Assembly: GCF_022179545.1 (NCBI RefSeq)
Contig: NZ_AP025518.1
Coordinates: forward strand, 6,076,001-6,140,000
Length of the DNA: 64,000 nucleotides
Origin: Mycolicibacterium fortuitum subsp. fortuitum
Lineage (GTDB): Bacteria > Actinomycetota > Actinomycetes > Mycobacteriales > Mycobacteriaceae
Direction of reading: 5' to 3'
A program made the translations under genes and the position numbers. This document shows, one piece after another, positions 1-64,000 of this stretch. The notes beneath the pieces were generated by a model, which saw nothing but the letters and a program-made list of their open reading frames with translations, was not told the DNA's origin and ran no database searches. Each line of letters opens with the position of its first letter. Within the stretch, counting starts at the first letter, position 1.

Positions 1-2462
1 ACGACCGCACCGGGCTTCGCGCCGTGGGCCTTGAGGAACTCACCGAGCGCGACCTGGATGGCGAAGATCACCGTCTGGACCACTTCGATGGGGTATTCGC
101 AGGTCTCGTTGGTGTAGTCGATCGCGTCGTCGAGGATCAGCTCGACGACGGAGTACCCGCGCTCATCCTGGATGTGCGCGTCGACCTTGTTGATCCACTC
201 GGCGAAGACGGGCTCACGCAGGTACAGCTCTTTGCCCATCTTGCGGTGCTGGGCACCGAAACCGGCGAGCACCCACACCGGGCCGTTGGTGACCGGGCCG
301 TCGGCCGAGATCACACTCGGATGCTGCTTGCCCTCGGCGACGGCCCGCAGACCCTTGATGGCTTCGTCGTGGTCGTGGGCCAGCACGATGGCACGCGAGC
401 GACCGTGGTTGCGGCGCGACAGCGAACGCCCGATGGACTCCAGCGACGACGCCCGGCCCTCCTCGCTGTCGATCCAGTCCGCCAGTTCAGCGGCTGCGAT
501 CTTCTTACGCGAGGTCAGAAATGCCGAGACCGCCAGCGGGACAACCTTCTTGACCGGCTCTGCGGCATCAGCGGCCTCCAGCTGCGCGCGTGCCTCCTCG
601 ATCAGGCGCTTGGCCTCATCGGTCAGACCGGGCAGTTCGTGGTTCGTCTCGTCGTAGGCCGGGTACTCGCCATCGCCGGCACCCGATTCATCGTCGTCGT
701 GGATGAATTCGCCGTACTCATCCATCCGGACGCCGCCGACGTAGACCGCGTTGGCCTCATCGGAAGCCGACTTGCCTTCCACCGCTTCGGGTTCCGGCTG
801 CGGCTCGACCAGATCCGACGGCAAGACCTCACGCAGCACCAGGTGCGCGTTGGCACCGCCGAAGCCGAAGCCGGACACACCGGCGATGGCATGTCCGCTG
901 TAGCGCGGCCAGTCGGAGACGGTGTCGTTGACCTTGAGGTGCTCTTTGTCGAAGTCGATGTACGGGTTGGGCCCGGCGTAGTTGATCGACGGCGGCAGCT
1001 TGTCGTTGGCCAGCGACAACGTCATCTTGGCCAGGCTGGCCGCGCCGGCTGCCGATTCCAGGTGTCCCACATTGGATTTCACCGCACCCAGCAGGGCGGG
1101 CTTGTCCGCGTCGCGGCCTCGGCCGACCACGCGGCCGAGGGCGTCGGCCTCGATCGGGTCACCGAGGATGGTGCCGGTGCCGTGCGCCTCGATGTAGTCG
1201 ACGGACCGCGGGTTGATCCCGGCATCCTTGTAGGCGCGCCGCAGCACCTCTTCCTGCGCGTCAGGATTGGGAGCGAGCAGACCGTTGGACCGGCCGTCGT
1301 GGTTGACCGCGCTGCCGGCGATCACCGCGAGAATCTGGTCGCCGTCGCGGCGGGCGTCGGAGACCCGCTTGAGCACCAGCATGCCGCCGCCCTCAGAACG
1401 GGCGTAGCCGTCGGCGTCAGACGAGAACGACTTGATCCGGCCGTCGGAGGCCAGCACACCGCCGACCTCGTCGAAGCCGATGGTCACCAGTGGAGTGATG
1501 AGCGCGTTGACGCCGCCGACGATGGCCACGTCGGCCTCACCCGAGCGCAGTGCCTGCACACCCTGGTGCGCGGCGACCAGCGAGCTGGAGCACGCGGTGT
1601 CCACGGACACCGAGGGGCCGCGGAAGTCATAGAAGTAGGACACGCGGTTGGCGATGATGGCCGTCTGATTGCCGGTGATGGCGTAGGGGTGCGTGACCGT
1701 CGGATCGGCCAGCGACAGGTAGGAGTAGTCGTTGTTGGAGCTGCCGATGTACACCGCGACGCTGCCGCCGCGCAGGCTCGATGCCGGAATGCGGGCGTGC
1801 TCCAACGCTTCCCACGTCAGCTCCAGCGCCATGCGCTGCTGCGGGTCGATGTTGTCGGCTTCCATCTTCGACAGCGCGAAGAACTCGGAGTCGAAACCCT
1901 TGATGTCGGAGAGGTAGCCGCCGCGGGTGCGGGCCTTTGCGACCCGCTCGGCGATCCGAGGCTCGGAGAGGAACTCCTCCCACCGGCCCTCGGGCAGATC
2001 GGTGATGCAGTCCTTCCCCGCGAGCAGGGCGTCCCACATCTCGTCGGGGGTGTTCAGGTCGCCCGGGAAGCGGGTTGCGACGCCGACGATTGCTATGTCC
2101 TCCACGTCGCGATCGCGGGTCCAGTCCTCGTCGTCGGTGCTCTCCGGCTCGGGCTCACCCTCGATGATCACGGTGGCCAGCGACTCGATGGTCGGGTGGC
2201 GGAACAGCACCGTGGCGGTCAGCGTGACACCGGTGAGGTCCTCGATGTCGCTGGCCATCGCCACCGCATCGCGCGAGGACAGCCCCAGCTCGATCAACGG
2301 CGTGGACTCGTCGATCGCGTCGGCCGACTGCCCCGTGGCGTTCGCGACGGCCTTGCGCAGCCACTCGCGCATCTCCGCGACGGTCAGATCCGGACGTGAC
2401 GCCGGTGCCGCGGCGGGCTCGGTGCCGTCTGGAAGATTCGAATTGCTTTGTGTTTCATCCAT
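1..2462 (-). CDS. pks13: Polyketide synthase Pks13, N-terminal part (cut by window edge)
   Basis: Pks13 performs the final condensation of mycolic acid synthesis, joining the meromycoloyl chain delivered by FadD32 to the carboxylated alpha chain. About 820 N-terminal residues are visible. An acyl-carrier domain has the GLSSRDAV motif, with the phosphopantetheine serine near residue 63. A ketosynthase follows, with DTACSSS and the active cysteine near residue 291. The sequence runs off the window in or near the acyltransferase domain; the second ACP and thioesterase are outside. The ATG at 2462 is preceded by AAAGGTGA. The gene follows fadD32 by 56 bases on the same strand, as in M. tuberculosis, so the two are probably cotranscribed. 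Identity is firm from motifs plus neighbours. Confidence 0.97.
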   Translation of the reverse strand, partial: MDETQSNSNLPDGTEPAAAPASRPDLTVAEMREWLRKAVANATGQSADAIDESTPLIELGLSSRDAVAMASDIEDLTGVTLTATVLFRHPTIESLATVIIEGEPEPESTDDEDWTRDRDVEDIAIVGVATRFPGDLNTPDEMWDALLAGKDCITDLPEGRWEEFLSEPRIAERVAKARTRGGYLSDIKGFDSEFFALSKMEADNIDPQQRMALELTWEALEHARIPASSLRGGSVAVYIGSSNNDYSYLSLADPTVTHPYAITGNQTAIIANRVSYFYDFRGPSVSVDTACSSSLVAAHQGVQALRSGEADVAIVGGVNALITPLVTIGFDEVGGVLASDGRIKSFSSDADGYARSEGGGMLVLKRVSDARRDGDQILAVIAGSAVNHDGRSNGLLAPNPDAQEEVLRRAYKDAGINPRSVDYIEAHGTGTILGDPIEADALGRVVGRGRDADKPALLGAVKSNVGHLESAAGAASLAKMTLSLANDKLPPSINYAGPNPYIDFDKEHLKVNDTVSDWPRYSGHAIAGVSGFGFGGANAHLVLREVLPSDLVEPQPEPEAVEGKSASDEANAVYVGGVRMDEYGEFIHDDDESGAGDGEYPAYDETNHELPGLTDEAKRLIEEARAQLEAADAAEPVKKVVPLAVSAFLTSRKKIAAAELADWIDSEEGRASSLESIGRSLSRRNHGRSRAIVLAHDHDEAIKGLRAVAEGKQHPSVISADGPVTNGPVWVLAGFGAQHRKMGKELYLREPVFAEWINKVDAHIQDERGYSVVELILDDAIDYTNETCEYPIEVVQTVIFAIQVALGEFLKAHGAKPGAV

Positions 2463-2518
2463 GTTCAGGTCACCTTTGTCTCAACCGGCCGGCAGTCGGC
2501 GGTGTGGGTCAGCTCAGC

Positions 2519-4411
2519 TCAGTCGGTCTCGTCGGGGAAAGCGTTGGGGATCTTCCCCGCCCGCAGCGTCCCGTCCAGATACGCCGAGCGGCAGGCCCGG
2601 CGGCCGATCTTGCCGCTGGAGGTACGCGGGATGGCGCCGGCCGCGGTCAACAGGACATCGCGCACGGTGACACCGTGCCGCACGGCGATCGCCGCGCGGA
2701 TGTCGTCGGTGATGGGGCCGACTTCGAGCTTGTGGGCACCGGGAGCGCGCTCGGCGACGATCACCAGCTGCTCGGAGCTGTCGTCGGGATCGCGGTGCAG
2801 GCCCGAGTGCGCGTTCTCGAACACCTCGTCGGGCAACTGGTTGGCCGGCACCGAGAAGGCTGCGACGTAACCGGTACGGACAGCCTTGCTGGCTTCCTGC
2901 GCCGAGTACTCCAGGTCCTGCGGGTAGTGGTTGCGGCCGTCGATGATGACGAGGTCCTTGACGCGGCCGGTGATGTAGAGGTCGCCGTCGTAGAAGGCGC
3001 CGTAGTCGCCGGTGCGCACCCAGGTGGCGTCATCTTCGGCGCCCTCGGCGTGCGACGGGTTGGTCCGCGACTTGAGGATGTTCTGGAAGGTCTCGACGGT
3101 GGCTTCCGGCTTGCCCCAGTAACCCGTGCCCATGTTCTGGCCGCTGATCCAGATCTCGCCGACCTGTCCGTCGGGCAGCTCGGTGGCGCTCTCGGCGTCG
3201 ACGATGACAGCCCACTCGGCCACACCGACCTTGCCGGCCGAGGCCTGGGCGACCGCCTTGGGCGAATCCTCTGCCACCTCGACGATGCGGCCGCTGTTGA
3301 GCTCGTCGCGGTCGACGGTGATGATCTTGGGTTCCTCGGCGCTCGGGGTCGTCGAGACGAACAGCGTGGCCTCGGCCAGGCCGTAGGACGGCTTGATCGC
3401 CTTGGCCGGGAAGCCGAACGGTCCGAATGCCTCGTTGAATCGGCGCACGGTGGCCGCCGAGATCGGCTCACTGCCGTTCAGCACGGCCTTGACGTTGGAC
3501 ATGTCCAGCGGCGCCGAGCCTTCCTTGGGCACCCCGCGCGCGGCAGCGTGGTCGAATGCGAAGTTCGGGGCCACCGAGATGGTGCCGCCGGTGTCGCCTT
3601 CCTTGCGGGCCAGCTCGCGGATCCAGCGCTCCGGCCGGCGCACGAAAGCGGCCGGGGTCATGAAGGTGAAGTAGTGGCCGATCATCGGCGCCAGCAGCGC
3701 GGTGATCAGACCCATGTCGTGGAAGAACGGCAGCCAGGACAGGCCGCGGTCGCCCTCTTCGCCTTCCAGCGCCTCGATCACCTGGACCACGTTGGTGGCC
3801 AGGTTCAGGTGGGTGATCTGCACACCGGTCGGGATCCGGGTCGAGCCGGACGTGTACTGCAGGTAGGCGATGGTGGTCTCGTCGACGTCCTCGAAGTGGA
3901 TCCAGGTGGCGGCGACGTCGTCAGGAACCGCGTCGACGGCGATCACGCGGGGGCGCTGATTGGCGGGCCGGCTGCGGAAGAACTTGCGGACCCCCTCGGC
4001 GGCCTCGGTGGTGGTCAGGATCGCCGACGGGTGGCAGTTGTCCAACACCGCGTGCAGGCGGCCGACGTGGCCGGGCTCGGACGGGTCGAACAGTGGCACT
4101 GCGATGCGGCCGGCGTAGAGCGCGCCGAAGAAGGCGACGAGGTAGTCGAGGTTCTGCGGGCACAGGATCGCGACCCGGTCACCGGGCTGGGTGACCTGCT
4201 GGAGCCGGGCGGCCACCGCCTTGTTGCGGGCGCTGAACTGGGCCCAGGTCAGGTCACGGGCCACGCCGTCACGTTCGGTGGAGAAGTCCAGGAAGCGGTA
4301 TGCCAGCTTGTCACCACGAACCCTGGCCCAGCGCTCGACGTGCTCGACGATGCTGGCGCCGTCAGGGAACTTGATCTGACCGTCCTTGATGAACGGATTG
4401 ATGAACGGCAT
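2519..4411 (-). CDS. fadD32: Long-chain fatty-acid-AMP ligase FadD32
   Basis: FadD32 adenylates meromycolic acid with ATP and loads it on the N-terminal ACP of Pks13. The 630-residue protein is full length for the family. It has the ATP-binding [11 protein letters not shown] motif at about residues 186-196, then SYGLAEATL, the TGDYGAF...ITGRVKD region, and a C-terminal [12 protein letters not shown] carrying the conserved lysine. Such FAALs differ from CoA ligases by an insertion that stops CoA transfer (family knowledge, not checked here). It lies directly upstream of pks13. An AT-rich stretch and a terminator-like hairpin separate it from the lipase gene, so it may have its own promoter. 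Confidence 0.97.
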
Positions 4412-4606
4412 TTAACTCTCCTGTCAGAGCGGTACTCGTCGCGTTGGCGCACGTCACTGGCGGTGCGTCGCAGCCACTCGGCGGCCGGTCCGTACCCAAA
4501 CCCGGACGATCGTACCGGGCGCGCCGATCCAGTCCCACAGATCAGCTGATGGCACTATCCAACCCGCTGTGCACGCGCGATGCTCTTATTTTTCTCTTAA
4601 TGTTAA

Positions 4607-4623
4607 GGGACCGTGACGGTCCC
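4607..4623 (-). terminator. Short hairpin between the lipase gene and fadD32
   Basis: GGGACCGT and ACGGTCCC form a perfect inverted repeat around one base. Read on the minus strand, it lies just after the stop of the cutinase-like gene and is followed by an AT-rich run (TTAACATTAAGAGAAAAATA). This could be a weak intrinsic terminator, or part of the fadD32 promoter region. The loop must open to at least three bases, so the real stem is about seven pairs. Confidence 0.4.
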
Positions 4624-4643
4624 GACCAAATCCGGCACGCGCG

Positions 4644-5657
4644 TCAACCGTGCTTCGGATGAGGCGCGTTGTCCACCAGGTCCTTCGCCCAGCTCAGCGT
4701 CCACTGCGTGGCGGTCTGCCCGTTCTCCACCCAGAACTGCGGGGTGTTGTAGAGCGCGTGCACCGGGCCGGCCGCGCTACCGGTCAGCGTTTCCAGCGTC
4801 TTGGGGAGGTTGAAGATCGAGAACGCCTCTTCGGGCGCCGAGCAGATCAGATCGCCCTTGCCGCAGATCTGATTGGTCCGGTCGTTGAGCGCCCCGAAGC
4901 CGCCCTGCCGCGGGCCCGTCATGGTCAGGCCCATCTCGGAGAGCACCGGCACCTCGTGCAGTGTGATCTCGGCACCTTGCCCAGGCGGGTTGGGGCCGAT
5001 GTCCTTCCCGACACCGAACTGGCGGCGGCCGTCGGCGATCAAGGTGACACCCAGCACCAGGTCTTCGTCCACCGGGCCACGGCCGTTGCCGATATCGCTG
5101 GCCAGGTCCCCGCCGATCACCGCGCCCTGCGAGAACCCCGCGATCACATAGCTGGTCAGCGGACAGCGGTCGTTCATGTCCGTCATCGCCTTGACCGCGG
5201 TGCGCTTCCCCTCGGCCCGGCTGTCGTTGTAGGACATCTGGTTGTCGGCGGAGAACGGGTTATGGAACTGCGCGGTGTAGGGAACCGTGTAGACCTCGAG
5301 CCGGTCCTTGCCGAACTGCTCGGCCATCGGCCGGCTCACGTTGGTCATCAGCGACAGCGGGAACTGGGTCGGGTTGAACGGATCGTCCTGTGGGGAGGAC
5401 TCCCAGGTGCCCGGGATCGAGACCATCATCACGTCCGGGCAGTCGGCGGACTGGAAATCCGGGCGCGGCTTACGCGGCGTCGACGGGCCGGGCACCCCGG
5501 CCGGCGGCTGGGCCGTGGGCGGGGCGGACGGGCTCTCCGGCCGACGCAGATAGATCACCACGATCGACACCACCAGCACCACCACGAGTGCCATCGCCCC
5601 GGCGGCGATCAGTGCCAGGATGCGGTGCCGCTTCCTGCGGCCGGCATTTTTTGCCAT
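4644..5657 (-). CDS. Cutinase-like lipase, Culp6 / Rv3802c type
   Basis: This membrane-anchored serine hydrolase matches Rv3802c (Culp6), which has phospholipase A/thioesterase activity and is needed for normal envelope mycolate control (from the literature). The 337-residue protein starts with a basic stretch and one membrane segment (about 12-37), then a Pro-rich linker. The alpha/beta-hydrolase domain follows, with the nucleophile elbow GFSQGAV (Ser near 176). A catalytic Asp and His are expected further on but were not pinpointed. It sits between fadD32 and the antigen 85 genes, in conserved order. Confidence 0.93.
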
Positions 5658-5699
5658 GGGTTACTCGGGCTCCTCGCGTGCGGTGCGGTGATCTGCTTC

Positions 5700-6146
5700 T
5701 CAGCAGAGATGTTCGGTGGCGATGCGGATGTAGTCGGTGACGGCGGTGTCGATCTCGGTAGAGGTCGGGCCTTCCGCAGTGTGGGCAGCCTCGACATCGT
5801 TGCGCACCAACGGCAGGACGAATTCACGCACCGCCTGGTCGTTGAGCCTGGCGGCGTGGGCCTGGCACACATACGACCCGATGGACAGCGCGTGCAGCTC
5901 ACTGGACGGCGTGATGCCGGAAGCCTTGAGCTCGTCGAGGTAGGTGTGCTGCTGCGACGTGATGGCCAGCTCACCGGGACGGCCCTGGTCGGGCTGCGCG
6001 GACGCCGCCTGCAGCTGCGCACCGTTGACCTGTGACGTCGGCAGAGCCAGCGGCGCCATGATGTCGCTGCTCGCGTCGCACGCCGTCAGCAACGACGCAG
6101 CCGACACCGCTGCCACCAGGGTGGCCGACCGTACCGTGTGCTGCAC
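5700..6146 (-). CDS. Putative DUF732-type lipoprotein
   Basis: A small exported protein of about 148 residues. The chosen GTG start at 6146 has GGTGGA just before it and puts a typical lipoprotein signal at the N-terminus: a hydrophobic run ending in the lipobox LLTAC. An in-frame ATG at 6200 would bury that signal, so it was rejected. The rest resembles DUF732 domains, with a YLDELKASGI-like helix, SIGSYVCQAH and a second cysteine at the very C-terminus (TEHLC), which could form a disulfide. I do not recall a counterpart between Rv3802c and Rv3803c in M. tuberculosis. Function is unknown; the context suggests an envelope role. Confidence 0.7.
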   Translation of the reverse strand: MQHTVRSATLVAAVSAASLLTACDASSDIMAPLALPTSQVNGAQLQAASAQPDQGRPGELAITSQQHTYLDELKASGITPSSELHALSIGSYVCQAHAARLNDQAVREFVLPLVRNDVEAAHTAEGPTSTEIDTAVTDYIRIATEHLC

Positions 6147-6221
6147 GCTTCCACCGTACCGGCTGGTGAAAAGTGCCCCGGCGCAGCTGATTCTGGTCAC
6201 TACAGCGGGCCGCCCGGACGG

Positions 6222-7148
6222 CTACTTGATGGTCGCGACCAGCTCGCCCGACATCTGAGCCAGCTGCGGAGCCCAGCTACCCCAGTCGTGCTGGCCGCCG
6301 CTGGGCATGTCGAAATGCCCGTTGCTTCCGCCGACGGAGCGGTAGTGCTGGTAGAAGGACCGGTTACTGCCCGCCGCCTGATCGCACACCCCGATCATCG
6401 CGGCCGGATCGCTACACGTCAGCGTGGCCGGGCTGTACACCCACAGCCGGGTGTTGGCATCAGCCAGCAACTGCACGTGCACGTCCGGGTCGTGCCACTT
6501 CCAGCGACCCAGCTGTGGGGCACCCCACATGCCGTAGCTGTCCACACCGCCGAACTCGGCCAGACCGGCGGTGATCGCGCCGTTGAGGGTGGTGGCCGAG
6601 GGGGTCAGGAAGCCCGACAGTGAGCCGGCGAAGCGGAACCGGTCGGGATGGAACGCGGCCAGCGTCAGCGCGGCAGTCCCGCCCTGCGAGGCCCCGACGA
6701 TGCCGTGCCCGCCCGGTGCCAGGCCCTTGTTGGCGGCCAGCCAGTCCGGAAGCTCGGCGGACAGGAAGGTCTCCCACTGCTTGCTGCCGTCCTGCTCCCA
6801 GTTGGTGTACAGGCTCCAGGCACCGCCGGCCGGAGCGGCCACCGAGATTCCGCGGCCGGCCAGCGTGCTCATCGCGTGACCGGCGTTGACCCAGTTGCTC
6901 ACGTCAGGGGCGGCGTTGAACGCGTCGAGCAGGAACACCGCATGTGGGCCACCGCCCTGGAATGCCACGGGGATGTCGCGGCCCATGGCCGCCGACGGGA
7001 CCATCAGATACTCGACACCGTCGGCTCGAGCGGGTGCGCCCGTCGTCGCGGACACGGCCCACAGGCCCGCACCGAGTACCGGTGCCAAGAGCGCCAGCAG
7101 CATCGCCCGCATCAGACTCAACGCACGTCTCATCATCAACCTCTCCAC
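6222..7148 (-). CDS. fbpD: MPT51 / FbpD, antigen 85-like secreted protein
   Basis: A secreted alpha/beta-hydrolase-fold relative of antigen 85, matching MPT51 (Rv3803c), described as binding fibronectin and lacking mycolyltransferase activity. It has 308 residues with an N-terminal signal peptide ending near ARADGVEYL. The elbow reads GASQGG (Ser near 154) and SGGQHDWGSW (His near 287) lines up with the catalytic His region of antigen 85. The acidic residue region has MIGVC instead of the KFLEGF seen in the adjacent fbpA, so the triad looks incomplete. Two cysteines near 245 and 255 might pair. It lies in tandem with fbpA, from which it presumably arose by duplication. Confidence 0.93.
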   Translation of the reverse strand: MERLMMRRALSLMRAMLLALLAPVLGAGLWAVSATTGAPARADGVEYLMVPSAAMGRDIPVAFQGGGPHAVFLLDAFNAAPDVSNWVNAGHAMSTLAGRGISVAAPAGGAWSLYTNWEQDGSKQWETFLSAELPDWLAANKGLAPGGHGIVGASQGGTAALTLAAFHPDRFRFAGSLSGFLTPSATTLNGAITAGLAEFGGVDSYGMWGAPQLGRWKWHDPDVHVQLLADANTRLWVYSPATLTCSDPAAMIGVCDQAAGSNRSFYQHYRSVGGSNGHFDMPSGGQHDWGSWAPQLAQMSGELVATIK

Positions 7149-7253
7149 GCTGCCAGCCGATCATCGGAGTGCCCCCGCACACATAACCCGCGTTGTAGTG
7201 AACCACATCGGCCTCACAGGCGGGGCGGCAATGAACCGGCCCCGGAAACGGCT

Positions 7254-7287
7254 GACGGCGGCGACCCCTTCGGGGATCGCCGCCGTC
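7254..7287 (-). terminator. Strong hairpin after fbpA
   Basis: GACGGCGGCGA and TCGCCGCCGTC pair perfectly (11 pairs). The inner CCCC-TTC-GGGG extends the stem to about 15 pairs with one bulged A. It lies between the fbpA stop and the fbpD start. There is no T-run on the minus strand, as is common for mycobacterial terminators. It would let fbpA be transcribed separately from fbpD. Confidence 0.65.
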
Positions 7288-7321
7288 TTCCGTTGTCTTA
7301 CCTGGTGTTACCCGCGTCCGC

Positions 7322-8661
<1,340 letters not shown>

Positions 8662-10668
8662 TCATGGACCGGTTGCGGGCATCCCGGTGTACGGCGGGTT
8701 CTTGGGCTCGGGCACCGGCAGGCCGCACCGCTTCAACTCGTAGAGCGGTACGCGGTCGATCCGGTACTTCGTGAACTCGTATGCATGCGCCAGGTTGGAC
8801 AGGAACCGCCGCGGGCTCATCTCTCCGCGCACCGAGTTCAGCATCGACTCGGTGGCCTGGCAGTCGAGCGCGGCCTGCGCCTGCGAGATCCACTCCTCGT
8901 CGAGGTAGGCCGGGATGTACGGCCTGGTCTTGAGGAACGGTCCTTCGGCCACCGCCCAGTCCGGGAACAGGTTCTTGTCGTGGCCGATGCGGCCGTCGGT
9001 CAGCCGCTGGGTGTGCATCGCCAGCGGATTCGTCAGGCCGATCTGGTCGATCACCCGCACGTCGAGACCGACGTTCATACCCAACATGCCCATGTTGGTG
9101 AAGAACACGGTGTGCGGGGTGACCAACGTCCGACGGGCCTCCGGCGTGAGATCCGGTGGCGGCGGATACGCGGGTACGACGTCCCACTGGTCGTAATTGC
9201 CGGACGGCAACAGCAACGCTCCGTCGGGGGTGTTCTCGATCGCGGTCAGCACCGCCCGCATGCGCGGGTAGTCCAGATAGTCGGCAGCGGTGAGCGGGTG
9301 CGCATGACCGGTAGCCTGCGAGTAGAAGCGACGCTCGTCGACGATGCCGCTGTAGGTGACGCGCGTTCCGTCGGCGCCCAGGCCCGAGGAATTCGCGGCC
9401 CAGATGGACCAGCCCACCACCGACGCCCACAGCACACTGGTGGCCGCCGCCAGCAGGTAACCCGTCTCGCGGGTGAACCGGGTGCCGTCGGGCAGCACGA
9501 CGGGAATGACCGAGACGGGCATCAGCAGGCAGAACAGCGGCGTCAACAGCACGCGGCCGTGCATGAAGTCACCACCCTGGCGCACCCAGTAGATGCCTTG
9601 CAGCAAGCCGCTGGCGAACATGAAAAGCACTACCGCAGCGGGACTTTGCACGGTGCGGGCCAGCCATCCGTAGCCGGGGGGCACCTGGTGGCGCACCCAC
9701 CACGGCCGGGTTCTCGTGGTCAGCAGAACCGCGCCGAGCGCGGCCAGCAACAGCACCGGCACCCACAGCAGGTACGGGTGGTTGAAATTGGTGAGGTAGG
9801 TGAAGCCCTGGGACCACTTCGATCCCGAGGCGTCCTTGGCCACCGCGGTGCCCGGCACCAGCAGCCCGTAGTAACCCATGCGGAAGATCTGGTACGCGAC
9901 CGGCAGCAGGCCGCCGGCGACCAAGATCAGCACGCGCCGCCGCCAGCCGCGCGCCGCGATGAGCATCATGACCAGCGCGCCACCGCCGATCAACGCCAAC
10001 TCGGGGCGGATCAGTACGCTCAGTCCGGCCACTGCGGCCAGCGCTGCGTCGAAGTACTTGCTGGACACCGGATTCGGTCGCCGCAACGCCTGCGACCAGC
10101 AGACCAGCATCCACCACAGCAGGCCCAGATATGCCAGCACCAAACCGTTTTCGAGCCCCGAGGTGGCGAAGTCGCGAGCCGGCGGGACGGCGATGTAGAC
10201 CAGCGCACCCGCGGGCAACAGCAGGGCCCGGCGGCCCTGCAGGCTCGGAGCGTACAACCGGCCGGTGCCCAGCATCGCCAGCACGACACCGAGCACGCTC
10301 AGCGTCAGCGCGAAGGCCAGGGCCACGTACTCCAACCGGACCGGCCCGCCGAGCCAGGCGCCCAACGTCACCAGGTAGGTCCACACCGTCGAGGTGTTGG
10401 CCTCGATCCGCTCGCCCGCGTTGAAGACGGGACCGTTGCCCGCCAACAGGTTTCGGACCGTCCGCAAGACGATCAGTCCGTCGTCGGCGATCCAGCGGCG
10501 CTGCCAGGCACCCCAGCCGAACAGACCGGCGACCACCACGACGCTCACCCACAGGCTGACCCGCACCGAGACGTCGTAGGGAAACACCGGCCACCGCGCC
10601 AACCGCGCACTCACACCACCGGCCAGGCGGCGCAGGGTGATCCGGTCAGCTGAAGTAGATGGCAGCAC
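8662..10668 (-). CDS. aftB: Arabinofuranosyltransferase AftB
   Basis: AftB adds the terminal beta-(1->2) arabinofuranose residues to arabinogalactan and lipoarabinomannan, using decaprenyl-phosphoryl arabinose on the outer face of the membrane. The protein is a GT-C-type multispanning membrane protein with a periplasmic C-terminal domain. An RRWIADDGLIV motif near the first loop carries the acidic pair typical of the family. The start at 10668 overlaps the end of ubiA by 23 bases. An internal start near VRVSLWVS would match the M. tuberculosis N-terminus better, so about 30 N-terminal residues are uncertain. It is the last gene of the glf-glfT2-PAP2-ubiA-aftB run. Confidence 0.93.
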   Translation of the reverse strand: MLPSTSADRITLRRLAGGVSARLARWPVFPYDVSVRVSLWVSVVVVAGLFGWGAWQRRWIADDGLIVLRTVRNLLAGNGPVFNAGERIEANTSTVWTYLVTLGAWLGGPVRLEYVALAFALTLSVLGVVLAMLGTGRLYAPSLQGRRALLLPAGALVYIAVPPARDFATSGLENGLVLAYLGLLWWMLVCWSQALRRPNPVSSKYFDAALAAVAGLSVLIRPELALIGGGALVMMLIAARGWRRRVLILVAGGLLPVAYQIFRMGYYGLLVPGTAVAKDASGSKWSQGFTYLTNFNHPYLLWVPVLLLAALGAVLLTTRTRPWWVRHQVPPGYGWLARTVQSPAAVVLFMFASGLLQGIYWVRQGGDFMHGRVLLTPLFCLLMPVSVIPVVLPDGTRFTRETGYLLAAATSVLWASVVGWSIWAANSSGLGADGTRVTYSGIVDERRFYSQATGHAHPLTAADYLDYPRMRAVLTAIENTPDGALLLPSGNYDQWDVVPAYPPPPDLTPEARRTLVTPHTVFFTNMGMLGMNVGLDVRVIDQIGLTNPLAMHTQRLTDGRIGHDKNLFPDWAVAEGPFLKTRPYIPAYLDEEWISQAQAALDCQATESMLNSVRGEMSPRRFLSNLAHAYEFTKYRIDRVPLYELKRCGLPVPEPKNPPYTGMPATGP

Positions 10669-11587
10669 CGATGGTTCCGATCCACGCCAGGAAGAGAATC
10701 TGCAGCACTCGGTCTTTCAGCGCGATCTCCTCGGGCTCTCCGGCGATGCCACCGTCGATGTCGACCGCATAGCGCAGGATCGCGACCGTGAACGGAACCA
10801 TCGTGATCGCGTACCACGAGGCGTCCTGGCCGTCGAGGCCCAGGGCATCGTTGGCAGTGTCACGGCCGAACGCCCACAGTCCGTAGCAGAGCACCATCGC
10901 GGTGGCCGACAGCGTCCAGACGAAGCGGAGGTAGGTACTGGTGTAGCTCTCCAGCGATTTGCGGATCTTGGCGCCGGTGCGCTCGGCCAGTTGCAGCTCG
11001 GCATACCGCTTGCCGGCCGCCATGAACAGCGAGCCGAAGGCCATCACCAGAAGGAACCACTGCGACAGCGGGATGTCGGCGGCCACACCACCGGCGATGG
11101 CGCGAATCAGGAAGCCCGAAGACACGATGCAGATGTCGAGCACCGCCTGGTGCTTGAGCCCGAAGCAGTAGGCGAGCTGGATCGCGATGTACACCGCCAT
11201 CACCACGGCCAGATTCGGCGTCAGCAGCCACGAGATGCCCACCGAGGCCAGCGCGAGAACGACCGCGAGCGTGTAGGCCATCCACTCGGGGACCACGCCG
11301 GCGGCGATGGGCCGGAACCGCTTCGTGGGATGTGCGCGGTCGGCCTCGACGTCGCGGGCGTCGTTGATCAGGTAGATCGACGACGCGGCCAGGCAGAACA
11401 CCACGAACGCGATCGCGACCTTGTAGGCGAGGTCGGCGTAGTCGTACTGGATGCCGCTGCCGACGGCGGCCAGCGGGGCGGCCAGCACGAGCAGGTTCTT
11501 GATCCATTGGCGCGGACGAACCGCCTTGATCAGCCCCGCGGCCAGATTCTTCGGCGGACCGAGCTCCGGCTGCACTTCCTCACTCAT
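10646..11587 (-). CDS. ubiA: Decaprenylphosphate phosphoribosyltransferase (DPPR synthase) UbiA
   Basis: UbiA transfers 5-phosphoribose from PRPP to decaprenyl phosphate, the first committed step to the arabinose donor DPA. This is a UbiA-superfamily membrane prenyltransferase of 313 residues. It has the Mg-binding motif NDARDVEADRAHPTKRFRP and many hydrophobic helices. It overlaps the PAP2 gene upstream by four bases (ATGA) and the aftB start downstream, which indicates translational coupling. Position and motif match Rv3806c, a known ethambutol-resistance locus. Confidence 0.95.
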   Translation of the reverse strand: MSEEVQPELGPPKNLAAGLIKAVRPRQWIKNLLVLAAPLAAVGSGIQYDYADLAYKVAIAFVVFCLAASSIYLINDARDVEADRAHPTKRFRPIAAGVVPEWMAYTLAVVLALASVGISWLLTPNLAVVMAVYIAIQLAYCFGLKHQAVLDICIVSSGFLIRAIAGGVAADIPLSQWFLLVMAFGSLFMAAGKRYAELQLAERTGAKIRKSLESYTSTYLRFVWTLSATAMVLCYGLWAFGRDTANDALGLDGQDASWYAITMVPFTVAILRYAVDIDGGIAGEPEEIALKDRVLQILFLAWIGTIGAAIYFS

Positions 11588-12117
11588 TTGGCCACGGTCT
11601 CCTTAGGCCCGACACCGGCAGTTTTTCCGACCACAGAACCCACCGTCGCCCCGACGACCACGCCGGTGAGCACATCGGTGGGATAGTGCACGCCCAGCAC
11701 CAGACGCGACAGCGCCATGGGCACCACCAGCACGGCGCGCACCGGCAGGCCGGTGACCCGGGCCAGCAGCACCGCTGCCGCGGTGGTGGAGGTGGCATGT
11801 GCCGAGGGGAAACTCAGCCGGCTCGGCGTCCCGACGTTCACGGCGATGTCAGGATGGTGCGGGCGTTCCCGGCGTACCACCCGCTTGATCAGGACCGCGG
11901 CGGCGTGGGCGGCGAAGGCACCGAAGCCCACCGCCAGCCATGACCTGCGCTTGGCCGGCTGGGCCAGCGCGCCGACGGCCGCGACCCCGAGCCAGCCCAG
12001 GCTGTGCTCACCGAAATGGGACAGCGCACGCGCACCGCCCAGTACACCCGGCCGGGTGGCCAGGGCAGACTGCACGGCTACCAACACGGCGTCTTCGCCG
12101 CGCGGGGCATCGGTCAT
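11584..12117 (-). CDS. PAP2-type membrane phosphatase (Rv3807c-like)
   Basis: A small membrane phosphatase of 177 residues with the three PAP2 signatures: KRVVRRERP, PSAHATSTT and SRLVLGVHYPTDV. Its place directly before ubiA fits the proposed role of dephosphorylating decaprenyl-phosphoryl-5-phosphoribose in DPA synthesis. That role is an inference from context and from proposals for Rv3807c. Start and stop overlap or abut ubiA and glfT2, so it is part of the same operon. Confidence 0.9.
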   Translation of the reverse strand: MTDAPRGEDAVLVAVQSALATRPGVLGGARALSHFGEHSLGWLGVAAVGALAQPAKRRSWLAVGFGAFAAHAAAVLIKRVVRRERPHHPDIAVNVGTPSRLSFPSAHATSTTAAAVLLARVTGLPVRAVLVVPMALSRLVLGVHYPTDVLTGVVVGATVGSVVGKTAGVGPKETVAK

Positions 12118-12118
12118 G

Positions 12119-15541
<3,423 letters not shown>

Positions 15542-16489
15542 GTGCCGAACCGCCGTCGACGCAAGCTCTCGACAGCCATGAGCGCAGTCGCCGCAGTGGC
15601 AGTCGCAAGTCCAGTCGCCCTAGTTGCCATGTCGCAGCTGTCCCCCGCGCCCCAGGAACGTGAGTTCACCCAGGCCGCGCTGGTCACAGACCTGCCGGGT
15701 GAACTGATGTCCGCACTCTCGCAGGGTCTGTCGCAGTTCGGCATCAACCTGCCGCCGATGCCGAACAGCCTGCTCACCGGTTCGTCGCCGACGCCGACGC
15801 TCGGCTCGCCGACCCTGACTTCTCCGGGACTGGCGTCCCCGGGGCTGACCTCACCCGGTCTCACCGCACCCGGCCTGACCGACCCCGGGCTCACCTCGCC
15901 CGGACTCACGTCACCGGGTCTGACCTCGCCGGGGTTGACCTCGCCGGGCCTCACCTCGCCCGACGCCTCGCTGACCAGCCCCAACGGTCTGTCACCGAGC
16001 TTGACCTCGCCGACGGCCGGCCTGCCGGCCGCACCGGGCGGGCTGACCAACCCGGCCCTCACCCCGCCGACCACGGGGTCGCTGACCAATCCGGCGCTGA
16101 CGCCTGCCGGTGCGGCACCCGGCGGGCTGACCACCACGCCTACCTCTCTGGGCGGGACGGGCCTGACCACGTCGCCGGTGGGCCTCGACCCGGCGCTGAG
16201 CGGTGGACTGCCGGCTCCCGGTGAAGTGCCGATCTCGGCGCCGATCGGCCTGGATCCCAGCGCCGGCACCTACCCGCTGCTGGGCGCCGACCCGTCGCTG
16301 GCCGCGATGCCCGCCACCAGCAGCGGAGGGGGCGGCCTGTTCGGCGACCTCACCAGCGCGGCCAATCAGCTCGGCGCCGGCCAGGCCATCGACCTGCTCA
16401 AGGGCATGGTGATGCCGGCAATCACCTCGGCGATGAAGCCGCCGGTGCCCGCGGCGCCGGCTCCGGTTCCCCCGCCGCCGGCCCCGTAA
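15542..16489 (+). CDS. erp: Exported repetitive protein Erp (PirG)
   Basis: Erp is a secreted, cell-surface virulence-associated protein of unknown molecular function. The 315-residue protein begins VPNRRRRKLSTAMSA, nearly identical to the M. tuberculosis start. GAGGAGA lies just upstream, which fixes the GTG start. A signal peptide covers about the first 30 residues. The block DLPGELMSALSQGLSQFGIN is conserved, and nine PGLTS-type pentapeptides follow. A second conserved domain contains YPLLGADPSL and GAGQAIDLLKG. The C-terminus is Pro/Ala-rich. It is divergent from glf. Confidence 0.96.
   Translation: MPNRRRRKLSTAMSAVAAVAVASPVALVAMSQLSPAPQEREFTQAALVTDLPGELMSALSQGLSQFGINLPPMPNSLLTGSSPTPTLGSPTLTSPGLASPGLTSPGLTAPGLTDPGLTSPGLTSPGLTSPGLTSPGLTSPDASLTSPNGLSPSLTSPTAGLPAAPGGLTNPALTPPTTGSLTNPALTPAGAAPGGLTTTPTSLGGTGLTTSPVGLDPALSGGLPAPGEVPISAPIGLDPSAGTYPLLGADPSLAAMPATSSGGGGLFGDLTSAANQLGAGQAIDLLKGMVMPAITSAMKPPVPAAPAPVPPPPAP
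15824..15958 (+). repeat. Nine 15-bp units encoding PGLTS pentapeptides of Erp
   Basis: Nine consecutive 15-base units encode PGLAS, PGLTS, PGLTA, PGLTD and five PGLTS (Erp residues about 95-139). Repeat number and sequence differ between mycobacterial species (known for Erp). Third-base variation between units shows the array is not recently amplified. Confidence 0.92.
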
Positions 16490-16510
16490 GTACACAAGCC
16501 CGGTTAGAAG

Positions 16511-16549
16511 AACGGCACCGCAGAAGCCAACGGGCTCTGCGGTGCCGTT
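16511..16549 (+). terminator. erp terminator
   Basis: AACGGCACCGCAGA and TCTGCGGTGCCGTT form a perfect 14-pair stem around an 11-base loop, 21 bases after the erp stop. It is followed by GTGTGTG rather than a T-run. This is a convincing factor-independent terminator of the mycobacterial kind. Confidence 0.85.
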
Positions 16550-16619
16550 GTGTGTGAAAGACGACGCGCGGGCCGTGTCGAATCATTCGTAACACCAGAC
16601 TCATACGTAACATCAGTCC

Positions 16620-18230
16620 GTGCAGTCCCGCCGCTCCGCGCCGTCGATTCTCTTCACCGCACTTGCGGCGACGGTCGTGATCGTGCCCTGGGCGATCTCC
16701 GGATCAGATTCCAGCGAACAGCATCATGCTGAAAGCGCAGCACCGCTGCTGACACAGCAACCACTGGACAACCTCGCGGTCGGCGAGAGCATCCGTGAGA
16801 TCCATCAGGACACCCCGTTCTCGATGGTCGCGCTCACCTCACCGGACCTGCGCGGCACCTCGGCGCGTGTCCGCGCCCGCAAGGACGACGGCAGCTGGGG
16901 GCCCTGGTATCAGGCCGAGAACCTCGACGGCGTCGGTGCCGACACCCCCGGCCCACGCGGCACCGAGCCGGTGTTCGTCGGCCGCACCACCGCCGTGCAG
17001 ATCGCCGTCACCCGCGCTCCGCGGGCAGCCACACCACCCCCGCCCGGAAAGCCGGCGAAGTCCGGACCGGCGCTCGGTTACGTGCCGGCCAACGTCGAAG
17101 CACCCATCGGCCAGAACGTCACCGCCGTACTGATCAGCCCGCCCCAATCCCCTGTCGACGTCGGCCCCCTGCCGACCGCCGCCATCAACCCCGGCCAGCC
17201 GCCGACCATCATCAGCCGTGCCCAGTGGGGCGCCGATGAATCGATGCGATGCGGAAACACGGTGTACGACAAGGGAATCCGAGCCGGAATCGTGCACCAC
17301 ACGGCGGGCAGCAACGACTACGCGCCCGAAGATTCAGCCGGCATCATCCGGTCGATCTACGAGTACCACACCCGCGAGCTTGGCTGGTGCGACATCGCCT
17401 ACAACGCGATGGTCGACAAGTACGGCCAGGTCTTCGAGGGCCGGGCCGGCGGCATGGACAAGCCGGTCGAAGGCTCCCACACCGGTGGCTTCAACATCGA
17501 CACCTGGGGTGTGGCGATGCTGGGTGACTTCGACGTCGTGCCGCCCACCGAAATCCAGGTGCGCAACACCGGCCGACTGCTGGGCTGGCGACTCGGTCTG
17601 GACCGCGTCGACCCGCACGGCACCGTCGTGCTCACCTCCGCGGGCGGATCGTTCACCCACTTCCCCCGCGGAGCCACCCCGACCCTGCCCACGATCTTCA
17701 CCCACCGCGACGTCGGCATCACCGATTGCCCCGGCGACGCCGCCTACGCCCAAATGGACCGGATCCGCGACATCGCGGCCCGGTTCAACCAACCGCCCGG
17801 CCCCGCCGACCTCGCCGACCAGATGCGCGGCGGCGCCATCTACAACCGCTGGCAGGCGGCGGGCGGGCCGAACGGAATGCTGGGCAACCCGACCTCGCCC
17901 GAGACCGCCGGTGAAGGAAACGCGCGCTACGCCACCTTCGAGCACGGCGCCGTGTACTGGTCGCCGGACAGCGGCGCCGAGCCCGTCACCGGTGCCATCT
18001 ATGAGGCGTGGGGAACGCTCGGCTTCGAGCGCGGAGTACTCGGCCTGCCGACCAGTGCCGAAATCCCCGAACCCCAGTGGATCGTGCAGAACTTCCAGCA
18101 CGGCACGCTCAACTTCGACCGCGAGAAGGGCACCGTCACCCGCGTCGTCGACGGTGTCCCCGTCGAGCTGGAACCGCCCTCACCCGATCAACAGCCGGTG
18201 CAGCTGGAGCGCTTCACCCCGATCACCTGA
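16620..18230 (+). CDS. Exported PGRP/amidase-2 domain protein with LGFP repeats
   Basis: Matches Rv3811, a predicted peptidoglycan amidase-like protein. A signal or anchor segment occupies the first 25 residues. The peptidoglycan-recognition domain carries IVHHTAGSNDY, GWCDIAYN, GRAGGMDKPVEG and FTHRDVGITDCPGD, i.e. the His, Tyr, His and Cys zinc/catalytic positions of amidase-2 domains. The C-terminus has LGFP-type repeats (YNRWQAAGGPNGMLGNPTS and YEAWGTLGFERGVLGLPTS), which in corynebacteria are thought to bind the arabinogalactan-mycolate layer. The start is a GTG. The gene follows the erp terminator, so it has its own promoter. Substrate is not proven. Confidence 0.88.
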   Translation: MQSRRSAPSILFTALAATVVIVPWAISGSDSSEQHHAESAAPLLTQQPLDNLAVGESIREIHQDTPFSMVALTSPDLRGTSARVRARKDDGSWGPWYQAENLDGVGADTPGPRGTEPVFVGRTTAVQIAVTRAPRAATPPPPGKPAKSGPALGYVPANVEAPIGQNVTAVLISPPQSPVDVGPLPTAAINPGQPPTIISRAQWGADESMRCGNTVYDKGIRAGIVHHTAGSNDYAPEDSAGIIRSIYEYHTRELGWCDIAYNAMVDKYGQVFEGRAGGMDKPVEGSHTGGFNIDTWGVAMLGDFDVVPPTEIQVRNTGRLLGWRLGLDRVDPHGTVVLTSAGGSFTHFPRGATPTLPTIFTHRDVGITDCPGDAAYAQMDRIRDIAARFNQPPGPADLADQMRGGAIYNRWQAAGGPNGMLGNPTSPETAGEGNARYATFEHGAVYWSPDSGAEPVTGAIYEAWGTLGFERGVLGLPTSAEIPEPQWIVQNFQHGTLNFDREKGTVTRVVDGVPVELEPPSPDQQPVQLERFTPIT

Positions 18231-18233
18231 CGG

Positions 18234-19061
18234 TCAGGACCACCAGCGTTCGAGAACCCGGGCCACCCCGTCCTCGGAGTTGGTCACGGTGACCTCGTCC
18301 GCGGCGTCCACCGCATCGGGGTGCGCATTGCCCATCGCCACCCCACGCTGCGCCCAGCGCAGCATCGGTATGTCGTTGGGCATGTCGCCGAAGGTGACGA
18401 TGTCGGCCGAGGTGAGCCCCAGCGGAGCCGCCAGCTCCTCCACACCGGTGGCCTTGCTGATGCCCAGCGGCACCACCTCGATCAGGCCGTTGTTGGTCGA
18501 GTAGGTGATATCGCCCTGCAGACCAACGTGTTTGAGTAGTTCGGCGGCCATGTCCGCGCTGCGTGCACCGGCCTTTCGGATCAGCAGCTTGACCGCGGGG
18601 GCGCTGAGCAGATCTTCGACCGACACCTCGGTGTTGTCCGGATTGAGCCAGGCGTGCTCGTATCCCGGCGAGCTGACGAACTGCGGGGTGGCCGCGTCGT
18701 GCGCGGACGAGCCCACCCGCTCCACGGCCAGCCCCGCGCCCGGGATCACGCGCGTGGCGATCTCGGCGAGCTCACCGAGCACGTCGGCCGACAGGGTGTG
18801 GGCAGAGATGATCCGGTCGGTCGCCGGGTCGTAGATCACGGCGCCGTTGGCGCACACGGCCATCGGCGCCAGGCCGAGTCCGTCGACCACCGGCGCGATC
18901 CAGCGCGGCGGCCGCCCGGTGGCCAGGACGAACGTCGCACCGGCCTCGACCGCGGCCTGGACCGCCGCGCGGGTGCGCGGCGTGACCTTCTCGTCCTCGT
19001 CGAGCAACGTTCCGTCCACGTCGGTGGCGATCAGCCCCGGCGTCCGCTGGGCATCTGTCAC
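18234..19061 (-). CDS. Cof-type HAD family phosphatase
   Basis: Matches Rv3813c. A haloacid dehalogenase-type hydrolase of 275 residues with motif I DVDGTLLDED near the N-terminus, motif II VLATGRPP, and motif IV GDMPNDIPML. The large cap between motifs II and III marks the Cof subfamily, which dephosphorylates small sugar or nucleotide phosphates. The real substrate is unknown. It converges on the amidase gene with only three bases between stops. Its start overlaps the end of the acyltransferase gene by four bases, so the three minus-strand genes up to 20618 form an operon. Confidence 0.88.
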   Translation of the reverse strand: MTDAQRTPGLIATDVDGTLLDEDEKVTPRTRAAVQAAVEAGATFVLATGRPPRWIAPVVDGLGLAPMAVCANGAVIYDPATDRIISAHTLSADVLGELAEIATRVIPGAGLAVERVGSSAHDAATPQFVSSPGYEHAWLNPDNTEVSVEDLLSAPAVKLLIRKAGARSADMAAELLKHVGLQGDITYSTNNGLIEVVPLGISKATGVEELAAPLGLTSADIVTFGDMPNDIPMLRWAQRGVAMGNAHPDAVDAADEVTVTNSEDGVARVLERWWS

Positions 19062-19819
19062 TTTTTCCCCGTCGCTTCGTGCTCGGCGCGCTTGCGGGCG
19101 CGTTCGGCCAGTTCCGCCTCATCGAGAAGCTTGGCCTGCGCGGGTGTCGGCGCACTCCCACCCAGTCGGTTCGGCACCCAGTACGAGCCGGCAGGCGCGG
19201 GGTAATCCCGCTGTGCCTGATCGAGAAGCGACGACATCCGGGCCCGCAGGACGTCGTCGATCCGCGCCACCGACCCCTCGGCCACGATCGGCTCACCGAC
19301 CGCGACGGTGACCGGAATTTTCTTGCGTCCCAAAGACTTCGGGTGATCCTTGGTCCAGATCCGCTGGGCGCCCCAGACGATCAGCGGAATGATCGGGACA
19401 CCGGCCTCCAGCGCCATCCGCGCCGCTCCGGTCTTGAAATCCTTGAGCTCGAAGCTGCGGCTGATGGTCGCCTCCGGATACACGCCGACCAGCTCACCTC
19501 GGCGCAGCACATCCACCGCAGCCGCATAGGCGCCGGCCCCGGCACGGCGGTCCACCGGGATCGTCCCGGTGTGTTTGATCAGGTAGCCGACAGGCTTCAC
19601 CTGCTCCATCTCGGCCTTGATCATGAACCGCATCCGACGCCCGCGCGCCGTGGCGGCCAGGGCAGCGGGCAGGAAATCGACATAACTGGTGTGGTTGATG
19701 GCGATGACGGCACCGCCCGCCGCAGGAAGATTCTCCAGCCCGCGGAAGGTGATCCGGGTTCCGGTGGCTCGCACCACGAGCCCGGCAGCGATCTCCAAAC
19801 TTCGGAAAACCGGTTCCAT
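19058..19819 (-). CDS. 1-acylglycerol-3-phosphate acyltransferase family protein (copy 1)
   Basis: A PlsC-family acyltransferase of 253 residues, equivalent to one of Rv3814c-Rv3816c. It has INHTSYVDFLP (the catalytic NHX4D motif) and GVYPEATISRSFELKDFKTG, the second phosphate-binding motif. The family moves an acyl chain from acyl-CoA to lysophosphatidate or a similar acceptor at the inner membrane. The start is ATG at 19819; a longer upstream reading only runs antisense-like through the neighbour. The C-terminal tail is charged and helical. It overlaps the HAD gene by four bases. Confidence 0.88.
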   Translation of the reverse strand: MEPVFRSLEIAAGLVVRATGTRITFRGLENLPAAGGAVIAINHTSYVDFLPAALAATARGRRMRFMIKAEMEQVKPVGYLIKHTGTIPVDRRAGAGAYAAAVDVLRRGELVGVYPEATISRSFELKDFKTGAARMALEAGVPIIPLIVWGAQRIWTKDHPKSLGRKKIPVTVAVGEPIVAEGSVARIDDVLRARMSSLLDQAQRDYPAPAGSYWVPNRLGGSAPTPAQAKLLDEAELAERARKRAEHEATGKK

Positions 19820-19826
19820 ACGCGCC

Positions 19827-20618
19827 TTACCCCGGAGCCCCAGTGGGTTCAGAAGGCCCGGTTGGTCCGGCCTGCGCCCTCTTGGCCGCCTTCGCGGCCG
19901 CCTCCTCGGCATCCATCCGATTGGCCTCGGCCAGTGTCGGCGCCGAGCCGCCCAGCCGGTGCGGCACCCAGAACTCACCGGGCGGGTACGGGCCGTAGGC
20001 ATCCTGCACCTCGGCGAGCAGATGTTGCATCCGCGAGTGCAGCAGTGCGGTGAGCTCGGCCGCGGGCAAGGTGGGCTGGATCGGCTCGCCCACCGCGATC
20101 GAGATCGGAACCTTCGGCCGGTAGAGGTTCTTCGGGTACCCCTTGGTCCAGATCCGCTGCGCCCCCCACACGATGTGCGGCACGATAGGCACACCCGCCT
20201 CGATCGCCATGCGCGCCGCACCGGACTTGAAATCCTTGATCTCGAAGCTGCGGCTGATGGTCGCCTCCGGGTACACCCCGACCAGTTCACCGGCCTTGAG
20301 GTAGTCGACCGCCGCCTCGAATGAGGCCGCCCCGCTGTCACGGTCCACCTCGATGTGACGCAGGCTGCGCATGATCGGCCCGGTGATCTTGTTGTCGAAG
20401 ACTTCCTTCTTTGCCATGAAGCGCACCTTGCGGCCACGCTTCTGCAGGTAGGCAGGCAAGCCGGCGAACGTGAAGTCGAAGTAGCTGGTGTGGTTGATGG
20501 CCACCACCGCACCGCCGGTGACCGGGAGGTTCTCCACTCCGGTCACCGTGAACTTCAGCCCCTGAAGACGCCAGGCAGCCCGAGCAAGTTGTATGACAGT
20601 CCCGTACACCGGTTCCAC
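19827..20618 (-). CDS. 1-acylglycerol-3-phosphate acyltransferase family protein (copy 2)
   Basis: A paralogue of the preceding gene in tandem, 263 residues, with INHTSYFDFTFA and GVYPEATISRSFEIKDFKSG. Both copies begin MEPV and share the C-terminal phrase RLGGSAPTLAEA, showing local duplication. M. tuberculosis is recalled to have three such genes here; this window has two. It is the first gene of the operon ending in the HAD phosphatase. Acceptor and chain specificity cannot be read from the sequence. Confidence 0.88.
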   Translation of the reverse strand: MEPVYGTVIQLARAAWRLQGLKFTVTGVENLPVTGGAVVAINHTSYFDFTFAGLPAYLQKRGRKVRFMAKKEVFDNKITGPIMRSLRHIEVDRDSGAASFEAAVDYLKAGELVGVYPEATISRSFEIKDFKSGAARMAIEAGVPIVPHIVWGAQRIWTKGYPKNLYRPKVPISIAVGEPIQPTLPAAELTALLHSRMQHLLAEVQDAYGPYPPGEFWVPHRLGGSAPTLAEANRMDAEEAAAKAAKRAQAGPTGPSEPTGAPG

Positions 20619-20708
20619 GTAGCCAGCCTAATCCCAGCCCATATCGGCGTGTTACCCAACTCGGGCTAGGCTGGGCGAGCATCGAAGTACTCCATCGAAA
20701 GGCTGTTT

Positions 20709-22265
20709 GTGCAGGTCACCAGCGTCGGGCATGCCGGCTTCCTGATCGAGACCAAGGCTGGCAGCATTCTGTGCGACCCCTGGGTCAACCCCGCCTACTT
20801 CGCTTCCTGGTTCCCCTTCCCCGACAACACCGGCCTGGACTGGGACGCTCTCGGCGACGTCGACTATCTCTACGTCTCCCACCTGCACAAGGACCACTTC
20901 GATCCGGAGAACCTGCGCCGCCACGTCAACAAGGACGCGGTGGTGCTGCTGCCCGACTTCCCGGTGCCCGATCTGCAGCGCGAACTCGAGAAGCTGGGCT
21001 TTCACCGGTTCTTCGAAACCACCGATTCGGTCAAGCACACCGTGCGCGGGCCCAAGGGCGATCTCGATGTGATGATCATCGCGCTGCGCGCGCCGGCCGA
21101 CGGCCCGATCGGCGATTCCGGCCTGGTCGTCGACGACGGCGAGACGGTCGTGTTCAACATGAACGACGCGCGCCCGGTCGATCTGGACATGCTGCACACC
21201 GACTTCGGCCAGATCGACGTCCACATGCTGCAGTACTCCGGGGCCATCTGGTACCCGATGGTCTACGACATGCCCGCCCGCGCCAAAGAGGCCTTCGGCA
21301 TCCAGAAGCGTCAGCGCCAGATGGACCGCTGCCGCCAGTACATCGCACAGGTGGGTGCCACGTGGGTCATCCCGTCGGCAGGCCCGCCCTGCTTCTTGGA
21401 CCCCGAACTTCGCGACCTGAACGACGACCACGACGACCCGGCCAACATCTTCCCCGACCAGGTCGTGTTCCTCGATCAGCTGCGCCGTCACGGCCACGAC
21501 GGCGGACTGCTGATGATCCCCGGCAGCACTGCCGATTTCACCGGCTCACAGCTGCAGTCGCTGACCCACCCGGTCGAGGACCCGGAGTCCATCTTCACCA
21601 CCGGCAAAGCCGCCTACATCGAGGACTTCGCGCAACGCATGGCCCCGGTGCTGGCCGCCGAAAAAGCCTCTTGGGCGCCGGCAGCCGGTGAATCCCTGCT
21701 GCCCGGGCTGCGAGCGCTGTTCGAACCGATCATGAGCCAGACCGACCAGATCTGCGACGGCATCGGCTACCCGGTGGAGCTGCGGCTGTCCGGGCCCGGC
21801 CACACCGAGACCGTGGTCCTGGACTTCCCGAAACGTCTTGTCCGTGCACCCATCGCCGACGAGAAGTTCCGCTACGGCTTCGCCATCCCGCCCGAACTGG
21901 TGCGCACCGTGCTGCGCGACAACGAACCCGACTGGGTCAACACCATCTTCCTGTCCACCCGCTTCAAGGCCTGGCGCGTCGGCGGCTACAACGAATACCT
22001 CTACACGTTCTTCAAATGCCTCACCGACGAGCGCATCGCCTACGCCGACGGCTGGTTCGCCGAAGCACACGACGACTCCTCTTCCATCACCCTCGATGGT
22101 TGGGAGATCCAGCGCCGGTGCCCGCACCTGAAGGCCGACCTGTCGAAATTCGGTGTGGTGGAGGGCAACACCCTCACCTGCAACCTGCACGGCTGGCAGT
22201 GGAACCTGGACAACGGCAAGTGCCTGACCACCAAGGGCCACGAACTGCGGTGCTCCAAGCAATGA
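20709..22265 (+). CDS. Metallo-beta-lactamase fold / Rieske iron-sulfur fusion protein (Rv3818-like)
   Basis: A 518-residue two-domain protein matching Rv3818. The N-terminal metallo-hydrolase has the metal motif HLHKDH (residues 58-63). The C-terminal Rieske [2Fe-2S] domain has both ligand pairs: CPH (Cys471, His473) and CNLH (Cys491, His494), giving C-x-H-x17-C-x2-H. The pairing of these domains recalls CMP-Neu5Ac hydroxylase, but in reversed order. The reaction is unknown; an oxidative or redox-linked hydrolytic step on a lipid or sugar is a guess. The start is GTG at 20709. It is followed by a four-base overlap with the next gene. Confidence 0.88.
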   Translation: MQVTSVGHAGFLIETKAGSILCDPWVNPAYFASWFPFPDNTGLDWDALGDVDYLYVSHLHKDHFDPENLRRHVNKDAVVLLPDFPVPDLQRELEKLGFHRFFETTDSVKHTVRGPKGDLDVMIIALRAPADGPIGDSGLVVDDGETVVFNMNDARPVDLDMLHTDFGQIDVHMLQYSGAIWYPMVYDMPARAKEAFGIQKRQRQMDRCRQYIAQVGATWVIPSAGPPCFLDPELRDLNDDHDDPANIFPDQVVFLDQLRRHGHDGGLLMIPGSTADFTGSQLQSLTHPVEDPESIFTTGKAAYIEDFAQRMAPVLAAEKASWAPAAGESLLPGLRALFEPIMSQTDQICDGIGYPVELRLSGPGHTETVVLDFPKRLVRAPIADEKFRYGFAIPPELVRTVLRDNEPDWVNTIFLSTRFKAWRVGGYNEYLYTFFKCLTDERIAYADGWFAEAHDDSSSITLDGWEIQRRCPHLKADLSKFGVVEGNTLTCNLHGWQWNLDNGKCLTTKGHELRCSKQ

Positions 22266-22597
22266 GCGCCCCGCGCCAGTACTACGACGACGGCCTGGTC
22301 CAGCTGGATCGTGAGGCGATCACGTTGCGGCGCTACCACTTCCCGTCGGGAACATCGAAGGTGATACCGCTGCGGTCGGTCACCGGCTACCGCGCCGAAT
22401 CACTCGGTCTGTTCCTCAACAGGTTCCGCATCTGGGGCAGTTCAGACCTGCGCCGCTGGCTGCCGCTCGATGTCTGGCGCCCCATCAAATCGACCCTGAT
22501 CACCCTGAAGGTCAACGGGACTCGCCCCGATCCGGCATTCACGCCGCAGCGGCCCGCCGAGTTCATCAGACTGCTCGACGAACTGCTGGAACGCTAG
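22262..22597 (+). CDS. Small PH-like protein coupled to the MBL-Rieske gene
   Basis: A 111-residue protein starting at an ATG that overlaps the preceding stop (ATGA), so the two are translationally coupled. The sequence has alternating strands (AITLRRYHFPSGTSKVIPL, STLITLKV) and a C-terminal helix ending LLDELLER, suggestive of a bacterial PH-like fold. There is no signal peptide or membrane segment. Function is unknown; the coupling suggests it works with the Rieske fusion protein. Confidence 0.75.
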   Translation: MSAPRQYYDDGLVQLDREAITLRRYHFPSGTSKVIPLRSVTGYRAESLGLFLNRFRIWGSSDLRRWLPLDVWRPIKSTLITLKVNGTRPDPAFTPQRPAEFIRLLDELLER

Positions 22598-22600
22598 CCG

Positions 22601-23419
22601 TCACTGCGTCGCCCGCACCACCTGCCGCAGCTCAGAGGCCGCACTGGAGGCGCTGTCGTACACCCGGACGATGGCCTCGTCGCCCGGCTTGAGGAAGGTC
22701 GACTCGCCCAGCGGGGTGTAGCGCGTGGCACCGATGCCGATCAGCACGTTCTCGGGATGGCCGCTGGCCACCATCAGTGCTCCGACATCCTCCAGCGGGG
22801 TATCGTCCGAGCCCTTCTGGTTGGCCAGCCGTTCGACGATCCAGTCCAGCAGCACCTCGCCGTAGTACGAGTAGCCGACCAGGGGGGAATCCACTCCGTA
22901 GGCATGCTGTTCGCCGTCGTTCTCGCTCAGGTAGCAGACCAGCCGCATCGTTGCGGTCGGACCGTCCGGAGTGAGATCGCTGATCTCGAAGAATTGCGGC
23001 GCAACACCTTTGGAGGCCGGGCCCCAGTTCTTCTTGTAGCTGATCTTGGGTGCGCCCGGCCGGCGGATCGAGCAGTCGTTGAAGGCGCCGAGCGCGAACG
23101 GTTCCAACCGCGCGACGGTGTCGCCGTTCCACACCACCCGGCAGGCCACCCCGACCTCGGGCTCGATCTGAAGGTTCAACGGACCGTCAACCTCGCCGGG
23201 CTCGGGCAACACGATGGCATCGCTGGACAGCGGGAACTGGCCCAGAAAATCATCGCGGCCGGGCGCGTACCACGGGAAGATTCCTTTGGGCGCATACCCT
23301 TCGGTAACCACCTTGACGAAATCCCCGGCCTCCCCAGCTTGTTCGAGGTGACCCGCGAAGTTACCGGCCACGCCGAAGCCGAACCAGTTACGCAATTCGG
23401 CAAGGTCGATGTCGATCAT
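22601..23419 (-). CDS. DUF5718-like protein, possibly FAH-fold
   Basis: A cytoplasmic protein of 272 residues beginning MIDIDLAELRNWFGFGVAGN. The phrases NLQIEPEVGVACRV and GAFNDCSIRR resemble the fumarylacetoacetate-hydrolase fold, in which acidic residues bind a metal ion. I associate the family with DUF5718 from memory. The ATG at 23419 starts right at the conserved region; longer readings add unrelated basic sequence. It converges on the small PH-like gene with three bases between stops. Confidence 0.65.
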   Translation of the reverse strand: MIDIDLAELRNWFGFGVAGNFAGHLEQAGEAGDFVKVVTEGYAPKGIFPWYAPGRDDFLGQFPLSSDAIVLPEPGEVDGPLNLQIEPEVGVACRVVWNGDTVARLEPFALGAFNDCSIRRPGAPKISYKKNWGPASKGVAPQFFEISDLTPDGPTATMRLVCYLSENDGEQHAYGVDSPLVGYSYYGEVLLDWIVERLANQKGSDDTPLEDVGALMVASGHPENVLIGIGATRYTPLGESTFLKPGDEAIVRVYDSASSAASELRQVVRATQ

Positions 23420-23513
23420 GGGTGCAACCCTACTGTGGTCACGACAAGCGGGTAACAAGTCGCACTTAAGTCGCCGGTACGAGGCTGTGATCAGCCGAAC
23501 CGAGGAGCCTGCC

Positions 23514-24212
23514 GTGCCGACGACCCCCACCACCACCTCCGTCACGCCTCGTGGCGCCGACGATCCCGCACCGGACCTGCTGGGTATCACCTTGGCGCAC
23601 CGCGCGATGCTCGCCGACCTGCTGCGTCTGGGCGATCTGGCCGAGGCGGTGCGCGACCGGGATGTGATCTGCACAGCCGGCCATGCCCGCGCCATCTCGC
23701 GGTACGTCGAGTTGCTGTGCGATTCCATCCACCATCACCACACCACCGAGGACGCCGTGCTGTGGCCGGTGATCCAGGCCAGCGCGGGCGACCATGTGGA
23801 CCTCAGCGAGCTGATCGACGACCACGCCGCGCTGGACCCGCGGTTGGAACAGTTGCGGGCCCGCGCCGCGGCGTTCCGGCTGTCCATGGGTGACCGTCAC
23901 ATCGCCGGCCTGATGGCCATCGAACTGGCCGAACTGGCGGCGCTGCTGACCGAACACATCAACGACGAAGAGATGGAAGTGTTCCCGCTGATCACCGAAC
24001 ACGTCTCGGTGGCCGACTGGGCGACTGTCGAGCGTGCTGCCCGTGACGGCAGCCGAATGTCGTTCGACGGCCCGCGTTCGGTGGCGGTGATGACCGACGA
24101 CGAGCGGGCCCTGCTGGCACAGCAGACCGGCATCGGACTGCGAATCCTTTTGGCCGGGTTGATGGTCCTGCACCGGCGCCGGGAGCGGGCAGTCTTCGGC
24201 GTCAATCGATAA
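23514..24212 (+). CDS. Hemerythrin-domain protein
   Basis: A 232-residue protein with a hemerythrin HHE domain. Candidate di-iron ligands include His in ITLAHRAMLADL, His and Glu in IHHHHTTEDAVLWP, His in IDDHAALDPRL, and His/Glu in TEHINDEEMEVFP. Such domains bind oxygen or NO or sense redox state. The GTG at 23514 is preceded by GAGGAG seven bases upstream. The C-terminal segment (GIGLRILLAGLMVLHRRRER) is hydrophobic then basic. It converges with, and overlaps by 11 bases, the large AfsR-like gene. I do not recall this pair at this spot in M. tuberculosis. Confidence 0.82.
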   Translation: MPTTPTTTSVTPRGADDPAPDLLGITLAHRAMLADLLRLGDLAEAVRDRDVICTAGHARAISRYVELLCDSIHHHHTTEDAVLWPVIQASAGDHVDLSELIDDHAALDPRLEQLRARAAAFRLSMGDRHIAGLMAIELAELAALLTEHINDEEMEVFPLITEHVSVADWATVERAARDGSRMSFDGPRSVAVMTDDERALLAQQTGIGLRILLAGLMVLHRRRERAVFGVNR

Positions 24213-27200
24213 AGCGTCGCGCCTCGGCCGCGAGCCGCTCCCGTAGCACCGAGGCGGCTTCCCGGTAGGCACGCGCCTGCTCGGGCCGGCCCAGCGCGTC
24301 GGCGGCCGCGGCCAGCGCCTCGTCGACCGGTCCCACCATCAGCCCGTCGACACCGAGCCCGGCAATCCGCCCCGAGTAGGGCTCTAGGTCGGCCGCCCTG
24401 GCCTCGGCCTCCTCGACATCGCCAAGTGCCACAGCCGCGTTGACGCGCAGCACGGTGAACGGGAGCCAGAAGTAGGCTCGCTCGATCGGTTGCCGGTCGC
24501 GCCACAGCTCGCGAGCCTCGGCCTCACGGCCCCGTGCGATCAGCGCCAGTACCGCGGCGTCCAGCGCGGCAACCGAGACCTCACGGTAGAAGTAGACCAG
24601 CTCGTCGGCCAGCACACCGAGGTCGCCGAGGCAGAACTCGCCCGTCACCCGGCCCACCATCGCCAGTTTGGCCCCGTTGGCGGCGCCGTTCTCGACCATG
24701 CGCGCAGCCAGATCGGTGTAGGCACCGACCGCCTCTTCCAAACGTGCGGCGAGCAGGTACATCCTGGCCCGGAACAGACCCAAGACACCGAGGAGATGGA
24801 CGAGCTGACCGGTGCCGGCCCGCGCCACCGCGATATCCACGTGCCGCTTGGCTGTCGCCAGATCGGACCGGTGCCCCGCAGCCAACGACAGCATCCAGTG
24901 CGCCACCGCCTGATAGTCGGCCTGCTCGGTGGCCTCCGCGGTCCGCAGCAGTTCGGCGGCGGTCGCGTCGCGCTCGGCATCGAGGTCGGGGCCCAGCGCG
25001 CAGTAGGCCCGGACATTGAGCGCGGTGCACAGCAACCGGCCCGACGATCCCGGGTCCTCGGCGTAGGCGCGTCGGGCCAACTCGAGCAGCTCGGTGCTGG
25101 CGGCCAACGCGCCGTCCGGATCAGTGCCCTCCAATTCCACGTAGAGCGCCTTGAGCAGCCTGATCCGTTCGGCCGCAGTCACTTCGGTCGGCCCGCCGGC
25201 CAGCACCTGGCGCAGCAGGCTGATCATCTGGGCATCGGATTCGTCGTACTCGCGGTCGCGCCACACCAACGGGGTGTCCCACGCGGTGAGCACCCGCACA
25301 GTCAGGTCCTGGCGCGACTTGCCGGTCAGCAACTGCAGTGCCGCCTTCAGTTCGATACGCGCGGCGACGGCGTCGCCGGACTGTGCCAGCGCGGAGATCA
25401 ACCCGCATCGGGCGTCGATCTCATGGTCCAGGCTTTCGGCACCGGGGCGGAGCCGGCGGCTGGCCGCCAACTCCAGCATCTGCACGGCGGCACGCCACTG
25501 CCGGGCGGCTTCGGTGTAGGCGCCTACCGAGTCGGCCTCTCGGGCCGCAGCTGTCGCGAAAGCCGCAGCGGACAGGGCGGTTTCCGCCGTGGCCGACGCC
25601 ACCGCATGGTGTGCCAGGGCGGCCGCGTCCACCGACCGGCCGGGCGCGCGCAGCAGTTCCAGCGCAGCACCGTGCAACCGCGACCGACGCAGTTTCGAGG
25701 TGTCCTCGTAGAGGGTGTCGCGAACCAGCGAATGAGCGAACCGCAAGCGACCCGGTTCGGGTTCGTCGAGCAGCCCGAGCAGGACGGCCGGCTCCAGCGC
25801 GTCGAGCAGGTCGTCAGGATCGTTGCGACCCAGTTCGGCGAGCAGATCGACGTCGATGTCGCGGCCGAGCACGGCCGCCTGACGTAGCGCGGTGACCGTC
25901 GGGCCGGGCAGCCGGGCCAACCTGCGGCGCAACACATCTCGCACCCCGACCGGCACCGAGGCCCACACGGCGTCCGTTCCCTCGGCGGCCATCAGCCGGG
26001 CCAGCTCGCGGACGAACAACGGGTTGCCGCCGGTGCGCTCACGTAACAGCCGCAGCGCCTCACCGCTGGCGGCGGTCAGCCCGTAGTCGGCCGCCAGCGC
26101 GGCCGTGGCCGCGGCGTCCAGCCCGTCGAGGATCAGATGCGCCGCGGTGTGCACCGTCAGCGCCGCCCGCGCCACCTCGAGTTCGCCGCGGTCCTCCGAC
26201 GGCCGATAGGTGCCGATGACGAGCACCGGGAGGTCCTTGATCCGGTCGGCCACCAATCGCAGCAGCTCCAAGGTCAAGCCGTCGGTGCGGTGCAGGTCGT
26301 CGAGAACGACGGCGAGGGGCTGACGTTGCGCGACCTCGCTCAACACGTCGGCGACCGCGTGCCCCAACCAGAACGTGCCGGCCTCGGCACCCGCGACATC
26401 GTGCAGCAGCGGAGCCAGCGCCTGTCTGGCGTCGTCCTGCGCACCTCCGGACTCCAGCAGGTCGCGCAGCACCTCGGTCCATGCCCACCCCGCCGGCGCG
26501 CCGTGCACCTCCGGGCAACGGCCCAGCACGGTGCGCCAGCCCGCGGCGCGCAATCGGGCTGTGGCGGCACCCGCCAGAGTGGTCTTGCCCGAGCCGGCTT
26601 CACCAGCGATCCACAGCACTGCGCTGCCACTGGTGGTGACAGCGCTTGCGGCGGCGTCTATTTCGGCGAGTTCCTCGGCCCGACCGTAGGCGTTCGCCTG
26701 GATACGATCGGGCGCGACGACCTCCGGTATCACCGGTTGCGGCGGACGGGACGGCTCCAAATGGTCTGCCTGGCGCAGGATGTCGCGTTCAAGGTCGCGC
26801 AGTGCGCGGCCGGGTTCCAGGCCGAGTTCATCGACGAGGTGACCCCGGGTGCGCCGCAGCACCTCCAGCGCGTCGCTCTGGCGTCCGCTCTGATAGAGCG
26901 CTGTCGCCAGCACCGCGGCGGCCCCTTCCCGCTCCGGACGCTCGCCGACATGCCGGTCCAACGCGGCGACGGCGGTGCCGTACCGGCCCAGTTCGACCTG
27001 TGCCGCCGCCTGTGCTTCCACGGCTGCCAGCCGCAGCTCGGTGAGCCGGGCGATCTCGGGCGCCGCCCACAGCGCATCGCCTGCCCCGGCGAACGGATCT
27101 CCCGACCAGCCGGCCAGCGCCTCGTCCAGCAGGCACACGCGCTGCTGCGGATCCGATTCCTGGTACGCCGCAGTTACCTTGGCCTCGAACTGCCACGAGT

Positions 27201-27525
27201 CGACGGCGTCGACGGGCAGCCGCAGACAGTATCCCGGCGCAGCGCTGACCAGGATGCGGGCCGGGGCCCGGCGCTGCCGTCCCGGCTCGAGCCCACGCCG
27301 CAGATGTGAAACGTAAACCTGCAGCGCGGACAACGCCTTGGGCGGCGGCTCCCCCTCCCAGAGATCGTCGATGAGCCGGTCGACGGACACCGTATGCCCG
27401 TGCGCCGCAACCAATCTGGCCAGCAGCGCGCGCTGCAGCCGGGCTCCGAGATCCACCGGATCGTCTCCGACCCAGGCCGCCACCGGACCGAGCACCCTTA
27501 CCCGTACCGGGCTGTCCCCCGACAT
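24202..27525 (-). CDS. Large AfsR/SARP-like transcriptional regulator with BTAD and ATPase domains
   Basis: A 1107-residue STAND-type regulator. Residues 1-100 form an OmpR-like winged helix. The bacterial transcriptional activation domain (BTAD) follows to about 250, ending DELGLEPGRALRDLERDIL. An AAA/NB-ARC-like ATPase comes next, with Walker A GEAGSGKTTLAGA (about 308-320) and Walker B LAVVLDDLHRTD. The C-terminal half is helical, TPR-like and Ala/Leu-rich, probably the sensor. Relatives in Streptomyces switch on secondary-metabolite genes, but no such cluster is visible here. It may be autoregulatory or control the convergent hemerythrin gene. Confidence 0.85.
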   Translation of the reverse strand: MSGDSPVRVRVLGPVAAWVGDDPVDLGARLQRALLARLVAAHGHTVSVDRLIDDLWEGEPPPKALSALQVYVSHLRRGLEPGRQRRAPARILVSAAPGYCLRLPVDAVDSWQFEAKVTAAYQESDPQQRVCLLDEALAGWSGDPFAGAGDALWAAPEIARLTELRLAAVEAQAAAQVELGRYGTAVAALDRHVGERPEREGAAAVLATALYQSGRQSDALEVLRRTRGHLVDELGLEPGRALRDLERDILRQADHLEPSRPPQPVIPEVVAPDRIQANAYGRAEELAEIDAAASAVTTSGSAVLWIAGEAGSGKTTLAGAATARLRAAGWRTVLGRCPEVHGAPAGWAWTEVLRDLLESGGAQDDARQALAPLLHDVAGAEAGTFWLGHAVADVLSEVAQRQPLAVVLDDLHRTDGLTLELLRLVADRIKDLPVLVIGTYRPSEDRGELEVARAALTVHTAAHLILDGLDAAATAALAADYGLTAASGEALRLLRERTGGNPLFVRELARLMAAEGTDAVWASVPVGVRDVLRRRLARLPGPTVTALRQAAVLGRDIDVDLLAELGRNDPDDLLDALEPAVLLGLLDEPEPGRLRFAHSLVRDTLYEDTSKLRRSRLHGAALELLRAPGRSVDAAALAHHAVASATAETALSAAAFATAAAREADSVGAYTEAARQWRAAVQMLELAASRRLRPGAESLDHEIDARCGLISALAQSGDAVAARIELKAALQLLTGKSRQDLTVRVLTAWDTPLVWRDREYDESDAQMISLLRQVLAGGPTEVTAAERIRLLKALYVELEGTDPDGALAASTELLELARRAYAEDPGSSGRLLCTALNVRAYCALGPDLDAERDATAAELLRTAEATEQADYQAVAHWMLSLAAGHRSDLATAKRHVDIAVARAGTGQLVHLLGVLGLFRARMYLLAARLEEAVGAYTDLAARMVENGAANGAKLAMVGRVTGEFCLGDLGVLADELVYFYREVSVAALDAAVLALIARGREAEARELWRDRQPIERAYFWLPFTVLRVNAAVALGDVEEAEARAADLEPYSGRIAGLGVDGLMVGPVDEALAAAADALGRPEQARAYREAASVLRERLAAEARRFID

Positions 27526-27558
27526 GTCCGCAGTTCTACTGGGCCGCGGTGTGGACTT

Positions 27559-28815
27559 TTACCGGGGTTCCAGCACCGGGGTGCCGACGAACGGCACCAG
27601 CGCGTCGGGGATTCTCACAGTGCCGTCGGGTTGCTGATGGTTCTCCAAGATCGCCACCAGCCAACGCGTGGTGGCCAGTGTGCCGTTGAGCGTGGCAGCG
27701 ATCTGCGGCTTGCCGTTCTCGTCGCGGTAGCGGGTGGCGAGTCGTCGCGCCTGGAACGTCGTGCAGTTCGAGGTGGACGTGAGTTCCCGATAGGTCTGCT
27801 GGGTGGGCACCCACGCCTCGCAGTCGTACTTGCGCGCCGCCGAGGACCCCAGATCGCCTGCGGCCACATCGATCACGCGGTAGGGCACCTCGATCGCCGC
27901 CAGCATCTCGCGCTGCCAGCCGAGCAGCTTCTGATGCTCGGCCTCGGCATCCTCGGGCTTGCAGTAGACGAACCCCTCCACCTTGTCGAACTGGTGGACC
28001 CGGATGATGCCGCGGGTGTCCTTGCCGTAACTGCCCGCCTCCCGCCGGAAGCACGATGACCAGCCGGCATACCGCTTGGGACCGTCGGACAGATCCAGGA
28101 TCTCGCCCGAGTGGTAGCCCGCCAGCGGCACCTCGGAGGTGCCGACCAGGTACAGGTCGTCGGCCTCCAGCCGGTAGACCTCGTCGGCGTGCGCGCCGAG
28201 GAATCCGGTTCCCGCCATCACCTCCGGGCGGACCAGCACCGGCGGGATCATCAACGTGAACCCGTTTCGGACCGCCACCTGGGTGGCCAGCTGCAGCAGG
28301 CCGAGCTGCAGCAGGGCGCCGGCGCCGGTGAGGAAGTAGAACCGCGAGCCCGACACCTTGGCGCCGCGCTCCATGTCGATCAGCCCGAGTGCCTCGCCGA
28401 GCTCGAGGTGGTCCTTGGGGTTCTCGATCGCCCGCGGCTCGCCGACGGTGTCCAGCACGACGAAGTCGTCCTCGCCGCCGGCAGGCACACCGTCGATGAT
28501 CACGTTGCCGATCGCCATGTGGGCAGCGGTGAAGGCGCTCTCGGCCTCGGCCTGGGCCGCCTCGGCAGCCTTGACCTGTTCGGCCAGGTCCTTGGCCTGC
28601 TGCAGGAGCGCCGGACGTTCCTCGGGTGTCGCCTTGCCGACGAGCTTGCTCGCGGCCTTCTGGTCGGCGCGCAGGTTGTCGGCCGTCGAGATCGCGGCCC
28701 GCCGCGCCGTATCGGCCTCCAAGAGGGCGTCGACACGCGCCGGGTCCTCCCCGCGGGCCCGTTGAGACGCACGGACGGAGTCGGGATTCTCGCGCAGCAG
28801 CTTGAGGTCGATCAC
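27559..28815 (-). CDS. serS: Seryl-tRNA synthetase
   Basis: SerRS activates serine with ATP and charges tRNA-Ser (and tRNA-Sec where present). The 418-residue protein begins [18 protein letters not shown]. The N-terminal long antiparallel coiled coil (about 25-110) grips the tRNA long arm. Class II motif 2 is at [21 protein letters not shown] and motif 3 near the C-terminus ([13 protein letters not shown]). It matches Rv3834c in position, divergent from the septum-formation gene. Confidence 0.97.
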
Positions 28816-28969
28816 GGCGCAACCCTACTTTTTGGAATGGGCAGACGTACATCTGAGGTGGTCGCACCGATGGCGACGCCCGAACGTGCCCCCGCTCGGG
28901 CACAACCTCGCAACATTACAACCGCATCAGTTGTCACAGGGGCTGACACGCCTGTCACAATGGGGGGCA

Positions 28970-30403
28970 ATGTTGGAAGCACCCGAGCACTCCGAAAACC
29001 CCGAGCACGGGGACCCGCTCGCCACACCTCCTGCCGACGAACACCCCACGCGGGAACGGTGGTGGCAGAGCCTGGCCGCCGCGTCGACGCGACGCGCGTT
29101 GCTGCTGACCGCGCTCGGCGCGCTGCTGATCGCCGGACTGATCACCGCGTTGCCCCAGAGCGGGGGCTCGAACTCCGCGCCGGGTGCCATCGCCCTCGGG
29201 CCACGCGGCAACGACACGTTCAATCACGTCAAGCGTGGTGACTGCCTGAACTGGCCCGGCCGCAACCCCGACGCGGCGCACATCGTGGACTGCAAGGACA
29301 ACCACCGCTTCGAGGTCGCCCAGGCGGTGGACATGCGGACCTTCCCCGGAAGCGAGTACGGGCCGGGTGCGCCCCCACCGTCGGTGGACCGGATCAAGCA
29401 GATCAGCCAGGAGCAGTGCACCCCCTCGGTCCGCAGCTATCTCGGCCCGAAGTACGACCCGAACGGCAAATACACCATCGGCCTGCTGTGGTCGGGCGAG
29501 AAAGCCTGGAAGCAGTCGGGTGAGCGGCGCATGCTCTGCGGCCTGCAGCTGCTCGGTCCCGGTGACGGCCAGTTGGAGTCGGCGGGCAGGGTGGCCGACG
29601 TCGATCAGTCCAAGGTCTGGCCCGCGGGCACCTGCCTCGGTATCGATGCCGCCACCAATCAGCCCACCGACGTCCCGGTCGATTGCGCGGCGCCGCACGC
29701 CATGGAGGTCACCGGCGCGGTCAACCTCGCCGAGAAGTTCCCGGGCGGGTTGCCGTCGGAGGGCGACCAGGACAACTTCATCAAGGACGCGTGTACCGCG
29801 CAGACCGATGCCTACCTGGCCCCGGTCCAGTTGCGCACCACCACGCTGGCATTGAGCTACAGCACCATCTCGCTGCCCAGCTGGTCGGCCGGCAGCCACC
29901 AGGTGTCGTGCAGCATCGGCGCCACGTTGGGCAACGGCGGTTGGTCGACGCTGGTCAACAGCGCCAAAGGCCCGCTGATGATCAACGGCCAGCCCCCGGT
30001 GGCGCCGCCCGACATCCCGGAGGAGCGGCTCAACATGCCGCCCATCCCGATGCCCGATGTGGACGAGACATCGTCGTCCTCGTCGTCGGGGTCCTCCTCG
30101 TCCGGTTCCTCCAGTTCCGGTTCGTCCTCGAGCGGTTCGTCGTCGGGATCGGGCTCCTCGGGATCGTCGGGGTCCTCGGGGTCCTCGGGATCGTCCTCGA
30201 GCGGTCAGCACATGCCACAGGCGTCGACCACCGCGGCGCCGGCTCCTGCGCAGTCCAACACCTTCAACCCGCCGCCCCCGCCTGAGCAGGCACAAGCTCC
30301 GGCTCCGGCCCCCGAGCAGGCGCCGGCTGCCGCTCCGGACGGCGGCGCACCGCCCGCCGGCCCGCCTCCTGGTGAGCCCGCGCCCGTACCGCCGGCGCCG
30401 TAA
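28970..30403 (+). CDS. Membrane-anchored septum-formation-domain protein (Rv3835-like)
   Basis: A 477-residue protein with a short cytoplasmic N-terminus, one membrane helix (about 38-57) and an external region. That region matches the Septum_form domain: KRGDCLNWP, AHIVDCKDNHRFEVAQA and a second half-repeat with CLGID and PVDCAAPHAMEVTGA, each with paired cysteines. A long Ser/Gly linker and a Pro/Ala-rich tail follow. The ATG at 28970 has a GGGGGG run just upstream; a longer reading would overlap serS. Septum role is inferred from the domain name only. Confidence 0.85.
   Translation: MLEAPEHSENPEHGDPLATPPADEHPTRERWWQSLAAASTRRALLLTALGALLIAGLITALPQSGGSNSAPGAIALGPRGNDTFNHVKRGDCLNWPGRNPDAAHIVDCKDNHRFEVAQAVDMRTFPGSEYGPGAPPPSVDRIKQISQEQCTPSVRSYLGPKYDPNGKYTIGLLWSGEKAWKQSGERRMLCGLQLLGPGDGQLESAGRVADVDQSKVWPAGTCLGIDAATNQPTDVPVDCAAPHAMEVTGAVNLAEKFPGGLPSEGDQDNFIKDACTAQTDAYLAPVQLRTTTLALSYSTISLPSWSAGSHQVSCSIGATLGNGGWSTLVNSAKGPLMINGQPPVAPPDIPEERLNMPPIPMPDVDETSSSSSSGSSSSGSSSSGSSSSGSSSGSGSSGSSGSSGSSGSSSSGQHMPQASTTAAPAPAQSNTFNPPPPPEQAQAPAPAPEQAPAAAPDGGAPPAGPPPGEPAPVPPAP
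30071..30205 (+). repeat. Ser/Gly low-complexity linker coding repeat
   Basis: TCG/TCC/GGx codons repeat for about 135 bases, encoding runs of Ser with Gly every few residues. The repetition is imperfect at the DNA level but prone to slippage, so its length should vary between strains. It connects the external domain to the Pro-rich tail of the septum-formation-domain protein. Confidence 0.85.
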
Positions 30404-30405
30404 CC

Positions 30406-30756
30406 GTGCCGGTTCGGATGAGCTCGCAGCGGTTCGACGAGTTGGTCTCGGATGCGCTGGATCTGATCCCTGAGCAGTTGGCGGCCGCGATCGACAATGT
30501 CGTGGTGCTGGTGGAGGACCGCGATCCCGACGAGCCCGAGATCCTCGGCTTGTACCGGGGTGTCGCGCTCACCGAGCGGGACTCCTGGTACGCGGGCTCG
30601 CTGCCGGACACCATCACGATCTACCGCGAGGCCCTGCTGGACTTCTGCGACAGCGAGGCCGATGTGGTCGACGAGGTGGCGATCACGGTGATCCACGAGA
30701 TCGCGCACCATTTCGGCATCGACGACGAGCGGCTCCACGAATTGGGCTGGGGCTAG
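30406..30756 (+). CDS. Zincin-like small metallopeptidase (Rv3836-like)
   Basis: A cytoplasmic protein of 116 residues with the zinc motif VIHEIAHHFGIDD (HEXXHxxGxxD), typical of the MMP/zincin_1 family. It begins at a GTG three bases after the preceding stop, so it is probably translated from the same mRNA. An internal ATG four codons later is an alternative. Proteolytic activity has not generally been shown for the family; the target is unknown. Confidence 0.85.
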   Translation: MPVRMSSQRFDELVSDALDLIPEQLAAAIDNVVVLVEDRDPDEPEILGLYRGVALTERDSWYAGSLPDTITIYREALLDFCDSEADVVDEVAITVIHEIAHHFGIDDERLHELGWG

Positions 30757-30815
30757 AGCCCTCCGGCCCCGCGCGGCAACCGCGTTTTGTCGGCCCGCAG
30801 TGCTATCAACGGGCT

Positions 30816-31016
30816 ATGACCATCCAGTGCCGGGAGTGCGCAGCCGGTCTGGAGCATTGCCACGGCACCGTCATCCACCACGTCCGGTACCGCGCGGAAT
30901 GCACCGACGACACCTGCACCACTCCAGAAGCAGCGCATACGTTCAGCCTCGACTGTGAGGCGGTGGGCTGCCCGTGCGCCCTTGAGGGCACGCTCTCCAT
31001 CCGGCGGACCGGCTAA
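30816..31016 (+). CDS. Small cysteine-rich hypothetical protein
   Basis: A 66-residue protein with eight cysteines and several histidines: CRECAAGLEHCHG near the start, CTDDTC in the middle and DCEAVGCPC near the end. The spacing suggests one or two zinc sites. It has its own ATG 59 bases after the metallopeptidase gene. I believe similar proteins occur in other mycobacteria but cannot verify this. It overlaps the end of the convergent phosphoglycerate mutase-like gene by four bases. Function unknown. Confidence 0.65.
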   Translation: MTIQCRECAAGLEHCHGTVIHHVRYRAECTDDTCTTPEAAHTFSLDCEAVGCPCALEGTLSIRRTG

Positions 31017-31702
31017 CCCATCGGATCCGTTTCGGACTTCACCGCGTCGATGACCGGTGTGGCATCGGGCTCTGGGTAGAACGGCGGTGTCAGCGACGCC
31101 CACTGCACGCAACTCCAGCGCCCGTCGGTGATCGGTGCCAGCACAACCGATTCGGTGTTGGCCAGGTGGTGGTCGAGCGCGAAGCTGCCGTCGACGCCGG
31201 CCAGCACGGCGGCTACCAACCGGATCGCCGCGCCGTGGCTCACCAGAACGATGTCACTCTCGAAGTCGTGGTCGTCGAGGTAGCGGAGCCGCAGTTCGGT
31301 GAGCACCGGTACATACCGGGCCAGTACCGCCTCGGCGCTCTCGCCGCCGGGCATCGGCACGTCCAACTCGCCGCGGTGCCAGCGCTCGTAGATCCGGTTG
31401 AACTCGGCGACGGCGTCATCGTCACTGCGGTCTTCGAGTTCACCGACCTGGACTTCGTGCACACCCTCGAATTCGAATGGCACCAGGCCGGTTTCCATGC
31501 CGATACCGGCAGCGGTCTGGGCCGCCCGCCGGGCTATCGAGTGGGCCAGGATCGACGGGCGCTGCGGGAGCGTTCCGGCGAACCTTCGGGCCTGCTCATG
31601 GCCGAGGTCGGTCAGGTCGGCGCCGGGAGGCAGGGTGTCCAGGCGCCGGGCCACGTTGCCGTGGGACTGTCCGTGACGGACGAGGATCAGCCGTCCGCTC
31701 AT
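31013..31702 (-). CDS. Histidine phosphatase / phosphoglycerate mutase family protein (Rv3837c-like)
   Basis: A 229-residue protein of the histidine phosphatase superfamily. The catalytic motif LVRHGQSHGN lies at the N-terminus and a second His in VLVSHGAAIRL. The ATG at 31702 overlaps the pheA stop (ATGA), and the catalytic motif falls at residues 5-14, as usual. Family members range from phosphoglycerate mutases to broad phosphatases, so the substrate is open. Coupling to pheA suggests cotranscription. Confidence 0.87.
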   Translation of the reverse strand: MSGRLILVRHGQSHGNVARRLDTLPPGADLTDLGHEQARRFAGTLPQRPSILAHSIARRAAQTAAGIGMETGLVPFEFEGVHEVQVGELEDRSDDDAVAEFNRIYERWHRGELDVPMPGGESAEAVLARYVPVLTELRLRYLDDHDFESDIVLVSHGAAIRLVAAVLAGVDGSFALDHHLANTESVVLAPITDGRWSCVQWASLTPPFYPEPDATPVIDAVKSETDPMG

Positions 31703-32643
31703 GAGCCGTCCGTTCCGGCACGCAGACCGGCCAACCACCGTGAGGCCTCGTCCAGGCGCGGCGGCGGTGTACCCGCGCGCGCCCCGGTGGGCCAGGAACC
31801 CAGATATCGCACATCGGTACAACGTCGATGCAGCGCTTTGAGTGCCTCGGCCACCGAATCGTCGTCGATGTGGCCCACGCAGTCCAGAAAGAACATGTAG
31901 GTGCCCAGTTCGGTGCGCGTGGGCCGCGATTCGATCCGGGTGAGGTCGATGTCGCGGATCGAGAATTCGGTCATCGCCGAGACCAGGGCACCCGGGGTGT
32001 TGTCCAGCCGCAGCACCACCGAAGTGCGGTCGGCGCCGGTGGCCGCAGGCGGTGCACCGGGAGGTCCGGCCAGGACGAAGCGGGTGCGGGCGTTGGCCTC
32101 GTCGACCACGTCGGCGGCGAGGACGTCGAGACCGCAGCGCTCGGCGGCCAGTCGAGTGCTCACACCGGCGTCGGCCCGGCCCTCGGCCACCTCATGGGCC
32201 GCGGCCGCATTGGACGTGGCCGGTACGACCTCCGCCGCGGGCAGGTTGGCGGCCAGCCACCGCCGCACCTGGGCCAGTGCCACCGGGAAGGCCGCGACGG
32301 TCCGTACCGGACCGGTGTGCCCGGGCCTGGTCACGATGGTGAAGGCGACGTCGAGGGTCAGCTCGGCGTAGATCTGCAGCGGCGCTCCGACCGCCAGGCT
32401 GTCCAGCGTCGGCAGGACCGAGCCCTCGATCGAGTTCTCGATCGGCACGCACGCGTAATCGGCGCGATCCTCGCGCACCGCGGCCAGTGCGCCCGGGGTG
32501 CTGTCGGTCAGAACCGGCGTGAACCGAGGGCTGCCGTCAGCGGGTTCCGGCGGCAGACCGGGCACCAATTCATGCGCCACCATCTGCAGTAACGCCACTT
32601 CGGTAAAGGTTCCCTCAGGCCCGAGGTAGGCGATGCGCGGCAC
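31699..32643 (-). CDS. pheA: Prephenate dehydratase
   Basis: PheA converts prephenate to phenylpyruvate in phenylalanine synthesis. The 314-residue protein has the catalytic domain (MPRIAYLGPEGTFTEVAL at the start, NARTRFVLAG with the conserved Thr-Arg) and a C-terminal ACT domain. The ACT domain carries the Phe-binding ESRPTRTELG motif, so feedback inhibition by Phe is expected. There is no chorismate mutase domain, as in M. tuberculosis Rv3838c. It is first in an operon with the histidine phosphatase gene and divergent from the iron-regulated gene. Confidence 0.95.
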   Translation of the reverse strand: MPRIAYLGPEGTFTEVALLQMVAHELVPGLPPEPADGSPRFTPVLTDSTPGALAAVREDRADYACVPIENSIEGSVLPTLDSLAVGAPLQIYAELTLDVAFTIVTRPGHTGPVRTVAAFPVALAQVRRWLAANLPAAEVVPATSNAAAAHEVAEGRADAGVSTRLAAERCGLDVLAADVVDEANARTRFVLAGPPGAPPAATGADRTSVVLRLDNTPGALVSAMTEFSIRDIDLTRIESRPTRTELGTYMFFLDCVGHIDDDSVAEALKALHRRCTDVRYLGSWPTGARAGTPPPRLDEASRWLAGLRAGTDGS

Positions 32644-32706
32644 ATGCCAACCCTATCCGCTTGACGTCCGGGCCACCGGAAGCCTTGCCGACGACGAGCA
32701 CCGCAG

Positions 32707-32725
32707 TTAAGTTAGGCTTACCTCA
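32707..32725 (+). promoter_or_regulatory. IdeR (iron) box upstream of the Rv3839-like gene
   Basis: TTAAGTTAGGCTTACCTCA matches the mycobacterial IdeR consensus TTAGGTTAGGCTAACCTAA at 16 of 19 positions by eye. It lies 34 bases before the ATG at 32759. IdeR with Fe2+ would repress the gene when iron is plentiful. Rv3839 is a known iron-regulated gene in M. tuberculosis. Confidence 0.85.
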
Positions 32726-32758
32726 CTTCAGTTCACACCGAGTTTCGAAGGCGGCGAG

Positions 32759-33553
32759 ATGGCCATTGCGACACCGACGACAGCCGAGCGGATCCGCAGC
32801 GCATGCGCACGAGGCGGCGGCGCCATGGTCGCGGTCGAGGGCATCGAACCCGTCACCTCACCCGTTCATCACCTGCTCGACGACGGGTCGTTCGCGATCA
32901 CCGTTCCCGAGAGCAGTCCGTTGTTCGGGATGGCACTGGCTGCGGGCTCTGCCGGGGTGCAGGCAGTGTTGGAGATGACCGACTACGCCCCGCTGCCACT
33001 GCGCGAACCGGTGCGCTCTCTGGTATGGATCCGCGGCCGCCTACAGCACGTACCGTCCTCGGAAGTCGCCGCACTGCTCGACCTGGTCGCGGCCGAGAAT
33101 CCGAACCCGGCTCTGCTGCAGGTGAACTCGAAGGGGCGGCCGAACACCGAACCCGATGACGACAACCACACCCTGATGCGACTGGAGATCGAATCGGTGG
33201 TGGTGGCCGATGCCACCGGCGCCGAGTCCGTCGGCCTCGGGGCGCTCCTGCAGGCGCGGCCCGATCCGTTCTGCGCGATGGAATCCGGATGGCTTCAGCA
33301 CATGGAGTCCGCCCACCGTGACGTGGTGGAGCGTCTGGCCACCCGCTTGCCGATGACACTGCGGCAGGGCCGGGTCCGCCCACTTGGCCTCGACCGCTAC
33401 GGCGTGCAACTGCGGGTGGAGAACGAACACGGCGACCACGACGTGCGGTTGCCGTTCCCCAAGCCGGTCGACGACGTCACCGGCCTGAGCCAGGCCATCC
33501 GCATATTGATGGGCTGCCCGTTCCTCAACGGCCTACGCGCACGCCGCATCTGA
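32759..33553 (+). CDS. Iron-regulated DUF2470-like protein (Rv3839-like)
   Basis: A 264-residue cytoplasmic protein matching Rv3839. The C-terminal part (GLDRYGVQLRVENEHGDHDVRLPFPKPVDD and the end helix) resembles DUF2470, found at the end of HugZ-like heme-utilisation proteins. The N-terminal half would be a split-barrel-like domain. The IdeR box upstream says it is induced under iron limitation. A role in heme or iron release is plausible but unproven. Confidence 0.8.
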   Translation: MAIATPTTAERIRSACARGGGAMVAVEGIEPVTSPVHHLLDDGSFAITVPESSPLFGMALAAGSAGVQAVLEMTDYAPLPLREPVRSLVWIRGRLQHVPSSEVAALLDLVAAENPNPALLQVNSKGRPNTEPDDDNHTLMRLEIESVVVADATGAESVGLGALLQARPDPFCAMESGWLQHMESAHRDVVERLATRLPMTLRQGRVRPLGLDRYGVQLRVENEHGDHDVRLPFPKPVDDVTGLSQAIRILMGCPFLNGLRARRI

Positions 33554-33599
33554 CCCGCGCGATCCGCCACGCCGGCCCGGCGCCGCTACCGTAGCTCCG

Positions 33600-34364
33600 G
33601 TGACCGGGTCCCACGATCAGCTCGAGCCGCAACGCCGCACGCTCAAGATCGAGATCGCCGTCGTTCTCGCGGTGACCTTCGGGCTCAGCGCCTACACCGC
33701 GGGCCTGCGACTCGTCGAAGCGGTGTTGCTCGGCCTGTCGGGCCAGACCGTCGCCCTCAACCCGAAGCGCTCCCCTTTCGACCTGATCGACCTGGGCCTG
33801 CACCTCGCCGTCGTTCTCCAACTACTGGCATGGGGCGCCCTGGCCCTGTACCTGTTGTGGCGCAGCGGGTTCGGGCCGGCCGCGATCGGCCTCTCGCGTC
33901 CTCAGTGGCGCACCGACGGGTTGGGCGGGCTCGGCCTGGCCCTGCTCATCGGCCTGCCGGGCCTGGGCTTCTACGTGCTGGCCCGGGTGCTGGGCCTCAG
34001 CGCCGATGTGGAACCGGCCGAGCTGTACGACACCTGGTGGCGCATCCCGATGCTGCTGGGCGTGGCGTTCGCCAACGGCTGGGCCGAAGAGATCATCGTG
34101 GTGGGTTTCCTGTTGACCCGGCTGCGTCAACTCGACGTCAGCCCCGGGCGGGCTCTGGTGATCTCCAGCCTGCTGCGCGGCGCCTACCACGTGTACCAGG
34201 GCTACAGCGCGGGCCTGGGCAACATCGTGATGGGCCTGGTGTTCGGCTATGCCTGGCAGCGCACGGGGCGGCTGTGGCCACTGATCATCGCCCACACCCT
34301 GATCGATGCGGTCGCGTTCGTCGGCTACGCGCTGGTGGCCGATCATCTCAGTTGGCTGCGATAA
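33600..34364 (+). CDS. CPBP-family intramembrane protein (CAAX protease-like)
   Basis: A 254-residue membrane protein with about seven hydrophobic segments. It shows the CPBP motifs: EEIIVVGFLLTRL, GAYHVYQG and AHTLID. In motif 1 the usual EExxxR arginine is replaced by valine, so catalysis may differ from standard CAAX proteases; the Glu pair and both His are present. It starts at a GTG. The gene sits between the Rv3839-like and LCP genes and is not recalled there in M. tuberculosis. Confidence 0.8.
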   Translation: MTGSHDQLEPQRRTLKIEIAVVLAVTFGLSAYTAGLRLVEAVLLGLSGQTVALNPKRSPFDLIDLGLHLAVVLQLLAWGALALYLLWRSGFGPAAIGLSRPQWRTDGLGGLGLALLIGLPGLGFYVLARVLGLSADVEPAELYDTWWRIPMLLGVAFANGWAEEIIVVGFLLTRLRQLDVSPGRALVISSLLRGAYHVYQGYSAGLGNIVMGLVFGYAWQRTGRLWPLIIAHTLIDAVAFVGYALVADHLSWLR

Positions 34365-34389
34365 CGCCGCCGGCACGTACATTTCTGCT

Positions 34390-35670
34390 GTGGACGACTT
34401 CACCGCTTCAGGCGGACCCGCCGACGCGCGCTCGCGGCGTCCCGGGCCGCGCCGCCGTGGCAACGAGCCGTCCCAGGTGATCCGGCGCGACCCGAACTAC
34501 CGCCCGGTGTGGCCGCCGAACCCGCCGACGCCTCCGAGACAACCACCGAGGCAACCACCGCAACCGCCCCTGCGACAGCCACCGAGGCAGTCCCCGCCAC
34601 CGCCCCGGCCGGCTCCGCCGCCACCTCCGCCACCACCCCGGCCTCGTCCGACGCCCCGGCCGGCAGCCGCCCGCCCGGCAGCGCCTGCGCCGGTGCGCAA
34701 GCCGCGGCGGCGTCGCCGGTGGGGCCGGCTCGTTCTGGCCGTGCTGCTGGTTGCCGTGCTCGCGGCGATCGGTGGCGGTTTCTGGATCGACTCGTCACTG
34801 CATCGCATCCCGGCGCTGGCCGACTATCCGGAGCGCCCCGCCACCGCCCACGGCACCACATGGCTGCTGGTCGGATCGGACAGTCGGCAGAACCTCAGCC
34901 CCGAGCAGCAGGCCGAACTGGCCACCGGCGGGGACATCGGCACCGGCCGGACCGACACCATCTTGTTGGTACACATCCCCGGACTCGGCTCGGGGACACC
35001 GGCCACCATGGTCTCGATCCCCCGGGATTCCTATCTGCCGATCCCTGGTTACGGCGAGGACAAGGTCAATGCCGCCTTCTCGCTCGGCGGGGCGCCGTTG
35101 CTGGCTCAAACCGTCGAGCAGGCGACGGGGCTGCACCTCGACCACTACGCCGAGATCGGATTCGACGGTTTCGCCGCACTGGTCGACGCGGTCGGCGGGG
35201 TGAGGATGTGCCCGGCCGAGCCGATCAGCGACCCGCTGGCCGGCATCGACCTACCGGCAGGCTGCCAGGAGTTCGACGGCCGCAACGCGCTCGGCTATGT
35301 GCGCAGCCGCGCCACGCCGCGCGCCGATCTGGACCGGATGATCAATCAGCGGGCGTTCATGTCCGCACTGCTACACCGGGCGACCAGCCCGGAGGTACTG
35401 CTCAACCCCTTGCGGTGGCAGCCGATGGCTCGTGCTGCCACCAACTCGGTGGCCGTCGACGAAGACGCACACGTGTGGGATCTGGGCCGGCTGGCCTGGG
35501 CGATGCACGGCGATGACATGGTCACCACAACAGTGCCGATCGGCGAGTTCACCGGCAGTGATTCGGGCGCGGTGGTGGTGTGGGACAGCGATGCGGCGGG
35601 CCGCTTGTTCACCGCGCTGGCCAACGACACGACCGTTCCGGACGACGTCATCGAAAAGCCCCAGCCTTAA
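34390..35670 (+). CDS. LytR-CpsA-Psr (LCP) family ligase with proline-rich cytoplasmic region
   Basis: LCP proteins attach polymers such as arabinogalactan to peptidoglycan. This one (426 residues from the GTG at 34390) has a very proline- and arginine-rich cytoplasmic N-terminus (about 40-115), one membrane helix (about 118-140) and an extracellular LCP domain. LCP motifs include LLVGSDSR, GRTDTILLVHIP, SIPRDSYLPIPG and YVRSRATPRADLDR, which bear the pyrophosphate-binding Arg and Asp residues. It occupies the place of Rv3840, immediately before bfrB. Whether it is the main arabinogalactan ligase cannot be told. Confidence 0.87.
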   Translation: MDDFTASGGPADARSRRPGPRRRGNEPSQVIRRDPNYRPVWPPNPPTPPRQPPRQPPQPPLRQPPRQSPPPPRPAPPPPPPPPRPRPTPRPAAARPAAPAPVRKPRRRRRWGRLVLAVLLVAVLAAIGGGFWIDSSLHRIPALADYPERPATAHGTTWLLVGSDSRQNLSPEQQAELATGGDIGTGRTDTILLVHIPGLGSGTPATMVSIPRDSYLPIPGYGEDKVNAAFSLGGAPLLAQTVEQATGLHLDHYAEIGFDGFAALVDAVGGVRMCPAEPISDPLAGIDLPAGCQEFDGRNALGYVRSRATPRADLDRMINQRAFMSALLHRATSPEVLLNPLRWQPMARAATNSVAVDEDAHVWDLGRLAWAMHGDDMVTTTVPIGEFTGSDSGAVVVWDSDAAGRLFTALANDTTVPDDVIEKPQP

Positions 35671-35766
35671 GCAAGGCAAAGCTAAATTCGACAGGCAGCA
35701 AATATTCCACAGCAAATGTAATGGGCGCCACACTCGCACGGCCCAACTAAGGTAACGCTGGCCTCA
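35667..35766 (+). promoter_or_regulatory. bfrB control region with two IdeR-like boxes
   Basis: Two degenerate IdeR boxes precede bfrB: TTAAGCAAGGCAAAGCTAA at 35667-35685 (14 of 19 by eye) and TAAGGTAACGCTGGCCTCA at 35748-35766 (13 of 19). In M. tuberculosis, IdeR with iron activates bfrB through tandem far-upstream boxes while displacing Lsr2. The AT-rich stretch between the boxes fits that model. The first box overlaps the LCP stop codon. Confidence 0.6.
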
Positions 35767-35819
35767 ATGAGGTCAACCTTCGATGACAATGGGCTCTGAC
35801 CTGCTATATCCTCGCCACC

Positions 35820-36368
35820 ATGACGACGACCAGTGAACTCGACACGAAATTTCATGCGCTGATCCAGGACCAGATCCGCAGTGAGTTCACCGCGTCGCAG
35901 CAATACATCGCAATTGCGGTTTATTTCGACGGCGCTGACCTTCCGCAGCTTGCCAAGCACTTCTACGCGCAGGCCGTCGAGGAGCGCAACCACGCCATGA
36001 TGCTGGTGCAGTATCTGCTCGATCGGGACATCGACGCCGAGATCCCGGGTGTCGACGCGGTGTGCAACCGCTTCGACACACCCCGCGACGCGCTCGCGCT
36101 GGCGCTCAGCCAGGAGCGCACGGTCACCGAGCAGATCAGCCGGCTGGCCAGCGTGGCGCGGGAAGAGGGCGACTACCTCGGCGAGCAGTTCATGCAGTGG
36201 TTCCTCAAGGAGCAGATCGAAGAGGTCTCGTCGATGGCGACGCTGGTGCGTATCGCCGACCGCGCGGGCGCCAACCTGTTTCACATCGAGGACTTCGTCG
36301 CCCGCGAATTCGCCGGCCGAGCCGGTGTCGACGCGGCCGCACCGAAGGCCGCCGGCGGCAACCTCTAA
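35820..36368 (+). CDS. bfrB: Ferritin BfrB
   Basis: BfrB is the main iron-storage ferritin (24-mer), oxidising Fe2+ at a di-iron site. The 182-residue protein has the ferritin helices with ligands in QIRSEFTASQQYIA and AVEERNHAMMLVQYL. The C-terminus extends beyond the four-helix core, as in M. tuberculosis BfrB (Rv3841), with a hydrophilic tail. The IdeR-like boxes upstream indicate iron-dependent expression. It is followed by convergent glpQ1. Confidence 0.95.
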   Translation: MTTTSELDTKFHALIQDQIRSEFTASQQYIAIAVYFDGADLPQLAKHFYAQAVEERNHAMMLVQYLLDRDIDAEIPGVDAVCNRFDTPRDALALALSQERTVTEQISRLASVAREEGDYLGEQFMQWFLKEQIEEVSSMATLVRIADRAGANLFHIEDFVAREFAGRAGVDAAAPKAAGGNL

Positions 36369-36371
36369 CTC

Positions 36372-37241
36372 TCAGTCCCGGCCCGCACCGGTCAGGCCGT
36401 TCTGCAGCCAGCTCTTGGTGCGGCCGGGATGATTCGTGGCCACCCAGCCCACCCCGATGTCCCGGCAGAACTGGACATCCTCGTAGTGGTCGACGGTCCA
36501 GCAGTACAGTGCCCGCCCCTGGGCAGCGGCCCGGTCGACCAGCTCCGGGTGCTCACGCAGCGTCGCGATGGACGGGCCGACCGCAGTGGCCCCGACCGTG
36601 GTGGCCGCGCTGCCGCCCAGATACCGCGACGTCTCGCCGAGCAACACCGTCGGCAGCATCGGGGCGGCCCGCCGGATGCGCCACACCGCCGCTGCCGAGA
36701 ACGACATCACCACCGCCCGGGACAGGTCGGCCGAGGCCGGGGCGGCGATCCCGTACCGGTGCAGCAGTGCCAGCACCTTGTTCTCCACCAGGGCGCCGTA
36801 CCGCACGGGATGTTTGGTCTCGATGAACAACTTGACGGGTCGGTTCCAGTCCAGCACCAGCGAAACGAGATCGTCGAGCGTCAGCAGTCCGGTATCCCCG
36901 ACAGTGCCCTCGGGCGCGTCTTCGCCGTCACCGTCGGAGCGCCCGCCGGCATGCCACGACCCGTAGTCCAGCCTGCGCAACTCGGCCAGCGTCATCTCAC
37001 TGACCAGCCCGGTGCCCGTGGAGGTGCGGTCCACCCGACGGTCGTGCACACACACCAGATGCCCGTCGCGCGTCAGGCGCACATCGCATTCCACACCGTC
37101 GGCGCCCTCCCGCAACGCCAGGTCGTACGCGGCCAGGGTGTGCTCGGGCTTCTCGGCGGATGCTCCGCGGTGGGCGACCACGAACGGATGCCCAGGCCCC
37201 GGTGTCGCCTGCGCAGCGGCTCCGCCGTCGCCCGTTTCCAT
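36372..37241 (-). CDS. glpQ1: Glycerophosphodiester phosphodiesterase
   Basis: A 289-residue GDPD-family enzyme that cleaves glycerophosphodiesters to glycerol-3-phosphate and an alcohol. Conserved pieces are VAHRGASAEKPEHTLAAYDL (catalytic His and substrate Glu), VECDVRLTRDGHLVCVHD, and a C-terminal VDHYEDVQFCRDIGVGWVATNHPG. No signal peptide is evident, so it is probably cytoplasmic. It matches Rv3842c in position, convergent with bfrB. Confidence 0.92.
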   Translation of the reverse strand: METGDGGAAAQATPGPGHPFVVAHRGASAEKPEHTLAAYDLALREGADGVECDVRLTRDGHLVCVHDRRVDRTSTGTGLVSEMTLAELRRLDYGSWHAGGRSDGDGEDAPEGTVGDTGLLTLDDLVSLVLDWNRPVKLFIETKHPVRYGALVENKVLALLHRYGIAAPASADLSRAVVMSFSAAAVWRIRRAAPMLPTVLLGETSRYLGGSAATTVGATAVGPSIATLREHPELVDRAAAQGRALYCWTVDHYEDVQFCRDIGVGWVATNHPGRTKSWLQNGLTGAGRD

Positions 37242-37246
37242 ACGGC

Positions 37247-38332
37247 CTATGCTGCCGGGTTCTGCCCTTGGGTCTCAACCGGAACGGCGGATTCCGCGGA
37301 ATCCTCACGATTCTGCGAAGTGTCATCCGTCTCCGGCTCGATGACCACCCACCGCCGGACGCTGCGCTGAGCCGTCGTGGTGCCGCCGCCCTCGAAACCG
37401 GTGAACACCTTGGCGGTCAGCAGGAATGCCGCCAGCGCCAACAAGTACCCGACGATCGTGGTGACGGTGTTGTTCGCGATGTTCTGCGGGGTGTCGTTGA
37501 AGAACGTGACGTACACGGTGCTCACCATCGACGCGAACGCGACCACTGCGCTGAACACCCAGACGATCCACCACGCCACGATCTGGCGACGCAGGTGCGA
37601 GAGGCGGCCCTCCAAGGCCGCCAGCTCCCAGACGAACACCGGTGCCATGACCAGGTTCACGCCGGGCAGCAGGCAGCACAGCCACAACGTCCTGGTGCTC
37701 CGCGGATCCACCTCGCCGTGTGCGGCGTAGGCGGCAGACCGCCGCTGGATCAGCCAACGCACCGACGAAATCACCGCGACAGCCACGACACCCATCGCCA
37801 CCACGCTGGCGAGCAGACCGATGAACACTCCGCCGATGGCGATCACCGGATGCAACAGCACCGTGCGGTTGATCAGCAGCAGCACGTAGCGGACCACATG
37901 GGCGAACGCGGCGATTCCGAGCACCACCATGGCTGCAACCAGCATGAGGTGCACGTTGCCTGCGCTGGTCTCGGCGTCCGATTTCTGAGGCTGGTCTTCG
38001 AGGTCGAATTGTTGGTGCAGGCCCCAACTCGGAATCGACCGGTAGTGCGGGGTCGGGCCGAGCGGTCGACGCGGCCGGCGCTGGTGTGGCGGGGCACCCG
38101 GACGCAGGGCGATCCAGCGATAACCCGGGGCGAGTTGCGGCTGCGTGCGCTGCGCCCTAGGCGACGTCGGTGAGGGCGCCGGGGGCTGGACTGCGGAAGC
38201 GGGTCCCCATGGGGAGTGGGATGCCGCCGGCGCGGAGGGCGCCAACAACGAGCCGCCGCACCGAGGGCACCACGACCGCTGCCGGTCACGCACATTCCAG
38301 CGCGTCCCGCACTGCGAACACACCTGGATCAT
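37247..38332 (-). CDS. Membrane protein with N-terminal zinc ribbon and DUF4328-like domain
   Basis: Matches Rv3843c. The 361-residue protein starts with a zinc ribbon (CSQCGT...CPRCGG, two CxxC pairs within the first 26 residues), then a Pro-rich spacer. About six membrane segments follow, resembling DUF4328 (LLPGVNLVMAPVFVWELA). The tail is acidic. Such zinc-ribbon membrane proteins may sense or assemble partners; function is unknown. It ends five bases from the glpQ1 start, so the two are probably cotranscribed. Confidence 0.78.
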   Translation of the reverse strand: MIQVCSQCGTRWNVRDRQRSWCPRCGGSLLAPSAPAASHSPWGPASAVQPPAPSPTSPRAQRTQPQLAPGYRWIALRPGAPPHQRRPRRPLGPTPHYRSIPSWGLHQQFDLEDQPQKSDAETSAGNVHLMLVAAMVVLGIAAFAHVVRYVLLLINRTVLLHPVIAIGGVFIGLLASVVAMGVVAVAVISSVRWLIQRRSAAYAAHGEVDPRSTRTLWLCCLLPGVNLVMAPVFVWELAALEGRLSHLRRQIVAWWIVWVFSAVVAFASMVSTVYVTFFNDTPQNIANNTVTTIVGYLLALAAFLLTAKVFTGFEGGGTTTAQRSVRRWVVIEPETDDTSQNREDSAESAVPVETQGQNPAA

Positions 38333-38374
38333 CCGACCAGCCTAGTCACGATCTACGGACAGGTCCCGAGCCCG

Positions 38375-38716
38375 TCAGACGGTTCCCGGGCCGCCGGCGT
38401 CGGTGATGACCGGACGTCCGGCTCCGGCCCAAGCCAGCATGCCGCCTTCGACGTTGATCGGGGTGTAGCCGTTGCGAGCCAGATAGTTGGCCACCCGCAG
38501 GGAACGTCCGCCCGCGTGGCAGATCACGTAGAGCTCGGCGTCCGGGTCGATCTCGGCAATCCGCGCCGGGACATCACCCATCGGGATGTGCTGGGCGCCT
38601 TCGGCGTGACCGCGCTGCCATTCGTCGTCCTCACGGACATCGAGCAGCACCACAGCCCCTTCGAACGTGGTGGGTACCGCAGCGATATCTGCCTGCCCGA
38701 CTTCCACATCGTCCAT
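38375..38716 (-). CDS. Single-domain rhodanese-like protein
   Basis: A 113-residue rhodanese domain with the active-site loop VICHAGGRSLRVANYL, in which Cys would carry persulfide sulfur, and the typical start motif LDVREDDEWQRGHAEGA. Such proteins transfer sulfur or reduce thiosulfate-like substrates. It precedes the zinc-ribbon membrane protein gene on the same strand with a 42-base gap. Confidence 0.88.
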   Translation of the reverse strand: MDDVEVGQADIAAVPTTFEGAVVLLDVREDDEWQRGHAEGAQHIPMGDVPARIAEIDPDAELYVICHAGGRSLRVANYLARNGYTPINVEGGMLAWAGAGRPVITDAGGPGTV

Positions 38717-38792
38717 GCCGTCAATGCTCGCATGCCCGGACCGCCGCGCGCAGCCGACCCTGATGGCTCACCACGGTGTTAGCAACGGGAAG

Positions 38793-38892
38793 CTATCCAC
38801 AGTTTCCACAGGTTCATCCACAGGCCCCGCACCTGGAGAAAAGGCCCCGAAATGGGCATTACTGAGTGGTAACTGTCGGTGGCTGTGGATAA
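38793..38892. promoter_or_regulatory. Cluster of four DnaA-box-like 9-mers
   Basis: CTATCCACA (38793-38801), GTTTCCACA (38802-38810) and TCATCCACA (38814-38822) lie on the plus strand. TTATCCACA, a perfect DnaA box, lies on the minus strand at 38884-38892. The first two abut at a 9-base step. The intergenic region 38717-39147 (431 bases) holds no gene I can support. The rest of it shows only GC-rich sequence and the ribosome site of the next small gene. Confidence 0.6.
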
Positions 38893-39147
38893 AACAGGCA
38901 GGTTCACAGCAGCGATCAACAACCATCACCGGCGCGGAGCGAAATTAAGCACTCGGCTAAACCCGGGAACCGGTGCCGAACGGCCCGGTTGCGATCACTC
39001 TGATTCCAGGGCGCCGGGCCCCGGCTTCACTGACGCGGAGGCCGATTTTCCCTTGGCCATTACAGGGTCTATGATCGGCGTCACACCAGCTGTTGTGACA
39101 GAACTCACTGGGGGACAAGCATTGATCGTGCAGGTCAGGAGTGTTTG

Positions 39148-39306
39148 ATGGCGTCACATCCGATCGGGTCGGGATCCGCCTTTCCACAGTCCGAATGGCA
39201 TACATCCGGACACCTGCACACCCGCAACCAGCTGATGTCCTTCCTCAGGGCCAGTGTGATCGCCCTCCTGCTGCTCGGCGTGCTGGCCGTGATCGTCTTG
39301 TTCTGA
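39148..39306 (+). CDS. Tiny single-span membrane protein
   Basis: A 52-residue frame starting ATG at 39148 with AGGAG seven bases upstream. The polar N-terminal half contains three histidines (EWHTSGHLHTR). The C-terminal half is one hydrophobic helix, SVIALLLLGVLAVIVLF, ending at the stop. It lies 122 bases before sodA, roughly where M. tuberculosis has the unrelated-length Rv3845. Support is the ribosome site plus the clean membrane helix; function unknown. Confidence 0.55.
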   Translation: MASHPIGSGSAFPQSEWHTSGHLHTRNQLMSFLRASVIALLLLGVLAVIVLF

Positions 39307-39322
39307 CGTCTGCGCGATCGGG

Positions 39323-39406
39323 TATACGTGAGGTCGGCGCACGCGTCCTTGCGGTGCGCTCTGCGATGGAGCAGTGTTGGCAGTGATCTTGAGTGACGCT
39401 CCATCG
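39323..39406 (+). promoter_or_regulatory. sodA promoter and leader hairpin
   Basis: TATACG at 39323-39328 is a plausible -10 element. Downstream, CGATGGAGC (39364-39372) and GCTCCATCG (39398-39406) form a perfect 9-pair stem with a 25-base loop, ending 22 bases before the sodA GTG. The hairpin sits in the mRNA leader and may affect stability or translation. Confidence 0.45.
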
Positions 39407-39428
39407 ATCGATATGAGGAAGGAATCTC

Positions 39429-40052
39429 GTGGCTGAATACACTTTGCCGGACCTGGATTACGACTACGGAGCACTGGAGCCCCACATCTCGGGGCAGATC
39501 AACGAGCTCCACCACAGCAAGCACCACGCCGCGTACGTCAAGGGCGTCAACGACGCCGTGGCCAAGCTCGATGAGGCGCGGGCCAACGGTGACCACGCGG
39601 CGATCTTCCTCAACGAGAAGAACCTGGCGTTCCATCTCGGCGGCCACGTGAACCACTCGATCTGGTGGAAGAACCTGTCCCCCAACGGTGGTGACAAGCC
39701 GACGGGCGATCTGGCCGCGGCGATCGACGATCAGTTCGGCTCGTTCGACAAGTTCCAGGCGCAGTTCACCGCCGCCGCCAACGGGCTGCAGGGCTCGGGC
39801 TGGGCCGTGCTCGGCTACGACAGCCTGGGCGATCGGCTGCTGACCTTCCAGCTCTACGACCAGCAGGCCAACGTGCCGCTCGGCATCATCCCGCTGCTCC
39901 AGGTCGACATGTGGGAGCACGCCTTCTACCTGCAGTACAAGAACGTCAAGGCCGACTACGTCAAGGCGTTCTGGAATGTCGTGAACTGGGAGGATGTGCA
40001 GAACCGCTACGCTGCGGCCACTTCCAAGACCAACGGCCTGATCTTCGGCTAG
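39429..40052 (+). CDS. sodA: Superoxide dismutase (Mn/Fe type)
   Basis: SodA dismutates superoxide and is abundantly exported in mycobacteria without a signal peptide. The 207-residue protein has the metal ligands in [23 protein letters not shown] and [14 protein letters not shown]. Its start is GTG with AGGAAGGA upstream. Rapid growers are reported to use manganese and M. tuberculosis iron; the sequence alone does not settle it. An RNA resembling a manganese riboswitch lies about 850 bases downstream. Confidence 0.97.
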
Positions 40053-40104
40053 GTCCATCGCGGTCCGAGCGAGGGCTGGACCGCTTCTGTAGATCTCTCA
40101 CCAA

Positions 40105-40144
40105 GGGGCGTCGCGCACATGCGTGACGCCCCGCCCTCGTTTTC
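40105..40144 (+). terminator. sodA terminator
   Basis: GGGGCGTC and GACGCCCC pair perfectly. The inner bases extend the stem to about 13 pairs (one G-T) around CAT. It is followed by GCCCTCGTTTT, a short T-run. It lies 53 bases after the sodA stop. Confidence 0.75.
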
Positions 40145-40261
40145 GGGGGCCGTGTCGCCTTGCACCGCACCCGCCGCTGTCGCATTCTGATTCTCATCGA
40201 CCCACAGACGTGTCGGAACACCGGCCAGCCGGCGAGCCAACACCGATGTCCCGGAGGCGAT

Positions 40262-40798
40262 ATGGATACGACGGGGTCCGGCAGGGCGATTGAGATCGCC
40301 CCCTTTCATTCCGGCGGCGCCCTCAAAGGTTTCGTGGTGCTGGGCCGGTGGCCCGATTCCACCAAAGAGTGGGCGCAGCTCCTGATGGTCACGGTCCGGG
40401 TCGCATCGCTACCCGGATTGCTCTCCACCACAACTATTTTCGGCGTTCGCGAGGAATTGCCGGAATCGCCCCGTCCCGGCACCGTCGGAATCGTCATCGC
40501 CGAAGGGCCGGTTGTCGGCGAATCCGCGGTTCCGCCCGGGTATTTCGCCGACCATCAACCGCCGGCCCTGTTGATGTTGCATCCGCCATCGGAGACGACA
40601 CCGTCACTTCCCGAGTGTGCCGGCGCGGCGTCGGGCTGCGTATTGTTGCCGGGGATCCCGCATCTCGGACTGGAACACCGAGCCGCATGGGTCGAAGCGG
40701 AATCCGACGGCACGGTGACATCGATGGTGAGCCGGGTCGGCGTCGATCCGATCAGTCACCCCGACACCGCGATTCTGGCGATGCTGTTGGCGGCGTAA
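40262..40798 (+). CDS. Conserved hypothetical protein (Rv3847-like)
   Basis: A 178-residue protein, close to the 177 of Rv3847 and in the same place after sodA. The ATG at 40262 is preceded by GGAGGCGAT. The sequence begins MDTTGSGRAIEIAPFHSGGALKGF and is strand-rich, with no signal peptide or clear catalytic motif. Several prolines lie in a mid-region loop. Function unknown. Confidence 0.8.
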   Translation: MDTTGSGRAIEIAPFHSGGALKGFVVLGRWPDSTKEWAQLLMVTVRVASLPGLLSTTTIFGVREELPESPRPGTVGIVIAEGPVVGESAVPPGYFADHQPPALLMLHPPSETTPSLPECAGAASGCVLLPGIPHLGLEHRAAWVEAESDGTVTSMVSRVGVDPISHPDTAILAMLLAA

Positions 40799-40903
40799 CC
40801 ACACCAGATTCGGGACACCCTCTCCACCAAGGAGAATCCACCTGCCGAAAATGAATAGGAAACCTGGCGGGTTGAGCGGACAACCGCTAGGGTCTCTTGA
40901 TCA

Positions 40904-41049
40904 GCGAAGGGCAGTAGCCCGCAATCGTCGCGTCGACCTGCTGGCCTCGAGCCCGGCCGACAGCCTGCGATGCGGTGGGCGACACCTTCGGCCGTAAGTG
41001 GGGTAAGCCGCGAGAGCGGCAAGTTTCAGCGGTCTGTCGAAAGGTCGCC
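40904..41049 (+). ncRNA. yybP-ykoY (manganese)-like aptamer with translational expression platform, variant loops
   Basis: The stretch GAAGGGCAGTAGCCCGC and, 60 bases on, GGGCGACACCTTCGGCC closely follow the two conserved ends of the Mn2+-sensing yybP-ykoY RNA (consensus from memory: AAAGGGGAGUAGC and GCRAGACCUUU). CGAAGG (40905-40910) pairs with CCTTCG (40985-40990) as P1. CCCGCA(A)TCG pairs imperfectly with CGATGCGGTGGG as P2. GCGTCGACC stands where GUCAAC is expected. Both conserved loops differ by one G-to-C change (GGAG to GCAG, AGACC to ACACC). Downstream, CGAAAGGTCGCC (41038-41049) can pair instead with GGCGACACCTTCG (40978-40990), masking an AAAGG ribosome site. A GCCGC-GAGA-GCGGC hairpin lies between. 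Upstream 40799-40903 holds nothing else recognised. Confidence 0.5.
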
Positions 41050-41307
41050 ATGTCCGCAGGCGCAGGCGTCAGCGTGAAAGCTGAGTCGGCGAGATCTGCT
41101 ACCCGGCGGACGCCTCAGATAGCCGTGAGGCCCCACCGCAACCATCTCTGTACCCATATTTGTGCCCTCGCTTGTGCGGCGACCGCCGAAACCTCCGTCC
41201 GTTTCCATCGGGCAACCGCCTTCCTGAATCGGACCCACAATCCACCCAGAGCTGTCTGGCTATCGCGCGCGAGGGGGTTGACGAGCATTCCACCGCCCCA
41301 CCTGTAA
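41050..41307 (+). CDS. Possible small ORF behind the aptamer, or remnant of a lost gene
   Basis: ATG at 41050 lies five bases after AAAGG, the site the RNA above could mask. The 85-residue product (MSAGAGVSVKAESARSATRR...) is basic, has four cysteines or more, no membrane helix and no similarity I know. True manganese riboswitches control exporters, so this could be the decayed start of such a gene or a leader peptide. Coding is doubtful. Confidence 0.25.
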   Translation: MSAGAGVSVKAESARSATRRTPQIAVRPHRNHLCTHICALACAATAETSVRFHRATAFLNRTHNPPRAVWLSRARGLTSIPPPHL

Positions 41308-41688
41308 CGTGTTCCACGTCGTCCGACAACGGCGCTGCGCGCAATCCGATGCGGCCCGGGTCCCGCACTCTAGCAAATTTGGGTTTCCGCTAGTCACGGC
41401 GCCGCTTCGGTTGCCGGCCAAGAAGTTGATCATGATCGAGCACCCCTGTGCTCGCAGCTCACCGCGCCCAATACAACGCAACCGTCACCTTTTGCATTGC
41501 GAGACGGCGCAATCCCGCCTACCCCTCAGGGCGAAGGTCGCGGCATCCGCAGCAGAGGGGCTCAAAACGCAAAGCCAGTTTAACTTTTGTGGCGTTTGCA
41601 CTTGGTTGTCGTCACAACACTCGCTACGATGGTCAGCAAATACGCCGCCTAATTCGTACCGCTCATGAAGCATGTGGAGGTCAAATCG
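41308..41688 (+). promoter_or_regulatory. espR upstream region with candidate promoter
   Basis: No gene is seen here. TTGGTT (41602-41607) and TACGAT (41625-41630), 17 bases apart, make a reasonable sigma-A-type promoter, with TTGTCGTCACAA inside the spacer. GGAGG lies shortly before the espR ATG. In M. tuberculosis the long region upstream of espR binds EspR itself and PhoP. I see no clear repeats to mark such sites. Confidence 0.45.
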
Positions 41689-42087
41689 ATGAGCAAGACG
41701 TTCGCCGCCCGCCTAAACCGCCTGTTCGATACGGTTTATCCGCCCGGGCGCGGACCCCACACGTCTGCCGAGGTGATCGCCGCACTGAAGTCCGAGGGCG
41801 TCACCATGTCGGCCCCGTACCTGTCCCAGCTTCGTTCGGGCAACCGGACCAACCCGTCAGCGGCAACCATGGCCGCACTTGCCAACTTCTTCCGGATCAA
41901 GCCGGCGTACTTCACCGACGACGAGTACTACGAGAAGCTCGACAAGGAACTGACCTGGCTGGCCAGCATGCGTGACGAGGGGATCCGCCGGATCGCAGCC
42001 CGCACCGTCGGCCTGTCCAACGAAGCTCAGCAGGACCTGGTCCAGAAGGTCGATGAGCTGCGTCGCCGGGAACACCTCGACGACTGA
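41689..42087 (+). CDS. espR: Nucleoid-associated regulator EspR
   Basis: EspR binds DNA as a dimer of dimers and activates the espACD locus and other surface genes. The 132-residue protein is nearly identical in the helix-turn-helix half to Rv3849: MSKTFAARLNRLFDTVYPPG and YLSQLRSGNRTNPSAATMAAL (recognition helix). The C-terminal dimerisation half has diverged more. The start at 41689 matches the M. tuberculosis start; an ATG eight codons earlier is an alternative. An EspA-class operon lies 18 kb downstream (60410), a natural target. Confidence 0.96.
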   Translation: MSKTFAARLNRLFDTVYPPGRGPHTSAEVIAALKSEGVTMSAPYLSQLRSGNRTNPSAATMAALANFFRIKPAYFTDDEYYEKLDKELTWLASMRDEGIRRIAARTVGLSNEAQQDLVQKVDELRRREHLDD

Positions 42088-42097
42088 TCGGCCGGTT

Positions 42098-43240
42098 TCA
42101 GCTGCGCGATGCCGCGCGGTCCAATTCCCGGTACCGCTCGGCAATCGCCAGAATCCATTCCCGGTCGGAATACGTTTCGGGTTGGCTCAACCAGACCAGC
42201 CCCGGAAACGCTGACTCGTCGTCATCCTCACGGGTGTCGTAAATCCACTGCGCGATGGCCAGCGCCTGCTCGCCGGGCGCTACCTCGGGCCGCTGAGCTT
42301 CCTCGAATTCTGTTGTGTCGCTTGGCTCTCCGGATCCACTCGACCCACGGGGCCCGGCATTTTCATGCCGGCGCGAGTCGGCGGCCGTCGCCTCCAGGTA
42401 GAGCGCATCGGAGATCAGCGACATCCGTTCGGCGACCCGGAACACCAATGGACCGCGCGGACGCACGCCGATGCCCACATCGGGCTGGCGCCGGGCCAAC
42501 TCGCTCAGAAGCGGCTTGATGGTCCGTAACTCCTGACGTGCACCGAACCAGTCTTCGACGCTCGGCAGCAGCGATCCGGCGGCCACGATGACCATCGCGC
42601 AGCCCAGCAGGGTGGCCGCGGCACCGACACCGACGGGTTCGGTCCGCCCCGCGGCTCTGAGCAGGACGAAGCCGCTGGCCGCCACGATCAGCACCATGCC
42701 GACGGTGAACAGGAACAGCGCCCGCCCGCGCCGGCTGCGGTTCGAGTAGCGCAGGCCGGCCCACACCACGAGGGTCAGCGCCAGGAACACATACAGCAGC
42801 GGTAGCAGCCACGAGGCGCCGTGCGATCCGAGATCCCGCGTCAGATATTCGGCGGGGGACATCTCCGGTAGGCGGCCGGCGCGGAAGAAGATCACCAGGC
42901 TGATGACGGCGACGACGCCGGCGATGCCGTACTGGATCAGCGCGATACGACGGGTGAGGGCGGCAGAGTGGCCCGAGGACGCGGTCGTGATCATGACGCA
43001 ACTGCCTGCGGCACAGGCGATCAGCGCGACCTGGCTCAGTCCGGCGGCGATGTTCGGCCAGTGCACCACCGTGTCGATCAGCAGGGCCAGCGGCTGCCAG
43101 TTCAGCGCGGCCACGATGCCGAGACTGCCCAACGACAGGATCATCGCCGAGCTCACCAGGGATTGCTTGTTGACCAGAGCCCAACCGATACGCAGGCCGG
43201 TAGCCAGGCCGAGCAGGCCTGCGATCACCCAGACGATCAA
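42098..43240 (-). CDS. DUF6545 / MAB_1171c-like multispanning membrane protein
   Basis: A 380-residue protein with about seven membrane helices in the first 230 residues. A soluble C-terminal domain begins VEDWFGARQELRTIKPLL and contains VFRVAERMSLISDALYLEA. I associate this architecture with the MAB_1171c/DUF6545 family, often coded next to ImmA/IrrE-type peptidases and XRE regulators in actinobacteria. Its start overlaps the stop of the peptidase gene by four bases, so they are translated together. It ends 10 bases from espR, convergently. Function unknown; a sensor or transporter partner is a guess. Confidence 0.75.
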   Translation of the reverse strand: MIVWVIAGLLGLATGLRIGWALVNKQSLVSSAMILSLGSLGIVAALNWQPLALLIDTVVHWPNIAAGLSQVALIACAAGSCVMITTASSGHSAALTRRIALIQYGIAGVVAVISLVIFFRAGRLPEMSPAEYLTRDLGSHGASWLLPLLYVFLALTLVVWAGLRYSNRSRRGRALFLFTVGMVLIVAASGFVLLRAAGRTEPVGVGAAATLLGCAMVIVAAGSLLPSVEDWFGARQELRTIKPLLSELARRQPDVGIGVRPRGPLVFRVAERMSLISDALYLEATAADSRRHENAGPRGSSGSGEPSDTTEFEEAQRPEVAPGEQALAIAQWIYDTREDDDESAFPGLVWLSQPETYSDREWILAIAERYRELDRAASRS

Positions 43241-43728
43241 CCAAACGCCTCTCCGAGGCGAACCTGCACGATCGATGACCGGTCGGACGGCAGCCTGCCG
43301 AGGCGGTACAGCAGAAGCGCGGCGAAGTCCTCGGCCTCCTGCTCGATGTCCTCACCGTTGGGGCCCATGCATCCGGTCCGCTGGTTGAGCATGTAGCTGA
43401 TCAGGTCGGAGGTGGCCACCTCGGTGGACGCGGCGGCCGCGTCCACGATCGAGATGCCTTCGTGGCCGAGGACCAGGTGCCCGAGTTCGTGAGCCAGGGT
43501 GCGGTCCCAGGCAGGCAGACCGTGCTGGATGAGGAACACATCGCGGTCGGCGTATTGACGCCACTGGCCGCAGACCCCGGGGGGAAGTTCGGCCATGGTC
43601 AGCTCGATCGGCCTGCCACGATCTTCGCTCACCGCGTCGACCAGACGGGTCAACGTGACTTCACCCTGTCGCGGGGCGAGGTCGAGTACCTCGTTCACAG
43701 CGCGCGTGACGCTTCGACTCGCGGACAT
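43237..43728 (-). CDS. ImmA/IrrE-like metallopeptidase
   Basis: A 163-residue protein with the zinc motif LAHELGHLVLGHE (His80, Glu81, His84, with downstream acidic residues), typical of the ImmA/IrrE family that cleaves or inactivates XRE-type repressors. No DNA-binding domain is fused, so the partner regulator is elsewhere; espR, an XRE-like protein, is the nearest. It is coupled by overlap to the DUF6545-like gene and follows the surface protein gene by 42 bases. Confidence 0.85.
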   Translation of the reverse strand: MSASRSVTRAVNEVLDLAPRQGEVTLTRLVDAVSEDRGRPIELTMAELPPGVCGQWRQYADRDVFLIQHGLPAWDRTLAHELGHLVLGHEGISIVDAAAASTEVATSDLISYMLNQRTGCMGPNGEDIEQEAEDFAALLLYRLGRLPSDRSSIVQVRLGEAFG

Positions 43729-43770
43729 GTTCCCCCTTCCCGAACTTCTCGTGATCCTGCCAAGACGTTC

Positions 43771-44958
43771 CTAACGCATGAATCGACTGACATCGATTCG
43801 AACCGTCCGGCCGGCCTTGGCCTGCCGGTAACCCACGAGTCCGCCCAAACCGGTCAATGCCATCATCCCGGTCACGCCGGGCAATGCCACGGCTGCGATC
43901 TCCTTTGTGTTCGCGGTACGCAGATAATCCGTGTATCCGGCCCGGAAGGCCACCGGAATTGCGGCATCCAGCCCGACAGCGGCGGGCTGCCGCGCCTCGG
44001 TACGCATCTTGGTGTTCGATTGCACCTCGGGCCCCGATCGTGGCCCCGAACGCGGCCCGTGATCAGCGTCCGGAGCGCCCAACGGCACCGCGATCGGCGG
44101 CACGATGACCGGCAGGGCGATCACCGGTACGGCAACCGGCGCCACCCCGGCCGCTGCGGCCAGTCCGGGCGGCGGTGGCACGGGCACGTCGGGAGCCTGT
44201 GTCTGCGCGACCGGGGCTTGGAAGACCGGTGGGCGCGGAACGTCGAAGGGAGTCGGGACACCGGGACCCCACTCGCCGCCACCGCGAGTCGGACCGCCGA
44301 TCAGCGTCGTGGTGGTCGCACTTGTCGCCGACGTCGTGGCCGAGGTGGTCGCCGACGTCGTGGCCGAGGTGGTCTCGGTTGTCTCGCTGGTTTCGGTGGT
44401 CTGAGTGGTTTCGGTGGTCTGGGTGGTGCGCGTCGTGGTCACCACCGAGGCCGAGGTCGTGGGAGTCGCCGAGGTCGTGGGGGACTCCGACACGGTGGGT
44501 TGCGAGGTCGGAGGCGTCTCGGTCTGAGTCTGGCTGTTGGACGGTGTAGGGGTCTTGGTGTCGGTCCCGGTTTGCGGAGGCGTCTGAGATCCGGACGGCT
44601 GCGCCGTGTTGGTCGGTTCTCCGGTCCCTGAAGGTTTGCCGGTTGTCTTGGTCGGTCGACCCGTGGTCTTGGTGGGCTTGCCGGTGGTTCGGGTGCCGCT
44701 GTGAGACGGGCGCGTCCCCGACGCGCCGGCGTCGTCGTCACCGTCGCCTTGGTCGTCGCCATCGTGGGAGTGGCCGTGACCGTGGTCCTTGCCGTTGTGC
44801 CCGCTGTGACCGTTTCCCGAGCCGTTGGATGAGCCCTGGCCGCTGTCCGGCCGACCCCGGTCGGGATCGGCAAATGCCAGGGCCCCTCCGACACCGGCGA
44901 TGATCAGGCCCGTTAGCACCAGACCGGTCGAGGCGGCGACGCGCAACCGCGAACGCAC
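43771..44958 (-). CDS. Exported mucin-like surface protein with His/Asp-rich and Thr-rich regions
   Basis: A protein of about 395 residues from a GTG at 44958, preceded by AAAGGGTGGTGA. The signal peptide (1-30) ends AFADPDRG. Then come a Gly/Ser/His/Asp-rich block (HGHGHSHDGDDQGDGDDD, a likely metal-binding cluster) and a long Thr/Ser/Pro stretch with TTET and TTSA repeats suited to O-mannosylation. A Pro/Val-rich region and a C-terminal hydrophobic segment starting ALPGVTGMMALTG, followed by a basic tail, complete it. The C-terminus looks like a membrane anchor; LPGVTG is near, but not, a sortase LPxTG. No homologue is recognised. Confidence 0.75.
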   Translation of the reverse strand: MRSRLRVAASTGLVLTGLIIAGVGGALAFADPDRGRPDSGQGSSNGSGNGHSGHNGKDHGHGHSHDGDDQGDGDDDAGASGTRPSHSGTRTTGKPTKTTGRPTKTTGKPSGTGEPTNTAQPSGSQTPPQTGTDTKTPTPSNSQTQTETPPTSQPTVSESPTTSATPTTSASVVTTTRTTQTTETTQTTETSETTETTSATTSATTSATTSATSATTTTLIGGPTRGGGEWGPGVPTPFDVPRPPVFQAPVAQTQAPDVPVPPPPGLAAAAGVAPVAVPVIALPVIVPPIAVPLGAPDADHGPRSGPRSGPEVQSNTKMRTEARQPAAVGLDAAIPVAFRAGYTDYLRTANTKEIAAVALPGVTGMMALTGLGGLVGYRQAKAGRTVRIDVSRFMR

Positions 44959-45169
44959 GTTGTCACCACCCTTTCGCGCACCGCCCGATAGCTTCTTTGA
45001 CGGATTCGATTCTTGCACAACCACGCAGTTCAAATTTGCTAGCTGAGGTGATTACCCACGCCGATGACGGGGAGCCGCAGCAGAGCAAATCCACCGGACG
45101 ATACTGTGGGTCTGCAGCAGTTCTGCGGTGACCACGAACACACGACGAATTGACCGGGAGGCAACCGGA

Positions 45170-45826
45170 ATGGGCCTGTTCACGCGACGAAAAAGCCGCG
45201 CCACCCGCCGCGCCGAAGCCCGCGCCATCAAGGCCAAGGCCAAGCTGGAAGCCCGGCTCACCGCAAAGAATGAGGCTCGTCGGATCAAGTCGGACCAGAA
45301 ATCTGCGCAACGGGCGCTCAAAGCTCAGGTCAAGGCCCAGCGCGACAGTGACCGCAACGCCCTCAAGGTGGCCGAGGCAGAGTTGAAGGCGGCCCGTGAG
45401 GGACGACTGCTCTCCCCCACCCGGGTTCGCCGTGTGCTCACCGTGACGCGTTTGCTGGCGCCGGTGCTCGTGCCGTTGATCTACCGGGCCGCCACGGCCG
45501 CGCGCGGCGCCCTCGACGAACGTCGCGCCGACCGTCTCGGTGTCCCCCTGGCTCAGCTCGGCCAGTTCTCCGGGCACGGCGCGGAGCTCTCCGCGCGGAT
45601 CTCCGGGGCCGAACAGACCCTGCGCCAGGTGGCCGAGAAGAAGCCGAAGGACGCCGAGACCAAGCAGTTCGTCACGGCCATCACCGAGCGGCTCAACGAT
45701 CTGGCCGCGGCGGTGACCGCCGCCGAGAACATGCCGACCGCGCGGCGTCGGGGTGCCCACGCGGCCATCGCGGCCCAGCTCGACGGCATCGATGCCGATC
45801 TGATGGCTCGGCTCGGGCTGGTCTAG
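45170..45826 (+). CDS. DUF6474-like protein (Rv3850-like)
   Basis: A 218-residue protein, the same length as Rv3850. The ATG at 45170 has GGGAGG eight bases upstream. The N-terminal 90 residues are very Lys/Arg/Ala-rich and predicted helical (RATRRAEARAIKAKAKLEAR), resembling a nucleic-acid or membrane-surface binding coil. A hydrophobic stretch (RLLAPVLVPLIYRAATAARG) and a second helical region follow. Function unknown. Confidence 0.82.
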   Translation: MGLFTRRKSRATRRAEARAIKAKAKLEARLTAKNEARRIKSDQKSAQRALKAQVKAQRDSDRNALKVAEAELKAAREGRLLSPTRVRRVLTVTRLLAPVLVPLIYRAATAARGALDERRADRLGVPLAQLGQFSGHGAELSARISGAEQTLRQVAEKKPKDAETKQFVTAITERLNDLAAAVTAAENMPTARRRGAHAAIAAQLDGIDADLMARLGLV

Positions 45827-45835
45827 CGCCTTTCC

Positions 45836-46360
45836 ATGATCGGCGTCCGTATCGATTCCGCGGCTCAGCTGCGCGGTACGGGCGTCGGCTCACTCACGGT
45901 CGCGTTGGCGGTCGCCGCCCATGGCGCCGCCGGCGGCTCCCTGCCGGGTGGGGCTGTGGCCGCCCAGCTCGTGGTGCTCGCATTGACGTTGGGGACGGTG
46001 GCCGCGACGTTGTCCGGTGCGAGTCGCGCCGTGGTGTTGTGGGGCCTGCTGGGTACCGGCCAGGTGCTGGCGCACGCGTTGTTGACCACGGCCGGTCACG
46101 AGCACGGTGTGCCAGCCGGGCCGCTGATGTTCGGCGCGCACGTGGCGGCGGTGTCGCTCGGCGCCGGGCTGATCGCGTGCGGTGCCCGGTTGTCGGCAGC
46201 GATGTCACGGGTGGTCCGCGTGGTGGTGAGCGACGGACACGCTGCGCCCGGCTCGCCGGCCCACGTCACGGCGCGCAGCGCCGATCAACCGTTGCACTCG
46301 GCCCTTCAACTTGCCGCGTCGGTGTCTCACAGAGGTCCGCCGGTCGGAGTCGCCGCCTGA
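45836..46360 (+). CDS. Small membrane protein at the head of the copper operon
   Basis: A 174-residue protein with four hydrophobic segments in the first 120 residues and histidines at or near their ends (VAAHGAAGG, LAHALLTTAGHEHG, MFGAHVAAV). The C-terminus is polar. It lies 9 bases after the DUF6474-like gene and 30 bases before the ycnI-like gene, so it is likely in the copper operon. The His distribution fits a metal-related role, but no family is recognised. Confidence 0.72.
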   Translation: MIGVRIDSAAQLRGTGVGSLTVALAVAAHGAAGGSLPGGAVAAQLVVLALTLGTVAATLSGASRAVVLWGLLGTGQVLAHALLTTAGHEHGVPAGPLMFGAHVAAVSLGAGLIACGARLSAAMSRVVRVVVSDGHAAPGSPAHVTARSADQPLHSALQLAASVSHRGPPVGVAA

Positions 46361-46390
46361 CCATCCGACCCACTCCAGAAAGACAACCTC

Positions 46391-47056
46391 ATGCAACCCT
46401 TCACCAGGGCGCCCTCGCGCGCCCTCCTCGCAGCCGCCGCGGTGGCCGTCGCGGGCCTGCTCACCGCGGCGCCGGCCGGGGCCCACGTTCATGTCGATGT
46501 CGAGAATCCGGCCCCGGGAACCACTTCGGTGCTCACCTTCCGGGTCCCCGGCGAGTCCGATACCGGTGCGCTGACCACACAGTTGGCGGTCGACCTACCC
46601 GACGTGGCCTCGGCGCGCACCGAGGTGATGCCGGGCTGGACCGCCAAGCTGGACCGTGACACCGCGGCCGGCACAGTCCGAGCGGTGACGTGGACCGCGG
46701 CCCCCGGAGTCGGCATCTCCTCCGAGCAGTTCGCTCTGTTCCGAGTGTCGGTCAAGCTCCCTGACTCCGCGACGGCGAGCTTTCCCGTCACCCAGACCTA
46801 CTCCGACGGATCGGTGGTCCGCTGGGATCAGCCGCCCCTTCCCGACGGCAGCGAGCCCGAGCATCCCGCCCCGCAGTTGACGCTGAAGGGCGCGCCGGCG
46901 GCCGGGGAACCCGCCGCACCCTCACCCTCCACGCCGCAGCCCTCCGCGCAGCCCGCAGGCGCTGTCGACAACTCCGCCCGATGGCTGGCCGGTGGAGCGT
47001 TGATCGTGGCGGCCGCCGCGGTGGCCACAGCACTGTTGAACCGGCGTCGATCATGA
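46391..47056 (+). CDS. YcnI-like copper-binding protein (DUF1775)
   Basis: A 221-residue exported protein. The signal peptide ends PAGA, leaving His as the first mature residue (HVHVDVENPAPG). That is the monohistidine brace reported for Bacillus YcnI, which binds Cu(II) with a conserved Trp; VVRWDQPPLP supplies a candidate. The C-terminus has a Pro/Ala linker and a membrane anchor (about 198-216) ending RRRS. The next gene starts inside its stop (ATGA). It probably delivers copper to the CopC/CopD proteins coded after it. Confidence 0.88.
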   Translation: MQPFTRAPSRALLAAAAVAVAGLLTAAPAGAHVHVDVENPAPGTTSVLTFRVPGESDTGALTTQLAVDLPDVASARTEVMPGWTAKLDRDTAAGTVRAVTWTAAPGVGISSEQFALFRVSVKLPDSATASFPVTQTYSDGSVVRWDQPPLPDGSEPEHPAPQLTLKGAPAAGEPAAPSPSTPQPSAQPAGAVDNSARWLAGGALIVAAAAVATALLNRRRS

Positions 47057-47559
47057 GGCGTCTGCTGGCCGTGGGCCTGTCCTGCTTCATCCTGGCCGCA
47101 TCGGCGCTGCTCGGCGCCCCGGCTGCGTCGGCACATGCGTCCCGGATCGCCGCGGACCCCGCCGAACACTCGGCGTTGACCGCCTCCCCGCCTCGGGTGA
47201 GCGCGACGTTCAACGAGGCGCTGCAGCCCGCCTTCGCCAACATGACAGTTGTCGGGCCGGACAACAACCTGTGGTCCGAGGGTGATCCCACGGTCGCCGG
47301 CGCGGTTCTCAGCGTCGCCGTCCGCCCGTTGGGCCCGGCCGGTACGTACACCGTGAATTACCGGGTGACCTCAGCCGATGGGCACGTGGTGTCGGGTTCC
47401 TGGTCGTTCGAGCTGACGGTTGCGGGCTCCGGTACGCCGGGGACGGCCGCGTCGTCGCCGGCACAGTCCGACGGGGGCATCGTGGTGTGGCCGTTCGTGC
47501 TGGTCGCCGTGGTGCTCATCGGGGGTGGGGCCTGGTGGGCGGTCCGACGCCGGGGCTGA
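47053..47559 (+). CDS. CopC-domain copper-binding protein
   Basis: A 168-residue exported CopC protein. Cleavage after ASA would leave an N-terminal His (HASRIAADPAEHSALTASP), and SADGHVVSGSWSF supplies the Asp and His of the Cu(II) site. A membrane helix near the C-terminus (VVWPFVLVAVVLIGGGAWWAV) anchors it. The start overlaps the ycnI-like stop by four bases. Confidence 0.88.
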   Translation: MRRLLAVGLSCFILAASALLGAPAASAHASRIAADPAEHSALTASPPRVSATFNEALQPAFANMTVVGPDNNLWSEGDPTVAGAVLSVAVRPLGPAGTYTVNYRVTSADGHVVSGSWSFELTVAGSGTPGTAASSPAQSDGGIVVWPFVLVAVVLIGGGAWWAVRRRG

Positions 47560-47561
47560 TC

Positions 47562-48464
47562 GTGCGCGGCGGCGCGGTCGTCGCAGCGACTGTCGCGGCG
47601 GCCTGGGCGCTGGCCTACCCCCACAACCCGGTGGCAGGCGCCGCGACGCGGGCGTTGGCCGACTGCGCCGCTGTCATCACCCTCGGCCTGGCCACCGTGC
47701 CGCTGCTGGAATCCGACCGCTACCGGGCCGAGTTGGGCCGTAGGGCCGCGGGACCACTCGGGTTGGCGGCAGCGGTGTGGCTGGTGACCGAGATCGTGCG
47801 ACTGACCGTGGAGGCCGCACAGACCGCGGGAGTCGGGTTCTGGCAGATCGGCATCCGCACCCTGACCGACTTCTGTCTCTATACGACCGCGGGTCGTTCG
47901 GGACTGGTCGGCGTCGCAGCCGCTCTGGCGGTGGCTGCGGTGGCGGTCCTGGCCCCGCGCGGCGCCACGACGACGGTCGCGGCGGTGGGTCTCGCGGCCG
48001 TCGGAATGGCCGCCCGAACGCTGGCCGGGCATCTGGCGGAGAGCCCGGTCGGCGGGATGGCCGTTGCGGTGCATGGGCTGGCCGCGGCGGTGTGGTGCGG
48101 CGTGCTGGCCGCACTTGTGCTGACCGTGACGCATCGGGGTCAGTGGGCCAGAGTGCTGCCGCGGTTCTCGCAGTTGTCGCTGTGGTGTGTGGGCGTGCTG
48201 CTGGCGGCCGGGGTGGCCGGGGCCGCGATCAAGTTGGACTCCCCCACGGAACTGTGGGCGACCGGCTATGGCCGGGTGCTGGCGGCCAAGGTGGTCGTGA
48301 CCGCGGCCCTGTTGGTGTTGGCCTGGCGCAATCGGTCGCAATGGCTGCCCGCAGCACGCGCCCACCGCAGCAGCGCCACGCTGTCGCAGAACCGGTCGTT
48401 GGTGGAATTGGGCATGATGGCTGTGGCGGTCACCCTCGCCGCGGCTCTGGCCGTCACGGGTTGA
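47562..48464 (+). CDS. CopD-family copper import membrane protein
   Basis: A roughly 300-residue membrane protein with eight or nine helices. AGHLAESPVGGMAVAVHGLAA carries the conserved histidines of the CopD domain. I chose the GTG at 47562, three bases after the copC stop, because the first membrane helix follows at once. A GTG at 47535 would add nine residues overlapping copC. With YcnI and CopC it matches the ycnI-ycnJ type of copper uptake, here split over separate genes. Confidence 0.85.
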   Translation: MRGGAVVAATVAAAWALAYPHNPVAGAATRALADCAAVITLGLATVPLLESDRYRAELGRRAAGPLGLAAAVWLVTEIVRLTVEAAQTAGVGFWQIGIRTLTDFCLYTTAGRSGLVGVAAALAVAAVAVLAPRGATTTVAAVGLAAVGMAARTLAGHLAESPVGGMAVAVHGLAAAVWCGVLAALVLTVTHRGQWARVLPRFSQLSLWCVGVLLAAGVAGAAIKLDSPTELWATGYGRVLAAKVVVTAALLVLAWRNRSQWLPAARAHRSSATLSQNRSLVELGMMAVAVTLAAALAVTG

Positions 48465-48554
48465 CCGCTGCGGCGCCTGGCATGATGGGAAACACTGCCG
48501 GCCCCCCAACACCGCGCTGGCGCGGAACTTCAGATACTGCAAAGGAGCAGCCAG

Positions 48555-49043
48555 ATGGCAGAGCAGCAGGATCAACCCGCCGAGAAGCCCGAAACCGCGG
48601 CGGAACCTGCTCCGCCCAAGCCCGGCCCTCCGCCGGCCAAGAAAGCTGCTGCGAAGAAGGCCCCCGCCAAGAAGGCAGCGGCCAAGAAGGCTCCGGCCAA
48701 GGCCGCCAAGAAAGCTCCGGCCAAAAAGGCTCCCGCCAAGAAGGCCCCGCCCGCTCCGCCTGCCCCCGCTGTCCCGCCTGCCCAGCCTGCCCAGCCTGCG
48801 CCGCCCGCCGAGCCGGCGCCTGCACCCGTCATCCCGTTGCCGGATGTCGCCAAGGCAGCCAAAGAGACTGCCGCCCAAGCCAAGTCGACCGTCACATCGG
48901 CCACCAACCCGGTGTCTGGCCCGGCGCCGGTTCCGCTGTCCGACAGCCCGTCGTCCAAACTGCCCGTGGTGGCAGCGGTGGCCGTCGGCGTTCTGGCTGT
49001 GATCCTGGTCCTGCTGAGCAGGCGAAATTCCGAGGAAGACTGA
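48555..49043 (+). CDS. hns: H-NS-like, lysine-rich membrane-anchored protein (Rv3852-like)
   Basis: A 162-residue protein with an AKKAPAKKAAAKK-type basic repeat (about 30-75) like the tails of histone H1 and HupB. A Pro/Ala stretch follows, and one C-terminal membrane helix (VVAAVAVGVLAVILVLLSRR). Rv3852 was described as a histone-like protein and later as membrane-associated. AAGGAGC lies upstream of the ATG. The gene keeps its conserved place before rraA, with the TipA-like gene inserted between. Confidence 0.85.
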   Translation: MAEQQDQPAEKPETAAEPAPPKPGPPPAKKAAAKKAPAKKAAAKKAPAKAAKKAPAKKAPAKKAPPAPPAPAVPPAQPAQPAPPAEPAPAPVIPLPDVAKAAKETAAQAKSTVTSATNPVSGPAPVPLSDSPSSKLPVVAAVAVGVLAVILVLLSRRNSEED

Positions 49044-49051
49044 CTTTCCGG

Positions 49052-49078
49052 TTGACCCTGACGCGACGTCAGGGTCAA
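49052..49078 (+). promoter_or_regulatory. Perfect palindromic operator/promoter of the MerR-type gene
   Basis: TTGACCCTGACG and CGTCAGGGTCAA are perfect 12-base inverted repeats separated by CGA. The left arm begins with the -35-like TTGACC. AATAGT at 49077-49082 sits 19 bases after it, the long spacing typical of MerR-activated promoters. A transcript would then start at or near the ATG at 49089 (leaderless). Confidence 0.85.
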
Positions 49079-49088
49079 TAGTGGCCTG

Positions 49089-49853
49089 ATGCAGGCGAAT
49101 TCACAGGCGAGATCTGTTGGCGCGGTCGCCGCGCTGACGGAGGTCTCGGTGCGCACCCTGCATCACTACGACCACATCGGTCTCGTGGTACCCAGTGTGC
49201 GCACCGCGGCGGGCTACCGCGGCTACACCGACACCGATATCGAGCGACTGCACCTGGTGCTGGTGTATCGGTCTGTCGGGATGGCGTTGGACGAGATCCG
49301 GTCATTGCTCGACGACCCCGACTCGGACGTGCTCGCCCACCTGCGACGCCGGCATCGGCTGCTCTGCGATCAGGCCGAGCAGTTGCAGGAGACCATCAAG
49401 GCAGTGGAGGTATTGATGAGCGCCCACGACAGAGGGATTCAGCTCACCGCGGAAGAGCAGGTGGAGATTTTCGGCAGTGCCGTTTTCGATGAGCATGACG
49501 CCGAGGTGCGCGAACGCTGGGGTGATACCGAGGAATGGCGGCAGTCCCGGCAGCGGACGGCGCAGATGACCAAGCAGGACTGGATCGAGTTCAAGGCAGA
49601 GAATGACGCGCTGCTCGACGCACTGGCCGAGGGCAAGCGCGCCGGGGTCAGGCCCGCCTCTGCGGAGGCCGACGCACTGGCCGCCCGGCATCGTGCCAAT
49701 ATTTCCCGGTTCTACGACTGCAGTGACGACATGCACGTATGCCTGGCGAACATCTATGTGGAGGACGAGCGCTTCGCCCGCTACTACGACGATGCCGAGC
49801 CCGGGCTGGCCCAGTTCGTGCACGACATCATCGTGCAAAGTGTCGGACGCTAG
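49089..49853 (+). CDS. TipA-like MerR family regulator with TipAS drug-binding domain
   Basis: A 254-residue regulator. Residues 1-75 form a MerR winged helix ([18 protein letters not shown] and [14 protein letters not shown]). A coiled-coil dimer helix follows (about 85-120). The C-terminal part ends [20 protein letters not shown]...FVHDIIVQ, the TipAS antibiotic-binding domain. Streptomyces TipAL binds thiopeptides covalently through a cysteine; cysteines occur here in YDCSDD and HVCLAN. The operator upstream indicates autoregulation. Confidence 0.9.
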
Positions 49854-49873
49854 CGAGCTGCGATAATCGCGGG

Positions 49874-50359
49874 GTGAGTATCGAACCGCGCGCCACCGCT
49901 GATCTGGTCGACGAGATCTATCCCGACGTCCGTAGCTGCGATCTGCAGTTGCAGAACTACGGCGGCAGGACCATGTTCGCCGGGCCGATCACCACGGTGC
50001 GCTGCTTCCAGGACAACGCGCTGCTCAAGTCGATCCTATCCACCCCCGGCGACGGCGGTGTGCTCGTGGTCGACGGGAACGGGTCGCTACACACCGCCCT
50101 GGTCGGCGACATCATCGCGGGGCTGGCCGCCGAGCACGGCTGGTCGGGGGTGATCGTGCACGGCGCGGTCCGCGATGCCGCCGCGCTGCGCACCATCGAT
50201 GTCGGGATCAAGGCGCTGGGCACCAACCCGCGCAAGGGCACCAAGACCGGCGAAGGTGAGCGCGACGTCGAGGTCAGCTTCGGCGGCGTCACCTTCGTCC
50301 CGGGCGAGATCGCGTATGCCGACGAGGACGGCATCGTCGTCGTCGGAGACGACAGGTAG
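49874..50359 (+). CDS. rraA: RraA-like protein
   Basis: A 161-residue protein matching Rv3853, first called menG, now placed in the RraA family. E. coli RraA inhibits RNase E; others are 4-hydroxy-4-methyl-2-oxoglutarate aldolases. Visible pieces are [18 protein letters not shown] and [25 protein letters not shown], which carry the Arg-Asp typical of aldolase members. The start is GTG at 49874, 20 bases after the TipA-like stop. Activity cannot be decided here. Confidence 0.9.
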
Positions 50360-50389
50360 GCCACGTCGTCGGAGACGACAAGTAGGCCA
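50338..50389 (+). repeat. Two tandem 26-bp repeats over the rraA stop
   Basis: CGTCGTCGGAGACGACAGGTAGGCCA is followed directly by a copy with one change (AGGTAG to AAGTAG), then by CGTCGTCG of a third. The first copy includes the last codons and stop of rraA. It looks like a recent slippage duplication. Confidence 0.85.
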
Positions 50390-50405
50390 CGTCGTCGCGT
50401 CCAGC

Positions 50406-50441
50406 GAAAGAAGCCCCCACTGTGCGGTGGGGGCTTCTTTC
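50406..50441. terminator. Bidirectional terminator between rraA and ethA
   Basis: GAAAGAAGCCCCCAC and GTGGGGGCTTCTTTC form a perfect 15-pair stem with a TGTGCG loop. TTCTTTC on the plus side and its mirror on the minus side supply T-rich ends for both convergent genes. Confidence 0.92.
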
Positions 50442-50454
50442 GTTCTCAGCGGGC

Positions 50455-51924
50455 TTAAACCGTCACTGCGGCACGGTGTTTGGTGAACATCAGTGACTCT
50501 TCGTCCACCTTGCCGTAGCGGATGGTGCGCATGTCGAAGAAGTAGTTCTGCTTGAGCTTCCACGGCGCCTCGGAGCCCGACTTGGGCAGGCTGTCCATGG
50601 CACGCCGGAAGTATCCCGGAGTGAAGTCCATGAACGGCATCTCGTCCACGGCCGCTCCGGGGTGCTGGGGCTCGACACGGTCGAAACCGTTGGCGTCCAT
50701 GTAGTTCAGCATCCGGCAGATGAACTCCGAGACCAGGTCGGCCTTGAGCGTCCAGGACGCGTTGGTGTAGCCGAAGGTGATGGCCATGTTCGGCACGCCG
50801 GAGAGCATCAGACCCTTGTAGGTCATGCACTTGGTCAGGTCGATCGGCTCACCGTTGCGGTTGGCGGTCGCCCCACCGAACAGCTGCATGTTCAGGCCCG
50901 TCGCGGTGACGATGATGTCGGCCTGCAGCTCCTCCCCGGAGGTCAGCTTGATGCCGGTTTCGGTGAAGGTCTCGATGGTGTCGGTGACGACGCCGGCCTT
51001 GCCCGAGCGGATGGCCTTGAACAGATCGCCGTTGGGCGCCAGGCAGACTCGCTCGTCCCAGGGGTTGTACCGCGGGCTGAAGTGCTTGTCATAGTCGAAG
51101 CCCTCGGGCAGCCGGCGCTCGGCCATCCGGCGAAGCACCTTCTTGAACACGCTCGGGAAGTTGCGGGCGACCTGGTACTGGCCGGTGCTGTAACCGATCT
51201 GCTTCCAGCGGTTGACGAAGTGTGCCAGGTTCTTCGGCAGGTATTTGTTGGTTCGCAGCGCGATCGGATCTTCCAGCGGCAGCGAGCCGATGTAGGTGGG
51301 CGAGCGCTGCAGCATCGTGACGTGGCCGACGCCGCCGTTGACCAGTGACGGGATCAGCGTCACCGCGGTGGCACCCGAGCCGATGACGACGACGTTCTTG
51401 CCCGTGTAGTCCAGGTCTTCGGGCCAGTGCTGGGGGTGGATGATCTGGCCCTTGAAGTCATCGGCACCGGGGAACTCGGGCGAGTAGCCCTCGTCGTAGT
51501 TGTAGTAGCCGCTGCACACCGACAGGAATGACGCGGTGATCTGCTTGGCCTCGCCGCCCGTCTCGATGTTCACGGTCCAGCGGTTGTCGGCATCGGACCA
51601 GTCGACCGAGAGCACACGGTGACCGGTGCGGATGTGCTTGCGGATGCCGTACTCGTCGGCAGCCTCGTTGATGTAGTTCCAGATCGACTTGCCGTCGGCG
51701 ATCGACTTGGCCGATTCCCAGGGCTTGAACCGGAATCCGAGGGTGAACATGTCCGAGTCGGAGCGGATGCCCGGGTACTTGAACAGGTCCCAGGTGCCGC
51801 CGATGTTCTCCCGGCGCTCGAGGATCACGTAGCTCTTGGTCGGGCAGCGGTCCTGGAGGTGCCAGGCCGTGCTGATGCCGGAGATGCCGGCACCGACGAT
51901 CACAACATCGAAATGTTCGGTCAT
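50455..51924 (-). CDS. ethA: Baeyer-Villiger monooxygenase EthA
   Basis: A flavoprotein that inserts oxygen next to ketones and activates the drug ethionamide in M. tuberculosis (Rv3854c). The 489-residue protein has the FAD motif GAGISGISTAWHL at the start. The Baeyer-Villiger fingerprint is FKGQIIHPQHWPED and the NADPH motif GSGATAVTLIPSL. It is divergent from ethR, which represses it through the operator between them. Confidence 0.96.
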   Translation of the reverse strand: MTEHFDVVIVGAGISGISTAWHLQDRCPTKSYVILERRENIGGTWDLFKYPGIRSDSDMFTLGFRFKPWESAKSIADGKSIWNYINEAADEYGIRKHIRTGHRVLSVDWSDADNRWTVNIETGGEAKQITASFLSVCSGYYNYDEGYSPEFPGADDFKGQIIHPQHWPEDLDYTGKNVVVIGSGATAVTLIPSLVNGGVGHVTMLQRSPTYIGSLPLEDPIALRTNKYLPKNLAHFVNRWKQIGYSTGQYQVARNFPSVFKKVLRRMAERRLPEGFDYDKHFSPRYNPWDERVCLAPNGDLFKAIRSGKAGVVTDTIETFTETGIKLTSGEELQADIIVTATGLNMQLFGGATANRNGEPIDLTKCMTYKGLMLSGVPNMAITFGYTNASWTLKADLVSEFICRMLNYMDANGFDRVEPQHPGAAVDEMPFMDFTPGYFRRAMDSLPKSGSEAPWKLKQNYFFDMRTIRYGKVDEESLMFTKHRAAVTV

Positions 51925-51937
51925 GGGACCGACGGTA

Positions 51938-51992
51938 TCAACACGGTGTTGAGTCGGTCAACAGTGTGTTGAAAAATTCAACTCGGTGTTAG
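51938..51992. promoter_or_regulatory. ethA-ethR operator: three 15-bp units every 20 bp
   Basis: TCAACACGGTGTTGA (51938, perfect palindrome), TCAACAGTGTGTTGA (51958, perfect 6-base arms) and TCAACTCGGTGTTAG (51978, degenerate) repeat at an exact 20-base step. The whole spans 55 bases. M. tuberculosis EthR is reported to bind a 55-bp operator cooperatively as several dimers. Confidence 0.9.
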
Positions 51993-52003
51993 GCTCGCTT
52001 ACT

Positions 52004-52645
52004 GTGACCACCTCCAGCACGACGCGCGCCCCGCGCGGTCGCCGCGCCGCCCGGCCCTCGGGCGACGATCGTGAAGCGGCGATCCTCGCGACCGCCAGAC
52101 AACTGCTGGAGACCAGGAAACTGGCCGACATATCGGTCGATGACCTGGCCAAAGGCGCCGGAATCTCCCGCCCGACGTTCTACTTCTACTTCCCGTCGAA
52201 GGAAGCGGTCGTACTGTCGCTGCTCGATCCGCTGATCAAGCGCGCGGATACCGGTTTCGACAGCGCGATGGAGGACATGCCGGCCGACCCGAAGCGGGCC
52301 ATCCGGCACGGGATCGAGATCTTCTTCAGCTCGTTCGCATCGGATGCGGCCACGGCACGCGCCGGCACGGAGGCCCTCAACAGCAGTCCCGAGTTCCGCA
52401 CGCTCTGGTCCGGGCTCATGCAGAAGTGGATCGCGCTGACCGCGGCGCTGATCAGTGCCGAACGTCAACGCGGCGCCGCCCCGGAGACCATCCCCGCCAT
52501 GGATCTGGCCACCTCACTGAACCTGATGAACGAGCGCACCATGATGGCCGCACTTGGGGCCGAGCAGCCCGCTGTCGAATACGAGAAGGTGGTCGACACC
52601 CTCGCTCACATCTGGCTGACCAGCATCTACGGCGAGACACTCTGA
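52004..52645 (+). CDS. ethR: TetR-family repressor EthR
   Basis: EthR represses ethA; it has a long hydrophobic ligand tunnel. The GTG at 52004 gives 213 residues beginning VTTSSTTRAPRGRRAARPSG, in line with the M. tuberculosis start. A GTG at 51986 would lie within the operator. The helix-turn-helix region DISVDDLAKGAGISRPTFYF is nearly identical to Rv3855; the ligand domain ends VDTLAHIWLTSIYGE. Confidence 0.95.
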   Translation: MTTSSTTRAPRGRRAARPSGDDREAAILATARQLLETRKLADISVDDLAKGAGISRPTFYFYFPSKEAVVLSLLDPLIKRADTGFDSAMEDMPADPKRAIRHGIEIFFSSFASDAATARAGTEALNSSPEFRTLWSGLMQKWIALTAALISAERQRGAAPETIPAMDLATSLNLMNERTMMAALGAEQPAVEYEKVVDTLAHIWLTSIYGETL

Positions 52646-52662
52646 CCCGTCCGCCCACTATG

Positions 52663-52676
52663 CGAACATATGTTCG
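52663..52676 (+). promoter_or_regulatory. LexA (SOS) box over the dinB start codon
   Basis: CGAACATATGTTCG matches the mycobacterial SOS box (CGAAC-N4-GTTCG) perfectly. The dinB ATG at 52670 lies in its centre. CACTAT at 52656-52661 could be the -10 element of a leaderless transcript starting near the ATG, so LexA would sit right on the start point. Confidence 0.88.
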
Positions 52677-53887
52677 TGTGCGGCGGTTCAACCCAGCAGG
52701 CGGCCATCCTGCACGCTGATCTCGATTCGTTCTATGCATCGGTCGAACAGCGCGACGATCCGGCTCTGCGCGGCCGCCCGGTGATCGTGGGCGGCGGTGT
52801 GGTCCTGGCGGCCAGTTACGAGGCCAAGGCGTTCGGCGTGCGCACGGCGATGAGCGGAGGTCAGGCCCGGGCGTTGTGCCCGCAGGCCATCGTGGTGCCG
52901 CCGCGGATGTCGGCGTATTCGGAAGCCAGCGGGCACGTGTTCGAGGTTTTCCACGACACCACGCCCGTGGTGGAGCCCCTGTCGGTGGACGAGGCGTTTC
53001 TCGACGTGTCCGGCCTGGGCCGGGTGTCGGGCACCCCGGTGGAGATCGCGCGCCGGCTGCGTGAACAGGTCAGCGAGCAGGTCGGCCTGCCCATCACGGT
53101 CGGCATCGCTCGCACGAAGTTCCTGGCCAAGGTGGCCAGTCAGGTGGCCAAACCGGACGGCCTGCTGTTGGTGCCACCCGATCGGGAGCTGGCGTTCCTG
53201 CATCCGCTTCCGGTGCGTCGGTTGTGGGGGGTCGGCGCCAAGACGGCCGAGAAGCTCCACGCCCACGGGATCGAGACGGTCGCGGATGTCGCCGAGTTAC
53301 CGGAGTCAGCGCTGCGCCCCATGGTGGGTGGTGCGATGGCGCGACAGCTGTATGCGTTGTCGCGCAACATCGATCGCCGGCGGGTGACGACGGGGGTGCG
53401 GCGCAGTTCGATCGGAGCCCAACGCGCGCTCGGGCGTCGCGGGAATACGATGTCGGCCGCGGAGGTCGACGTGGTCGTGATCAACCTCGTCGACCGGATA
53501 ACGCGCCGGATGCGCGGGGCGGGACGCACCGGACGGACCGTCGTATTGCGTTTGCGTTTCGACGATTTCGGCCGGGCCACCCGATCGCACACTCTGCCTC
53601 GCGCCACCGCGTCGACGGACGCGATCCTGGCCGCCGCCCGGGCATTGGTGACGGCAGCGGCTCCTGTGATCGCCGAGCGCGGCTTGACGCTGATCGGATT
53701 CGCGGTGTCCAACATCGACCACCAGGGCAGCCAGCAGTTGGAACTGCCCTTCAACTCCGAGCCCGATCCCGTGGCGATCGACGGCGCCATCGACGAGGTG
53801 CGTCAGCGGTTCGGCAATGCGATGCTGACCCGTGGGGTACTGGTCGGACGCGATCCCGGCCTGGAGATGCCCACCCTCCCGTACTAG
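52670..53887 (+). CDS. dinB: Y-family DNA polymerase IV (DinB, third-paralogue type)
   Basis: A translesion DNA polymerase of 405 residues. Catalytic motifs are ILHADLDSFYASVEQ and SVDEAFLDVSG (Asp, Asp-Glu). The thumb has GVGAKTAEKLHAHGIETVADV. The C-terminus holds a beta-clamp motif, QLELPF. It sits between ethR and the PHP gene, where M. tuberculosis has no polymerase; M. smegmatis has DinB3 in this region (from memory). The SOS box over its start implies damage induction, unlike the M. tuberculosis DinB genes, reported as not SOS-controlled. Confidence 0.93.
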   Translation: MFVCGGSTQQAAILHADLDSFYASVEQRDDPALRGRPVIVGGGVVLAASYEAKAFGVRTAMSGGQARALCPQAIVVPPRMSAYSEASGHVFEVFHDTTPVVEPLSVDEAFLDVSGLGRVSGTPVEIARRLREQVSEQVGLPITVGIARTKFLAKVASQVAKPDGLLLVPPDRELAFLHPLPVRRLWGVGAKTAEKLHAHGIETVADVAELPESALRPMVGGAMARQLYALSRNIDRRRVTTGVRRSSIGAQRALGRRGNTMSAAEVDVVVINLVDRITRRMRGAGRTGRTVVLRLRFDDFGRATRSHTLPRATASTDAILAAARALVTAAAPVIAERGLTLIGFAVSNIDHQGSQQLELPFNSEPDPVAIDGAIDEVRQRFGNAMLTRGVLVGRDPGLEMPTLPY

Positions 53888-53901
53888 AGCAGCTATGCGC
53901 A

Positions 53902-54333
53902 CTAAAAGAACTGCGCGGCAACAAATCCCGCGAGGAGCACGGTGAATCCGCCGATCTCGCCGGCGATGAGCGCGACCATTCCGGCGTGCAGTGCGGCGGT
54001 GGGTTTCTCGAATTGATTGGTGGTGTCGCGTTTGGCGCCGTGTTCGATGTACGCGGCGATCGCAACGACGAAGAACAGCACGAGCACCATCGATGCGGTC
54101 AGGTTCACCCAGGTCGGCCAGGCGCTGAGTTCGACGAACACGGCCACCAGCAGCGTCGCGAACGAGTACAGCAGTGCGGCGCGGTGGGCGATGTCGACGT
54201 ATGGGTGCGCCAGGTGGTTCTCGCTGGTGGCCATCTGCTGGTATTTCCACACCCCGAGCACCAGCGCCAGCAGGAAGATCAGGCCGGCGGCCAGCAGGGT
54301 GATGACGGTGTCGATGCCGAGATCCGCGTGCAT
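53902..54333 (-). CDS. Four-helix membrane protein of unknown function
   Basis: A 143-residue protein with four hydrophobic helices: TVITLLAAGLIFLLALVLGV, a second near LLYSFATLLVAVFVEL, a third MVLVLFFVVAIAAYIEHG, and a last GGFTVLLAGFVAAQFF. Short polar loops contain HRAALL and HAGMVAL. No family motif is recognised. It lies 22 bases before the end of the PHP gene region on the same strand, and its stop faces dinB. Confidence 0.75.
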   Translation of the reverse strand: MHADLGIDTVITLLAAGLIFLLALVLGVWKYQQMATSENHLAHPYVDIAHRAALLYSFATLLVAVFVELSAWPTWVNLTASMVLVLFFVVAIAAYIEHGAKRDTTNQFEKPTAALHAGMVALIAGEIGGFTVLLAGFVAAQFF

Positions 54334-54355
54334 CGCGTGAGCTTAGACCGAGCTG

Positions 54356-55360
54356 TCAGCGGGATGTCCAGTCGAGCAGTTGATCGGCGCGCCAGGTGGT
54401 AACGATGCGCTCGGTCGGCACCTCCGCGTCAAGGGCGCGCTGGGCCCCGTAGCCGAGAAAATCCAGTTGGCCGGGAGCGTGCGCATCGGTATCGATACTG
54501 AACAGGCAGCCGATCTCCAGGGCCAGGTTCAGCAGCCGGGTCGGTGGATCGCGGCGTTCGGGACGGGAATTGATCTCGACGGCGGTGCCGTGGTCACGGC
54601 AGGCGGTGAAGACCTTCTCTGCATCGAATTTCGATTCGGGCCGCATGCCGCGTCCGCCGGTGACCAGGCGTCCGGTGCAATGTCCGAGCACGTCGGTGTG
54701 CGGATTCGACACTGCCTTGATCATGCGCCTGGTCATCGACGCCGAGTCCATCGCGAGTTTGGAATGCACACTGGCCACCACGACATCGAGCCGCTCCAGC
54801 AGCTCGGGCTCCTGGTCTAGGGATCCGTCTTCGAGGATGTCGACCTCGATCCCGGTCAGTATGCGCATCGGTGCCACTCGTTCACGGAGCTCTTCGATGA
54901 CGTCGAGTTGCTCCCGAAGGCGGTCGGGGGACAGCCCGTTGGCGATCTTGAGGCGCGGCGAGTGGTCGGTCAGCGCGCAGTACTCGTGCCCCAGGTCGCG
55001 CGCGGCCAGCATCATCTCCTCGATCGGGGCGGACCCGTCCGACCAGTTGGAGTGCACGTGCAGATCGCCGCGTAACGCGGCCCGAAGGTCCCCGCCACCG
55101 AGATCTTGGGCAGCTGCGCGCAATTCGACAAGGGTGTCGGGTTCGCGGCCGGCCCACGCCTGCGCGATCACCTTGGCGGTCTTTGGCCCGACGCCGGGCA
55201 GGGACTGCCAGCTGTCCGACGCGCCGAGCCGTTCTCGTTGCGCGTCGGTGAGTGCTTCGACGGTATCGGCGGCGTTGCGGTAGGCCATCACCCGTCGCGG
55301 GTCCTCCCGAGCCCGGTCCTTGTAGTACGCGATCTGACGCAGCGCAGTCACCGGATCCAT
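54356..55360 (-). CDS. PHP-domain phosphoesterase with helix-hairpin-helix (Rv3856c-like)
   Basis: A 334-residue protein resembling the C-terminal half of bacterial PolX. The N-terminal 85 residues have an HhH motif (LPGVGPKTAKVIAQAW). The PHP domain follows with DLHVHSNWSDG, ALTDHSPRL, GIEVDIL, VVASVHSKL, NPHTDVLGHCTG and DTDAH, the full set of metal-binding residues. A 3'-phosphatase/exonuclease or AP-endonuclease activity on DNA is likely by family. It is close to the SOS-boxed dinB, a repair context. Confidence 0.88.
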   Translation of the reverse strand: MDPVTALRQIAYYKDRAREDPRRVMAYRNAADTVEALTDAQRERLGASDSWQSLPGVGPKTAKVIAQAWAGREPDTLVELRAAAQDLGGGDLRAALRGDLHVHSNWSDGSAPIEEMMLAARDLGHEYCALTDHSPRLKIANGLSPDRLREQLDVIEELRERVAPMRILTGIEVDILEDGSLDQEPELLERLDVVVASVHSKLAMDSASMTRRMIKAVSNPHTDVLGHCTGRLVTGGRGMRPESKFDAEKVFTACRDHGTAVEINSRPERRDPPTRLLNLALEIGCLFSIDTDAHAPGQLDFLGYGAQRALDAEVPTERIVTTWRADQLLDWTSR

Positions 55361-55368
55361 GGCGTGGC

Positions 55369-55746
55369 TCAGCAGTCCCCCGGCCGTGCCTGGCAGTGTG
55401 GTGTGGTCCCGGGGAACCGGTAGCGATGCGTCGCAACCCAGCGGTACACCGCGTTCTGCAGCTGCCGCACTCCGGGCACGCGATACACGCTCAACGGAAT
55501 CCGGGTACCGAACCCGGCCGACACGGCGGCGTTGATGGCTTCAGCGCCGCGATACACCTCCCCCGAGGACTCCTGCCACCACGCGGCTTCGAGCATCTGA
55601 TCCGCCGGGACACCGAGCCGGTCAGCGGTCCCCGCGGCCTGGAATGGCGCGATCCGCAGGTCGCCGGTGCGCTGGCGTTTCGTCAGGGCATTGACGCTGC
55701 GGGTGCACATGCCGCAGTTGCCGTCGAAGTACAGGACGCCGCTCAT
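55369..55746 (-). CDS. DCC-family thiol-disulfide protein (DUF393)
   Basis: A 125-residue protein named for its DxxCxxC motif, here DGNCGMCTRSV near residue 9. Family members are thioredoxin-fold proteins of unclear partner. It lies eight bases before the PHP gene on the same strand, so they may be cotranscribed. Confidence 0.85.
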   Translation of the reverse strand: MSGVLYFDGNCGMCTRSVNALTKRQRTGDLRIAPFQAAGTADRLGVPADQMLEAAWWQESSGEVYRGAEAINAAVSAGFGTRIPLSVYRVPGVRQLQNAVYRWVATHRYRFPGTTPHCQARPGDC

Positions 55747-55850
55747 ACCTCCAGTGTGCCCGCATCGGGACGGGTATTTGCGTCGTACGGCCGGCCGCCC
55801 TACAGTGAATTGAGCAATTCTTCAATCCATCAATTCGTCAGGCTTCTCCT

Positions 55851-57467
55851 ATGCCTCGGCTACTGCCCCATCGCGCGGACTACGCCGAGCTGCCTCGCTC
55901 CTGGCGCCGCGATGTGCTCGCAGGCGTGACGGTCGGCGTAGTTGCACTGCCATTGGCGCTGGCGTTCGGGATCAGCTCGGGTGTCGGGGCGGCAGCGGGC
56001 CTGATCACGGCGGTGGTGGCCGGTCTGGTCGCCGCGGTGTTCGGCGGCTCCCACGTACAGGTGTCGGGGCCCACGGGGGCGATGGCCGTCGTGCTCGCCC
56101 CGATCGTCGCTCAGCACGGACTCGCCAGCATCGCACTGGTGACCGTGGTGGCCGGCCTGCTGGTGCTGGCTGCCGGTGTCACCGGGTTGGGCCGGGCGGT
56201 GACGTTCATCCCGTGGCCGGTGATCGAGGGGTTCACCCTGGGCATCGCGATGATCATCTTCTTGCAGCAGGTCCCGGCCGCATTCGCCCAGCAGGCGCCG
56301 GCAGGTGAACGCACGCTGCCCGCCGCCATCACGGTCATCACCCAGGCGGATTGGACAGCCGCGGCGAAAACCCTTGGGGTGGTTGCCGTTATCGCGCTCC
56401 TGATGGTCGCGCTTCCCCGCTTGCACCGCGCCATTCCCGAATCCCTGACCGCGGTCATCGTCGTCACCCTGTTGGTCGGCATCCTTCACATCCCGGTGGC
56501 CGCGATCGGTGAGCTGCCGTCGCATCTGCCCGCTCCCCTGCTTCCCCACGCCGATCTGGGCGCCTTGCGGACCCTGCTGGGTGCGGCACTGGCCATCGCC
56601 GCGCTGTCGGCCATTGAATCGCTGCTCTCGGCTCGGGTTGCGGCCACCATGTCGCCGACCGGACCGTACGACCCGGACCGCGAATTGGTCGGGCAGGGTT
56701 TGGCATCGGTGGCTTCGGGCGTTTTCGGCGGCATGCCCGCAACCGGCGCGATCGCTCGCACCGCGGTCAACGTCCGCTCCGGTGCCCGAACACGCGTCGC
56801 GGCGATCGTGCACTCGCTGGTGCTGCTCGGGGTGGCCTACCTGGCGACCGGACCGGTCTCGACCATTCCGCTCGCCGCGCTGGCCGGAGTGCTGATGGTG
56901 ACGTCGTTCCGGATGATCTCGGCGGGCACTGTGCGAAAGATCCTGCGCTCGACGCGATCCGATGCGTTGACATTCGTACTGACCGCGGTGGTGACCGTGT
57001 GTTTCGACCTGATCGAGGCGGTCGAGATCGGCATCGTCGTCGCCGCCTTCTTCGCGTTGCGGTCTGTGGCGCGGCGCAGCAGCGTGGTTCGAGAGGAAAT
57101 CCCCGGTCCGCACCTTCCAGGCGACGACGAGATCGCGCTGCTGCGGCTCGACGGTGCGATGTTCTTCGGTGCCGCCGAACGTATTTCGAACGCGATCGTG
57201 GACGCCGAACATCCACACACCTCCGTCGTCATCATCCGGATGTCGCAACTCGGCATGCTCGACGCCACCGGCGCCCACACCCTCGCGGAGATCGCCACCG
57301 AACTGGAGTCGCGGGGCATCACGGTGATCATCAAGGGCGTCCGACCCGAACACGCCGAGTTGCTGGCCAACGTCGGCGTGTTCGAGTCGCTACGGCACGA
57401 GAACCACCTACTCGATTCACTGGACGACGCGATCGCGCATGCGCGAACGCACGTCAGCGCTAGGTGA
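55851..57467 (+). CDS. SulP-family anion transporter with STAS domain
   Basis: A 538-residue transporter with about 11-14 membrane helices. It has the SulP signature region (GSHVQVSGPTGAMAVVL) and a cytoplasmic STAS domain (about 430-530) with IRMSQLGMLDATGAHTLAEI. Substrates in the family are sulfate, bicarbonate or dicarboxylates. There is no fused carbonic anhydrase, unlike some mycobacterial relatives. Its stop overlaps the convergent aldehyde dehydrogenase by eight bases. Confidence 0.9.
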   Translation: MPRLLPHRADYAELPRSWRRDVLAGVTVGVVALPLALAFGISSGVGAAAGLITAVVAGLVAAVFGGSHVQVSGPTGAMAVVLAPIVAQHGLASIALVTVVAGLLVLAAGVTGLGRAVTFIPWPVIEGFTLGIAMIIFLQQVPAAFAQQAPAGERTLPAAITVITQADWTAAAKTLGVVAVIALLMVALPRLHRAIPESLTAVIVVTLLVGILHIPVAAIGELPSHLPAPLLPHADLGALRTLLGAALAIAALSAIESLLSARVAATMSPTGPYDPDRELVGQGLASVASGVFGGMPATGAIARTAVNVRSGARTRVAAIVHSLVLLGVAYLATGPVSTIPLAALAGVLMVTSFRMISAGTVRKILRSTRSDALTFVLTAVVTVCFDLIEAVEIGIVVAAFFALRSVARRSSVVREEIPGPHLPGDDEIALLRLDGAMFFGAAERISNAIVDAEHPHTSVVIIRMSQLGMLDATGAHTLAEIATELESRGITVIIKGVRPEHAELLANVGVFESLRHENHLLDSLDDAIAHARTHVSAR

Positions 57468-58806
57468 CCGTACGGATCAGCTTCTTGTTCACGAACTCGT
57501 CCATGCCGAACTTTCCGAGTTCTCGGCCGAAACCGGACCGTTTGACGCCGCCGAACGGCAGTTCGGCCCCTTCGGCGCCGACCGCGTTCACGAACACCAT
57601 GCCCGCGTCGATCCGGTCGGCCACCCGTGCGGCCTGATCGGCGTCGGTGGTGAAGACGTAGGAGCCCAGCCCGAACGGGGTGTCGTTGGCGATCTGGATG
57701 GCCTCGTCTTCCGAGCCCGCCTTGTACACCACGGCCACCGGCCCGAACAGTTCCTGGCGGTAGACGTCGTTGTCCTCGGTCACTCCGGTGAGCACGGCGG
57801 GCAGATAGAAGGCGCCGCGACGTTCACCTGCGGATTTCAGCTCAGCGCCCTGAGCGACGGCGGTCTTGACCTGCTGCTCTAGCCGCTCGGCGGCCAGCTC
57901 CGAGGACAGCGGGGCGATTCCGTCGGCGGCAGCCAGGAGTTTGTCGGTGAACTTGGCGAGGAAGTCGTCGTAGAGATCCTCGGCGACGATGAACCGCTTG
58001 GCGGCGTTACAGGCTTGCCCCGTGTTCTCCATCCGTCCTTCGACGGCGGCTTCCACCGTGGCGTCGAGATCATCGGTGGACAGCAGGATGAACGGATCGG
58101 AGCCGCCGAGTTCCAGCACGCACTTCTTGAGGTTGCGGCCGGCGATCTCGGCCACTGCCGCGCCTGCCCGTTCAGAGCCCGTCAGCGATACCGCGGCCAC
58201 CCGTGGGTCGGCGATGATCTCGGCGACCTGGTCGTTGGTCGCTCGGATGTCGACATAGGCGCCCTGCGGCAGGCCGGCCTCCAGGAAGATCAGCTGCAAC
58301 AACTCGGCGGACTCAGGGCACTGCGGGGCATGCTTGAGCAGAATTGTGTTGCCCACGATCAGGTTTGGGCCGGCGAACCGCGCGACCTGATAGTAGGGAT
58401 AGTTCCACGGCATGATGCCCAGCAGCACGCCGACCGGGCCGCGCTTGACCACTGCGGTGCCCTCGCCGTCGAGCAGGGCGATCTCCTCGTCGGCGAGGAA
58501 CTTCTCGGCGTTGTCGGCGTAGTACTGGTAGATGGCCGCGCTGAAGTCGACCTCGCCGAGCGCCTGATCGCGCGGCTTACCCATCTCGCGGACGATGACG
58601 TCAGCCAGCTGTTCGCGGCGCTGCTCGTGCAGGGCGGCGACCTTGCCGATGAGCGCGGCGCGCTCGGCGACGGTTGTCGTGCGCGCCCAGGTGCGGCCGG
58701 TCTTGGCGGCAGCATCGATCGCGGCCTGGATCTCGGCATCGGTCGAGGTCGGGTAGGTGGCGACCACCTCTGCGGTCGCCGGATCGGTGACTGCGTACTC
58801 GCTCAT
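57460..58806 (-). CDS. NAD(P)-dependent aldehyde dehydrogenase, succinate-semialdehyde type
   Basis: A 448-residue aldehyde dehydrogenase. Conserved pieces are PWNYPYYQVARF, SLTGSERAG (cofactor binding), LELGGSDPFIL (general-base Glu) and GQACNAAKRF (catalytic Cys). The sequence style suggests succinate-semialdehyde dehydrogenase (GabD), but substrate is not certain. ATG at 58806 has GGGAG six bases upstream; a GTG two codons earlier is the alternative. Divergent from the F420-dependent gene. Confidence 0.88.
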   Translation of the reverse strand: MSEYAVTDPATAEVVATYPTSTDAEIQAAIDAAAKTGRTWARTTTVAERAALIGKVAALHEQRREQLADVIVREMGKPRDQALGEVDFSAAIYQYYADNAEKFLADEEIALLDGEGTAVVKRGPVGVLLGIMPWNYPYYQVARFAGPNLIVGNTILLKHAPQCPESAELLQLIFLEAGLPQGAYVDIRATNDQVAEIIADPRVAAVSLTGSERAGAAVAEIAGRNLKKCVLELGGSDPFILLSTDDLDATVEAAVEGRMENTGQACNAAKRFIVAEDLYDDFLAKFTDKLLAAADGIAPLSSELAAERLEQQVKTAVAQGAELKSAGERRGAFYLPAVLTGVTEDNDVYRQELFGPVAVVYKAGSEDEAIQIANDTPFGLGSYVFTTDADQAARVADRIDAGMVFVNAVGAEGAELPFGGVKRSGFGRELGKFGMDEFVNKKLIRTVT

Positions 58807-58957
58807 GTTCACTCCCAGATGGTCTGTTCGCGGGATTCCGCATATTTCCCTGCCCGAGACTACCGATTGCGGCGTCCAAATGGCGCTGAAGATACGGAAT
58901 CAGCACAGCACAAGATTGTCCGGAATGAATCCGCGGACCGGACTAGTTTTCGATGGC

Positions 58958-59809
58958 GTGCGCTTCGCCTTCAAAACATCCCCGCAGAACACGACCTGGG
59001 CCGACATGCTTGCCATCTGGAAAGCGGCCGACACGATCGACGTCTTCGAATCCGGCTGGACGTTCGACCACTTCTACCCGATCTTCTCCGACTCGTCCGG
59101 CCCCTGCCTCGAGGGATGGACGACACTGACCGCCCTGGCCCAGGCCACCGAGCGGTTGCGCGTCGGCGTGCTCGTCACCGGAATTCACTACCGCCATCCG
59201 GCCGTGCTCGCGAACATGGCCTCCGCACTCGACATCGTCTCCAACGGCCGCCTCGAGCTCGGCATCGGCGCCGGCTGGAACGAGGAGGAGTCCGGTGCCT
59301 ACGGAATCGAATTGGGTTCGATCAAGGAGCGCTTCGACCGGTTCGAGGAAGCCTGCCAGGTCCTCAAGGGGCTTTTGACGCAGGAGACCACCACGTTCGA
59401 CGGGAAGTTCTACCAACTCAAGGACGCCCGTAACGAGCCCAAGGGCCCGCAGCAGCCGCATCCGCCTTTCTGCATCGGCGGCAGCGGCGAAAAGCGCACG
59501 CTGCGCATCACCGCGCAGTACGCCGACCACTGGAACTTCGTCGGCGGCCCGCCCGAGGAGTTCGCCCGCAAGCGCGATGTGCTGGCCGCGCACTGCGCAG
59601 ATATCGGCCGCGACCCCAAGGAGATCACCCTGTCGGCCCACGTCCGACTCGGTCCGGATCATGATGTGGCGAAGGTGGTGGACGAGGCCGTCGCGCTGGG
59701 CGCCGAGGGCCTGGATTTGGCGATCATCTATCTGCCGCCGCCTTATGACCCGGCGGTGTTGGAGCCGTTGGCAGAAGCGATCAGGGATTCGGGTCAGCTG
59801 ACTCGCTGA
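58958..59809 (+). CDS. F420-dependent LLM-class oxidoreductase
   Basis: A luciferase-like TIM-barrel enzyme of 283 residues that probably uses coenzyme F420. GTG at 58958 starts VRFAFKTSPQNTTW, the usual N-terminus of close mycobacterial relatives; an ATG at 58925 would add 11 odd residues. Conserved parts are ESGWTFDHFYPI, GVLVTGIHYRHP and LELGIGAGWNEEES. TAGTTT at 58944-58949 could be the -10 of a leaderless transcript. Substrate unknown. Confidence 0.87.
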   Translation: MRFAFKTSPQNTTWADMLAIWKAADTIDVFESGWTFDHFYPIFSDSSGPCLEGWTTLTALAQATERLRVGVLVTGIHYRHPAVLANMASALDIVSNGRLELGIGAGWNEEESGAYGIELGSIKERFDRFEEACQVLKGLLTQETTTFDGKFYQLKDARNEPKGPQQPHPPFCIGGSGEKRTLRITAQYADHWNFVGGPPEEFARKRDVLAAHCADIGRDPKEITLSAHVRLGPDHDVAKVVDEAVALGAEGLDLAIIYLPPPYDPAVLEPLAEAIRDSGQLTR

Positions 59810-59830
59810 GATATACGGCCATACACGGCT

Positions 59831-59870
59831 ACGCCCTCGGATCGGCGCTTTCGCGTCGGTTCGAGGGCGT
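59831..59870 (+). terminator. Hairpin after the LLM-class gene
   Basis: ACGCCCTCG and CGAGGGCGT pair perfectly around a 22-base loop, 21 bases after the stop. It also faces the end of the small minus-strand gene at 59894, so it may serve both. Confidence 0.6.
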
Positions 59871-59893
59871 GGAGCTATCGGGGCAGATGCGCG

Positions 59894-60034
59894 TCAGACC
59901 CCGAAGCGAAGTAGCTCGTCCGCGGTGACCAGGCGTTCGTTCTTGGCCGGGAACTCGCGGCTCTTCATCGGATGACGGAACAATGACCAGGCAATACGAC
60001 CCATCCGCGACCGACTGATCGGGTTGATGTACAC
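59894..60034 (-). CDS. Small basic protein of 46 residues
   Basis: GTG at 60034 with AGGAG nine bases upstream opens a frame coding MYINPISRSRMGRIAWSLFR and ending NERLVTADELLRFGV. It is basic at the N-terminus, with one amphipathic stretch and no membrane helix. The clean ribosome site, length and intact end support coding. No similarity is recalled; M. tuberculosis has a different small gene (Rv3857c) in this neighbourhood. Confidence 0.55.
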   Translation of the reverse strand: MYINPISRSRMGRIAWSLFRHPMKSREFPAKNERLVTADELLRFGV

Positions 60035-60409
60035 GGTGACTACTCCTGCGAATTACTGGTTGCTGTACCCGTACTTCTACGTTACCTCAGCGCTCTCACC
60101 ACGTCATTAAATACCCGGCATCCGGCAAACTAGACGAGCCACGCCGGAAAACCACGATTTGTTTCCAGTGGGGCTGATGTGGCGAATGTGGCATCAAGAT
60201 CGGCCAAATTCGAGATGTGGATCACATTTGCCGGCCCGCTACCGCGCTTGCAGCGCGTGATGCAGACCACAGCAGTTAATTAAGAAAGCTCTCAAGATCG
60301 CTGTGGGCGGACTCGGCCCACCCGGGCACTACGCCGTGCACGACTCAAATTGCCGCGCTGGATCGTGCAACGGCGCCGCTAAACTTCCCCTGGACAAGGG
60401 GGCGCATCC
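60035..60409 (+). promoter_or_regulatory. Control region of the Esp-like operon
   Basis: A 375-base gap with lower GC than its surroundings. Three ATGTGG hexamers occur at 60177, 60186 and 60215, the last followed by ATCACAT. AGTTAATTAAG lies about 130 bases before the operon. No firm promoter can be named. EspR, coded in this window, is a candidate regulator because it binds such AT-richer Esp promoters. Confidence 0.45.
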
Positions 60410-61624
60410 ATGGGTTTTCTCGACCGTGTTACCGACAGTGTGGGTGATTTCGCGAACGGTCCCCTCAAACTTGCCAGTGGTGTTGTAAACGGTGCCAAAG
60501 ACGGCGCGAGTCTCGTCGACAACCTCCTCGACAGAGACGTCGGCGGCGCTCTTCAGGACGCCTTCAAACTTGCGGACGACGTCGGAGACATCACCGAAGG
60601 CCTGGCAAGCCTCGGGTTCGGGGTCGGACCGCTACCGACGGCATTCAAATCGATGAAGAGTCTGGTGCCGGCCGAGTCCAAGATCCTATGGCTCGCGCAA
60701 TTGGCGATCGATGGAATGAAGTTGACCACGGGATCGGGAAATCCGACCAACGGCGATGAATTCCGCGGCTCGAGCGATCACCTTGGGGACGCGGTGGCGA
60801 CTCTCATCGGCGCGGAACCACATACCGATCGGTGGGACGGAACCGCCTCACAGGTCTACAACGCGGTGACCGCATCGCATCGACGGGTCGCCTTCGAGGT
60901 ACAAAACGCCGACTTCGAAGTTGCGAACATCCTCGATGACGAGGCCGAGCAGGTTGGCCGCACTCGAGAAACCCTCGACGACCAGATCGAATGGCTCAAA
61001 ATATATGACTACGCAACCATGGCGATGAATTCCACGGCTCCCAGCGCCGCACTCAAGGTGCTACTGGATACGGCCGCCGCCGCCACAGCAACGGGAATCG
61101 CGGCTGACGCGATCGGCAAGCTGCTCACGAACAGCGTGCAGAACGCCTTGCGCATCCGCGACCAGCTCGATGGGTACGAAGGCGCAGCGAAAGACACGTC
61201 AGGTAAGCCCATGGGCGGGTGCGAAGTCTTCGCGGTGCCGGATCAAGATGATCCCGACGAACGGCTAGCTCGCCCCAAGAAGGAGACGCCGCTACCGGAC
61301 CTGCATGCCCCGACCAAGGCGCCGACGCGGTCACTACCGGAAACGAAATACACGGTGCCCAGCCCGGAAGAACCGATCGTTTACGGCCCGCCGGCTACGC
61401 CTTACGGGAATCCAGCGCCCGTAAGCCCGACCACGCCGAGCACTCCTCCATCCACGACGCCCAAAGCTCCCGCGGCTGCGGGGTCCCCACCTGCTGCCCC
61501 GACCACCCCGCCGCCCAGGGTCCCGGCAGCGGCAGCACCCGCCGCTCATACCAGCCAACGCGCGCCCGTCACCCAAGCTGTTCGCGGCGACAACGCAACC
61601 CCCGTGACCGCCGCCCGATCCTAA
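60410..61624 (+). CDS. EspE/EspA-like ESX-1 secretion-associated protein
   Basis: A 404-residue protein, nearly the length of EspE (402). It begins MGFLDRVTDSVGDFANGPL. A helical region holds a WDG motif (142-144) in RWDGTASQVYNAVTASHRR, followed by the long helix typical of EspA/EspE domains. A Pro/Ala/Thr-rich tail makes up the last 130 residues. Members are secreted by ESX-1 as partners of the EspC/EspF-like protein coded next. One hydrophobic segment (about 203-235) could insert in a membrane. It starts an operon with two Esp-like genes and a propeller-like protein. Confidence 0.82.
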   Translation: MGFLDRVTDSVGDFANGPLKLASGVVNGAKDGASLVDNLLDRDVGGALQDAFKLADDVGDITEGLASLGFGVGPLPTAFKSMKSLVPAESKILWLAQLAIDGMKLTTGSGNPTNGDEFRGSSDHLGDAVATLIGAEPHTDRWDGTASQVYNAVTASHRRVAFEVQNADFEVANILDDEAEQVGRTRETLDDQIEWLKIYDYATMAMNSTAPSAALKVLLDTAAAATATGIAADAIGKLLTNSVQNALRIRDQLDGYEGAAKDTSGKPMGGCEVFAVPDQDDPDERLARPKKETPLPDLHAPTKAPTRSLPETKYTVPSPEEPIVYGPPATPYGNPAPVSPTTPSTPPSTTPKAPAAAGSPPAAPTTPPPRVPAAAAPAAHTSQRAPVTQAVRGDNATPVTAARS

Positions 61625-61644
61625 ACCTTTGCGAAAGGATCTCA

Positions 61645-61968
61645 ATGCCAACCGATTACGAGAAGAACCTCTCGGTCCTCACTGATCACATCCGACACCT
61701 GGCCGAGAAGCAACACACGGCAGTCAACCAGATCACCGGAGCGAATCGATCAATCGTCGATCCGGCACGGAATGTTCTAGACACCCACGGACTCGTTTGC
61801 GGTGCAACTAATCTCGCCGTGGCTGCGGTCGAGGCCGCCCGTCGGACGGCCGGTGGAAAGATGGAGAGGGTTTCCACCGAGCTCGCCGAAAAGTTGACCA
61901 CCGCGGCCACCAACTATGACAACACCGACTCCGCCGAAGGCGGGAACATCAATACATGCGGGGTGTGA
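61645..61968 (+). CDS. EspF/EspC-like type VII secretion substrate
   Basis: A 107-residue helical protein of the EspC/EspF (DUF2580) kind. The C-terminal helix carries the type VII secretion signal YxxxD (Tyr91-Asp95, NYDNTD). Two cysteines, near 52 and 105, could form a disulfide, as reported for EspC-type proteins. GAAAGGA lies upstream of the ATG. It is expected to be secreted with the EspE-like protein coded before it. Confidence 0.85.
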   Translation: MPTDYEKNLSVLTDHIRHLAEKQHTAVNQITGANRSIVDPARNVLDTHGLVCGATNLAVAAVEAARRTAGGKMERVSTELAEKLTTAATNYDNTDSAEGGNINTCGV

Positions 61969-62457
61969 GTGGGTGACAACTGGGATGACGACGCCTGGGA
62001 CAACTATCCCGAAGACGAGTCGTCGCTCGATGCGCTCGACTTCACCAACCTGATCGAGCAGCCCGAGGACAACTCTGCAGCAGAGACGCCGACTCCTGAT
62101 ACCGACGACGATGCTGTCCTGGCAGTTTATTTCACCGTGACGAATCCTCCTGGAACAGTGTCGGTCAGTGCGATGGCGAGTGGTCAACCTGCACATATCG
62201 ACCTCTCACCGCGAGTAGTCGATATGACGGAAAGCCAACTCGCCGAAGAGATCCTCGTGATTGCGAGGCTCGCTACACAACAAGCCCTGGCTGGACAGAA
62301 CCTGATTCTTTCGAGCGTCCTGGAGCGATTGGGCGCCGATCGAGACACGATCCGCAACCATCTGGAGCACGATGCAGGGCTACCGTCGGCCGAAGCCGTG
62401 CTCGCCGAGAAAGCCCAGATCTTCGCCAACCGATATCGAGATGACGGAGACGACTGA
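61969..62457 (+). CDS. EspH/EspD-like protein
   Basis: A 162-residue protein. After an acidic N-terminus (DDDAWDNYPEDESS) it has YFTVTNPPGTVSVSAMASG and DMTESQLAEEILVIARLA, which closely match the same region of M. tuberculosis EspD and EspH. Those proteins stabilise or help secrete EspA/EspE-class substrates. It starts at a GTG directly after the preceding stop, so expression is coupled. Confidence 0.87.
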   Translation: MGDNWDDDAWDNYPEDESSLDALDFTNLIEQPEDNSAAETPTPDTDDDAVLAVYFTVTNPPGTVSVSAMASGQPAHIDLSPRVVDMTESQLAEEILVIARLATQQALAGQNLILSSVLERLGADRDTIRNHLEHDAGLPSAEAVLAEKAQIFANRYRDDGDD

Positions 62458-63800
62458 TGTCTCAACCGCTCCCGGCCAGACGACGCTCACGCTGGCCGTT
62501 GGTCCTCGCGGTACTCGTGACCGTCGTGGTTGTCGTCAGCGGCGCCATCATGTGGTGGTTCTCGGCCGGTTCCGAGGCCTGGGCGCGGCACCGCTGGAAT
62601 CCTCCGGAATCGGACTATCTCCCGTCGATGCGCGCCAATCCGGTGGCCGGCTGGACGGCCGATATCGCCACCCTCGGATTGCCGCCTGGATCGTCCATCA
62701 CCGCCGGTGACGACCCTCAGGGCCCCATCATTCGAACGGGAAGCTCTCGCGCCTATCTCATCGCCAGTAGTCCCGGGCCCACACCGCAGTGGTGGCTGAC
62801 CGGAGTTGACGCCGCGGACGGGCGCCGATTGTTTGCACCGGTGGCGTTGAACATGACGACCAGGGCTCCGAGTTGCTTCATCAACGGCGCCTCGGTGGTG
62901 TGTATCGCCGACGACTACGACCGAGCCACTGCGTGGGTGATCGACCGGCAGACGGGACAATTGACCTATACCGGGCCTACCGATGTGCGCCTGACCAGTT
63001 GGGAAAAACGTTCCGCCAGGCAAGCAGGTGACTATTTGGTAGCGGTCACCGAGAAACAAGGCATCTACGGCGTGGGACCTCAAGCCGAGACGACTTGGTT
63101 CGTGCCTGGGGCAGGAGTCGTCGCCGAACACAACAGCGACGTCGCTTTCCAGGGCACAGGTCGTGAGGACGGCGTAACACTGTTTTCCCTCGCGGACGGT
63201 CAGGTGCTAGACCCGCAGTTTCCAGACAAAACCGAATTGCTCAATACCGCATTCTTCAGCGGCGGCTTTGCACAGCAATTTGCCGAGAAACCGGGCCATG
63301 ATTTCGTCCAGTTCTTCGACACCGCAGGAAAACTCACAATCAACAAGCGCTTCGACGGCAAACTCGGTGGAACAACAGGCAACCTGATCGGCATCGCAGA
63401 CTCGGACAGCTACGGCATCTACACCCTGCAAGGTGACAAATTGCTTGACCTAGCAGGCGGTCGCATCCAACTGATCGGCACCACGCTGTGGGTCAGTGAG
63501 AAGGACAAAGTCACCCAATCCACTGCCTTCCGCCCATATGACATGCGGACGGGTGACAAAGGTGAGCCGTGCGAATTCGACTTGAGCACCGGCTATCTCG
63601 GATCAGACGGCACGGTGGCGGTGCGGGCTCCGGTCAACCCCAAGTCCGACCTGCTGGCCGATGCTTGGGATCTGTCCACGTGTGAGCGGGTGTGGTCGAT
63701 CCCAAGGAACGGGCCTTTGGGTCGAGTAACGCGTCTGGGCGACACCCTGGTGCGCCTGTCGGACGACGGCACCGAACTCTATTCGCTGGTCGCTCCCTGA
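62457..63800 (+). CDS. Membrane-tethered, probably beta-propeller protein in the Esp operon
   Basis: A 447-residue protein with a short basic N-terminus, one membrane helix (about 13-33) and a large external domain. Repeating strand-rich blocks (VDAADGRRLFAP, VIDRQTGQLTYTG, TLFSLADGQVLDPQF, AWDLSTCERVWSI) recall PQQ-like propeller blades. Cysteines are few and may pair. The ATG overlaps the preceding TGA, so it belongs to the operon. I know no such protein in the M. tuberculosis espACD or espEFGH loci. It could receive, fold or sense the secreted Esp proteins. Confidence 0.72.
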   Translation: MSQPLPARRRSRWPLVLAVLVTVVVVVSGAIMWWFSAGSEAWARHRWNPPESDYLPSMRANPVAGWTADIATLGLPPGSSITAGDDPQGPIIRTGSSRAYLIASSPGPTPQWWLTGVDAADGRRLFAPVALNMTTRAPSCFINGASVVCIADDYDRATAWVIDRQTGQLTYTGPTDVRLTSWEKRSARQAGDYLVAVTEKQGIYGVGPQAETTWFVPGAGVVAEHNSDVAFQGTGREDGVTLFSLADGQVLDPQFPDKTELLNTAFFSGGFAQQFAEKPGHDFVQFFDTAGKLTINKRFDGKLGGTTGNLIGIADSDSYGIYTLQGDKLLDLAGGRIQLIGTTLWVSEKDKVTQSTAFRPYDMRTGDKGEPCEFDLSTGYLGSDGTVAVRAPVNPKSDLLADAWDLSTCERVWSIPRNGPLGRVTRLGDTLVRLSDDGTELYSLVAP

Positions 63801-63810
63801 CGGCATCGCG

Positions 63811-64000
63811 TTATGTGCGCGCCAACTCCTCGTCTAGGAACTCCGGCGGGTAGTCGTCGATGTCGTCCGACGTCATGGTGAGCTCGTCGGGAGTATCTTG
63901 CGTCGGCGCGCTCAGCCGCAACCAACTGACAGCCGCGAGGACGAAACAGCCGAACACCAGCGGATACCAGCCGCTGGCCAGCTGCCCGGTCCAGAAGCGG
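63811..64000 (-). CDS. Membrane protein, C-terminal fragment (cut by window edge)
   Basis: About 62 C-terminal residues are visible. A membrane helix (LASGWYPLVFGCFVLAAVSW) is followed by an acidic cytoplasmic tail with TSDDIDDYPPEFLDEE. The rest lies beyond the right edge. It converges on the propeller-like gene, 10 bases from its stop. Family unknown. Confidence 0.6.
   Translation of the reverse strand, partial: RFWTGQLASGWYPLVFGCFVLAAVSWLRLSAPTQDTPDELTMTSDDIDDYPPEFLDEELART

Follow-up and report, generated by a model that had tools for sequence, protein, structure and literature searches.

Between the Rv3847-like frame that ends at 40798 and the gene that we take, from gene order and sequence, to be espR (start 41689) lies an RNA element that we read, with somewhat better than even confidence, as a de-sensored riboswitch: the former leader of a GDT1 gene, kept as a ligand-independent translated leader. 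It was analysed within a window of 64,000 nucleotides (bases 6,076,001–6,140,000 of contig 1 in a 6.4-Mb genome of Mycobacterium, sensu lato), and the relatives of the element that stand directly before GDT1 are what we would call a variant of the manganese riboswitch. Judged by its sequence, the window copy is derived from a manganese riboswitch but is not itself a member, because it departs from that class in L1, in L3, in its junction and in its gene context.

Architecture of the element

As the preliminary description of this locus had it, CGAAGG (40905–40910) pairs with CCTTCG (40985–40990) to form P1, called P1.1 below; GAAGGGCAGTAGC and GCGACACCTTCGG were correctly placed, and the single G-to-C change noted in each conserved loop is found at 40912 and 40983. 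CGAAAGGTCGCC occupies 41038–41049, with the ribosome site AAAGG (41040–41044) five bases before the ATG at 41050, and the proposal that a downstream strand can pair with the 3′ side of P1 and mask this site was supported. The 85-codon frame is present, espR starts 639 bases after the ATG and, in line with the remark that no manganese exporter follows, GDT1 is absent from the window locus. The most telling change had escaped that description: L3 reads ACCTGCT in the window, as against ACATACT in most intact relatives. The features are listed below, where orphan members are copies of the element at loci that lack GDT1.

39429–40052: sodA, upstream of the element (Pfam Sod_Fe_N/C)
40864–40869, forward strand: CTGGCG, −35-like, followed after 18 bases by the −10-like hexamer (p-distance 0.16, 21 orphan members)
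40888–40893, forward strand: TAGGGT, −10-like hexamer (p-distance 0.117)
40902–40994, forward strand: degenerate Mn-type aptamer with a three-way junction and no P2 (71.0 bits and a rough E-value of 3.4e-16, model R1)
40905–40910, forward strand: P1.1 5′ strand CGAAGG (p-distance 0.070, 21 members)
40911–40917, forward strand: L1 5′ strand GCAGTAG, where intact copies read GGAGTAG (G-to-C change at 40912)
40936–40942, forward strand: L3 ACCTGCT (ACAUACU in most intact copies), with C at 40938 and A to G at 40940
40979–40984, forward strand: L1 3′ strand GCGACA, where intact copies read GCGAGA (G-to-C change at 40983)
40985–40993, forward strand: P1.1 3′ strand CCTTCGGCC, partner of 40905–40910 (ON) or of 41036–41044 (OFF)
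41007–41020, forward strand: platform hairpin GCCGC-GAGA-GCGGC, between the P1.1 3′ strand and the masking strand (p-distance 0.102)
41036–41044, forward strand: masking (anti-P1) strand GTCGAAAGG, containing the ribosome site AAAGG at 41040–41044 (p-distance 0.011)
41050–41307, forward strand: 85-codon leader ORF, in the position of the lost GDT1 start
41689–42087, forward strand: espR, the next gene on the strand, with a homologue in 146 of 148 genus genomes

Model R1 is a covariance model built from 22 intact relatives, all of which pair P1.1 (100%), and its E-values are rough, including that of 1.5e-14 with which a search of the whole genome returned the aptamer at 40902–40994 (71 bits). 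Only four bases join P1.2 to P3.1 in the R1 structure, with no P2, both in the window and in the intact GDT1-linked copies.

The predicted transcript start would fall at about 40899–40902, just 5′ of P1.1. The promoter-like pair CTGGCG-N18-TAGGGT is kept across the orphan clade; a −10-like TAnnGT is present in 21/21 orphans and TAnnnT in all 15 intact relatives displayed, 13 of which have a −35-like TGGCG or TAGCG at the corresponding place. The scan tool returned no sigma-70 consensus match at the locus, so it is conservation that carries the promoter claim. A scan for intrinsic terminators found none at the locus. Folding energy was dropped as support for the element, its z-scores being ordinary (−0.64 for 40904–41049 and −1.30 for 40904–40993), and a ZMP/ZTP riboswitch match at 40850–40925 (17.7 bits against a cut-off of 39, E 3.5) was taken as chance. 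The espR frame itself has a weak HTH_3 match in Pfam, slightly under the cut-off, and its product is presumably a nucleoid-associated regulator.

What the intact relatives share with yybP-ykoY riboswitches is the P1.1 switch helix, L1 (GGGGAGUAG/GCGAGACC), L3 ACAUACU with its sensing adenosine, the GDT1/UPF0016 target and a platform that masks the ribosome site. The pair GGGGAGUAG and GCGAGACC is what we take, partly from the RF00080 alignment, to be the L1 consensus of the class; the window differs, with GGGCAGTAG and GCGACACC. The P1.1 switch helix beside L1 is present in the window (CGAAGG/CCTTCG), but the invariable L3 adenosine of the class (A41/A48), found in 43/43 GDT1-linked copies, is replaced by C at 40938. 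The available part of PMC6754395 gives L3 of the Xanthomonas oryzae aptamer as A-C-A48-U49-A-C-U52, with N7 of A48 as the Mn2+-specific contact, and reports that mutation of A48 abolishes the effect of Mn on P1.1; 40938 is the equivalent of this residue. The A-to-G change at 40940 also occurs in a few intact copies. The yybP-ykoY junction is four-way and includes P2, whereas that of the window and of the mycobacterial GDT1-linked copies is three-way. A manganese-homeostasis gene context is found with the intact relatives, which are followed by GDT1/UPF0016 (TMEM165) transporters (PF01169), and is missing from the window locus; according to the available part of PMC7380456, yybP-ykoY controls UPF0016 in 328 of the 333 strains that were screened and have it. 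As in a translational riboswitch platform, the window ribosome site can pair with the P1.1 3′ strand, a likeness of pairing potential.

The earlier placement of the element near yybP-ykoY thus holds for its derivation from a riboswitch of that type and does not extend to the window copy as it stands. Of the two consequences proposed for the loop changes, weakened or lost binding is to be expected, and altered ligand choice has gained no positive evidence. Metal-driven opening of the ribosome site is not supported for the window copy, in which the Mn-sensing position is C, and neither is a partnership with sodA, the Mn/Fe enzyme upstream, the lost partner being GDT1.

The RF00080 covariance model (gathering cut-off 45 bits), suggested earlier as a check, gave no score for the window element: no Rfam family reached its gathering threshold in the window, and RF00080 had no match near the locus up to E 10. 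At E 0.001 it had 0 matches in the whole genome, with the control detected in 5 of 14 genomes. Nothing was returned on the intact copy of the window genome or on ten further loci, and the best scores on 20 relatives, four of them orphans, were 22.5 and 19.4 bits. This failure does not discriminate, because intact copies before GDT1 also score nil or far under the cut-off, and RF00080, which misses or underscores them, was rejected as an arbiter. The absence of helix P2 is perhaps why the GDT1-linked copies are missed; it is not the whole reason, since RNAs before other genes are missed too.

Relatives before GDT1 and the exporter beside espR

A blastn query with 40840–41060 matched (E up to 1e-3) 66 of 148 genus genomes, some of the matches being short or elsewhere. 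In an alignment of 30 loci, most rows hold a conserved RNA with GGGGAGUAG, GUCGACAUACUGG and GGGCGAGACCUUCG, and next in the aligned loci comes GTCGAAAGGTC, the complement of the P1.1 3′ strand. Alignment of homologues, another check suggested earlier, found the pairing conserved in relatives. The masking-strand element precedes the GDT1 start there as well, and a GDT1/UPF0016 frame with ELGD[KR]S stands directly after the intact RNA in 6 of the 7 loci for which frames were listed.

We compared 81 espR loci, the window and 80 named ones (the best 80 of 290 matches to the window EspR, which lean toward near relatives). A GDT1 hit is present at 43 of the 81, one of them (L045) broken. The intact RNA is found at 43/43 GDT1-bearing named loci (41.5–91.2 bits), 28–89 bases from the start of the GDT1 match, and GGGGAGTAG, GCGAGACC and the sensing A are present in every one of the 43 copies; their L3 is ACATACT (ACAUACU) in 36, ACACACT in six and ACATGCT in one. 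Among the 38 loci without GDT1, 15 (window included) carry a degenerate RNA of 13.8–60.3 bits and three a scrap of 31–32 bases (9.6–14.4 bits); in the remaining 20, no score on that strand exceeds 6.6 bits.

In a tree of four neighbouring proteins (80 of the 81 rows, L065 left out), the orphans group together in a single clade of 15 rows (SH-aLRT 95) within GDT1-bearing lineages, and the rows closest to the window genome are M. peregrinum and M. septicum; M. setense, M. senegalense and M. porcinum are also among the close matches to the window EspR. In M. frederiksbergense (L045), the outsider nearest to the clade, the RNA is intact (110.8 bits) and GDT1 is interrupted, giving partial domain hits only; M. 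wolinskyi (L095), of the same wider group, has both RNA and GDT1. This comparison shows that the espR-side exporter was lost in the common ancestor of the M. fortuitum–peregrinum clade. With 40985–41062 as the query, 18 of 396 genus genomes gave a match, among them the window genome; this count understates the clade, of which it missed one member (G135).

The window genome has GDT1 elsewhere (contig 1, 164 kb; PF01169, 148 bits), preceded by an intact switch at 164,619–164,730 whose sequence is of a second type, and such a second switch–GDT1 module is found in all clade genomes (9/9 and 12/12, hence 21/21). GGGGAGUAG, GCGAGACC and the sensing A are found in 21/21 of these second copies, whose L3 is ACAUACU in 19, ACACACU in one and ACAUGCU in one, both variants being known from GDT1 loci. 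Presumably this module took over the manganese function.

Across the genus, R1 and PF01169 each hit 113 of 148 genomes, and 107 genomes are hit by both. Of the 113 with PF01169, six lack any R1 match, and at least five others (G022, G069, G073, G078 and G130) have theirs away from GDT1. At E 10, R1 gave nothing above 13.3 bits on seven GDT1 loci (L134, L135, L141 and L164–L167). GDT1 of some mycobacteria has no switch of this kind that we could recognise; these seven loci may have another control or a diverged leader.

RNAs resembling Mn-type riboswitches were also seen before Na/Ca exchanger-like genes (L122–L125, L128, L129 and L133), before TerC (L130 and L131) and before an 854-aa frame that is probably a P-type ATPase (L126 and L127), whose first 160 residues gave no Pfam match; the Pfam check covered a single protein from each of the three kinds. 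These RNAs score 28–40 bits with R1 and were missed by RF00080 in the loci scanned, and those before the Na/Ca exchanger appear, by eye, to have a P2 stem. GDT1 is apparently broken or shortened at L136 (a 3.27-Mb genome), L137, L138, L139 and L045, with switches near-intact or decaying, and at these loci the exporter looks to have been lost repeatedly next to espR. In another clade (L092, L096, L098–L101, L104, L106–L108 and L110), the espR-side GDT1 and switch resemble the second sequence type, this GDT1 protein being about 55% identical to that of the other type; a swap or transfer between positions is possible.

Conservation of the sensor, the platform and the leader frame

The orphan set comprised first 17 and then 21 members, six further fetched loci being dropped as identical. 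Divergence is given as p-distances, which take no account of phylogeny; neutral columns from within the alignment itself serve for comparison. In the 21 members, the neutral reference is 0.328 at third codon positions of the Rv3847-like gene and 0.305 in the upstream spacer. The loops are similar to this (L1 5′ strand at 40911–40916, 0.356; L3, 0.329; L1 3′ strand, 0.292), as against 0.070 and 0.042 for the 5′ and 3′ strands of P1.1, 0.102 for the hairpin, 0.011 for GTCGAAAGG and 0.014 for CGCCATG. In the first 17 members, 19 loop columns have 0.318 against a neutral mean of 0.312, and the 42 platform columns, which were chosen by switch part after a first look at conservation, have 0.049 against 0.312, with 0 of 20,000 draws as low. 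Nine genomes provide an internal control in which the loops of the intact copy are invariant and those of the orphan vary by 0.23–0.32. The full L1/L3 core is found in 0/21 orphan members; the sensing position is A in 18 of them and C in the window and two others.

The aptamer stems are intermediate (p-distance 0.206). In alignment A4, which was fitted to the model and includes one spurious row (L040 4411–4495, 14.1 bits), 91.6% of stem cells are paired, and 97.7% of those of P1.1; part of the aptamer fold may still be used. The OFF pairs form in 99.6% of cells over 19 distinct sequences and are mostly invariant. A single compensatory pair, C-G to U-A in the platform hairpin, is shared by two sister members, and with this mostly invariant pairing the shuffle control for covariation was unremarkable (38 of 500 as high). 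Little energy separates the ON fold from the OFF fold, which is the lower of the two in 15 of 21.

From the conserved ATG, 74–87 codons are open in 21/21 orphans. The other two frames reach 70 codons in 3/17 and 6/17, and all 17 stayed open in 0 of 5000 column shufflings. Over ten sister pairs, which cover 20 of the 21 members (L032 is unpaired), 382 substitutions gave no stop codon where 6.56 were expected (P 0.0014), and five of seven indel runs are multiples of three, the remaining two lying in the most distant pair. The amino acids show no purifying selection, pN/pS being 0.89 as against 0.04 in the Rv3847-like gene (0.61 in the last 22 codons), and the middle of the frame is translated in different frames in different members. 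The peptide has no Pfam match and no homologue among about 5.8 billion proteins in a word-based search of limited sensitivity. It seems that translation is kept and the product is not. In members that stop at the common TAA, its first base is 382–384 bases from espR.

Origin and possible function of the leader

By homology, the intact copies would be translational ON switches in which Mn2+ docks L1 to L3; docking would stabilise P1.1 and so free AAAGG from the P1.1 3′ strand. Since the exporter was lost, the metal-binding loops of the orphan have drifted like neutral sites. The orphan RNA would still be transcribed, P1.1 and the masking strand would compete, and two folds of near-equal energy would set basal translation of the short frame, the peptide itself being irrelevant and ribosome loading having escaped Mn2+ control. 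Ribosomes on the leader frame may then affect Rho-type termination or readthrough toward espR, a step for which the available part of PMC12810186 offers a precedent in M. tuberculosis. The further proposal, that platform, promoter and open frame became a ligand-free attenuator upstream of espR and that selection maintains it in 21 or more genomes of a single clade, is a tentative one that we consider possible but rather doubtful. With an unconstrained peptide, what selection acts on would be indirect, and espR may not need the leader, given that the 100 bases upstream of it are themselves highly conserved (p-distance 0.039). Against the de-sensored reading itself count the sensing A kept in 18/21 members, the aptamer stems that diverge less than neutral sites (0.206) and the link of GDT1 to the switch, which is not universal in the genus.

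The precedent is the pe20 Mbox, a Mg2+ riboswitch acting through a uORF and Rho, which in the available part of PMC12810186 is likewise a mycobacterial leader with a masked ribosome site before a short frame. It differs in that its uORF2 peptide is highly conserved, whereas the orphan peptide is free, and in that its aptamer strongly resembles the ykoK Mbox, whereas the orphan sensor is degenerate (same source).

The element might instead be a pure relic, without function since GDT1 was lost, whose conserved pieces reflect slow or uneven mutation. Sensor loops that drift like neutral sites and a peptide free of constraint would be expected of it, and elsewhere the RNA has disappeared from 20 named loci that lack GDT1, while three more keep a scrap of 31–32 bases. 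We nevertheless regard it as unlikely in view of the 42 platform columns (0.049 against 0.312, with 0/20,000 draws as low), the frame open in 21/21, the promoter-like hexamers that are kept and the compensatory pair in the platform hairpin. There is a slim chance that the RNA is a riboswitch still, with an altered ligand or a lower affinity (another metal, or Mn2+ bound weakly). Stems that are partly kept (91.6% paired, divergence 0.206) and a sensing A in 18/21 speak for this, but L1, L3 and L1′ vary among members at the pace of third codon positions with no common new sequence, the window has C at the N7-donor position, and second copies in the same genomes hold L1 and L1′ unchanged.

The frame of 74–87 codons could also be a newly arisen gene for a small protein, with the switch and its ribosome site co-opted for it. 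It is open in all 21 members, its ribosome site and start codon are nearly invariant and pN/pS falls to 0.61 over the last 22 codons; yet an overall value of 0.89, against 0.04 in the Rv3847-like gene, the shift of the middle into another frame in several members and the lack of a homologue among about 5.8 billion proteins (word-based search, limited sensitivity) make this very improbable. The least probable account, to which we give little credence, is that the conserved strand is kept for a role of the DNA itself, for instance as a binding site, that has nothing to do with the RNA switch. Short blocks elsewhere upstream of espR, for example 41300–41319, are indeed equally or more invariant, but conservation here tracks the parts of the switch that flank an aptamer interior of about 75 bases: the P1.1 strands, hairpin, masking strand and ATG.

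On the de-sensored reading, sensor and platform have come apart in the orphan clade; elsewhere, loss of the exporter mostly takes the whole leader with it (nothing left in 20 of 23 loci, a scrap in three). If this is true, a riboswitch can outlive its sensor and a metal switch can turn into a ligand-free attenuator. The intact sibling copy in the same genomes is a built-in control, and the usefulness of the platform alone is directly testable. Another M. tuberculosis study has reportedly dealt with a uORF leader and Rho. The mycobacterial group of Mn-type riboswitches, before GDT1, TerC, the Na/Ca exchanger and a probable P-type ATPase, went unseen by the Rfam model in the loci scanned, and in the literature, where coverage of key surveys was incomplete, no report of a GDT1-linked riboswitch in mycobacteria was found. 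In the available part of PMC3766115, yybP-ykoY is present in more than 75% of the taxonomic groups studied, one of which is Mycobacteriaceae, so mycobacterial cases may already be in print.

Further blocks between the leader and espR are conserved. The sequence at 41300–41319, ACCTGTAACGTGTTCCACGT, is identical in 15 orphan loci of the named set, has two mismatches in L045 and, with up to four mismatches allowed, is absent from the 900 bases around espR in the other 65 of the 81 loci. Within it lie an inverted repeat, ACGTG-TTC-CACGT, and the codon at which the window leader frame stops; it is possibly an operator. Upstream of espR, 41482–41499 and 41589–41688 are nearly invariant in the clade and are probably espR control elements.
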